Positions 1 through 35,539 of a stretch of 35,539 nt of DNA are shown piece by piece (positions within the stretch are counted from its first letter, which is position 1; the number at the start of each line of letters is the position of its first letter). The DNA comes from Nitrospinia bacterium (GTDB lineage: Bacteria > Nitrospinota > Nitrospinia > Nitrospinales > JAJDAT01): positions 1 through 35,539 of the forward strand of contig JAJDAT010000023.1 in the NCBI GenBank assembly GCA_029261715.1, read 5' to 3'. Position numbers and translations under genes: made by a program. The notes below the pieces were generated by a model. It did no database searches, had not been told where the DNA came from, and saw nothing but the letters and a program-made list of their open reading frames with translations.

Positions 1-790
<790 letters not shown>

Positions 791-867
791 TTAAATCTGA
801 AAAAATCGATTCTAGCCTTATTTACTAGCAATTGTTTTGAACCCGCAAAATATCTTTAACGCTCAAA

Positions 868-879
868 TTTCAAAGAACA
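868..879 (-). promoter_or_regulatory. rRNA leader boxA antitermination site
   Basis: The minus strand reads TGTTCTTTGAAA, close to the bacterial rrn boxA core (TGCTCTTTAACA in E. coli). It sits about 78 nt upstream of the 16S 5' end and just downstream of a boxB-like hairpin, the usual boxB-boxA order. In known systems boxA binds NusB/NusE and makes rRNA transcription resistant to termination. Confidence 0.7.
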
Positions 880-883
880 AATC

Positions 884-900
884 CGGCAACTAGATTGCCG
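884..900 (-). promoter_or_regulatory. boxB-like hairpin in rRNA leader
   Basis: A perfect 6-bp stem, CGGCAA/TTGCCG (884-889 and 895-900), encloses a 5-nt loop. It ends 4 nt upstream of boxA in transcript order. Position and shape match the boxB hairpin of rRNA leaders; the assignment is by analogy. Confidence 0.5.
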
Positions 901-912
901 TCCTAAAAAACC

Positions 913-930
913 CAAAACTTATTAGTTTTG
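913..930 (-). other. weak terminator-like hairpin in rRNA leader
   Basis: On the minus strand a 7-bp stem (CAAAACT, loop AATA, AGTTTTG) is followed by GG and six Ts. It looks like a weak intrinsic terminator inside the leader. It lies upstream of the boxB/boxA pair, so it could also be a processing stem. The stem is AT-rich, so chance is possible. Confidence 0.3.
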
Positions 931-944
931 AACTCATTAGGTTA

Positions 945-978
945 GTTAAAACCGCATTTTTCCTGTCTCGGTTTTAAC
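945..978 (-). other. 10-bp perfect inverted repeat in rRNA leader
   Basis: The arms GTTAAAACCG (945-954) and CGGTTTTAAC (969-978) pair perfectly around a 14-nt loop. The element lies between the promoter start site and the boxB/boxA pair. It may be part of the leader folding or RNase III processing structure of pre-16S rRNA; its function is not shown by sequence. Confidence 0.5.
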
Positions 979-1015
979 GAATTACTTCAGAACCGTTAAT
1001 TGCGAAGGAATAAGC

Positions 1016-1044
1016 ATCCTAACAAAAATCTTCTAAACTGTCAA
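1016..1044 (-). promoter_or_regulatory. rRNA operon promoter (-35 / -10)
   Basis: On the minus strand there is a perfect -35 TTGACA (1039-1044), a 17-nt spacer and a -10 TAGGAT (1016-1021). Transcription would start near 1009, giving a leader of about 220 nt before 16S. Spacing and consensus match are the best of any promoter in the window. Confidence 0.75.
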
Positions 1045-1227
1045 GACACGTTGGGAACTTCGAAAGGTGGGCCTATCGAAAAAAAACTTCCTTAGTGCGT
1101 ATCTCAAACTAACAGTGACCGACCAAAGAAGCAGGTCAAATACTTAACTAACAAAGCCGTGTGACTCGTTAAGTTCAGTTGAGATGGGTAGATAATATAG
1201 TTTTTTGAAATTAATGCAAGTATTTTT

Positions 1228-1267
1228 TAAAAAAAAATTCTCCCTGTCCGATTCTAAAGGGAAAATT
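1228..1267 (-). terminator. intrinsic terminator after the MsbA-like gene
   Basis: In minus-strand order, arms at 1267-1258 and 1245-1236 form a 10-bp stem (AATTTTCCCT with AGGGAGAATT, one G-T pair) around a 12-nt loop, followed at once by a run of at least seven Ts. It lies 7 nt beyond the stop codon of the ABC transporter and separates that gene from the rRNA operon promoter. Confidence 0.8.
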
Positions 1268-1274
1268 CTCAATT

Positions 1275-3020
1275 TTAAACGCTTTTAGTTTCTTTTTCGG
1301 TCTCCAATTGTTTGAGTGTGTATAGATAATGATACAGCCCCTTCTTCTCTAATAATTGAGCATGGCTTCCTGTTTCCACTACCTTCCCATCGTCCATAAC
1401 TACAATGTTATCAGCGTTATGGATCGTTGATAGCCTATGAGCTATAACAAAACTGGTCCTATTTTCCATTAATCTTTCCAAAGCTTCCTGGATTAGGGCC
1501 TCTGACTCATTATCTAATGCAGAAGTGGCTTCATCTAGGATTAAAATGTTTGGATTTTTTAAAATTGCTCGGGCAATCGCTATTCGTTGTCTCTGCCCCG
1601 CCGAAAGTTTAATTCCCTTTTCTCCAACAATTGTTTGGTATCCTTCTGGGCACGCTAAAATGAATTCGTGGGCATTTGCCGCTTTGGCTGCTTCCTCTAT
1701 CTCTTTTTGAGTTGCATCTGGCTTAGCGTAACGAATGTTTTCGTCTATTTTTCCACCAAATAATAATGTTTCTTGAGGAACCATCCCAATTTGATTCCTA
1801 TAAGAAGCGAGTTGAACTGTTTGCGAGTCAATTCCATCTATCAATATCTCTCCCGATTGAGGTTTATGGAATCTTTGCAAGAGATTTGCTAGCGTTGACT
1901 TTCCGGCGCCGCTAGGGCCTACCAATGCGGTCATAGTTCCTGGCTCCGCAATGAATGATATTCCCTTTAAAACTTCGCGGTCGTCTCGATAGCTAAAACG
2001 TAAGTCACAAACTTCTACCTTTCCCTTAATAGGAGGCATAATAGGAGATTCTGGATCTTCTAATATTTCATTTGGCGTGTCTAAAATACCAAATACTTTT
2101 TCACTCGCTCCCAATCCCTCTTGCAAGCGCGTAAACATCCTGGCAAAACTACCCATTGGACCCGCAATAATTGTTGCATATAGAATGAACGCGATTAACT
2201 CACCGGGAGTTATAGCTCCTAAAATTACTTCTCGCCCTCCGTACCAAATCAAAACAAGCGACGCTCCAAACGCAATAAACCCAATTCCCGGTCCAAAAAA
2301 ACTAGAAATAAGAACGCGTTTTTTAGCCGAAATAAAGCTTTGCTCGACAGCATCTGAAAACCGATCGTATTCTAAATGTTCCCTTACAAACGATTTTACA
2401 ACTTGGATACAACTGATATTTTCCTCTAACACCGTCGTGGATACTGCTAGCTTGTCTTGGATTTCTTTGGACAGCAGTCGTAATTTCTTTCCAAAAGTTT
2501 TTGCAAAGACAACTAAAACTGGAGCTAAAGCTAAAATCATGAAGCTGAGCTTCCAGTTCATATAGACAACAATAACCACACCTCCAATTAACCGAACCGA
2601 TTGTTGCAATGCTGTTGCAGGAAGATCCACCACCACGTTTTCAATTTTTGCGACATCGTTGGTTAACCGAGAAACAATTTCTCCCGTTCTATTCTTTATA
2701 TAATAGCTAATGGGTAAACTTTGTAAGTGACCAAAAACAGTTTTCCGAAAATCGGTAACGACCCTTTTCTCGGTTCGGTCAAACAAATAATTATTTAAGC
2801 TAGAAAAAACTAATTGGATCATCAATAAAAGCGCGATGTAGCCTGTATATTCGTTGAGCATATCCAGGTTCTTTTTAACCATGACCACGTCGACTAATTG
2901 CTTAACGAGAAGAGGAAGCATTAAATTTGTCCCCGAAGCAATCAACAAAAATAAACTAGCGGTTAGTAAAACGGTTCTGTGCGGGAGTAATAAACTAAAT
3001 AAGCGTTTTACATTTTTCAT
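1275..3020 (-). CDS. msbA: MsbA-like ABC exporter (fused membrane and ATPase domains)
   Basis: A 581-residue half-transporter: an N-terminal six-helix exporter domain (about residues 15-310) followed by an ATPase domain (about 335-575). The ATPase has Walker A GPSGAGKST, Q-loop, ABC signature LSAGQRQR, Walker B ILILDEATS and switch His in IAHRLST. Length and layout match MsbA, which flips lipid A core across the inner membrane; lipid-exporting homologues of unknown cargo share this architecture, so the cargo is inferred. The start has an AGGA motif upstream. It is transcribed away from the acylation locus at 3399 and ends in a strong terminator before the rRNA promoter. Confidence 0.88.
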   Translation of the reverse strand: MKNVKRLFSLLLPHRTVLLTASLFLLIASGTNLMLPLLVKQLVDVVMVKKNLDMLNEYTGYIALLLMIQLVFSSLNNYLFDRTEKRVVTDFRKTVFGHLQSLPISYYIKNRTGEIVSRLTNDVAKIENVVVDLPATALQQSVRLIGGVVIVVYMNWKLSFMILALAPVLVVFAKTFGKKLRLLSKEIQDKLAVSTTVLEENISCIQVVKSFVREHLEYDRFSDAVEQSFISAKKRVLISSFFGPGIGFIAFGASLVLIWYGGREVILGAITPGELIAFILYATIIAGPMGSFARMFTRLQEGLGASEKVFGILDTPNEILEDPESPIMPPIKGKVEVCDLRFSYRDDREVLKGISFIAEPGTMTALVGPSGAGKSTLANLLQRFHKPQSGEILIDGIDSQTVQLASYRNQIGMVPQETLLFGGKIDENIRYAKPDATQKEIEEAAKAANAHEFILACPEGYQTIVGEKGIKLSAGQRQRIAIARAILKNPNILILDEATSALDNESEALIQEALERLMENRTSFVIAHRLSTIHNADNIVVMDDGKVVETGSHAQLLEKKGLYHYLYTLKQLETEKETKSV

Positions 3021-3398
3021 TTATTAGAATCCTAGTTAGGAATAGGTAATATTAGGAAAAACCTTTTTAAGATTGTATTTTAAAAACGATTTTATGACAA
3101 ATGATTGAACTGCATACTTCATTAATTGAAAGCATACAAAATCTATCCGTTGATAGAATATTTCAAACGGAGGTTCTTTTTTCATGAGTTTGACTTAAAA
3201 ACATAACAACCTAAATTTACGATTTCGAAATATTTTTGAAGTTTTATTAACCATCTTATTTCACGAACTCGATATAAAAACAAATAGTCGACTATTCTAA
3301 AATTAAATTTTGATTGATCTTATTGATTTCAAACCTATTTAAAAAAATAATTAGAATTGGAAAAGAAAGTTTTCTTAAAAATAATTTAAACTTGAAAC
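3021..3398. other. divergent intergenic region, no gene seen
   Basis: This 378-bp AT-rich spacer separates the leftward MsbA-like gene from the rightward acylation locus, so it should hold both promoters. No clear sigma-70 pair could be fixed. It holds a 14-bp palindrome (3283-3296), a 13-bp AT palindrome (3299-3311) and an isolated GGAGG motif near 3171 followed by a stop after four codons. A 28-codon ORF at 3101-3187 has no other support. Confidence 0.6.
3283..3296. promoter_or_regulatory. 14-bp perfect palindrome, candidate operator
   Basis: AATAGTCGACTATT is a perfect palindrome about 100 bp upstream of the first gene of the acylation locus. Perfect dyads of this size are typical of dimeric regulator sites, but no regulator is encoded nearby, so the role is speculative. 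Confidence 0.3.
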
Positions 3399-4706
3399 AT
3401 GACTCTAGTTAAACAAATTGGATTAATGGTAATGGGGTTTGGGATGGCGTTTGTTTTTTCTTTAACGCCAATCGATCTGGAGTTTGTCAAAACAGTGCGT
3501 GACCGAACCCAAGTCCGTACTTATGAGCTCTTTGACCCTATTGATCGTTCTAAAGAAAAGCACGTACTGCTCGGTAATTGTTTTACGGTCAACAACGTTG
3601 CCTATACAGATCTGTGGGGTAAGAAACCTGACATTGTTTATAGACACGGCACTGCCTTTCTTGGGCAAGTGATGAGCTACTTACTCAATTCCGAATATGG
3701 AAATGATTCTGCCAAGTTTTACGATATGGGAGCGCCGGATACTTTAGTAACCGAACATATTTTTCAACTCGGTCATTTAATCAAAGCGTCCAATATAACA
3801 ACTCTTATCTACACAAATATCAATTGGGCGCTTTACAGCTTTCGCGAAAAGAAACCTGAAAGCACTCTACAGGCAAGCGTAGTTTTAGAACATTGGAAAG
3901 ACGAATTCCCTGAAGCTCGCCCTTATATAGAAAATTATCTAAAAAGTTTATATGAATCGAAGCAATATAAAAAAACCGTTAAAAAATTTCCCGAAGGAAA
4001 CTTTCTAGATCAAATGGAGCCAAAAATCTTTCCGGCTGGTTATTCGCCATCATCTACTTCGGGAACTAACGATGTTTTCAATAAATTTTCGACATTAAAA
4101 AACTACACCATTCGGTCTTATTCACACATCAAACGCGCTAATGATAAAAGATGGAATCAACAACTAGAAACAAATGCGCTAAAGGCATTAGCCCTTTATC
4201 AAAGTCCTGCAAATGATAAACCCATGATGATGTGGAAATCTCATTCCAAGTTGACGATTGATCCAAAAAAACGCAAAGAATTCATCTGGTTTCTTCATAT
4301 AATGGGAGAGATTTGTAAGGCGCGCGGCATAAAGCTCATTTACTATTATCCACCTATGATGGGTATAGAACGCGAAAACTACGAAAAAGTATTTAGGCCA
4401 AACACAGTAAACTTTATTCAAGATGTGATAGCTCCTTACGGAGGAATCACTATCGATCATGCTTTTAAACATAATCAGAATCCGTACGACATGTATTGGA
4501 AAACCCGAAAAAACCCTCCCGTATACTTTAAAAGAGGTTTTGAGACTAACATCATCGGAAACTTCAAACGAGGTCGAGCTTTAATTGAAGAAATGGCCGA
4601 ATTGGATTTGGTGCAAATTAATCCTAAAAAACAAAATGATAAACCTTGGAGTGTTGCAGCTTTACCAAAAGTAGAAACGGAAATTGAAGAATTTCATTCC
4701 CATTAA
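3399..4706 (+). CDS. DltD-like SGNH-fold membrane protein with altered catalytic residues
   Basis: A 435-residue protein with one N-terminal membrane span (about residues 5-22) and a periplasmic SGNH-type domain. The pattern is visible: block I VLLGNCFTV (residues 56-64), a FYDMGAP block, and IYTNIN at the block III position. The usual nucleophile motif GDS/GSS is replaced by GNC, with Cys61 at the Ser position, and the C-terminal DxxH block appears as ETNIIGNFKRG without the His. In Gram-positive DltD the Ser-His-Asp set is essential for D-alanine transfer, so this is either a Cys enzyme or a non-catalytic partner. It begins the operon; the stop is 7 bp before the DltX-like gene. The DltD label rests on position and fold pattern, not on close identity. 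Confidence 0.7.
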   Translation: MTLVKQIGLMVMGFGMAFVFSLTPIDLEFVKTVRDRTQVRTYELFDPIDRSKEKHVLLGNCFTVNNVAYTDLWGKKPDIVYRHGTAFLGQVMSYLLNSEYGNDSAKFYDMGAPDTLVTEHIFQLGHLIKASNITTLIYTNINWALYSFREKKPESTLQASVVLEHWKDEFPEARPYIENYLKSLYESKQYKKTVKKFPEGNFLDQMEPKIFPAGYSPSSTSGTNDVFNKFSTLKNYTIRSYSHIKRANDKRWNQQLETNALKALALYQSPANDKPMMMWKSHSKLTIDPKKRKEFIWFLHIMGEICKARGIKLIYYYPPMMGIERENYEKVFRPNTVNFIQDVIAPYGGITIDHAFKHNQNPYDMYWKTRKNPPVYFKRGFETNIIGNFKRGRALIEEMAELDLVQINPKKQNDKPWSVAALPKVETEIEEFHSH

Positions 4707-4713
4707 ACAAACA

Positions 4714-4851
4714 ATGAATAAAGAAAACCTAAAAGATAGTTTACTAAGTGTCCTGACTGGGGTCTGCCTTTATATTGCCGTATCCCTTTTGCTCAATCCT
4801 AAGATGGTTGAGCTACAAGCAACTTGGGCCTTATTTTATGGTGATTTTTAA
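4714..4851 (+). CDS. DltX-like 45-residue single-span membrane protein
   Basis: A short ORF: ATG start, stop at 4849-4851. It fits the operon exactly, 7 bp after the upstream stop and 5 bp before the carrier-protein start. The product has a charged N-terminus (MNKENLKDS), one hydrophobic span (about residues 10-28) and the C-terminus WALFYGDF. In Gram-positive dlt operons DltX is a similarly small single-span protein whose C-terminal FxYxxF motif holds the tyrosine that takes D-Ala from DltB. Here Tyr42 is followed by Gly-Asp-Phe45-stop, giving LxYxxF at the same place. No Shine-Dalgarno is obvious, so translation is probably coupled. Without this motif I would have called it only a small membrane protein. 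Confidence 0.72.
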   Translation: MNKENLKDSLLSVLTGVCLYIAVSLLLNPKMVELQATWALFYGDF

Positions 4852-4856
4852 TACCC

Positions 4857-5093
4857 ATGGCAACCAAACAGGAAGTGATGCAATTCATACAAACCGAACT
4901 GAGCCTCAAACAAATTGAGGACGGAACAACTATGGGACAAGTTCGCGGTTGGGACTCTTTAAAACATGTTGATTTGATCTTAAGTTTTTCGGATAAATAC
5001 AAGGTGCAAATCCCACCCAGTCGGATTGGCGAATTGATTTCCGTATCGGCTTTAACTGAATACCTTCGCGAAGAAAATATCTTGGAAGATTGA
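4857..5093 (+). CDS. acyl/aminoacyl carrier protein (DltC-like)
   Basis: A 78-residue acidic four-helix carrier protein. The phosphopantetheine site is GWDSLKHVDL, with Ser34 as the attachment residue. The length matches DltC and ACP-type carriers. The start codon lies 5 bp after the DltX-like stop, and the adenylating enzyme begins 17 bp downstream. The position between a DltX-like protein and a DltA-like ligase argues that it carries the activated acyl or aminoacyl group as a thioester rather than serving fatty acid synthesis. Confidence 0.88.
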   Translation: MATKQEVMQFIQTELSLKQIEDGTTMGQVRGWDSLKHVDLILSFSDKYKVQIPPSRIGELISVSALTEYLREENILED

Positions 5094-5110
5094 GCGTCGC
5101 ATAATCCCAA

Positions 5111-6736
5111 ATGCCTATTTTTTCTTTACTCCATCAATCAGTAGAACACCATTCCAAAGTAACCCCTGATCATATCGCCATTGACGAGGGAAATAGATCC
5201 ATTTCCTACTTAGATCTCGCAACGGCTATGCAGGCAACTGCTTCCTACTTACAAACTCTAGAAGTCAAAAAAAACGAACGCATCGGATTACTAAATAGTA
5301 ATGGCATTGAAGCTTGTATAGGTATTCTCGGTTCTCTTAGAGCTGGCTCGTGTTATGTCCCGCTCAATACAACTTTTCCGGGTAAACGCTTAGCTGCAAT
5401 CATCAAAGACGCCGAAATCAAAACTATCATCTCTTCCAAGCAACATCTCGCAAAATTGGTCGAGTTAACTCAAGAAACTAGCGACTTAAAATTGAACTCA
5501 TTAATCATTCTTGACGCTTCTGAAGAAGAAATTCAATTTCATAACTCGTTTGACACTCTCTCCTCTTGCTTTAGAAAAATCGTCGGGCAAGAAACTCTTA
5601 AAAAAAGTATTTCGCTGAAACCTTGCTCTACAGCTGAAGATGACCTGGCCTACATCATGTATACCTCGGGAACAACGGGAACCCCCAAAGGCGTCATGAT
5701 TTCGCATAAAAACGTTACGTCTTTTTTAACCTGGGCTGTCGAATATTTTTCTTTAACTTCTCAAGATCGCATGTCCAATCACTCAGATATTAGTTTTGAT
5801 TTGAGCGTCTTCGATATTTTTGGAGCTTTCTATTCTGGCGCGACTCTTTGCCCGATATCTCAACCTGGCGATTTTGCTTTTCCAGCAAATTTCATAAAAG
5901 TTCGTAAACTTACTATCTGGTTTTCTGTGCCCAGCGTTATTGGAACTCTTTGGAAAAGCGGTCAGCTAACCGAAGGAGCGTTTTCTAAATATTTACGTTG
6001 GGCTATTTTCTGCGGCGAAGCCTTGTCTCCAAAATATGCCGACCTTTGGATAACAACACATCCTAAAACATCCATTTGCAATTTATACGGACCTACCGAA
6101 GCTACCATCGCTTGCACTTACCATAATGTAGATATCGACTCTAAATTTGATCCTGGTGAAGACGTCCCTATCGGCCTTCCCATTGGCGATACAGAAATTA
6201 ATATTTTGAGTGATGATTTAGAAAATCTAAACAGTAATAAGCAAATAGGAAAATTGACAATTTCTGGTCCACAGGTATCTCAGGGATATTGGGGAAGGAA
6301 AGAACTCACAGACAAAGTTTTTATTTCCAATGAGCCAAGTCGATTTTACGATTCTGGAGATCTAGCTTATATAGATGAAAATAGTTTTATTCGTTTTGTA
6401 GGTCGAAAAGATACCCAGATAAAAATTCGCGGGTACCGAGTTGAACTTGGAGACATTGAAAATGCAATAATAAGTCACTCGATCGTCAACGAAGTTGCGG
6501 TTTTATTTTTTGACGAGCCCCCCTCTTTACTCATTGCGACAGTCACCTTACAATCTCAAACTAAAGATCGATCAAACGACGCTATCGAAGAGGATATTCT
6601 CGAACATTGCGAGCGCTTAATTCCTTCATATATGGTTCCCAATCGAATTATTTTTTTCCCCGAACTGCCTAAAAATGTGAATGGAAAAATTGATCGCAAC
6701 GCTATCCGAGAAACTCTCCGTAAAAACTTAAAATAA
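5111..6736 (+). CDS. AMP-forming adenylating ligase (DltA-like, amino-acid adenylation type)
   Basis: A 541-residue ANL-superfamily enzyme with the core motifs in order: A3 YTSGTTGTPKGVMISHKN, A4 FDLSVFDIFGAF (its Asp is the residue that binds the amino group in amino-acid adenylation domains), A5 NLYGPTEATIACT, A7 YDSGDLA, A8 GRKDTQIKIRGYRVELGDIE and A10 NGKIDRN with the catalytic Lys. It should adenylate a carboxylic acid, probably an amino acid, and load it on the carrier protein at 4857. It is slightly longer than Gram-positive DltA (about 500). A free-standing adenylation domain beside a single carrier and an MBOAT protein indicates Dlt-type chemistry rather than a peptide synthetase. 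D-Ala as substrate is inference. Confidence 0.88.
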   Translation: MPIFSLLHQSVEHHSKVTPDHIAIDEGNRSISYLDLATAMQATASYLQTLEVKKNERIGLLNSNGIEACIGILGSLRAGSCYVPLNTTFPGKRLAAIIKDAEIKTIISSKQHLAKLVELTQETSDLKLNSLIILDASEEEIQFHNSFDTLSSCFRKIVGQETLKKSISLKPCSTAEDDLAYIMYTSGTTGTPKGVMISHKNVTSFLTWAVEYFSLTSQDRMSNHSDISFDLSVFDIFGAFYSGATLCPISQPGDFAFPANFIKVRKLTIWFSVPSVIGTLWKSGQLTEGAFSKYLRWAIFCGEALSPKYADLWITTHPKTSICNLYGPTEATIACTYHNVDIDSKFDPGEDVPIGLPIGDTEINILSDDLENLNSNKQIGKLTISGPQVSQGYWGRKELTDKVFISNEPSRFYDSGDLAYIDENSFIRFVGRKDTQIKIRGYRVELGDIENAIISHSIVNEVAVLFFDEPPSLLIATVTLQSQTKDRSNDAIEEDILEHCERLIPSYMVPNRIIFFPELPKNVNGKIDRNAIRETLRKNLK

Positions 6737-6748
6737 GAGGCTCTGCAT

Positions 6749-8452
6749 TTGTTTCAGTCCATTTTTTTATCTATGGAGAATTATTATGTTGAGTCGACTT
6801 TCTATGTCGCGGTAATCATTGGAATTCTACTTTATCGCATAATTTGCCGCTGGTCTTCTCCCCAACCCAAACAAATCGCGTTTATCGGCCTAAATATTTT
6901 TTTCTTGTTTCAACTAAAAGAAGCAAATCAATTTATTCCTCTACTGATTGCTTATTTAATCTGTGTTATCGGTTTTGGTTATTTAATTTTTCAATCAAAG
7001 TCGGAGAGACGGCGAAAATTAACATTTCGAATTGGAATCGTTTTTTGTTTATCTACGTTAGCGCTTTTTAAATATCCCAATTATATCTACCTGATTATGG
7101 GTGGAGAAAATATATTAAGAACACTTTCAACACTGGAGTGGGTTGGTCTTTCGTATTTAACCTTCCGGGCTATAGATTTCATTATCATGGTCCATACCAA
7201 ACGTATCAAAGAATTTAACCTTTTAATAATCTGCTCCTATTTTATTTTCTTTGCTCCGTTTGTCTCAGGGCCCATCAATCGTTTTCTACCGTTTGTCAAA
7301 AACCAAATCGCTCCGGATACATCACTCGACTTTTCTAGACTACGGCGTAACCTACTTAGAGTTTCTATTGGCATCATCAAGATTCTTTTTCTTTCCAAGT
7401 TGGCGTATGCAAATTCAATCATCGCTCCTGAATTTCAGATTATCCAACCCGTTGACATTATTGTCTTAACTTGGAGCGTTTACGCCTATTTCTTTTATAT
7501 TTATTTTGAATTTTCAGGTTACTGCGATATCGCTATTTCAATCGCTGATTTTTTTGGAATAGACGTTCCAGAAAACTTCGAATATCCATTCCTTGCTTCT
7601 AATATTCAAGACTTCTGGAATCGTTGGCATATTTCTCTTTCGCAATGGATGCGCGACCACGTATTTTTCCCGTTAACAATTTATTTAACGACTCGAAAAA
7701 TTCTTCCCAAACTGGCGGTTTCTTGCTTGAGTATTTTTGTTACTTTTTTTCTTATTGGAATATGGCATGGCAATTCTTTGAACTGGGCTTTGTATGGAAT
7801 CTATCATGGAATTGGACTCTCTCTTTACATGTTATACAACCAAGTTCTCAAAACTAGATCTCCAATTTTCTTTGAAAAACTAAGCGACAATGCAGGCTAC
7901 AAAATCATTTGTATCCTAGCTACTTTTAACTTTGTTGCTTGGGGCTTTCTATTGACCCTCGACCTTCAAAAAGCCAAAAACATATTGGACAACCCTTCCT
8001 CGATGTCTTTAGTTGATGAAAGCTATTCAACTATTCCAAACAACCTTTTCTCTTCTGAAATCGAAATCAGGCAAGCTTCGGAAGGAATATTAGTTACTCC
8101 GCTTTCTAAGGCTAAAAGCTCGCCACTGTTGCTGCTTGGCGGAGGAAGCTGGAACAGCCTATCGTCAAAAGATGGTTGGGAACTAATTCCTAGGGCATAC
8201 TATAGAGGTTCTTTAACTGGCGACATGTCTACGGAAGGTGAAATCGAAGTTCTATGCTTGATGTATAACAGCAAGGGACAATTGATTCGGCAAAAATCAT
8301 TGGGGTTCATCCGCTCTTATGCTTTGCCAATCATTTTTGATTTCGAAGGAATCGATCCAGCCATTAGATTCAATATAGCGTTATCTGCAAATCTAGAAAA
8401 TTGGCCAAAGGAAATAACTCTAACCAAGCTGCGAATAGAAAAAATAAACTAA
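6749..8452 (+). CDS. MBOAT acyltransferase (DltB-like) with extra C-terminal beta-rich domain
   Basis: A 567-residue polytopic protein. The TTG start at 6749 is chosen because AGAGG lies 8 nt upstream; the next ATG (6773) lacks a ribosome site. The MBOAT core (to about residue 410) contains FEFSGYCDIAISIADFFG, NIQDFWNRWHISLSQWMRDH, IGIWHG with the catalytic His340, and YHG with His353. DltB and AlgI homologues pass an acyl group across the membrane. DltB is usually about 400 residues; here residues 414-567 form a non-membrane, beta-strand-rich tail (for example RAYYRGSL, GEIEVLCLMYN, GQLIRQKSLG) resembling a jelly-roll or carbohydrate-binding module. It starts 12 bp after the ligase and ends this operon segment. 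Confidence 0.88.
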   Translation: MFQSIFLSMENYYVESTFYVAVIIGILLYRIICRWSSPQPKQIAFIGLNIFFLFQLKEANQFIPLLIAYLICVIGFGYLIFQSKSERRRKLTFRIGIVFCLSTLALFKYPNYIYLIMGGENILRTLSTLEWVGLSYLTFRAIDFIIMVHTKRIKEFNLLIICSYFIFFAPFVSGPINRFLPFVKNQIAPDTSLDFSRLRRNLLRVSIGIIKILFLSKLAYANSIIAPEFQIIQPVDIIVLTWSVYAYFFYIYFEFSGYCDIAISIADFFGIDVPENFEYPFLASNIQDFWNRWHISLSQWMRDHVFFPLTIYLTTRKILPKLAVSCLSIFVTFFLIGIWHGNSLNWALYGIYHGIGLSLYMLYNQVLKTRSPIFFEKLSDNAGYKIICILATFNFVAWGFLLTLDLQKAKNILDNPSSMSLVDESYSTIPNNLFSSEIEIRQASEGILVTPLSKAKSSPLLLLGGGSWNSLSSKDGWELIPRAYYRGSLTGDMSTEGEIEVLCLMYNSKGQLIRQKSLGFIRSYALPIIFDFEGIDPAIRFNIALSANLENWPKEITLTKLRIEKIN

Positions 8453-8507
8453 CAAACTAAAACGCCAACAATTACATTTCAGACAAAACTCTTATAGAAT
8501 ACCGGAG

Positions 8508-8705
8508 CCAACCTGGAAACTCTTTGGTGATGGTGAAATTAACGCCTTCACATTTGCATCGTGCGCCAACTACACGTGGCAATTGGATAGGCATCTCGCT
8601 GTTAGTGGATTATTTAGCTACTTTTTTGCAGAAATCTTTCTTCAAGAAACTCCGCCCAGAGAAGATATAAAATACACTAGCCAAATGGTAGATTATAAAT
8701 TTTAG
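8508..8705 (+). pseudogene. C-terminal remnant of an alginate-export-like outer-membrane beta-barrel
   Basis: One reading frame ending at TAG 8703-8705 gives a segment with WKLFGDGEIN, YTWQLDRHLAVSG, LFSYFFAEIFLQ, EDIKYTSQ and a terminal YKF. This alternation of strands and the C-terminal Phe are typical of outer-membrane barrels, and the pattern matches the last 60 or so residues of alginate-export family proteins as I know them. No start codon with a ribosome site precedes it: the frame opens inside the end of the MBOAT gene, and the rest of the barrel is missing. I therefore call it a decayed gene end. It implies that the ancestral locus had an outer-membrane partner. The remaining 90 bp to the next gene hold nothing I recognise. 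Confidence 0.6.
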
Positions 8706-8795
8706 ATAATTTATCGCTCTTCTAACTTAATTTTATATAATAAAACTGAGATATAAATTTGAGTTCATTTCACATTCCTTTCAAAGCCCAATCGA

Positions 8796-10826
8796 TTGAA
8801 TAACAAATTTTGGCGAAATTCAGCGATACTCGTAATTTGCCTTTTAACAAGCTGTGTTTTGTTAGAAGTAACCATTCGAGTATTTCTTCCTCAAAAAATT
8901 GAACCTAACTATCACACCCCCGCTTTTAAAATACCAAATGCCCTACGTTCGAATGTCGATATAAAAATAAAAGAACACGAACCCATTCCCGACTATCAAA
9001 TAGTTACTAACGAAAAAAATATTCGAAATAATCTGCCTATTCCATATCAAAAGCCATCCCAAGAATTTCGAATATTGCTCCTGGGTGATTCAGTATTTTT
9101 CGGCCCTGGAATTCAATTTGAAGAAACATTCTCTAATCAGCTTGAAAAGTTCTTAAACGTAAACGCCAAAGAAAAACGTTTTAAGGTAATTAACTCATCT
9201 GTTCCGGCGTGGGGGCCTTTAGAATATTTTGTTTATTTAAAAAATGAAGGTCATAAATATTCACCCGACCTGATCATCATCAGCAGTTTCCTCGACGACC
9301 TTAGGCAAAGCTTTTCCCAAAAAATAACTTTCCGCGACATTGAATGGGAAAAAACAACCGACGGTTTCTTGAAGATTAATTTAATAGGAATGCAAGTTTC
9401 ACTTTCTAGAAATACAATCTTAACTACTCTTTGGGAAAAAATAAGCCAAGCTGATTGGTACGCTAAATTATCTCAAACATCTCATTTACTCAATTTAATT
9501 CGGTTTCGTATGAGCGCTGTATCATCTCAGGGGTTTCCAAGCGCCTCTTCAGAAGGAAAATCTCTGAAAGATTTTTTAAAGGAATCCGGTCTTAGACTAA
9601 ACCCAAAAACTATTTGGAGCTATGAATCTAAACTTCTAAAGATAAATCCTGAATATCAACCAGCGTTATATTTTGCCAACCGATATAAACAGGATGTGGT
9701 CGAAGCGGAAGCAAATGTTGTTCTATATAATGTTCTAATGCAGGAATTTCTTGATTTAGCCTCCACAGCGGCGGGAAAAACTCTGATACTCAAAATCCCT
9801 TCTTTCTTCGAAGCTGTTGGATTGTCACAACCCAAACATCCAGAATGGGTTTTTGATCAAACCGATACAACCCAACACTTAGATCTATTTAAGCCATTTT
9901 TTGATTTTCAAAATTCACATTCACCTTTTCTCTTTTTTCACTTTAATAACCACTGGACTCCAGGTGGCCATCTATTTTTCGCTAAGTTATTAGCGCGCTA
10001 CATAAGCGATAAAAAACCTTTCCGTCAAATTCACGAACTCCCAAAGCAATCGATATCATGGCCTCCAGAGACCCACCAATCGGTTGAAAACGCTAACTTT
10101 AGAATTCTAGAGTTTTTAGAGAAAGATCATTACCAATTACTTTTGAATGGGATGCGCCAGAAAAACCAAAACTTGCTAAAAGAAGCCGAAAAAACTCTAA
10201 CTCAATATATTCAACTGCAACCAGAGCAGTACGAAGCTTATTTTCATCTTGCAATGGTTCATTTCAAATTAAAACACTATCAGAAAGCGTTAGCCCTGCT
10301 AACCGAAGCGCAAAAAGGCCATGCTTTAGAAATTCCTAAATATCGTCGAGCCTACAAATTTATAAAAAATTATTGGGAAGGTGAGAAAAATCTTAGCCAA
10401 GGCCAATTTAAAAAAGCCCTTCCGTTTTTTCTAAAAGCCGATGAGACTGAAAAAAGACGGGAATTAGTGAACAACGAACTCGCTACTATTTACAGTACAT
10501 TGAAAAATTTTACCAAGGCGGAATTTTATTACAAAAAGGAGATTAAAAAACGCCCGGGTTGGGTCCCCTCGCACCTGAATTTAGGTTCGCTTTATCTAGC
10601 GAACAAGCAATATAATCAGGCTATCAAACAGTATCAAAAAGCCTTAGAAATAGACCCAAACTTTTTTGGAACATACACTCTAATAGGAGAGGTACATTTT
10701 AAATTGGGAAAACGGGATATCGCCATTAAAATGGGACAAAAGGCTTTACAATTGAAACACGACGACCAATTCACAAAAAGCCAATTAAAAAAATGGACCG
10801 CAGCCCCTCTTGTTCAAAGAAAATAA
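8796..10826 (+). CDS. membrane-anchored SGNH-fold protein fused to C-terminal TPR repeats
   Basis: A 676-residue protein starting at TTG, with an N-terminal span (about residues 9-31). The SGNH domain follows: block I ILLLGDSVFFG with Ser99, then INSSVPAWGPLE, and a block V written FNNHWTPGGH, where Asn replaces the usual Asp before the His, as in AlgX/AlgJ-like proteins (D-x-H-W-T). Residues about 453-665 form TPR helices, for example AYFHLAMVHFKLKHYQKALA and LGSLYLANKQYNQAIKQYQK. It probably works in the periplasm, either transferring or hydrolysing acyl groups on a glycan while the TPRs hold partners. The last 34 bp overlap the next gene, suggesting coupled translation. Confidence 0.8.
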   Translation: MNNKFWRNSAILVICLLTSCVLLEVTIRVFLPQKIEPNYHTPAFKIPNALRSNVDIKIKEHEPIPDYQIVTNEKNIRNNLPIPYQKPSQEFRILLLGDSVFFGPGIQFEETFSNQLEKFLNVNAKEKRFKVINSSVPAWGPLEYFVYLKNEGHKYSPDLIIISSFLDDLRQSFSQKITFRDIEWEKTTDGFLKINLIGMQVSLSRNTILTTLWEKISQADWYAKLSQTSHLLNLIRFRMSAVSSQGFPSASSEGKSLKDFLKESGLRLNPKTIWSYESKLLKINPEYQPALYFANRYKQDVVEAEANVVLYNVLMQEFLDLASTAAGKTLILKIPSFFEAVGLSQPKHPEWVFDQTDTTQHLDLFKPFFDFQNSHSPFLFFHFNNHWTPGGHLFFAKLLARYISDKKPFRQIHELPKQSISWPPETHQSVENANFRILEFLEKDHYQLLLNGMRQKNQNLLKEAEKTLTQYIQLQPEQYEAYFHLAMVHFKLKHYQKALALLTEAQKGHALEIPKYRRAYKFIKNYWEGEKNLSQGQFKKALPFFLKADETEKRRELVNNELATIYSTLKNFTKAEFYYKKEIKKRPGWVPSHLNLGSLYLANKQYNQAIKQYQKALEIDPNFFGTYTLIGEVHFKLGKRDIAIKMGQKALQLKHDDQFTKSQLKKWTAAPLVQRK

Positions 10827-11959
10827 TTATTTCTCTATTATTACAAATTGCTACCACATTAATAATAATATTAGGATACGAAGCATATTTCCAAAGTAGA
10901 GCAAACCGAGCTTCAGCTATTAAATTTGATTCAGAGCTTGGCTGGGCGCCTATCCCTCACAAAATTTCTCCAGCAAATTTATATTATAAATTCAAATTAA
11001 ACTCTTTAGGTTTTAGATCCCAAGAAATAGATCCATCTAAAGAACATATTTTATTACTGGGAGATTCTGTAGCCTGGGGAATTAAAACAAGCGATAACGA
11101 AAACTTTTCATTCTTCTTAGGCCAAAAACTTTCTAACTACCAAGTTATTAACATGGCAGTTCCAGGATATGGAATTGACCAAGCCTATTTATTCTTGAAA
11201 AGACATATCCATAAATTAAATCCCAAATTAATTATTTTAATGATTCACACCGGAAATGATTTATACGATACGGGATCTAATAGAGTTATTGGAAAAAATA
11301 AACCTCTATTTGTTCTTCAACAAAATGAGATAAGGTTGTTCACAAACAAAATTTCAAGATTCTCATGCACCAACTTAATATATGGAAGTCATATACTCAG
11401 AAAACCTTTTTTAAGTTCTCTTAAAAGCAAATTATGCAAAAATAAAATTTTACGTTTAGACGAAGCAAGTAATGTTATTGGCGCCCTATTTCAAAAAATC
11501 AACGAGTTGAGTAATAAACATCAAGCGAAAGCTCTTTTTGTCATCTCTCCCTCTAAAAAAGATTTAAAAGTAGAAATATGTCGACATAACTCTTCACTAA
11601 GTTACTGCCAGGCTTTTCGAAGGTTATTATTTTCAAACGTTAAAAATCAAAACTCGAAAAATCTTCAAATCAACAATTTTAAATCCATTAATTTAAAACC
11701 CTTAGGTTTAGCTTCCCCACTAACTGTAAAATCTATACTAAGAATAGAATGGGGCGCTTCAATAATATTTCAAGATATTTTGAAAGCTTCAAACTTGAGT
11801 TATTTTGATTTTTCACTAGTTTTGGGAAAAACAAAACTAATAAACGATCTAGTTTCCGAGATCTATGTCGACAATTCCCATTATTCAGCAAAGGGGAATA
11901 AACGATTTGCAGATAACGTTGCAGACTGGTTGTATGAAAATAACTGGATAAATAATTAG
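10793..11959 (+). CDS. membrane-anchored SGNH/GDSL hydrolase-family protein, paralogue 1
   Basis: A 388-residue protein: N-terminal span (about residues 10-28), then an SGNH domain with LLLGDSVAWG (Ser92), NMAVPGYGI (Gly block), HTGNDL (Asn block) and DNSHYSAKGN holding the C-terminal Asp and His. All four catalytic blocks are present, so it is probably an active periplasmic esterase or acyltransferase. The start overlaps the upstream SGNH-TPR gene by 34 bp. It is clearly a tandem duplicate of the next gene: both share FDSELGW, LNSLGFRS, GDSVAWG, TGNDL, ISRFSC and WGASIIFQDILKAS at the same spacing. The substrate is unknown; the locus suggests an acylated glycan. Confidence 0.8.
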   Translation: MDRSPSCSKKIIISLLLQIATTLIIILGYEAYFQSRANRASAIKFDSELGWAPIPHKISPANLYYKFKLNSLGFRSQEIDPSKEHILLLGDSVAWGIKTSDNENFSFFLGQKLSNYQVINMAVPGYGIDQAYLFLKRHIHKLNPKLIILMIHTGNDLYDTGSNRVIGKNKPLFVLQQNEIRLFTNKISRFSCTNLIYGSHILRKPFLSSLKSKLCKNKILRLDEASNVIGALFQKINELSNKHQAKALFVISPSKKDLKVEICRHNSSLSYCQAFRRLLFSNVKNQNSKNLQINNFKSINLKPLGLASPLTVKSILRIEWGASIIFQDILKASNLSYFDFSLVLGKTKLINDLVSEIYVDNSHYSAKGNKRFADNVADWLYENNWINN

Positions 11960-11970
11960 AGTTCAGCCCA

Positions 11971-13143
11971 ATGCTCCAATTTCTAAAAACGAAAAAGAAA
12001 GAGATAAGTCTAGCCCTTATTTCGGGAATTGCCACTCTATTGATAGGAGCTGTTGGATTCGAATTCTATTTCCAATATAAAACAAACAAAGAATCTGCTT
12101 TTCAATTTGATTCGGAACTTGGTTGGTCGCCAACACCTAATAAAAAATCATCTATTAACCGATTTTCTAATTTTCAGCTCAATTCCTTAGGATTCAGATC
12201 TAAAGAAATAAACGAATCCAAAAAGCATATTTTAGTGTTGGGAGATTCTGTCGCGTGGGGGTTTGGGACTAATAACCAAGAAGCCTTTCCTTCCTATTTA
12301 GGTCAAAGTTTTACAAACTCCCAAGTATTGAATATGGCAGTTTCAGGATATGGTATTGGCCAAAGTTATTTATTTTTAAAAAAACATATTGATAGAGTTA
12401 ATCCAAAACTGATTATTTTTGTCATTTACACAGGAAACGATTTACACGAAACAGGATCAAATATGGCTTATGGCAAGAGTAAACCTATATTTGTCATTCA
12501 AAATAATCAGATCAACCTAATTAACGATCATATTTCAAGGTTTTCATGCATTAACTTGATTCATGGGAGTCATTTATTGAAAAGACCATTTTTTGATTTC
12601 TTAAAAAATGGATTCTGCGAAATTAAAACATTAGGTTTGAATCAAGCGACAAAAGTAATAACAACCTTATTTCAAACAATTAATGCCATCGGGTTAAACC
12701 ATAACGCTAAAACATTATTTGTAATTTCTCCTTCCAAAAGCGATTTAAAAATCGAAATTTGCAGATACAATCCAACTCATGACTATTGCCGAGCGTTTCA
12801 GAATCTTTTGTTTCCCAATCAGAATAAGAATTCAAAGACTAATAGATTTTATATAAAAAACTTTGAATCTCTCAATTTAAAACCCTTAGGTCTATTTCCT
12901 CCCTTAACTGTAGATTCTATAAAAAGTTTGGAGTGGGGAGCTTCAATAATATTTCAGGACATCTTGAAAGCTTCCGGTCTAAATTATTTTGATTATTCTT
13001 CTGAATTGGCTAAAACGAAACTAATACATGAACAGCTTTCAGATCTTTATATTGATGATGCCCACTATTCTGCTCAAGGGAATAAGCAGCTTGCAAATAG
13101 CATTGTAAATTGGTTGAGGAAAAACCGTTGGATGGATAATTAG
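11971..13143 (+). CDS. membrane-anchored SGNH/GDSL hydrolase-family protein, paralogue 2
   Basis: A 390-residue protein, tandem paralogue of the previous gene, starting 11 bp after its stop. It has an N-terminal span (about residues 12-30), then LVLGDSVAWGFG (Ser93), NMAVSGYGIG, YTGNDLHETGSN and DDAHYSAQGN with the C-terminal Asp and His. The catalytic set is complete, so duplication has not inactivated either copy. Similarity is high along the full length by eye, with most changes in the middle third, which could mean diverging specificity. It is the last gene of the rightward acylation locus and is followed by the bidirectional terminator at 13159-13209. Confidence 0.8.
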   Translation: MLQFLKTKKKEISLALISGIATLLIGAVGFEFYFQYKTNKESAFQFDSELGWSPTPNKKSSINRFSNFQLNSLGFRSKEINESKKHILVLGDSVAWGFGTNNQEAFPSYLGQSFTNSQVLNMAVSGYGIGQSYLFLKKHIDRVNPKLIIFVIYTGNDLHETGSNMAYGKSKPIFVIQNNQINLINDHISRFSCINLIHGSHLLKRPFFDFLKNGFCEIKTLGLNQATKVITTLFQTINAIGLNHNAKTLFVISPSKSDLKIEICRYNPTHDYCRAFQNLLFPNQNKNSKTNRFYIKNFESLNLKPLGLFPPLTVDSIKSLEWGASIIFQDILKASGLNYFDYSSELAKTKLIHEQLSDLYIDDAHYSAQGNKQLANSIVNWLRKNRWMDN

Positions 13144-13158
13144 CTTTTGGCTAATAGG

Positions 13159-13209
13159 AAAACTTAAAACTAAATGCTTTGAAATAACAAAGCGGCAATT
13201 TTAAGTTTT
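13159..13209. terminator. bidirectional terminator between convergent genes
   Basis: A perfect 11-bp outer stem, AAAACTTAAAA (13159-13169) with TTTTAAGTTTT (13199-13209), encloses a perfect inner stem GCTTTG/CAAAGC (13176-13181 and 13188-13193). The AT-rich outer arms give U-rich 3' ends on both strands, as expected for a shared terminator. The right arm overlaps the stop codon of the deoxyhypusine-synthase-family gene. Confidence 0.7.
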
Positions 13210-14355
13210 TGAGTCTTTCAAAAATTTAATTGTATCCTCTACGCTTCTTTTGCCGCTCGCAATATCTTTATTTTCCATAAAAGCGTCTTTTAAATTTTTC
13301 ATCAGACCCTCAATTTGCTTATTCAGTCTTTTATGTTCTCTCTGGATACCGCAATCTTGCAAATAAGCTGTCAATAAAGGCATAACAATCGTTGTGTCGC
13401 TATAGCAGACAATTGATTGATTGACGGTATCTGGATCAATTTTTGCCCAACTCACCGCTTCACTAGGTGTCGCCCCAGATAACCCACCTGTATCTGGTCT
13501 TGCGTCGGTGACTTGCACAAAATAATCATGCCCTTTAATGTCAAACCCTAATACTTCTTGCAATGCAGGTTCAGGTTGTAAAATAAAGTTTTTTGGAGAG
13601 CCTCCACCCCAAACAATGACGCCACTTTTGCCGACTCTTTTTGATTCTAAAACAATCGCGCAGGTTTCGTTTACGTCGATGGCTGGATCTACTTGAATAT
13701 CTTTCCCAATCAAATTTAAAGCGGCTATATTAAGTCCTAAAGTGCTATCACCCGGGGAAGATGTATAAACAGGAATATCATAACGGTATGCTTCTGCAAT
13801 AAAACTTTTACCAACGGTTCCTTTCTCTTGTTCGACTTCGTCTGCGATTTTACCTAAAAGTTGATGCAACTCTCTTGTGCCCAATCTTTTTTGAAATTCT
13901 GGTCTTGAAAAAGTCCTAAGTAACCAATTATCGGTTTTAGCTAGAACTTCATAATCCATAAATATGTCATAAATCCTAATCACGTCGTTTTCGAATAAAG
14001 CAGTGTCGTCTATTAGAGGAGTTCCCTTTTTTAATTCAAGGTCTAGCGTATGGTGTAAATCGTGATAAATGTTCGCTCCAGTCGTAACGATATAATCAAT
14101 CATTCCAGCGCGTATCATCGGAACAATACATGAGGAGCCTAATCCTGCAGGTGTTAAAGCGCCCGACAAACTAACGCCAACAAATACGTCTTCCTGAGAC
14201 ATTTTTTGAGATACTAAGTGGCAAGTTTCCTGAATGCGAGCGGCATTATAACCATTAAAATAATCGTCTATTAAATTTTTGACGCTTAAATTACCTTGAA
14301 TAGCTTCTGGGAAAATTCGCTTTCCTTTTAAAAACTTAGATTTACTTTCTTCCAT
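13201..14355 (-). CDS. deoxyhypusine-synthase-family protein
   Basis: A 384-residue member of the NAD-dependent deoxyhypusine synthase family. It shows the family pattern GVSLSGALTPAGLGSS, YSSPGDSTLGLN-like TSSPGDSTLGLN, VWGGGSPKNF with a Lys near the active-site Lys position, and GATPSEAVSWAKI. Start choice: an upstream in-frame ATG at 14373 has no ribosome site, while the ATG at 14355 has GAGGAG 10 nt upstream. Eukaryotic enzymes modify eIF5A with spermidine; bacteria lack eIF5A, and some bacterial members make homospermidine from spermidine or putrescine. A polyamine role is therefore likely, but the exact reaction is not decided by sequence. It converges with the acylation locus. Confidence 0.85.
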   Translation of the reverse strand: MEESKSKFLKGKRIFPEAIQGNLSVKNLIDDYFNGYNAARIQETCHLVSQKMSQEDVFVGVSLSGALTPAGLGSSCIVPMIRAGMIDYIVTTGANIYHDLHHTLDLELKKGTPLIDDTALFENDVIRIYDIFMDYEVLAKTDNWLLRTFSRPEFQKRLGTRELHQLLGKIADEVEQEKGTVGKSFIAEAYRYDIPVYTSSPGDSTLGLNIAALNLIGKDIQVDPAIDVNETCAIVLESKRVGKSGVIVWGGGSPKNFILQPEPALQEVLGFDIKGHDYFVQVTDARPDTGGLSGATPSEAVSWAKIDPDTVNQSIVCYSDTTIVMPLLTAYLQDCGIQREHKRLNKQIEGLMKNLKDAFMENKDIASGKRSVEDTIKFLKDSKT

Positions 14356-14369
14356 TAAAATTTGACTCC

Positions 14370-14444
14370 TCATGCAAACAAACTAAGAAATTTTTTCCTT
14401 TTTATTTTGTACAAAATCATCCCACAAAAACATTTATTTAACAA
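14370..14444 (-). other. candidate 24-residue leader ORF before the deoxyhypusine-synthase-family gene
   Basis: On the minus strand a strong ribosome site GGGAGGAA (14450-14457) precedes TTG at 14444 by 5 nt and opens a 24-codon frame (MLNKCFCGMIL..., then KIKRKKFLSLFA). Its TGA (14370-14372) overlaps the ribosome site of the main gene. This fits translational coupling or a regulatory leader peptide. Peptide composition alone does not prove expression. Confidence 0.35.
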
Positions 14445-14599
14445 TATTCTTCCTCCCATCAAATTTTAAATATTTGAAAAGTCATTTAATACAGCAATAA
14501 GCGTTAATCCCCTCCTTTCTTTATGAAAAGAAAATAATAGTTTAACTCGTTGAATAATTTAATTTTTTATAAACTCATGATTTTAAATCAAATATAATT

Positions 14600-14628
14600 T
14601 TGACAATTTTGCACTAATTGAATAAATT
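14600..14628 (+). promoter_or_regulatory. candidate sigma-70 promoter for the 14715 gene
   Basis: A perfect -35 TTGACA (14600-14605), 17-nt spacer and -10 TAAATT (14623-14628) predict a start near 14635. The rest of the 14445-14714 spacer is AT-rich; an AAAGGAGGGG motif on the minus strand near 14506-14515 is followed by no good ORF. Confidence 0.55.
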
Positions 14629-14714
14629 TACATCACTCAAAATATTTATTGCTAAGTCAAACCGCTAAGTTTTCAAGTTTGAAGCGAAGCATAATTTTGG
14701 TTAATTTTGCGGCT

Positions 14715-15380
14715 ATGTTATCCCTTTCCAACAAACTAACCCGAGTGGCATTTTTTCTAGCGCTCGCAGATATTTTTCTATTGTTTGGGCTAAATTACGA
14801 TCCTGCTCCTTTTGGCGTTCAGACAATAAAAAATTTATATTTTAAAATGCAGGGAAAAGTTTATTCAAAAGTTTCCAAAACCATCAAGCCTGTGTTGGTT
14901 AAATTCGAACAGCTAGATAAGGAATATAAAGAATATGCAGAAAGTAATAATTATAGCCTTAGTCACCGAAAAAAAATGACTGCTATATTGAAAGAATCTG
15001 CAATCGAAATGCGTCCCAAGTATCGCGCTTATCTTTTTGATAATTTACAAAATAAATTAGAAAAAACGATATTTCAATGCCATGAAAAGATACATGTGTA
15101 TATTCAATGGCTTGATTTGCAAAAACCAGACATGAATCGTTTGGAGGCTTTTTGGTACCGTCCCGACGGGAAACTCCAAGAAGTTACAGAACTCGATTTT
15201 TTAAATAAGAAAAATAAAAATTTTGCTTCTTGGCTATGGTTAAGACTGAAAAAGAAAGATCCCGCACGAAGTCTTTTATTTGCATCGCAAGGATTTAATT
15301 ATTTTACTGGAGACTGGAAAATTCATCTTTTTCTGAATGGCGACTTTCTAGAGAAAAAAGAATTTTCAGTTGCTTGCTAA
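14715..15380 (+). CDS. membrane-anchored protein with DUF2914-like C-terminus
   Basis: A 221-residue protein of unknown function. The frame is open from a TTG at 14649, but ATG 14715 directly precedes the hydrophobic segment (about residues 9-25, VAFFLALADIFLLFG) and is preferred; neither has a clear ribosome site. A Lys/Glu-rich helical middle (KYRAYLFDNLQNKLEKT) follows. The last 100 residues carry WYRPDGKLQE, WLWLRLK and GDWKIHLFLNGDFLEKKEFSV, the pattern of DUF2914/Ig-like domains in envelope proteins. It precedes the lipoprotein gene by 10 bp, so the two are probably cotranscribed from the 14600 promoter. Confidence 0.65.
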   Translation: MLSLSNKLTRVAFFLALADIFLLFGLNYDPAPFGVQTIKNLYFKMQGKVYSKVSKTIKPVLVKFEQLDKEYKEYAESNNYSLSHRKKMTAILKESAIEMRPKYRAYLFDNLQNKLEKTIFQCHEKIHVYIQWLDLQKPDMNRLEAFWYRPDGKLQEVTELDFLNKKNKNFASWLWLRLKKKDPARSLLFASQGFNYFTGDWKIHLFLNGDFLEKKEFSVAC

Positions 15381-15390
15381 AAAATATCTT

Positions 15391-16257
15391 ATGAGCAAAA
15401 CACACAAAAAGCGATCGTCAAACCTTTCTTGGATTATTCTTCTAAACTTCTTGGTTTGGTTCGCTGGATCCACTGGTTGCTCGGATATGATGGGAAATTC
15501 TCAAAACGAATCCAATAGCGGCGGAGGAACTTCAATTTTTAATGCTGGAGCCAATGCGACAAATAAATCTTCAATTAGAGCTTCTAAAACGTCAGCTGAT
15601 TTTTCGGGAACATGGATGGGCTTTAAAAACGACGACACTGGAACCTATTCTTTAGTTCAATCCGGTTCTTCCTTATCTGGAAATGGAGTTTTTAATGAAA
15701 TTGGTTTTGGCAATAGCTCTTATTCCATTACCGGGACTGTTGCCGGTTCTATCGCCACAATCGCAGTTACAGGGACATCTTCCAATTGTTCTCAGCTCAA
15801 CGCTTCAGGAACATTTGCGATTAGCTCGACACAAAGCTCCCTTAACATATCCATTAGCGGAACCGATTGTAATGGTCATCCATTAAATGCTTCGTTTACT
15901 TCTTTAAAAACTTCAAACAACTCCGAAAATGATGCCAACCTTTCCGGTACATGGAAAGGGTTTAAAGGAGATAGTTCCGCAACTTACACTTTAGACCAAG
16001 CAGGTTCTTCCATCACGGGCAATGGAACATTTAGCGAATCAGAATTGGAGTCTGGGTTATTTTCATTAGCTGGAACCGTCAATGGAATATCCGCAACAGT
16101 CTCAGTAACCGGTATATCCTCTAATTGTAGCCAGCTCAAAACTTTAGGAACTTTTACCCTTAATGCCGCTAATAATACATTGAGCGTTTCCCTTAGCGGT
16201 ACAGATTGCGATGGAAATTCCCTTACCAGTTCGTTTTCCTCTTCCAAGATTTCTTAA
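15391..16257 (+). CDS. putative lipoprotein with two tandem ~113-residue beta repeats
   Basis: A 288-residue protein with a signal segment (SWIILLNFLVWFAG) ending in STGC, a loose lipobox, followed by a Ser/Asn/Gly-rich linker. ATG 15391 is chosen over TTG 15370. Two tandem copies follow with a period of 113 residues, starting at FSGTWMGFKND and LSGTWKGFKGD. Each copy contains a ...YSL/YTL..GSS..GNG..., a SSNCSQL and a SGTDC motif, so each repeat has two conserved Cys that could form a disulfide. The SGTW..G start and repeated strands suggest a small lipocalin-like or other beta-barrel unit. Function unknown; probably on a membrane surface facing the periplasm or outside. Confidence 0.75.
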   Translation: MSKTHKKRSSNLSWIILLNFLVWFAGSTGCSDMMGNSQNESNSGGGTSIFNAGANATNKSSIRASKTSADFSGTWMGFKNDDTGTYSLVQSGSSLSGNGVFNEIGFGNSSYSITGTVAGSIATIAVTGTSSNCSQLNASGTFAISSTQSSLNISISGTDCNGHPLNASFTSLKTSNNSENDANLSGTWKGFKGDSSATYTLDQAGSSITGNGTFSESELESGLFSLAGTVNGISATVSVTGISSNCSQLKTLGTFTLNAANNTLSVSLSGTDCDGNSLTSSFSSSKIS

Positions 16258-16423
16258 TACTTCTCTATCTCTAAAAAAATTATCGAGCAAATTCTTTTTG
16301 CTTAAAAAATCCAACCTTGTATTAGCGGTTATTTTGATTCATGCTAAGTACATCAAATCAATTCTAGATAAAAGAAATAGTCAATCATCTTAGAAAATAC
16401 AAACCAAAGTGGGAGAGTAAAAA

Positions 16424-16876
16424 ATGAGAACCTTGATTGCGTTGGTTTTAGGAGTTTGGATAGCTTTAGCGGGGGTTAATGCAGCGGATGCTGGAGAACA
16501 TAGAGGACCTGACGGGAAACTCAAAGTTCTTTACCATATCGATGGGTCAGATTTGAAAGTAGCTAAATACGCGATGGCCTTAATTAATAAACATATCGAG
16601 GCCGAAGGCGGTCCCGATAAAATTGATCTTAAGGTTGTTGTGCATGGTCCGGCGCTACCATTGTTTGATAAGAAGACGGCAGACCCTGGGTTACAAAAAA
16701 AGTTTCAAATGATTTTAGACAAAGGCGCCCAACCTGAGATGTGCCAAGTTTCGATGAAAGTCTTTAAAAAAGGACTTGATGCACTTGTAGATGGCTTTAA
16801 ACCTACAGCTCATCCAGTTGCAGTCAAACGTATTGCAGATTTGCAAGAACAGGGATATATATATATAAAACCTTAA
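16424..16876 (+). CDS. periplasmic DsrE-like family protein
   Basis: A 150-residue protein with a clean signal peptide (MRTLIALVLGVWIALAGVNA, cut near Ala-Asp-Ala) and a DsrE/YchN-type alpha-beta domain: KVLYHIDGSDLKVAKYA, DLKVVVHGPALPLF, and MCQVSMKVFKKG with the single Cys conserved at the family's reactive position. The start has GGGAG 7-8 nt upstream. Known DsrE proteins relay sulfur in the cytoplasm; exported single-Cys homologues of unknown role are common, and this belongs with them. It ends in the hairpin shared with the convergent epimerase gene. Confidence 0.85.
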   Translation: MRTLIALVLGVWIALAGVNAADAGEHRGPDGKLKVLYHIDGSDLKVAKYAMALINKHIEAEGGPDKIDLKVVVHGPALPLFDKKTADPGLQKKFQMILDKGAQPEMCQVSMKVFKKGLDALVDGFKPTAHPVAVKRIADLQEQGYIYIKP

Positions 16877-16892
16877 ACAAAGATAACTAAGG

Positions 16893-16920
16893 GGGCTGGC
16901 TAGATACGGTTTGTCAGCCC
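16893..16920. terminator. terminator-like hairpin between convergent genes
   Basis: GGGCTGGC (16893-16900) pairs with GTCAGCCC (16913-16920), 8 bp with one G-T pair, around a 12-nt loop, and CTTTG follows. The GC-rich stem is strong but the T tract is short. It overlaps the end of the epimerase gene. Confidence 0.45.
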
Positions 16921-17961
16921 TTTGTGGATTTCTGAAAAAATTTGAGGGAGAGTGTATTTATAATCCCATTCGGGATAATCATCTTTGAAGCGGTTAACGT
17001 CGCTTATCCACCAGATATGATCGCCAATCCGAGACTCCTCTTTATAAGTCCAGTTCATTTTATTTCCTGATATTTCTTCGCAGTGAGCAATAGCTTCTAA
17101 AATCGAGCAATTGCTATGTCTACTACCGCCAATATTATAAACTTTGGCGACTCCTGGACGTTTGTAAAAATGGTATAAAGCATTTACTAAATCATAGCTG
17201 TGAATATTATCTCTAACCTGTTTACCTTTATAACCTATAACTGTGTAGGGATTATTCTTCATGTTGCATATCATGATGTATGATAAAAACCCATGAAGCT
17301 CGGTGCCAGAATGCCCAGATCCGGTCAAGCAACCTCCTCTAAAGCAAGCGGTTTTCATTCCGAAATACCTTCCATACTCTTGGACAAGTAAATCTGCAGC
17401 CGCTTTAGACACCCCAAAAAGACTATGAGTCGTATTATCTATACTCATTGATTCGTCAATTCCATACTTAAAATAAGAATGACTTTCATCAATTTCCCAC
17501 CGAGTTTCTTTTTCAACTAAAGGAAGAGAGTTTGGAGTATCGCCGTATACTTTGTTTGTAGATAAATGAACAAACACTGTGTCGGGACAGTATTGACGAG
17601 CTAATTCTAAAAGATTCAAAGTTCCATTGGCGTTGACGGAAAAATCTTTAATCGGATCTTTAGCGGCCCAATCATGCGAAGGCTGAGCGGCGGAATGCAC
17701 GATGAGTTTAATATCATTCCCATATTCGCTAAAAACTTTTTCTAAATTCTCTTTAGAACGAATATCGATTGAATAATGGGTATAAAGTTCGCACTCTTCC
17801 TCTAACTTTTTACGATTCCAATCAGTCGATGCATCCTCTCCAAAAAACTCCTGACGCATATTATTATCGATTCCTAAGACTTTCACTTTCTTGCCATTTA
17901 AAAACCGAACTGTCTCCGATCCAATCAAGCCGGCAGAACCTGTTACAATTGCTATTTCCAA
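16900..17961 (-). CDS. NAD-dependent sugar-nucleotide epimerase/dehydratase (extended SDR)
   Basis: A 353-residue extended short-chain dehydrogenase. It has GSAGLIGSE (NAD-binding GxxGxxG), [25 protein letters not shown] and [22 protein letters not shown]. The catalytic YxxxK motif appears as FxxxK (Phe in FGVSK), which I recall as normal for this CDP-paratose-2-epimerase-like subgroup, not a mutation. The [16 protein letters not shown] segment binds the nucleotide sugar. It starts at TTG with AAGGA 6-7 nt upstream, 34 bp after the GT2 gene, and is the last gene of a three-gene sugar operon. The exact sugar is not decidable. Confidence 0.85.
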
Positions 17962-17995
17962 AACGATTCCTTAGAGTTTCAGAGCTTTCGCAAGT

Positions 17996-18736
17996 TTACT
18001 TGTCGATCTTGCGATAATCTCCATAAGTTAAATATTTTTCAATTAAACAATATAAAACAATAAATAAGTAACGACTTCCCATTTCCTTGATCTTTAACTT
18101 AGATTCGCCCGATTTACGATTTATCCAGGTATTAGGAAGCCAAGTATAAGAATATTTTCGTACTACTGTTTTAAGAGGCAATTCAACGGTAAGGTTAAAA
18201 TGCGGAGACATAAAAGGTCTCAAACCTTCTATAGTTTCTTTCTTATACAATTTAAAAGCGTTTGTTATGTCGTTGTATTTAAGCCCAAAGAGCAAACGGA
18301 TAAATAAGTTGGCTAACCTATTAATAATAAGTTTGACCTTGGGATAATCAACCGTCTTACCTCCTGGAATAAAACGAGACCCAAAAATCGCATCGTATCC
18401 CTCCGCAATCATCTTTCGATAGAAAAAGACTAACTCTTCAGGCAAATCCGATCCATCAGCCATATATATGGCGACGCAATCTCCCTTAAAATTATCAAGC
18501 CCACATCGGACAGCATAACCAAAACCATTTGGCATATGATTATTAACGTACCGAAGCGAAGGGATTTCATTTGCTAAACGTTTTAAAATATCTTCTGTCC
18601 CGTCTCGTGAACTATCATTAACCACTAAAATTTCATGGTCAATATTCTCTTTGGATAAAGTCGCGTAAAGCTTTTGAACAGTTTCAGCAATACATCCTTC
18701 TTCGTTATACGCTGGTATTACAGTTGATAGCAACAA
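17996..18736 (-). CDS. family 2 glycosyltransferase (polyprenyl-phosphate sugar synthase-like)
   Basis: About 246 residues of GT-A fold: VIPAYNEEGCI at the N-terminus, VVNDSSRDGT, and AIYMADGSDLPEE as the metal-binding Asp motif. The layout resembles dolichyl-phosphate mannose synthase-like enzymes that make polyprenyl-phosphate sugars on the cytoplasmic face. Possible starts are TTG codons at 18742, 18736 and 18733; GAGGA (18746-18750) is too close to the first, so 18736 is preferred. The product could supply donor for the GT39-like enzyme at 20266. It lies between two epimerases, 20-26 bp after the first. Confidence 0.85.
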   Translation of the reverse strand: MLLSTVIPAYNEEGCIAETVQKLYATLSKENIDHEILVVNDSSRDGTEDILKRLANEIPSLRYVNNHMPNGFGYAVRCGLDNFKGDCVAIYMADGSDLPEELVFFYRKMIAEGYDAIFGSRFIPGGKTVDYPKVKLIINRLANLFIRLLFGLKYNDITNAFKLYKKETIEGLRPFMSPHFNLTVELPLKTVVRKYSYTWLPNTWINRKSGESKLKIKEMGSRYLFIVLYCLIEKYLTYGDYRKIDK

Positions 18737-18762
18737 AAGCAAGATTCCTCAAGACAATAATT

Positions 18763-19833
18763 TTAACCTAAAATAGGCGCTAGAAAGTCCTTATTATCTA
18801 CAACCCATCTAGTAATTTCGTCAATAATGTTTTCTGGAGTGTGGGCAGGACTCCAACCGGAACTTTCAGTAATTTCTGAGCAGTCAGTTAAATATATTGG
18901 AATATCGCCCTCTCGGTTTTTGCTCACAGATTCTATTTCAAAGCTTTTCCCTGAAGCTTTTCGACAAAGCTCCGTTAATTCTTTAAGAGAAACGCTAACT
19001 TCACGACCACCACCAACATTATAAATTTGTCCGTTATATTTTTCAAAATCTTCTAGCTGCAAAATTAGCAATCGGTAAAAATCATCAATATGCAATAAAT
19101 CTCGAACTTGCTTGCCTTCCCCACCGTAACCGAAGTAACCAAGATCACCTCCAAAAATATGTCGAGCAACCCAATGAACCACCACTCCTTGATCTACTTT
19201 TCCCATTTGCCAAGGACCGGTAAGCACGCCACACCGATTAATTATTCCACGCACTCCATACATCGCCCCATATTCTTGTAAGATAAGCTCTGAGCAAAGT
19301 TTTGTCGCTCCGTATAAGGTCCTTGCCCCGTCTAAAGGAAATATTTCACTTATTCCTTTCGAGCTAGCTCCTGGTAAATCTTGCAGGTCTTCTAATTCAA
19401 ATCTAGATTCGGTTACTTCATATTTTAAAGCGTTAAGCCCTGCAACGGGGTACACTCTGCTCGTGGACAAAAAAACAATATCAGCTTCTCTTTTTCTAGC
19501 AAGTTCGAAACAATTTATGGATCCCACCAGATTTGTGTTCAGTACGTAATCGGGAGCCCCATCGAACCCTGATAAAACGGAAGGCTCCGCAGAGCATTCA
19601 ACGATTAAATCAAAAGCGCCAGATTCTTCTAAATCTTCTCGGTTTCGGATATCGCCATGTAAAAAACTAATCCCGCCATCTTTCAAACGAGTTAAGTTTA
19701 ATTCAGAACCACGTCTTTTTAAATTATCAAGTGCGACAATTTTTACATCGGGATAATCTCTTTTTAAAGAAATAGCTAAATTCGACCCAACAAAACCTGC
19801 GCCGCCTGTTATCAATATATTTTTATATTTCAA
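18763..19833 (-). CDS. NAD-dependent sugar-nucleotide epimerase (CDP-paratose 2-epimerase-like)
   Basis: A 356-residue extended SDR with ILITGGAGFVGSN (NAD site), DNLKRRGSELN, VECSAEPSVLSG, STSRVYP, and the catalytic pair in LYGATKLCSELILQEYG (Tyr-x-x-x-Lys). GEGKQVRDLLHIDDFYRL is the sugar-nucleotide region. The YGATK motif is intact, unlike the partner at 16900. The pattern is close to CDP-paratose/tyvelose epimerases, so 2-epimerisation is a reasonable guess. It starts at TTG, with only a weak GGGA upstream, and heads the operon epimerase - GT2 - epimerase. Confidence 0.85.
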   Translation of the reverse strand: MKYKNILITGGAGFVGSNLAISLKRDYPDVKIVALDNLKRRGSELNLTRLKDGGISFLHGDIRNREDLEESGAFDLIVECSAEPSVLSGFDGAPDYVLNTNLVGSINCFELARKREADIVFLSTSRVYPVAGLNALKYEVTESRFELEDLQDLPGASSKGISEIFPLDGARTLYGATKLCSELILQEYGAMYGVRGIINRCGVLTGPWQMGKVDQGVVVHWVARHIFGGDLGYFGYGGEGKQVRDLLHIDDFYRLLILQLEDFEKYNGQIYNVGGGREVSVSLKELTELCRKASGKSFEIESVSKNREGDIPIYLTDCSEITESSGWSPAHTPENIIDEITRWVVDNKDFLAPILG

Positions 19834-20265
19834 GCTAATGTCCCGGAATCAATGATGAGATAATGAAAGCCATTATTTAAAAGGTAGGAACAAATATTTT
19901 GCTCGTCAACGTAAACAAATCAATGGATTTTCAAATAACTCAAAGACTTTCATTTATTATTTACGATAGAGTTATAAAAAATGGAATTATAACCCGAATC
20001 AGGGAAATAGGAAAAAAATTAAGGTCCGCACCTGAAGAAGGTTTTAAAACAATTTTAAGATTGAAAATTTTTTGGCAAAATTATAATCTAATTTGGCCTA
20101 AACCTAATTTTAGGCTTTTCTTTCCTTAATATTTTCAAAAGTCCTATAAGATTTCAATTCGTTGAATCTAATCTACAAGATTGACAAATTTCTGTTTCCC
20201 CAGGGAACAAAATTGTAAAAAGCACAGCCCCCTAAATTCGACTCAAAACAATCTAAAACTTCACT
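19834..20265. other. intergenic region with palindrome and possible gene remnant
   Basis: This 432-bp AT-rich region lies between the leftward sugar operon and the rightward GT39-like gene. It holds a 68-codon frame (19923-20129, listed separately), a hairpin near 20151-20168 with a TTCG loop, and the inverted repeat TTCCC-CA-GGGAA near 20196-20207. A TTGACA at 20181 has no matching -10 at normal spacing. No promoter can be fixed. Confidence 0.5.
19923..20129 (+). pseudogene. short frame, possible N-terminal remnant of a glycan enzyme
   Basis: A 68-residue frame, basic and helical, with IYDRVIKNGIITRIREIGKK and RSAPEEGFKTILR. This helix pair resembles segments seen near the N-termini of some glycosyltransferases and methyltransferases in glycan clusters. 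No ribosome site is visible and nothing follows it. It may be a remnant or may not be coding. Confidence 0.25.
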
Positions 20266-21795
20266 ATGAAACTTATTTCTAAATACAGCCAAAACGATAG
20301 TTTTTGGCCTCTTATTTTTGTAGTTTCCGCAGTGTTGTTAAGATTGATTGGAATTGATCAACCAATTCTTGAAGGAGCAAATACTCGTCAACTACAAACG
20401 GCCGATATCACATACAATTTGTTTCAAAATGGATTTAACTTTTTATACCCTCAAATCTCTCTTCTTCCAGAACCGCGATATTTTCTCTTAGAACCCCCAA
20501 TTTACAATACGATCGTAGCGTTTCTTTACAAAGTTTTTGGAGTTCATGAAGAACTAGGTCGTTTGGTTTCGATTCTTGCCTTTGCCGGAACGGCATATTT
20601 TATTTTCATTATCGCTTCAAAGCATCTCAATAAATCCGTCGCTAAAGCTGCCGTATTTGTTTTTTCCTTTTCCCCTCTTTCCATTATTTATACGCGAGGG
20701 TTTCAACCCGACACATTAGCCCTTTTCTTTCTAACGGCATTAGTATTTTATGTAAGCGAATGGTTTGACGGCGACGACAGAGCTTTTTGGCCTGCATTGA
20801 TATTTGGTTTATTGACTTTTCTGTCAAAACAAACCTACATGTTTATTTTAATTTCCTTTTTAATAATGGGTTTATTAATAAAAGGAAAACAAATTTTATT
20901 CGAAAAACGCGTTTATATTTTTACTATTTTAACCGCCATCCCTTCAATAGTTTGGTCTTTTCATTCGCGAAAAACAACGGAACTATTTCCAAATAACTTT
21001 TACTCGGGGAACTTTGATTTTTCAAACTGGTTTTACCTACCTACTTTTCTGGATTACGAATTTTATAAAAACATATTTTTTTGGCTATCGGGCTTAATTC
21101 TAACTCCTGTAGGTTTTACGTTATTTCTAATTGGGCTTTTTATTAAAATAAAGCCTAAGGGAGATACCTTATTAAAAGCTTGGTTAATCGGAGTGATTAT
21201 CTTCGATCTCATTTTCCATCAACACGCATACACACATGAATATTACCATCTACCCTTATTACCTATAGCTTCTATAATCATTGGGAAAGCTTGGTGGTTT
21301 TTGTTCGAAGAAAACAATTTAATCCGCGACGCTTCTCGGTTTTCGTTAAAACCATTTAAGTATTTTTTATTAGGGACAACACTGGTAATGGTTTTGGGAT
21401 ATGCGAATGGCGCATTTAGGCTTCCGCCAATTTATGATCGCATCGAAGAAAAAATAAAATTTTTCGACAATCACACAAAAGACAATGATCTTGTGATTAG
21501 CTCAACTTGGGTAGCCTTATATTACAGCCGTAATAAGGGGTGGCTTCTTCCACACAACGATAAAATATTAAAAAGGAAGTATTCAAACCTTATTGACGAC
21601 AAATCTCAACAAAACTCCAGAGTATTTCTATTGGAAAAATTTCGCGATCAGGGAGCGTCGTATTTCTTTGCTCTGAATCCAGGAAGCTTCTATAAAGACA
21701 AAGCGCTTTCTAGTTATTTGGAAAAAAATTATATGAAAACTGAAAACAAAAACCCGGAAACGTTGTTATTCGATTTGAGAAAAAAGATATCTTAA
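20266..21795 (+). CDS. GT39/PMT-like integral membrane glycosyltransferase
   Basis: A 509-residue protein with about ten membrane spans and the first-loop pattern NTRQLQTADITYNLFQNGF followed by LYPQIS and LEPPIYN. I recognise this from PMT/ArnT-like enzymes that take sugar from a polyprenyl-phosphate donor on the periplasmic side. The C-terminal 130 residues form a soluble periplasmic part (IISSTW-like VISSTWVALYYSRNKGW). A donor could come from the GT2 enzyme at 17996. It stands alone, converging on ruvB with only 21 bp between; no strong terminator is visible there. Confidence 0.8.
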   Translation: MKLISKYSQNDSFWPLIFVVSAVLLRLIGIDQPILEGANTRQLQTADITYNLFQNGFNFLYPQISLLPEPRYFLLEPPIYNTIVAFLYKVFGVHEELGRLVSILAFAGTAYFIFIIASKHLNKSVAKAAVFVFSFSPLSIIYTRGFQPDTLALFFLTALVFYVSEWFDGDDRAFWPALIFGLLTFLSKQTYMFILISFLIMGLLIKGKQILFEKRVYIFTILTAIPSIVWSFHSRKTTELFPNNFYSGNFDFSNWFYLPTFLDYEFYKNIFFWLSGLILTPVGFTLFLIGLFIKIKPKGDTLLKAWLIGVIIFDLIFHQHAYTHEYYHLPLLPIASIIIGKAWWFLFEENNLIRDASRFSLKPFKYFLLGTTLVMVLGYANGAFRLPPIYDRIEEKIKFFDNHTKDNDLVISSTWVALYYSRNKGWLLPHNDKILKRKYSNLIDDKSQQNSRVFLLEKFRDQGASYFFALNPGSFYKDKALSSYLEKNYMKTENKNPETLLFDLRKKIS

Positions 21796-21816
21796 TCTCT
21801 TTTATAGACAAGAAAA

Positions 21817-22842
21817 TCAAAACAACGATTGTTGTGAATTAGTTTTACTGGGTTTTATTCCCAGGTGTTCGTATGCGGTTTGAGTTGCCATTCGTCCTCG
21901 TGGAGTACGAACGATCAAACCTGTTTGAATAAGGTAGGGTTCATAAACATCTTCAACAGTATCCTTATCCTCTCCTATAGCTGCGGCAAGAGTGTCAAGG
22001 CCAACCGGACCTCCTCTAAACTTTTCTATTAAAATTAGCAATAGTTTGTGATCCATTTTATCCAACCCAATAGCGTCAACTTCCAACATATCCAACGCTT
22101 TTTTTGCCACTTCTTGAGTAATGATTCCTTGCGCTTTCACCTGCGCGTAGTCGCGCACGCGACGAAGTAACCTATTGGCTAATCGTGGAGTTCCTCGCGA
22201 TCTTGCGGCTATTTCCCGCGAACCTTCAGGAGTGATTTCAATTTCTAATATTGCCCCAGAACGAGTCGTTATAGAATGCAATTCTTCCACTGTATAATTA
22301 TCTAGGGCATGAACTATGCCGAATCGATTTCTCAATGGAGAGGTTAGCAAACCCGCTCTGGTTGTCGCTCCAATTAACGTAAAAGGCGGTAAATCTATTT
22401 TAATCGAACGCGCGCTAGGACCTTGTCCAATAATAATATCCAAACTAAAATCTTCCATCGCAGGATATAAAACCTCTTCAATCACTCTAGAAAGCCGATG
22501 AATCTCGTCAATGAAAAGCACTTCTCCAGGCTTAAGATTTGTCAATATTGCCGCCAAATCGCCTTGTTTTTCTAAAACCGGTCCAGAGGTACTTTTTAAG
22601 TTCCCATTCATCTCCGAAGCGATGATATTTGCTAATGTTGTTTTTCCTAATCCAGGAGGACCATAGAATAATAAATGGTCTAAAGACTCGCTACGCTGCT
22701 TTGCGGCGGTAATAGAAATTTCCAGGTTGGCTTTAACTTTTTCTTGCCCAATATACTCACGCAAAGTGGTAGGCCGAAGATTATTTTCGTAATGGATCTC
22801 GTCGTTTTCCGACTCGGGATTTAAATCCCTTTCATAATCCAT
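21817..22842 (-). CDS. ruvB: Holliday junction branch-migration helicase RuvB
   Basis: A 341-residue AAA+ motor of normal length. It has an N-terminal region ending in [12 protein letters not shown], Walker [10 protein letters not shown], Walker [10 protein letters not shown], sensor-1 IGATTRAG, arginine finger region SPLRNRFG, and a winged-helix C-terminus with PRGRMAT. It pulls DNA through RuvA-bound Holliday junctions. ATG has GAGGAA about 8 nt upstream. It is the last gene of yebC-ruvC-ruvA-ruvB, 43 bp after ruvA. Confidence 0.98.
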
Positions 22843-22885
22843 CTTTTTATTCCTCTATTAAAAAACAATCCACTTAATATTGGCA

Positions 22886-23476
22886 TCAGGATAACACCAT
22901 CAGCGCACGCTTGATTAAATCTTCCAAATCGTTTTTATTATCCTGTGAGTGAACAGACTTCAAGGCTTTTTCCGCTTGTGGCTTTTTATAACCTAAATTT
23001 AACAAAGCGGAAAGAGCGTCGTCAAAAGCTACATCGCCTACCGGCGCTTGATCAACTTCCGTCTCTGGAGTTAAGTCTTTTAGTTTATCATGTAATTCTA
23101 AAGCCAGACGCTCCGCAGTTTTTGCCCCCACTCCAGGGATCCCATTTAATTTAGCAATATCTTTATTGCTAATCGCCGCTAAAAAATCTTCCACCGACAT
23201 TCCAGAAAGAATGGATATCGCCAATTTAGGTCCCACTTTTGAAATCGCAATAAGCTTTTCAAAAACGACTTGCTCTAGTTCTGACGAAAAACCAAAGAGC
23301 CGAATTTCATCTTCGCGAACCACAGTATAAATTCGCATAGACACTTGAGTTCCTATTTCCGGCAGCCCATAAAATGTTGGCAAAGAAACCTGAACTAAAT
23401 ACCCAACACCCTGAACGTCAATGACAATGGATATTGGCGATTTACGAAGTAATTTTCCGTTGAGAGAGGCAATCAT
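22886..23476 (-). CDS. ruvA: Holliday junction DNA-binding subunit RuvA
   Basis: A 196-residue protein with the three RuvA domains: N-terminal OB fold (MIASLNGKLLRKSP... GVGYLVQVS), central helix-hairpin-helix pair (KVGPKLAISILSGM and IPGVGAKTAERLALEL) and a C-terminal UBA-like part (ALSALLNLGYKKPQAEKAL) that contacts RuvB. Length and order are normal. It lies 24 bp after ruvC. Confidence 0.97.
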   Translation of the reverse strand: MIASLNGKLLRKSPISIVIDVQGVGYLVQVSLPTFYGLPEIGTQVSMRIYTVVREDEIRLFGFSSELEQVVFEKLIAISKVGPKLAISILSGMSVEDFLAAISNKDIAKLNGIPGVGAKTAERLALELHDKLKDLTPETEVDQAPVGDVAFDDALSALLNLGYKKPQAEKALKSVHSQDNKNDLEDLIKRALMVLS

Positions 23477-23500
23477 TTAAAAAATTTTATTCCGAGTAAT

Positions 23501-23992
23501 TTATATTTTATATTTTCTCTTTGTTGCGGCTGAATGAGTGTGACAAATAGCGATCGCTAAGGCGTCGCAAGCGTCAAACGGTTGCGGCGGCGTCTTTAAA
23601 TTTAATAATCTGGTAACCATCGCCTGAACCTGAACTTTGTCAGCTCGACCATAACCCACAACAGATTGTTTAACTTCTAAAGGAGTGTATTCAGCGACCG
23701 GCCTATCCATATTTGCCGCCGCTAAAATAGCGACACCGCGAGTTTGACCAAGTTTTAAAGCAGATTTTGCATTTGAAGCAAAAAATAAATCTTCAATCGC
23801 GACTTCTTCTGGAGTGAACTCTTGAATGGTTTCGACCAACGCCTGATAAATCGATTTCAATCTTTCTGGAAAACCTTGCTTGGCTTTTGCACGAACAGCG
23901 CCCCAGTGAACAGAAACTAGTTTACCTTTCTGTTCTTCTACTATTCCAAATCCAGTGCATTGACTGCCAGGATCGATTCCCATGATTCGCAT
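23501..23992 (-). CDS. ruvC: Holliday junction resolvase RuvC
   Basis: A 163-residue RNase H-fold nuclease. Catalytic acids are visible in GIDPGS (Asp7 region), AIEDLFFA (Glu), and DACDALAIAICH (two Asp near the C-terminus). GYGRADKVQVQ is the usual DNA-contact segment. It cuts four-way junctions symmetrically with RuvAB. A second in-frame ATG three codons later could also be the start. A 172-bp spacer without a recognisable gene separates it from yebC. Confidence 0.97.
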   Translation of the reverse strand: MRIMGIDPGSQCTGFGIVEEQKGKLVSVHWGAVRAKAKQGFPERLKSIYQALVETIQEFTPEEVAIEDLFFASNAKSALKLGQTRGVAILAAANMDRPVAEYTPLEVKQSVVGYGRADKVQVQAMVTRLLNLKTPPQPFDACDALAIAICHTHSAATKRKYKI

Positions 23993-24164
23993 GTCGAATC
24001 CGGTATGTTAAGAGGTAGGTATTAAGAGGACGACTAAATAAACGACATTAAGCGGGCAAGGCATCTTTATTTGAAGCCTTTTCTTCGCAGGACGTTTCTA
24101 GACTATTGTCATCTATATTAAATGTCAGATTATTCAAAAGTGACAGGAAAAACAGAGCCTACTA

Positions 24165-24917
24165 TTAGCCCATTAGGCTTTCTAGCAGCTCTTCAGAGAT
24201 ATCAAAATTCGCGTAAGCTTTTTGCACATCGTCATTATCTTCCAATGAATCCATCATTCGAAGGAGGGCTTTACCTTCTTTTTCATTTGTTACGTTAACG
24301 GTATTTTGAGGAATCCGCGTAAGCTCTGCAATTTCCATTGCTATTCCTTTGTCTTCTAAAGCTTTTCGAACGGGTTCAAAGTTGTCTAACGAAGTAAAAA
24401 TATCAAATTTATCCCCTTCCTTCTTTAGATCATCACCGCCCGCTTCCAATACCAACTCCAAAAGATCATCTTCATCGTTGTTGTCGGCGCTAACTTGAAT
24501 AAAACCTTTTTGTTCGAACATCCAAGCGACACAACCATTAGCGCCAATATTACCTCCATTTTTGGTAAAAATAGAACGAACTTCACTAACAGTTCGATTT
24601 TTATTATCAGTCATCACTTCAATAAAAACTGCCGCGCCACCTTGCCCATAACCTTCATAAGTTAATTCTTCGTACTGTACCCCTTCAAGCTCTCCAGTAC
24701 CTTTTTTGATAGCTCGGATGATATTATCGCCAGGCATATTAGCCGCTTTAGCGGTGGAGACCGCAACTCTCAAACGAGGATTAGAATCAATATCACCACT
24801 ACCCATTCGGGCCGCGACAGTAATTTCCTTGATTAACTTAGTGAATAACTTCCCGCGCTTAGCGTCTGCTGCGCCTTTTTTGTGCTTTATGGTTGACCAT
24901 TTTGAATGTCCTGACAT
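24165..24917 (-). CDS. yebC: YebC/PmpR family protein
   Basis: A 250-residue protein with the family start [20 protein letters not shown], then [45 protein letters not shown] and [15 protein letters not shown]. It is of the normal three-domain length. The family was described as transcription regulators; recent work links members to relief of ribosome stalling, so the exact role is open. Neighbourhood with ruvC is common. The ribosome site GGTAGGG precedes ATG. Confidence 0.96.
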
Positions 24918-24957
24918 AATCCCTACCTAATCGATTAGAATTCTTTGTCCGTAATTT

Positions 24958-24987
24958 AGCATAGGTCGTTTTATCAAGTAAACTCAA
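24958..24987 (-). promoter_or_regulatory. candidate promoter for yebC-ruvCAB
   Basis: On the minus strand TTGAGT (24982-24987), an 18-nt spacer and TATGCT (24958-24963) lie about 40 bp upstream of yebC. Each hexamer matches consensus at four of six bases. It is the best pair in this divergent spacer. Confidence 0.35.
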
Positions 24988-25102
24988 ACTTTTAGAAGAA
25001 ATAAGCTTCTACTCAATTAAAGGTCCGAAAACTAAAAATTGGGCAATTTCCACGAAGATGATAAAATTTTAAAATTATAATATGAGCTAAATTCAAGTTG
25101 TT

Positions 25103-25777
25103 ATGGCAAAAAAAGAAATTGAAATCAAAGTTTCGGGGAAAAAACTACAGGTTGAATCAGGAATTCCCCTTATTAAAGCTTTATGGAGCGAAGGACTGCC
25201 TGAAGAGATTCAAACAGGCTGCATGGGAGGCGCATGCGGAGCTTGTACCGTTACAGTGAGGTACTCCGACGGAAGGAAAGGAAAATCAGACCTTGCTTGC
25301 ATGATGCTAACTGAAGAAGGTATGGAAGTGTTCCCGTACCGTATTGAGGCGGTATCTCAAATCCCACCTTTGAGCATTAACCCCAATCTGCAAAATCTAA
25401 AAAAATCATTTCCAACGCTGGATCGATGCACAAAGTGCGGCAGTTGTACCGCCGCTTGCCCTATGGATATTCCCGTGATGGATTCTATTTCCAGAATGCA
25501 GGGGAATGAATTTGATAAGGTCGCCGAAGATTTTGTTTCTTGCGTTCATTGTGGGCTCTGCCGATTTGTTTGCGAAGACAACGTGAAACCACACAATATG
25601 GCCCTTTGGATTAGAAGATCGCTGGCATCATCAGAAGAAAAACTTGAAACTCAAAAATCTGATTCCTTTTCAAATGTCGATGAAACTGAAGAGTGGACCT
25701 TTTTGCTATCAGCCGATCCAAAAGAAAGACTTAAGCGGGCTGAAGTTTTCCGAGAAACTGGTGGGGTTCCAAAATGA
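25103..25777 (+). CDS. iron-sulfur subunit of a succinate dehydrogenase/fumarate reductase-like enzyme
   Basis: A 224-residue electron-transfer protein. The N-terminal ferredoxin domain has CMGGACGAC and a later Cys (LAC) for a [2Fe-2S] cluster. The C-terminal part has CTKCGSCTAACPM and CVHCGLCRFVCED, two ferredoxin motifs that could hold [4Fe-4S] clusters; classical SdhB instead has one [4Fe-4S] and one [3Fe-4S]. A TATAAT at 25076-25081 is close to the start, but no -35 fits. The stop overlaps the flavoprotein start (ATGA). No membrane-anchor gene is near, so the pair may be soluble or use a distant anchor. Confidence 0.82.
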   Translation: MAKKEIEIKVSGKKLQVESGIPLIKALWSEGLPEEIQTGCMGGACGACTVTVRYSDGRKGKSDLACMMLTEEGMEVFPYRIEAVSQIPPLSINPNLQNLKKSFPTLDRCTKCGSCTAACPMDIPVMDSISRMQGNEFDKVAEDFVSCVHCGLCRFVCEDNVKPHNMALWIRRSLASSEEKLETQKSDSFSNVDETEEWTFLLSADPKERLKRAEVFRETGGVPK

Positions 25778-27462
25778 TGGATTGGGCTGCAAAATCGATT
25801 GATAAAGTAAATCAAAATCGTCTTGAAAGGTTTAAAAAACCAATTGAAGATCTCGACAAAAATATCTCTGATGATTTACTTAAAAAATATCACCCAGATT
25901 ATGTTGGAGAAAAAAGAACTCTGGCCACCGGACCTAATTCAGGCGGTTTGCCAATACCAGTAGAATTGACCGATCTATTAGAAGCAGATAGTCCATTACC
26001 ACATGACTTCGAACCGACCGCCGATTTAGAAACAGATGTATTGATTATTGGAGGAGGTGGCGCAGGAACCGCAGCGGCTATAGCGTTACAAGAAAGCGGC
26101 TTAAAAGTTCATTTAGCCACAAAACTAAGACTCGGCGACTCTAACACCGTAATGGCTGAAGGAGGAATCCAAGCCTCTATTGGAAAAAATGACTCTCCTA
26201 GAAAACATTATGCCGACGCTTTTGTGGGAGGCCACGGCGAAAATGATTCAGAATTACTTCGATACCTATGCGAAAGTGGACTCAAAGCTATCGACTGGCT
26301 CTCTCAACTTGGATGCATGTTTGATCGTAACGAGGATGGAACTTATCGCCTAAAAAGCGGCGGTGGCACCTCAACGCCTCGTGTCCTTGCTTGTAGAGAC
26401 ATCACTGGTTTAGAAATCATGAGAGTATTGAGAGAGGCTATTAGACAAGGCAATACTCAGCTTTTAGAAAACCATTCGGCAGTAGAACTATTAGACGATG
26501 GAAACGGAGTCGCCACTGGAGCGGTTCTTTGGAACAGTCAAACCAAAAAATTAATATCAGTTTCCGCTAAAGCTGTCCTATTAGCTACTGGCGGTGGAGG
26601 ACAACTTCGCTTTGGCGGGACCACCACTAGCAATCATATAGGAGCTACTGGAGATGGACTCGTATTAGCTTATCGATTGGGTTGCTCATTAGTCAATATT
26701 GATAGCTGGCAATATCATCCTTCGGGTTTTTGCTATCCAGAAGCGCTCGCCGGTCAGTTAGCAACGGAAGCCCTCCGTTCGTTGGGGGCGCAAATTCTAA
26801 ACTGTGATGGGGAACGATTTGTCGACGAGTTAAACTTCCGCGATAAAGTCGCTGCAGCTATTATTAAGGAATGTGACCAAGGTAAAGGAGTCCAGACACC
26901 ATCAGGAAAAACAGGAGTTTGGTTAGATCTTCCTATGGTAGAACTTAAACACGGAGAAGGAACTCTGCGCAAACTGTTTCCTGGTTTGATGCATCGCTTA
27001 GGACGGTTCGGTATTAAACCAGAAAAAGATCCTATTTTAATTTATCCTACTTTGCATTATCAAAACGGCGGGATTAGAGTTGATAAAAATTGTCAAACGG
27101 AGATTGGAGGCTTATGGGCCGCCGGAGAAACAACGGGGGGATTGCATGGCACCAATAGGTTAATGGGAAATTCCTTATTGGATATTATCGTTTTTGGACG
27201 GCTCGCTGGAAAATCTATCCTAGAAAATATTCCAGAAAAAAAAGCGATAACTCTAACTGCCTTAAAAAAATTTCGCCAATCTTTAAAGGGTATTCCAAGC
27301 TCATCAATAAGTTATTCTCCTCAATTATTCCCTATCGAATCTAATTGGAAAATGGAAATTGCAAAAGAGGAACCAAGCGACCAAAATTTTTCCAACGACG
27401 ATTCCTCCTTTGGAGGCTCTTCCAGCTTCGAACCACCCGATCCATTCGCAGGTAGATTTTAA
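25774..27462 (+). CDS. flavoprotein subunit of a succinate dehydrogenase/fumarate reductase-like enzyme
   Basis: A 562-residue FAD protein. It has a ~80-residue N-terminal extension, then the FAD motif VLIIGGGGAGTAAA, SNTVMAEGGIQAS, WQYHPSG, GERFVDELNFRDKV, and LHGTNRLMGNSLLD. The substrate His and Arg of the SdhA/FrdA family are present. The His that binds FAD covalently in SdhA (SHTxxAQGG) is Asn here, as in L-aspartate oxidase, so FAD should be non-covalent. The last 45 residues are Ser/Pro-rich low complexity. It is translationally coupled to the iron-sulfur subunit. Fumarate reduction, succinate oxidation or another dicarboxylate redox step are all possible. Confidence 0.8.
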   Translation: MMDWAAKSIDKVNQNRLERFKKPIEDLDKNISDDLLKKYHPDYVGEKRTLATGPNSGGLPIPVELTDLLEADSPLPHDFEPTADLETDVLIIGGGGAGTAAAIALQESGLKVHLATKLRLGDSNTVMAEGGIQASIGKNDSPRKHYADAFVGGHGENDSELLRYLCESGLKAIDWLSQLGCMFDRNEDGTYRLKSGGGTSTPRVLACRDITGLEIMRVLREAIRQGNTQLLENHSAVELLDDGNGVATGAVLWNSQTKKLISVSAKAVLLATGGGGQLRFGGTTTSNHIGATGDGLVLAYRLGCSLVNIDSWQYHPSGFCYPEALAGQLATEALRSLGAQILNCDGERFVDELNFRDKVAAAIIKECDQGKGVQTPSGKTGVWLDLPMVELKHGEGTLRKLFPGLMHRLGRFGIKPEKDPILIYPTLHYQNGGIRVDKNCQTEIGGLWAAGETTGGLHGTNRLMGNSLLDIIVFGRLAGKSILENIPEKKAITLTALKKFRQSLKGIPSSSISYSPQLFPIESNWKMEIAKEEPSDQNFSNDDSSFGGSSSFEPPDPFAGRF

Positions 27463-27534
27463 TCATTGTGTAGGTTTTTGCTAGAGTTTGTATTTAAACA
27501 AAAATAGAAAAATTATCCGCAAACTTTATGGTTA

Positions 27535-28506
27535 TCAACCGATAAGGTGGCAAGCGGCAAAGTGATCTGGGGCAACTTCTTTAAGAGGAGGGTCGGATTC
27601 ATCGCAAACTTTTTCCTTAATCGGGCAACGACTGCTAAAAGCACAACCTGAGGGGAAATTAGCGGGATTTGGGATATCTCCTCCAACCGTCGCCTGCGGC
27701 AGCTTACCTTCCAAATTAGGTACAGCGCTCAATAAAGCTTTAGTATAGGGATGAGAAGTTCTTTGATAAATATCTTCACTACTTGCTAACTCTACAATTT
27801 TCCCAAAGTACATAACCGCAACACGATCACAAAAATGTTCTACAACCTCCATATCGTGTGAGATAAAAAGGTACGATATCCCCATCGATTCTTTAAGATC
27901 TTGCAGTAAGTTTATGATTTGAGCCTGGATCGATACGTCTAAGGCAGAAACAGGCTCATCTGCGATTATCAAATCAGGGTTTAAGGCAATTGCTCTAGCA
28001 ATTCCAATACGTTGCCTTTGACCGCCGCTAAACTCGTGCGGATACCTTTCTCCGTATTCAGAGGATAACCCCACTTTGGAAAGCGTTTCCAAAGCGCGAT
28101 CTTTAAAACTTCTTGTGTCTAACAATTGATGAATTCTAAACGGTTCTTCAAGTATCCTTTGAACTGTCATTTTTGGGTTTAAAGAACCATATGGATCTTG
28201 AAAAACCATTTGCATTTCTTTTCTAATATTTCGCAATTCTTCAGAAGGAAGCTTTAACAAATTCTTTCCTTTAAACAAAACTTCACCAGAAGTGGGTTCA
28301 ATTAACCTAAGTACAGCTCGGCCAACAGTCGATTTCCCAGAACCGGTTTCTCCAACTAGCCCCAGGCTTTCCCCATATCGAATATTAAAAGAAACTCCAT
28401 CGACAGCTTTAACAACCGAAAATTTAGTTCCATTGAAAGAATTTAGAGCAATATCCGAAAAATATTTTTTAAGGTTTCTAACCTCTAATAAGTTTTGATT
28501 TACCAT
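27535..28506 (-). CDS. oligopeptide/dipeptide ABC transporter ATPase, OppF/DppF type
   Basis: A 323-residue ATPase. The frame is open further upstream, but ATG 28506 is chosen because it follows the upstream stop by 1 nt and begins the usual MVNQNLLEVRNLKKYF. It has Walker A GETGSGKST, signature FSGGQRQRIGIARAI, Walker B LIIADEPVSALD and the C-terminal oligopeptide-transporter domain with CAFSSRCPIKEKVC. It powers peptide (or nickel or other small-molecule) import together with OppD. No permease or binding protein is encoded in the window. Confidence 0.9.
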   Translation of the reverse strand: MVNQNLLEVRNLKKYFSDIALNSFNGTKFSVVKAVDGVSFNIRYGESLGLVGETGSGKSTVGRAVLRLIEPTSGEVLFKGKNLLKLPSEELRNIRKEMQMVFQDPYGSLNPKMTVQRILEEPFRIHQLLDTRSFKDRALETLSKVGLSSEYGERYPHEFSGGQRQRIGIARAIALNPDLIIADEPVSALDVSIQAQIINLLQDLKESMGISYLFISHDMEVVEHFCDRVAVMYFGKIVELASSEDIYQRTSHPYTKALLSAVPNLEGKLPQATVGGDIPNPANFPSGCAFSSRCPIKEKVCDESDPPLKEVAPDHFAACHLIG

Positions 28507-28507
28507 T

Positions 28508-29485
28508 TTAATTTGTATCGTTAAGCCAACAACTTGCAGAATGACCAGGAGAAACCATTTCAAAAGGCGGTTTTTCGGTCTTACATCGATCCATAGCCGA
28601 AGAACATCGAGAATAGAAAGAACAACCTTGCGTATCGTTTCTTGAAATAGTTCCAGGGATTTCCGTTAACCTTTTCCTCTTCTGTCCCCCAACTCTTCGA
28701 GGTCTACAGTTCAACAACCCAACGGTATAAGGGTGTAATGGAGAATTTAATAACTCCTGAGTTGGTCCGGATTCAACAATCTCACCAGCGTACATAACCA
28801 AAGTTCTATCTGCCATTCCAGATACAACACCCAGATCATGTGTAATTAAGATCATCGATAAATTGATTTTCTTTTTTAAAGAATCAAATAATTCTAAAAT
28901 TTGAGCTTGTATTAAAACATCTAATGCCGTAGTTGGTTCATCGGCAATTAAAACTTTTGGAGAACAAGCCAATGCAATAGCGATTATCACGCGTTGCTTC
29001 ATGCCACCGCTAAGTTGATGAGGATAACTATTCATTTTCCCTTCCGGATTCGGAAGTTTAACTATATCAAGTAATTCAACCGCTCTCTGCTTAGCCATTT
29101 TTCGATCTAACTTAAGATGCAAAAATAAAGGCTCCATAATTTGTTGGCCAATAGTCATTGTGGGATTTAAAGACGTCATTGGGTCTTGAAAAACCATGGA
29201 TATTTTATTTCCACGTATCGATTGGAGCTGCTCGCTGTTATAAGTTAAAATATCTTTAGATTCAAACCAAACGCTTCCGTCGATAATTTTTCCAGATGGC
29301 GGCAATAGACGTAAAAGCGATAAAGCTGTGGCCGATTTACCTGACCCAGATTCCCCAACAATTGCGAGGGTTTCTTCTTTATGCAAATCGAACGTTATCT
29401 TATCTGCGGCAGTGACTGAATTTAAACCTTCTCCAAAACGCGTTGTCAGGTTTTCAACTTTTAGTTCAATAGACTGCTTATCCAT
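28508..29485 (-). CDS. oligopeptide/dipeptide ABC transporter ATPase, OppD/DppD type
   Basis: A 325-residue ATPase with Walker A GESGSGKSA, signature LSGGMKQRVIIAIAL, Walker B VLIADEPTTALD, switch His in LITHDLGVV, and the C-terminal domain CSFYSRCSSAMDRC typical of OppD/DppD. Forms the ATPase heterodimer with the next gene, to which it is joined by a 1-nt gap. Substrate cannot be read from the ATPases. Confidence 0.9.
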   Translation of the reverse strand: MDKQSIELKVENLTTRFGEGLNSVTAADKITFDLHKEETLAIVGESGSGKSATALSLLRLLPPSGKIIDGSVWFESKDILTYNSEQLQSIRGNKISMVFQDPMTSLNPTMTIGQQIMEPLFLHLKLDRKMAKQRAVELLDIVKLPNPEGKMNSYPHQLSGGMKQRVIIAIALACSPKVLIADEPTTALDVLIQAQILELFDSLKKKINLSMILITHDLGVVSGMADRTLVMYAGEIVESGPTQELLNSPLHPYTVGLLNCRPRRVGGQKRKRLTEIPGTISRNDTQGCSFYSRCSSAMDRCKTEKPPFEMVSPGHSASCWLNDTN

Positions 29486-29655
29486 TACTATTAGATCTCA
29501 CGTCATTCTTCCCTTAAATGATCTTCTCTTTTTCAACAACCTTAGCGGATTTTACCGCCACCTCATATTAAAAACTAACAGCCAAGTCCACCTCTTTCAA
29601 CTATTTCTATATAAAAATCATTGCAAACCCTAATTGACCTTATCGCTTAATAATG

Positions 29656-29692
29656 AAAAGATTGTAGATAATTGGATTCCCCCCAATCTTTT
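29656..29692 (+). other. terminator-like hairpin just upstream of the 29707 gene
   Basis: AAAAGATTG (29656-29664) and CAATCTTTT (29684-29692) pair perfectly over 9 bp with a 19-nt loop, and the 3' arm merges into TTTTTAT. It ends only 14 nt before the ATG, next to the AAGG ribosome site, so it could be an attenuator or a translation-control stem. Confidence 0.4.
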
Positions 29693-29706
29693 TATACAAG
29701 GTTAAT

Positions 29707-30426
29707 ATGAAAACCGCTATTATTGGAACCATTTTTAGTTTACTCACCGCCTTCAGTAACTACGGAGCTGATTATCAAGGCGATTTAATTTCTAAAAATA
29801 AATCTGATTCAGCCATAAAGTTTTTAAAGCCTCCATTATCTTTAACTGTATTGCAAAATCGACCACAAAAAGGTTTTTACTATTTTTTTTCTAACGAAAA
29901 ACCTAAGTTTGACGAAGCTCTAAACATCATTTCAAAAGACAACGACGCATTTGATAAAATTATTAGCGACACCAAGACCATAAAAAAAACGCTACGCGCC
30001 ACGGACCCTGCGCGATTGTCTCCCGCTTCGGTAGGCGCAGATTTTAGAGGCGTCATTAATCGAAATCGTCTAAAAGATTTATTCAAAATCAATCCTTCTG
30101 ACATCCTTCTTATTTATCGGCGAGAATTTATAATTCAGTCTACAAAAGAATTTTCCAATTCTTATTTTCAAAGTCCAGAGCTCTTTTTGAAACCGTCTTC
30201 AACTGATTTTTCAATTGAAATTTTAACAAAGGGATTGGTTTATATTTCAAAACAGAGGAAAGTATTAGCTCTCCCCTATAACAAGAAAAGCATTACGATC
30301 TCTGAGGGACAGAGCGATATCAATATCATTTTAGCTACAGTGGTAAAAAGCGGACTAAAAAAACTTGCCGAAGAGGCAAAAAAGAAAATTCAAGCGCAAA
30401 AAAAGATCATCACCAAATCATATTGA
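29707..30426 (+). CDS. secreted or periplasmic protein of unknown function
   Basis: A 239-residue protein with a signal peptide (MKTAIIGTIFSLLTAFSNYG) and AAGG 5-6 nt before ATG. The mature part is mixed alpha/beta, with FKINPSDILLIYRREFI, GLVYISKQRKVLALPYNKK and a basic C-terminal helix (KKLAEEAKKKIQAQKKI). I do not recognise a family. It stands alone between divergent OppD and convergent typA, behind the hairpin at 29656. Confidence 0.7.
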   Translation: MKTAIIGTIFSLLTAFSNYGADYQGDLISKNKSDSAIKFLKPPLSLTVLQNRPQKGFYYFFSNEKPKFDEALNIISKDNDAFDKIISDTKTIKKTLRATDPARLSPASVGADFRGVINRNRLKDLFKINPSDILLIYRREFIIQSTKEFSNSYFQSPELFLKPSSTDFSIEILTKGLVYISKQRKVLALPYNKKSITISEGQSDINIILATVVKSGLKKLAEEAKKKIQAQKKIITKSY

Positions 30427-30568
30427 CGCGCTTCTTTTCTATTAACGAACAAAGTTTCCATAACGAAACTCATTAGAAGCTTTTGTCTCTGTAGGTAAAA
30501 TTGGAAGCAACGGAATTTTATTGAGTAAACTGGTAGATTTTTTTAAAACAAGAGGTAGGACTCAATCA

Positions 30569-30600
30569 CATGGGATCTTTATAAAAATAAAAATCCCATG
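30569..30600. other. 8-bp perfect hairpin downstream of typA
   Basis: CATGGGAT (30569-30576) and ATCCCATG (30593-30600) pair perfectly with a 16-nt AT-rich loop, in the 228-bp spacer between convergent genes. There is no adjacent T tract on either strand, so it is not a standard terminator. The core ATGGGAT/ATCCCAT recurs in the hairpin at 32510-32537 upstream of typA. Confidence 0.45.
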
Positions 30601-30654
30601 CATAGAGTAAAATTTAAACCAATACTATTCAAAAAACTTAAAAACGTAGCGTCC

Positions 30655-32478
30655 TTATGCAACTTGACGCGATTTGGTATGACGTTTACGATCATTTTCG
30701 TCTAGAATTCTTTTCCTTAAACGAATAGTTTCAGGCGTAATTTCGGCCAATTCATCCTCACTCACAAATTCTAGAATTTGTTCTAAACTCATTTTGCGTG
30801 GAGGGACCAAAGTAATATTATCATCTGAGCCAGAAGCCCGCATATTTGTCAGCTTCTTTTCCTTACATGCGTTAACTATCAAATCTCCAGATTTTCGGTT
30901 TTCTCCAATGATCATTCCAGTATATATTTCTTCTCCAGGGGATAGAAACAAAGTTCCTCTTTCTTGCAAGTTATACAAAGAAAAACCCGTCGTCTTTCCA
31001 TTTTCCAAAGCAATAAGAACGCCAGCAGTTCGCCTAGAGATTTCTCCGCAATAAGGAATATAACCATGGAAAACCCGATTGATAATACCTGTACCTTTAG
31101 TAGCCGTTAGAAACTCATTAGTAAACCCAAATAATCCGCGAGTCGGAACAATAAACTCTAACCTAGTTTGGCCATTACCGGGATTAGACATATCTTTCAT
31201 GCTCCCTTTTCTAGGCCCCATTAGTTCCATCACCTTCCCTGAGTATTCTTCGGAAACGTCTATAACCGCTAATTCTTGAGGTTCATTAAGCTTACCGTCA
31301 ATTTCCTTCAAAATGACTTCAGGCATAGATACAGAGAATTCATATCCCTCGCGGCGCATAGTTTCGATAAGGATGGTCAAATGCAATTCGCCTCTTCCCG
31401 ATACTCTAAACGTATCCTGTGCTGCAGTCTCTTCAATCCGCAATGAAACATTAGACTTTATTTCTCGAAATAACCTTTCTCGCAAATGACGAGAAGTCAA
31501 AAATTTCCCTTCTTTTCCTGCAAAGGGAGAATTATTAACAGAAAAATTAATCGATAATGTAGGTTCGTCAATCTCAATTACAGGTAAAGCTTCTGGGTTT
31601 TGCGCACAGGCAACAGTCTCTCCTATATCGACATCCTTCATGCCAGAAATACCAATAATATCTCCTGCAATAGCTTCAGATATCTCAACTGGTTTTAAAC
31701 CTTCATATGCCAATATCTTTGAAATTTTAAATTGTTCGTGATCGCCAGAACGTCGAATCAAAGTAAAAGCAGACTTTAAGTCAACAGAGCCGCGCATAAT
31801 TTTTCCAATAGCGATCCGCCCCACATAGTCACTATAGTCGATCGAGGAAACTAGCATTTGAAACGGTTCTTCCGGATCACCAACGTGTGGCTCCACTTTA
31901 TCTACAATCAGATCTAGCAAAGGAGCCATATCTAAGTTTTCACCTTCCGGTTCCAATCGACAAAACCCCATCTTAGCCGAAGCGTAGATAGTCGAAAAAT
32001 CCAACTGCTTATCGTTAGCCCCTAACGCTACAAACAGATCAAAAACTTCATCCAAGACTTTATCAGGATCGGCGCCTTTCCGATCAATCTTGTTAACTAC
32101 TACAATAGGACAAAGCCCATGTTCTAAGGCTTTCTTTAAAACAAACTTTGTTTGAGGCATTGGTCCTTCGGCCGCATCAACTAATAGTAATACCCCATTT
32201 ACCATTTTTAAAATTCGCTCAACTTCACCGCCAAAGTCGGCATGTCCTGGAGTATCGACTACATTAATCTTATAATCCTTATACCGGATAGAAGCATTTT
32301 TAGAAAAAATCGTTATGCCTCTTTCTTTTTCTAAATCATTGCTATCCATGACGCACGTATCGACACTCTCGTTACTTCGGAATAATCCAGCTTGACGAAG
32401 TAAACAATCTATCAAAGTTGTTTTGCCGTGATCAACATGCGCAATAATACCTATATTTCTTAATAAACTCTGGTCCAT
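30655..32478 (-). CDS. typA: ribosome-associated GTPase TypA/BipA
   Basis: A 607-residue translational GTPase of exactly the usual length when started at ATG 32478, which has AAGGA just upstream; the longer frame (to 32523) would run through the hairpin at 32510 and is rejected. It has G1 [10 protein letters not shown]3 [11 protein letters not shown]4 NKIDR, then EF-G-like domains and the TypA-specific C-terminus ([35 protein letters not shown]). It acts in ribosome assembly and stress or cold adaptation in other bacteria. It follows serA by 115 bp. Confidence 0.97.
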
Positions 32479-32509
32479 TATTTCCTTAATTAAATAGAAT
32501 GGTCCCAAA

Positions 32510-32537
32510 ATGGGATTGGTCAATCAACCAATCCCAT
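32510..32537 (-). terminator. strong hairpin between serA and typA (terminator or attenuator)
   Basis: On the minus strand ATGGGATTGGT and ACCAATCCCAT (32527-32537 and 32510-32520) form a perfect 11-bp stem with a 6-nt loop, followed by TTTT and then GGG. It lies between the serA stop and the typA ribosome site, so it can end serA transcripts or control read-through into typA. Confidence 0.55.
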
Positions 32538-32593
32538 CACGAAACAAAATCAATAGTAATATAATCTGATGATTATCTTAGCTTAGTGAGGAA

Positions 32594-34177
32594 TTAAATA
32601 GTTACTGAATTGATTTGAAGAATGTCACTGATAGACTTGAGATCATCTACCGCTTTTGATTCAAGGCAGCCGTCTGTGTTAATAACTGACAACGCTTTTG
32701 CCCCACCATTTGACGTTAGTCTTCCTAAATGGAATCCAGCTATATTTACGCCGTTATTACCTAAAATAGTTCCAATTTTCCCTATTACTCCAGGTTTATC
32801 ATCATTTGCCATAACCAACATGTTTTTGGAAAACTCAGCCTCAAAAGAAAAATCATCAATCTTAACAATTCGAGGCGATTCCTTGCCGATCAAGCTTCCA
32901 GTAACAGTACGCGATCCATTCTCGCCAGTTACTTCAACAAAAATTGTACTAGAATAATCCCCCAACTCGCTGCTTTTTGATTCTTCAATTTCAATACCCC
33001 GTTCTTTTGCTAAAAACGGAGCGTTAACCATATTCACCCCTTCAACATTTCCATCAAGCAATCCTTTTATAACCGTAACGGTAATAGGATCTGTTTTTAA
33101 ATCCGCTACTTCTCCCGCATATTGGATTTTCACAGATTTAATAGCTCCATCAATCAATTGAGCAATAAACTTTCCAATATTTTCACCCAAAGTTAAATAG
33201 GGTTTTATCTTTGCTAAAAGCTCGCCATCAATAGCGGGAGTATTAATTGCGTTACGCACCTGACCATCAATTAAATAGTCGATTACTTGTTCGCTGATAA
33301 TGATAGCAACTTTGTCTTGAGCTTCCCCAGTCGACGCACCTAAATGAGGCGTACATGTAATTTCGTCTACCGTAAGCAATGGGCTGGCAGTATCAAGAGG
33401 TTCTTTTTCATAAACATCTAAAGCAGCTTGAGCAACTTTTTTAGACTTAACGGCTTCAATCAAAGCGTTATGATCTATCAAGGTTCCTCTTGCACAGTTC
33501 ACAATTCGAACGCCTTCTTTTATAATATCAAATTCTTTTTTACCTAAAAGAGGACCTCCCGATAAACTTGGAGCGTGAAGACTTATAAAATCGGAACGTT
33601 TGAGCAATTCTTCCAATTCAACAGCCTCGACTCCAATTTTTTCGGCTCGTTCTTTTGATATAAAAGGATCATATCCTAAAATCTTCATACCAAAGCCTTT
33701 AGCCCGCTCAACAACAGCAGAACCAATTCGACCTAAACCAACAATACCTAAGTTTTTGTTATAAAGTTCAACTCCCATAAAAGCTTTGGGCGACCATTTA
33801 CCGCCTCGTAGGGTTGCATCTGCGCGAGGAATATTACGAGCCATTGAAAGCATAAGAGCCATAGCATGCTCGGCAGTGGTAATGAGATTTCCCTCGGGAG
33901 CATTCATCACTACAATTCCTTTTTTCCCTGCAGCATCTAGATCAATATTATCGACTCCTACTCCAGCTCTACCAATCACCTTCAAATTATCTGCGGCTTC
34001 AATAACGTCCGCAGTAACTTTTGTAGCGCTACGAACTATCAACCCATCATAATTTGGAATGATCTTTATCAATTCTTCTTTAGGAAGTCCTACATTAACA
34101 TCTACACTAATTCCATCGGCTTCTTGTAACTTAGCAACGCCAAGTTTCGAGAGGTTATCGCTAACCAGAACTTTCAT
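32594..34177 (-). CDS. serA: D-3-phosphoglycerate dehydrogenase
   Basis: A 527-residue long-form enzyme for the first step of serine synthesis (3-phosphoglycerate to 3-phosphohydroxypyruvate). The NAD-binding motif is GLGRIGSAVV; catalytic regions are NCARGTLID (Arg) and TPHLGAST (His). The C-terminal half contains the intervening ASB domain and an ACT domain (MLVMANDDKPGVIGKIGTIL) for serine feedback. ATG has TTTTGGAGC 7-8 nt upstream. It lies downstream of serC and of the aminotransferase remnant. Confidence 0.97.
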   Translation of the reverse strand: MKVLVSDNLSKLGVAKLQEADGISVDVNVGLPKEELIKIIPNYDGLIVRSATKVTADVIEAADNLKVIGRAGVGVDNIDLDAAGKKGIVVMNAPEGNLITTAEHAMALMLSMARNIPRADATLRGGKWSPKAFMGVELYNKNLGIVGLGRIGSAVVERAKGFGMKILGYDPFISKERAEKIGVEAVELEELLKRSDFISLHAPSLSGGPLLGKKEFDIIKEGVRIVNCARGTLIDHNALIEAVKSKKVAQAALDVYEKEPLDTASPLLTVDEITCTPHLGASTGEAQDKVAIIISEQVIDYLIDGQVRNAINTPAIDGELLAKIKPYLTLGENIGKFIAQLIDGAIKSVKIQYAGEVADLKTDPITVTVIKGLLDGNVEGVNMVNAPFLAKERGIEIEESKSSELGDYSSTIFVEVTGENGSRTVTGSLIGKESPRIVKIDDFSFEAEFSKNMLVMANDDKPGVIGKIGTILGNNGVNIAGFHLGRLTSNGGAKALSVINTDGCLESKAVDDLKSISDILQINSVTI

Positions 34178-34298
34178 TGAATTGCTCCAAAAAATAGCTA
34201 TTCTATAACTTTATTAAATTTAAATATGGTTAAGGGAGAGAACTCCCTAAACTTCAAGAATCTGCAAGGCTTCATTATCTGATAAAACTGGATTAGGT

Positions 34299-34664
34299 TC
34301 AATAGCCTTCCAATAAAATTTCCTGCGCGGCTCCAACTCCTTTACCAAATTCAACCGAAGCTCCAAACTTACGGAGCGCCATTTCTAAAGCAGACATTGA
34401 AATAACGGTATCAAAAGTGTCTACATAACCTAAATGAGCTATGCGAATAGCTTTTCCCGGCCATTGTTACTCCAAATTCATCTCAGATAGTTTTAAAGAG
34501 TTTTTTACCATCCATTCCGTCTGGAAGAAAAAATCCCGTAGTGCTATCAGTTGGGTTGTCCGGAGCAACCATAGATAAAACGATGGCCTGCACAGCGGCA
34601 CGGGTAGCTCTGGCTAGAAGGTTATATCTTTTGAAAACGTTTTCAAGACCTTCTTCCTTAATAT
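34299..34664 (-). pseudogene. decayed class-V aminotransferase (alanine-glyoxylate / serine-pyruvate type), C-terminal part
   Basis: Minus-strand translation gives KEEGLENVFKRYNLLARATR, then FFLPDGMDGKKLFKTI, a TGA stop (34483-34485), DEFGVTMAGK, a frame change near 34459, and AIRIAHLGYVDTF, SALEMALRKFG, VGAAQEILLEGY-stop. This is the C-terminal third of the class-V aminotransferase family next to serA in many genomes. At least one nonsense and one frameshift lesion plus loss of the N-terminal two thirds (including the PLP lysine) make it a pseudogene. A further shifted remnant may extend to about 34720. The 34178-34298 spacer holds a small AGGGAG/CTCCCT hairpin (34233-34248). Confidence 0.85.
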
Positions 34665-34748
34665 AATTTCACTACCCGCACTTTTTCTAACAACACCGTA
34701 ATGAATCAGACAGATAACATAAAATTGCTATCGGTCAAAATATAACTC

Positions 34749-35539
34749 TTAGGCCTTACGCTTTTCAAAATCCCTCATATAATCAATCAGGGCATCAACG
34801 CCAGCTTCAGGCATGGCGTTATAGATACTCGCTCGCATTCCTCCGACTGAACGATGACCTTTTAGGGTGGTTAACCCAATATCTTCAGCACCTGCTAAAA
34901 ATTCTTTGTCTAAGTCGGCATTGGCCAACACAAATGGCACATTCATCCAAGATCGCGAAGCTTTTTCCACGGGATTACTATAGAAGTTCGAATTATCAAT
35001 CGCGGCATACAACTTATTAGCCTTGTTTTCATTCAATTTCCTCATAGCGGAAAGCCCACCTTGTTTTTTCACCCATTTGAAGACCAAACCCGCCAAATAG
35101 AGCGTATAAGTCGGAGGAGTGTTCAACATCGAATCCGCTTCAGCTTGTTGTGCGTAATCGAAAACACTCGGGGTCGTGGATAACGAATTCCCAATAAGAT
35201 CATCGCGAACAATTACTAACGTGACACCCGCTGCTCCCATATTTTTTTGCGCACCCGCATAAATCAGCCCAAAACGATTCACATTCAATGGGCGGGAAAA
35301 AATCGTCGAGGAAAAATCGCCAACCAGTGGTACATCCCCGGTGTCAGGAATCCAATGAAACTCCACACCACCGATTGTTTCGTTTGGAGTATAGTGCGCA
35401 TAAGCAGCATCTGAATTCAAAGACCAGTTCTCAAAGGGAGGAATGGTGGTGAATTTATCAGCTTCAGAGGAAGCCGCAACGTTCACCTCGCAATATTTTT
35501 TTGCCTCACTAATGGCTTTCTTACCCCAAGCACCAGTCC
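34749..35539 (-). CDS. serC: phosphoserine aminotransferase, N-terminus outside window
   Basis: The frame is open to the window edge. Its first residues (TGAWGKKAISEAKKY) match the SerC segment after the PLP-binding N-terminal third, so the 262 residues here are the C-terminal part of a ~360-residue enzyme. The PLP lysine lies in YAGAQKNMG; other marks are NTPPTYTLYLAGL, GLTTLKGHRSVGGMRAS and YNAMPEAGVDAL. It converts 3-phosphohydroxypyruvate to phosphoserine, the step after SerA, whose gene follows in the same direction with the aminotransferase remnant between them. An internal GTG at 35486 is not the true start. Confidence 0.95.
   Translation of the reverse strand, partial: TGAWGKKAISEAKKYCEVNVAASSEADKFTTIPPFENWSLNSDAAYAHYTPNETIGGVEFHWIPDTGDVPLVGDFSSTIFSRPLNVNRFGLIYAGAQKNMGAAGVTLVIVRDDLIGNSLSTTPSVFDYAQQAEADSMLNTPPTYTLYLAGLVFKWVKKQGGLSAMRKLNENKANKLYAAIDNSNFYSNPVEKASRSWMNVPFVLANADLDKEFLAGAEDIGLTTLKGHRSVGGMRASIYNAMPEAGVDALIDYMRDFEKRKA

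Follow-up and report, generated by a model that had tools for sequence, protein, structure and literature searches.

A Dlt-like operon in a Nitrospinota bacterium whose MBOAT protein carries a predicted CBM-like domain

The Dlt system of Bacillota (DltXABCD) D-alanylates teichoic acid. Within it, D-alanine is passed from the MBOAT protein DltB to the tyrosine of a C-terminal FXYXXF motif on the microprotein DltX, and from there to DltD (PMC12148441); His289 and His336 have been named as key residues of DltB (PMC11035591). In AlgI/PatA-type systems, the MBOAT itself bears the fused shuttle motif and acyl-CoA serves as donor, and MBOAT pathways other than Dlt are said to operate without separate microproteins (PMC12148441). 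The AlmEFG system places glycine on lipid A (PMC3783018; PMC12930378), and AlmE combines glycine activity with misactivation of D-alanine (PMC12930378). Among Gram-negative bacteria, Dickeya, Pectobacterium, and Photorhabdus carry dlt genes with an acceptor yet to be identified (PMC3544676), and in Bordetella pertussis, for which the dra locus is cited, D-alanine is attached to a still unidentified outer-membrane component (PMC9410548). Dlt genes in such organisms were thus already known, and the part of the original prediction that places the present locus outside Gram-positive bacteria is not new. The operon bears on the question of which acceptor Gram-negative Dlt-type systems serve (PMC3544676: still to be identified).

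The window analyzed here is the entire contig 23 (35,539 bp) of a 5.3-Mb assembly in 52 contigs. Between 3399 and 8452, five nearly abutting plus-strand genes, all confirmed as open reading frames, encode in 5' to 3' order an SGNH-superfamily protein with one TM helix, a microprotein of 45 aa, a carrier protein, a ligase of the amino-acid adenylating type, and an MBOAT protein (Table 1), so that both the five adjacent genes and the predicted D-X-C-A-B order stand. With the likelier start codons chosen for the microprotein (ATG 4714) and the MBOAT (ATG 6773, aligned with the MBOAT start of a relative), successive intergenic gaps measure 7, 5, 17, and 36 bp, which makes a single transcription unit probable. 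The presence of LpxC and LptD indicates an outer-membrane-bearing host, in agreement with the earlier Gram-negative reading, and the phosphopantetheinyl-transferase family has two matches in its genome. Its assignment to Nitrospinota follows the name of the relative described below and the order that the two share. An Rfam scan upstream of the operon found no riboswitch and matched only 16S rRNA; this partial gene (window 1-790, minus strand, 801 bits) lies at the contig end and is the likely reason why the contig stops there.

Table 1. Positions of the operon features (window coordinates unless another contig or locus is named)
Feature	Position	Strand	Remarks
DltD-position protein	3399..4706	+	TM residues 2-20 and SGNH-superfamily domain with non-canonical active site
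Cys61	3579..3581	+	[GS][NS]C aligned with GSS, the catalytic Ser of SGNH partners
DltX-like microprotein, 45 aa, single-span	4714..4851	+	TM residues 9-27; C-terminus LFYGDF
Tyr42, putative acyl-carrying tyrosine	4837..4839	+	Aligns with Tyr of FXYXXF
Carrier protein, 78 aa	4857..5093	+	Ser34 in GWDSLKHV (4956-4958), predicted phosphopantetheine site
Amino-acid-type adenylating ligase	5111..6736	+	Code DLFFICLIA and NGK lysine
DltB-type MBOAT	6773..8452	+	MBOAT Pfam 6.4e-14; ORF open from TTG 6749
CBM-like beta-sandwich domain, C-terminal in MBOAT	7958..8449	+	Predicted with AlphaFold2 and Foldseek
Relative's locus	PCWG01000022.1		Nitrospinae bacterium CG11_big_fil_rev_8_21_14_0_20_45_15
Extra 247-aa gene in relative	L033 11648-12391	minus	No Pfam match

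The gene order SGNH-X-ACP-ligase-MBOAT recurs in a second Nitrospinota genome of the same taxonomic order (loci L033/L034), and its recurrence at 48% identity for the SGNH-like protein, 52% for the ligase, and 50% for the MBOAT argues that the arrangement is not due to chance. The predicted conservation of the five-gene order thus extends to one relative only, in which an additional 247-aa gene separates the microprotein and the carrier. In the neighborhoods that were read, the flanking genes beyond the cluster differ between the two genomes, and no acceptor gene was found within the neighborhood that both conserve. Further operon members were found in none of several hundred genomes: a scan of 386 genomes yielded only noise-level fragments of the operon, a contig scan with narrow patterns matched the known relative alone, and a plasmid search returned no member. 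Among the top literature matches listed, none linked Nitrospina to D-alanylation or MBOAT proteins.

A PDB sequence search with the window MBOAT returned DltB as its only matches (2e-39). We discarded this result as proof of DltB identity and built a tree, because the PDB had returned no AlgI-type relative for comparison. The 44-sequence tree contained five DltB from Bacillota plasmid records, and its motif-fused MBOATs included an N. gonorrhoeae sequence that we take to be PatA; the MBOATs of the window and the relative grouped with the five DltB at a support of 98/88. Constraints placing this pair among motif-fused MBOATs (p-AU 0.0095) or among other split MBOATs (p-AU 0.028) were rejected. 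The MBOAT therefore appears to side with DltB rather than with AlgI/PatA-type enzymes, a placement that is good but not final because the branches are long and "with DltB" denotes one side of an unrooted branch. A grouping with alginate O-acetylases, which the original prediction had named as evidence against itself, did not occur. His294 (7628-7630) and His340 (7766-7768), numbered from TTG 6749, align with DltB His289 and His336, and the C-terminal shuttle motif of AlgI/PatA-type enzymes is absent. The TIGR04091 score of 224 bits lies below the cut-off of 375, which no protein reached among 385 genomes, and is the highest of them.

A feature missing from the original prediction is the domain fused to this MBOAT. 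Residues 404-567 of the ORF contain no TM segment and were predicted to be all-beta (AlphaFold2 pLDDT 74, pTM 0.74), and a Foldseek search with the model gave CBM29 as the best match (E 3e-5), followed by CBM22, CBM6, and related jelly rolls, at TM values of about 0.5-0.6. The examined DltB sequences stop where this domain starts, and in AlgI/PatA-type MBOATs its place is taken by the TM-plus-motif tail; because that tail is periplasmic in fused MBOATs, the domain would also lie in the periplasm. Jelly rolls are widespread and not all of them bind sugar, so a sugar-binding role is something we infer. The domain probably keeps the acceptor glycan close to the MBOAT active site, which would offer a direct handle on the acceptor question of Gram-negative Dlt-type systems.

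The microprotein had no above-threshold Pfam match. It ends, like the MYYGDF terminus of its counterpart in the relative, in a separate C-terminal version of FXYXXF in which Leu or Met replaces the first Phe, and the DltX proteins of S. aureus, Listeria, and Enterococcus terminate in FIYNEF. On this alignment, we propose Tyr42 as the residue that would carry the acyl group. The DltX-sized single-span protein of the original prediction is thus DltX-like down to the shuttle tyrosine.

The ligase matched the AMP-binding plus C domain models (1.4e-79) and exceeded the cut-off of the amino-acid adenylation model TIGR01733 (348 versus 317 bits), but remained below those of two DltA models (319 versus 476 and 307 versus 560 bits). 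Its pocket code (GrsA numbering), which includes Asp235, is identical in the window and the relative. Compared with code fragments taken from PDB alignments, it agrees at 6/9 positions with DLHLFCLIA of AlmE (4oxi) and at 4/9 with DLM[TVI][LMF]CTVA of DltA, differing at the other five; the code of IdnL7 (6akd) reads DCFFLALIT. The Cys at code position 301, present in all DltA examined, is kept. From these two sequences and few references, we take the reading no further than an amino acid with a small side chain, either glycine or alanine. The predicted amino-acid-type ligase is accordingly borne out by Asp235, the code, and TIGR01733, and the sequence is not of the fatty-acyl type, activation of fatty acids only having been named as one of the refutations; D-alanylation as the named activity fares worse, with a code nearer to AlmE (glycine) than to DltA (D-alanine). 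The predicted carrier likewise holds, with a weak PP-binding match (E 0.0017, under the Pfam cut-off) and the serine motif retained. ACP models reached 2e-5, also under their cut-offs, the DltC model gave 14 bits against a cut-off of 68, and the comparison with the L033 counterpart gave 84 bits.

At three loci (L074 5933-9278, L123 7195-10688, and L127 7258-10590), a motif-fused MBOAT is accompanied by an acyl-type ligase and a carrier protein of its own, in contrast to the acyl-CoA donor described for fused systems. We rejected these loci as instances of the system in the window, as none of their ligases has an amino-acid-type code. Their ligase-carrier-MBOAT order would fit an AlgI/PatA-type O-acylation in which a carrier replaces CoA and the acyl group is not an amino acid; for the window operon, this is highly improbable, given an MBOAT outside the fused clade and a ligase with Asp235 and an amino-acid code.

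The DltD-position protein had no significant match in Pfam, NCBIfam, PHROGs, or PDB; PF04914 (DltD) matched nothing in the window genome, and direct profile comparison with DltD gave an E value of 0.26. A two-row profile aligned by hhalign with four SGNH partners from other split-MBOAT loci gave an E value of 0.0014, and a deepened SGNH profile of partners of other MBOATs gave a probability of 92% and an E value of 5e-7, against 0.09 to 0.21 for reversed controls. DltD itself matched the deepened profile at 7e-35. On the strength of the 5e-7 match and its controls, we assign the protein to the SGNH superfamily. Cys61 is conserved in the relative, and the Asp-His pair is missing from the C-terminal block, where DTDH of L066 aligns with RGFE. 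Of the predicted DltD-like SGNH membrane protein, then, the single TM segment and the superfamily survive, and neither membership in the DltD family nor a Ser-His-Asp triad does. As Cys61 stands in for Ser and the Asp-His pair is absent, the protein may act as a cysteine-dependent transferase or may serve for docking without catalysis; that Cys61 acts as the nucleophile is our guess from the alignment. Such a non-canonical SGNH partner offers a test of whether DltD-type catalysis is required at all. The AlphaFold2 model from two sequences reached a pLDDT of 36 and was kept out of fold searches.

These results bear on the unlikely alternative of a plain, merely diverged D-alanylation of the Bordetella/Dickeya kind, with a D-alanine donor and a conventional DltD role. 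The MBOAT grouping with DltB, the retained Cys 301, and the existence of Gram-negative dlt genes (PMC3544676; Bordetella dra) agree with it, but the match of the code to AlmE over DltA, the lack of any DltD family member in the genome together with the missing triad, and the CBM-like domain beginning where the examined DltB end all speak against it. Downstream of the operon, at 8796-13143, lie three SGNH-type proteins: one contains TPR repeats, and the other two are tandem paralogues that share 58% identity and belong to a family matched about 30 times in the window genome and not at all in the relative. We strongly doubt that one of these canonical proteins is the final transferase and the 3399 protein only a scaffold: they keep GDSV-type motifs and run in the same direction as the operon, but the second genome lacks the 10793 protein's subfamily, which has ~30 matches in the window genome, and no such gene lies beside the relative's locus.

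Compared with described systems, the operon shares with Dlt a ligase, a carrier, a DltB-type MBOAT, compactness, a separate microprotein with a C-terminal tyrosine motif, and a one-TM SGNH-superfamily protein. It differs in gene order, the CBM-like domain, the ligase code, the Gram-negative host, and a DltD-position protein outside the DltD family and without Ser-His-Asp; moreover, a search for TagF-like genes (PF04464) found none in either genome. Like the Gram-negative dlt genes of Dickeya, Pectobacterium, Photorhabdus, and Bordetella (dra), it belongs to an outer-membrane host and falls among genes for the esterification of amino acids (PMC3544676; PMC9410548), and those genes, described as dltABC/dltD homologues, are set apart from it by description only. 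With AlmEFG, which glycinylates lipid A in Vibrio cholerae, it has in common an amino-acid ligase whose pocket code is similar and a carrier dedicated to the system, but AlmG is an LPLAT-domain protein rather than an MBOAT (PMC3783018), the cited AlmEFG papers describe no tyrosine shuttle for it, and none of the five operon proteins matched an LPLAT model. The PatAB, AlgIJFX, and WssHIFG O-acetylation systems likewise have an MBOAT, a tyrosine shuttle, and an SGNH partner, but they use acyl-CoA as donor and carry the motif on the MBOAT itself, as a fusion (PMC12148441), and the window MBOAT lies outside their clade.

We consider it fairly probable that the operon encodes a Dlt-like aminoacyl relay acting on an extracytoplasmic polysaccharide. 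Judging from its code and family, the ligase would convert a small amino acid, most likely glycine or alanine, to aminoacyl-AMP and load it onto the phosphopantetheine arm of the carrier. The DltB-type MBOAT, as its tree position, its histidines, and the motif suggest, would then move the aminoacyl group across the membrane and onto Tyr42, at the microprotein's periplasmic end. In the least certain step, the group would pass to a hydroxyl of the polysaccharide via, or aided by, the one-TM SGNH-like protein, and the CBM-like domain would probably hold the acceptor glycan by the active site. The relay is favored by an order kept in two divergent genomes, the DltB tree, the histidines, the motif on the microprotein and not on the MBOAT, the Asp235 code near AlmE, the SGNH profile match, the CBM-like domain, the outer membrane, and the negative TagF-like search. 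Counted against it are the missing canonical DltD triad, the missed cut-offs for DltA, DltB, DltC, and DltD, the restriction to two genomes, a code prediction drawn from two sequences and few references, and the lack of an acceptor gene among the conserved neighbors. The evidence upholds most of the Dlt-like reading and part of the original interpretation: the system appears to work like Dlt and, by family tests, counts as Dlt's relative rather than as a full member. It has an extra sugar-binding-like domain and an altered last enzyme, and it probably attaches a small amino acid to a sugar polymer of the cell surface. More tentatively, and with the odds against it, the operon could represent a new branch of surface modification by aminoacyl esters. 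In this reading, a small amino acid, possibly glycine, would be transferred to a polysaccharide by a DltB-type MBOAT bearing a CBM, a split tyrosine shuttle, and an SGNH-fold transferase that relies on cysteine. The operon would then exemplify a broader class, in which MBOATs outside Dlt are served by shuttle microproteins.

That class emerged from a survey of 92 MBOATs, with the motif and filters set by us. None of the 74 motif-ending MBOATs adjoined a single-span microprotein bearing the motif, and 12 of the 18 without their own motif (one a truncated copy) did so (Fisher p 5e-11, with related sequences counted as independent). Reading the loci added three further motif microproteins, those of L065 (TIYATF), of L. 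oris (DltX), and of the relative, the last having fallen outside the distance filter. Nine split loci lie outside Dlt (L065, L066, L067, L069, L100, L103, L121, L124, and L179 from Leptolinea), each with a short one-TM ORF, found by six-frame reading, that ends in the Tyr motif beside a motif-less MBOAT. To our knowledge, a separate tyrosine shuttle at these loci is new, the priority check having covered literature other than the original DltX-shuttle paper (10.1038/s41564-023-01411-0). Separate shuttle microproteins are thus not restricted to Dlt, against the statement in PMC12148441, and the split/fused distinction predicts short genes that annotation may overlook; the Leptolinea microprotein is annotated as a hypothetical protein. 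The split locus L121 (3321-8855) contains two adjacent AMP-ligase-like ORFs, neither with an amino-acid-type code. Two MBOATs ending in LIYGGF (L084 7979-9406 and L088 7760-9217) fell near DltB on long branches in a quick tree despite their fused motif.

Follow-up and report, generated by a model that had tools for sequence, protein, structure and literature searches.

A DltX-like microprotein in a Nitrospinota operon as a probable separate acyl-relay subunit

The frame at positions 4714-4851 on the forward strand of the window, the whole 35,539-nucleotide stretch of Nitrospinia DNA analyzed here, is a real gene under purifying selection. It encodes a microprotein of 45 residues, MNKENLKDSLLSVLTGVCLYIAVSLLLNPKMVELQATWALFYGDF, which is a candidate DltX-like acyl relay. 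Within the Gram-negative Nitrospinota host, this microprotein very probably serves as the subunit that relays acyl groups in a Dlt-like machine for acylating the envelope; we infer the acyl-tyrosine chemistry, the topology, the donor, the role of the neighboring 3399-4706 protein and the acceptor polymer. The initial annotation had described a 45-residue frame ending in LFYGDF in the gap between two tightly spaced genes. This is exactly what was found, with the frame starting 7 nt past the stop of 3399-4706 and ending 5 nt ahead of the carrier ATG at 4857. The evidence supports a larger find than was stated then, in which the microprotein is a DltX analogue with many counterparts among diderm bacteria.

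The window operon and its candidate acceptor

The genes for the D-position protein, the microprotein, the carrier, the adenylation enzyme and the MBOAT all lie on the forward strand. The microprotein has a predicted transmembrane segment at residues 10-26 (4741-4791; best 17-residue hydropathy 2.36), followed by the C-terminal LFYGDF (4831-4848), in which Tyr42 is encoded at 4837-4839 and Phe45 at 4846-4848. The gene at 4857-5093 occupies the DltC position and encodes a putative acyl or aminoacyl carrier protein with a GWDSL motif, whose Ser34 is the likely Ppant site. Its PP-binding match (19 bits) is just below the cut-off, and its best NCBIfam match, acyl carrier protein (2.3e-05), is also below the cut-off. 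The gene at 5111-6736, in the DltA position, encodes an AMP-forming amino-acid adenylation enzyme (PF00501, 268 bits) that passes the cut-off of TIGR01733 (348 bits against 317) and stays under that of the DltA equivalog TIGR01734 (307 bits against 559.85). D-alanine is not claimed as the donor, because gramicidin synthetase domains outscore DltA among the PDB relatives of the A-domain and its substrate cannot be read confidently from them.

The gene at 6749-8452 encodes a DltB-type MBOAT. It matches the DltB equivalog TIGR04091 (LTA_dltB) with 223.6 bits, under the cut-off of 375, and its family profile, searched against the PDB, matches DltB chains alone at E<=0.001 (6bug and 8jem, about 250 bits). 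H283 and H329 are invariant across six aligned relatives. A fused tyrosine motif was sought at its C-terminus and is absent, the end being TLTKLRIEKIN; the other MBOATs found in the window genome end in FIYFQF (5/5). The window MBOAT also has an extra C-terminal region of about 150 aa past the core; both Nitrospinota copies share this region, and none of the other aligned DltB-type MBOATs has it. A chimeric assembly was considered and is countered by the 16S piece at the window start, which has 87-90% identity to the 16S of 16 among the 40 other genomes searched from the order and fits a Nitrospinota host.

From this gene content, a relay can be proposed. The adenylation enzyme would charge the carrier with an acyl group that is most likely an amino acid. 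The MBOAT would receive this group from the carrier and, as its own C-terminus bears no tyrosine motif, is proposed to hand it on to Tyr42 of the microprotein. The single helix of the microprotein would keep the C-terminus on the periplasmic side, and the acyl-tyrosine would then swing to an extracytoplasmic partner, probably the anchored 3399-4706 protein, which would put the acyl group on an envelope polymer. The Lys/Arg count of the window microprotein, 2 on the N-terminal side and 1 on the C-terminal side, is a weak topology signal.

Among the 76 genomes searched, the same operon is found in one other, G013, which belongs to another family of the same order of Nitrospinota. Its gene order is D-position protein, microprotein, an extra 247-aa protein, carrier, adenylation enzyme and MBOAT. 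Identity between the two operons is 48% for the D-position protein, 56% for the microprotein, 54% for the carrier, 52% for the ligase and 50% for the MBOAT. The extra protein (L052, 9648-10391), between microprotein and carrier, is without a Pfam match and has Cys-rich stretches by eye.

The gene at 3399-4706 occupies the DltD position and encodes a 435-aa protein with an N-terminal membrane anchor, a candidate extracytoplasmic acyl acceptor or transferase. Family searches gave no notable Pfam match, no NCBIfam match and no PDB match by profile, and among 76 genomes (that of the window and 75 class relatives) the protein was found only in the window genome and G013. Residues 295-413 have a weak profile link to SGNH partners from Bacteriovoracia (hhalign probability 56%). 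Cys61 (LLGNC) occupies the place of the nucleophilic Ser in SGNH block I and is also Cys in G013; there is no His at the usual SGNH place. By eye, the block I residue is likewise Cys in the L060, L096 and L105 partners and Ser in those of L095, L104 and other Bacteriovoracia proteins. The final transferase of the window version may use a Cys nucleophile. A structure prediction from the two-sequence alignment reached a pLDDT of 36, and no fold is claimed. The second half of the relay is thus uncertain, because 3399-4706 has no detectable family, Cys in place of Ser, no usual His and a low pLDDT.

Downstream, at 8796-13143, three genes in a row encode anchored proteins of the SGNH/GDSL type. The first of these proteins has TPR repeats, and the last two are similar paralogs of 388-390 aa; all three are absent from the G013 operon. 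It is possible, although we consider it rather unlikely, that the relay is real and that its immediate acceptor is one of these proteins or another, with 3399-4706 having a different role. The protein at 10793-11959 has weak GDSL matches and those at 8796-10826 and 11971-13143 have GDS-type block I motifs by eye, while 3399-4706 has no recognizable SGNH triad; however, 3399-4706 is conserved in G013 with no such SGNH genes alongside.

In sister systems, the corresponding position can be read more clearly. A model of a D-position protein of Bacteriovoracia (pLDDT 75.8, pTM 0.76) has SGNH hydrolases and DltD among its top Foldseek matches (3bma 2.5e-06, 6o93 3.4e-06, 7dxm 1.1e-05), and VIA-align gave Z 17.3 for TesA (rmsd 2.6, 175 aligned) and Z 14.5 for PatB (rmsd 3.6, 183 aligned). 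Judged by this model, the Bacteriovoracia partner proteins do have the SGNH fold. At the FkbH-type locus L124, Pfam identifies the partner as a GDSL protein with a score slightly below the cut-off, and the L121 partner is above it.

Separate microproteins and fused motifs

The fused motif is present in 50 of 53 other MBOAT ORFs examined, a set that includes some near-copies (L057-L059, L072/L084 and L073/L116 are near-copies or the same gene). The three MBOATs without it are short, about 370-400 aa, and for this reason a survey of non-fused loci was undertaken. A scan of the genome collection with two MBOATs gave 13 loci, among them loci from Melainabacteria, Halobacteriovorax and Eisenbacteria that have a non-fused MBOAT and a neighboring transmembrane microprotein with a tyrosine end. 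Follow-up searches at E<=1e-60 matched 9 of 146 and 10 of 129 genomes, some with fused types. The scan-derived loci, the searches around those genomes and the short MBOATs of Nitrospinota together provided 26 non-fused loci; G024:C50, whose MBOAT is cut by the contig end, was left out. A strict filter was applied (28-75 aa, hydropathy >1.6, terminal Tyr motif, same strand, within 4 kb). It identified a microprotein at 23 of the 26 non-fused loci and at 1 of 28 fused-MBOAT loci, and opposite-strand controls gave 1/26 and 1/28, respectively. A looser look raised the first count to 26/26; L126 had been excluded by the overlap rule, and the microproteins of L119 and L122 end in EIVYWDQ and PIVYWDE.

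Pseudomonadota were sampled separately. The phylum of a Pseudoroseomonas genome was represented by 398 genomes, 60 of which had a profile match at E<=1e-48. Fourteen loci, short-looking or highest-scoring, were taken, and one of them (L184) is fused. A microprotein was found at 12 of the 13 non-fused loci, including that of L195 by the looser look and that of L187 on the opposite strand; none was found at L185. No protein in the 398 genomes reached the Pfam DltX cut-off, and the same search matches Bacillus subtilis and Lactococcus lactis. In total, a neighboring single-TM microprotein with a near-terminal Tyr is present at 38 of 39 non-fused DltB-type MBOAT loci, which are motif-less MBOAT matches taken with their flanks and no random sample; the rows L053 and L052 refer to one and the same place. 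These loci span Nitrospinota, Melainabacteria, Bacteriovoracia, Eisenbacteria and Pseudomonadota. This shows that, in diderm bacteria, non-fused DltB-type MBOATs are accompanied in nearly every case examined by a single-TM microprotein with a tyrosine end.

A tree of 42 non-fused and 23 fused MBOAT rows needs 2 changes of the separate/fused label, compared with 19.1 for shuffled labels. Separate rows are spread across many deep lineages. Of the fused rows, most cluster in a single group, and a second small fused pair (L184 and L144) stands beside a separate row. The window pair clusters (85/80) with the Melainabacteria, one Bacteriovoracia row and part of the Pseudomonadota. The root and long branches of this tree are uncertain, so that it does not give the order of the two states.

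These distributions bear on whether the tyrosine takes part in chemistry. Small single-TM subunits are generally known to stabilize complexes, often without doing more, and the microprotein might serve only in the structure or assembly of the MBOAT complex, with Tyr as a packing residue and no acyl transfer. This is improbable, because the Tyr-x-x-Phe end is separate where the MBOAT has no motif and fused where no such protein is seen, and because the same Tyr is acetylated in PatA (PMC12148441).

An acyl-relay function, which we prefer, places the microprotein downstream of a carrier, and carrier genes do tend to accompany it. A carrier gene on the same strand is found no more than 7 kb away at 22 of 26 separate loci, compared with 5 of 29 fused ones (Fisher p 5.6e-7, indicative only because the rows share ancestry). 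These five fused loci speak against the carrier as the sole determinant of a separate or a fused motif, and the association is a tendency and not a rule. On contig C4 of the window genome, a fused-motif MBOAT at L127 7042-8505 has a carrier gene 30 nt away; therefore, a carrier-fed and a fused arrangement can coexist.

The loading enzymes vary. The window has an adenylation enzyme, and AMP-binding enzymes are found in L103, L118 and L122. In two tested loci from the class of Halobacteriovorax, which we take to be Bacteriovoracia, a class-II aaRS-like protein (PF00587) is present instead (L101 and L105). At these two loci, the ligase stands beside the carrier, the DltB-type MBOAT and the microprotein and is a possible aminoacyl:carrier ligase feeding envelope aminoacylation. 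Carrier-loading enzymes of the aaRS-like kind have been described (PMC9437257). FkbH-type proteins are found at L124, above the FkbH_N cut-off, and at L060, just below it. Nitrospinota have a second, commoner module (L120-L126) composed of an FkbH-type protein, a carrier, a short MBOAT, a 50-aa microprotein ending in FIYAGF or FVYAGF, and a GDSL partner, and it is predicted to transfer glyceryl groups to the surface. The surveyed loci would supply the surface with amino acids or glyceryl groups.

The microprotein gene and its conservation

Counting back from the C-terminus, the tyrosine takes fourth place in 32 and third place in 8 of 40 microproteins compared (38 from the survey, L151 from a Chloroflexota plasmid and the Firmicutes DltX control L150). 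The eight belong to the Halobacteriovorax class and mostly end in FGFQYEF. The final residue is Phe in 33 of 40. The presence of Tyr in 40/40 is circular and descriptive only, because the motif helped to recognize most distant microproteins. The end does not vary freely, as it should not under the reading of the initial annotation: distant analogues keep Tyr three residues from the end (two in one lineage), and the last residue is usually Phe. In most rows, Lys and Arg on the N-terminal side equal or outnumber those on the C-terminal side, in keeping with an outside C-terminus. The L151 microprotein (4490-4633 of the Leptolinea plasmid AP024711.1) is annotated as a hypothetical 47-aa protein, BCY19582.1; it ends in WIYQGF and adjoins a non-fused DltB-type MBOAT in Chloroflexota.

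Independent evidence for the microproteins is the selection test, which covers ten pairs from several lineages. These gave dN/dS values of 0.00-0.44, with dS saturated in four. In the window, the frame starts with ATG at 4714 and ends with TAA at 4849-4851; an in-frame TTG at 4684, upstream of this ATG, would make 55 aa. When the peptide was searched against 100 related genomes, one real relative was found, in G013 (E 2.5e-11, 55% over residues 6-45), and the second-best match had E 0.025. Family look-ups with the peptide gave nothing useful, DUF2653 at E 0.097 being at chance level.

The G013 microprotein has another length and ends in VMYYGDF, and the two share the pattern LLNPKM..L.ATW...YGDF. 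Conservation of Tyr42 and Phe45 and purifying selection on the orthologous frame had both been expected, and both held in the only orthologous locus found: the equivalents of the two residues are retained, and the same residue is encoded at 24 of 44 codons, 12 of these 24 with a changed synonymous codon. This gave pN 0.27 and pS 0.81, with synonymous sites saturated; within the Nitrospinota lineage the test is small, with two copies only. That the frame is untranslated and its likeness to G013 is DNA-level constraint or chance deserves hardly any credence: the frame is short and a strong ribosome-binding site was not seen by eye, but its conservation is at the protein level with synonymous change, it fits tightly in the operon, and the syntenic ortholog differs in length yet keeps the C-terminus.

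Relation to DltX and to other Dlt-like systems

As described in the PatA report, the acyl group is carried by the Tyr of a C-terminal hexapeptide, FXYXXF; in Firmicutes this hexapeptide belongs to DltX, and in other systems it is part of the MBOAT itself (PMC12148441). The motif likeness noted in the initial annotation is partial, as Tyr and the final Phe match and the first position is Leu instead of Phe. The positive control L150 (Enterococcus casseliflavus) ends in AFIYNEF, compared with LFYGDF in the window and MYYGDF in the ortholog. DltX of the Firmicutes dltXABCD operon is likewise a single-TM protein of about 45-50 aa with a Tyr-motif end and is encoded with a carrier, a ligase and a DltB-type MBOAT. 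The adenylation enzyme, the DltB-type MBOAT and the carrier of the dlt gene set are present in the window, whereas the D-position protein is not recognizable as DltD. The gene order is D-X-C-A-B in the window and X-A-B-C-D in Firmicutes, and the window host is diderm.

The window microprotein had no match to PF12459 (DltX) at E<=10, the curated cut-off being 25 bits, and a search of its own genome gave no PF12459 hit here; the controls L150 and L056 scored 57.6 and 33.3 bits in the same search. The microprotein would work like DltX, through an acyl-tyrosine, and is by sequence no member of the DltX family. A DltX analogue in a Gram-negative bacterium, as originally proposed, is supported, and Pfam DltX membership by sequence is not. 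A genuine Pfam DltX outside Firmicutes was observed in Eisenbacteria (L056 8838-8996; 33.3 bits, cut-off 25), where the locus also has genes resembling those of DltA and DltB. The L056 MBOAT groups with the DltB proteins of Firmicutes (99/97).

Fused-motif MBOATs (PatA, AlgI and relatives) have the same motif and a proposed acyl-Tyr relay to a second transferase, as in the window (PMC12148441). In the PatA type, the motif is located on two extra MBOAT helices and the PatA donor is acetyl-CoA, whereas in the window it is located on a separate gene product and the donor, by gene context, would be a carrier protein. This 2025 report describes other MBOAT/SGNH pathways as having neither a carrier protein nor a microprotein of the DltX kind (PMC12148441). 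The initial annotation had seen an extension of the relay mechanism beyond teichoic acids. The novelty is the separate microprotein outside Firmicutes and not the relay, because the tyrosine relay is already established for fused-motif MBOATs such as PatA (PMC12148441). A literature search, with most subscription papers outside its coverage, returned no description of separate DltX-like microproteins beyond Firmicutes, and absence is not claimed.

The dltBAC and dltD genes of Dickeya and Pectobacterium form a Gram-negative Dlt-like operon, as in the window. In Dickeya dadantii, dltBAC and dltD have been described and dltB is needed for full polymyxin survival (PMC3544676). In the available text of this report, dlt occurs 36 times and dltX does not occur (PMC3544676). 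The published dltB primers match locus L194 with 3 and 2 mismatches at a distance of 1675 bp, compared with the stated 1.7 kb fragment (PMC3544676); L194 is therefore probably from Dickeya or a near relative. It has an unlisted microprotein, ending in HFEYQKF, between the D and B genes, and the microprotein gene (5779-5901) falls inside the dltB primer fragment. The MBOATs of the L194 type and of the window are far apart in the tree, and their X sequences share only the TM segment and the motif.

It can be hypothesized, and we hold it somewhat more probable than its opposite, that separate Tyr-ended microproteins mark a general carrier-fed acyl export module of diderms. Its core would be the carrier, the DltB-type MBOAT, the microprotein and an SGNH partner, and its loaders (adenylation enzyme, class-II aaRS-like ligase or FkbH) would be interchangeable. 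If so, FkbH would yield a glyceryl-carrier, and amino acids or glycerate would be added to the surface polymers of such bacteria. The fused-motif MBOATs would represent either a derivation or a parallel solution, in most cases CoA-fed. Microprotein and carrier occur together in at least five diderm lineages, and a Dickeya-like dlt operon is among the loci; family profiles mostly miss them. A missing subunit of this kind would hinder the reconstitution of such pathways from annotated genes. The find gives predictions for surface aminoacylation and, with FkbH, for surface glyceroylation.
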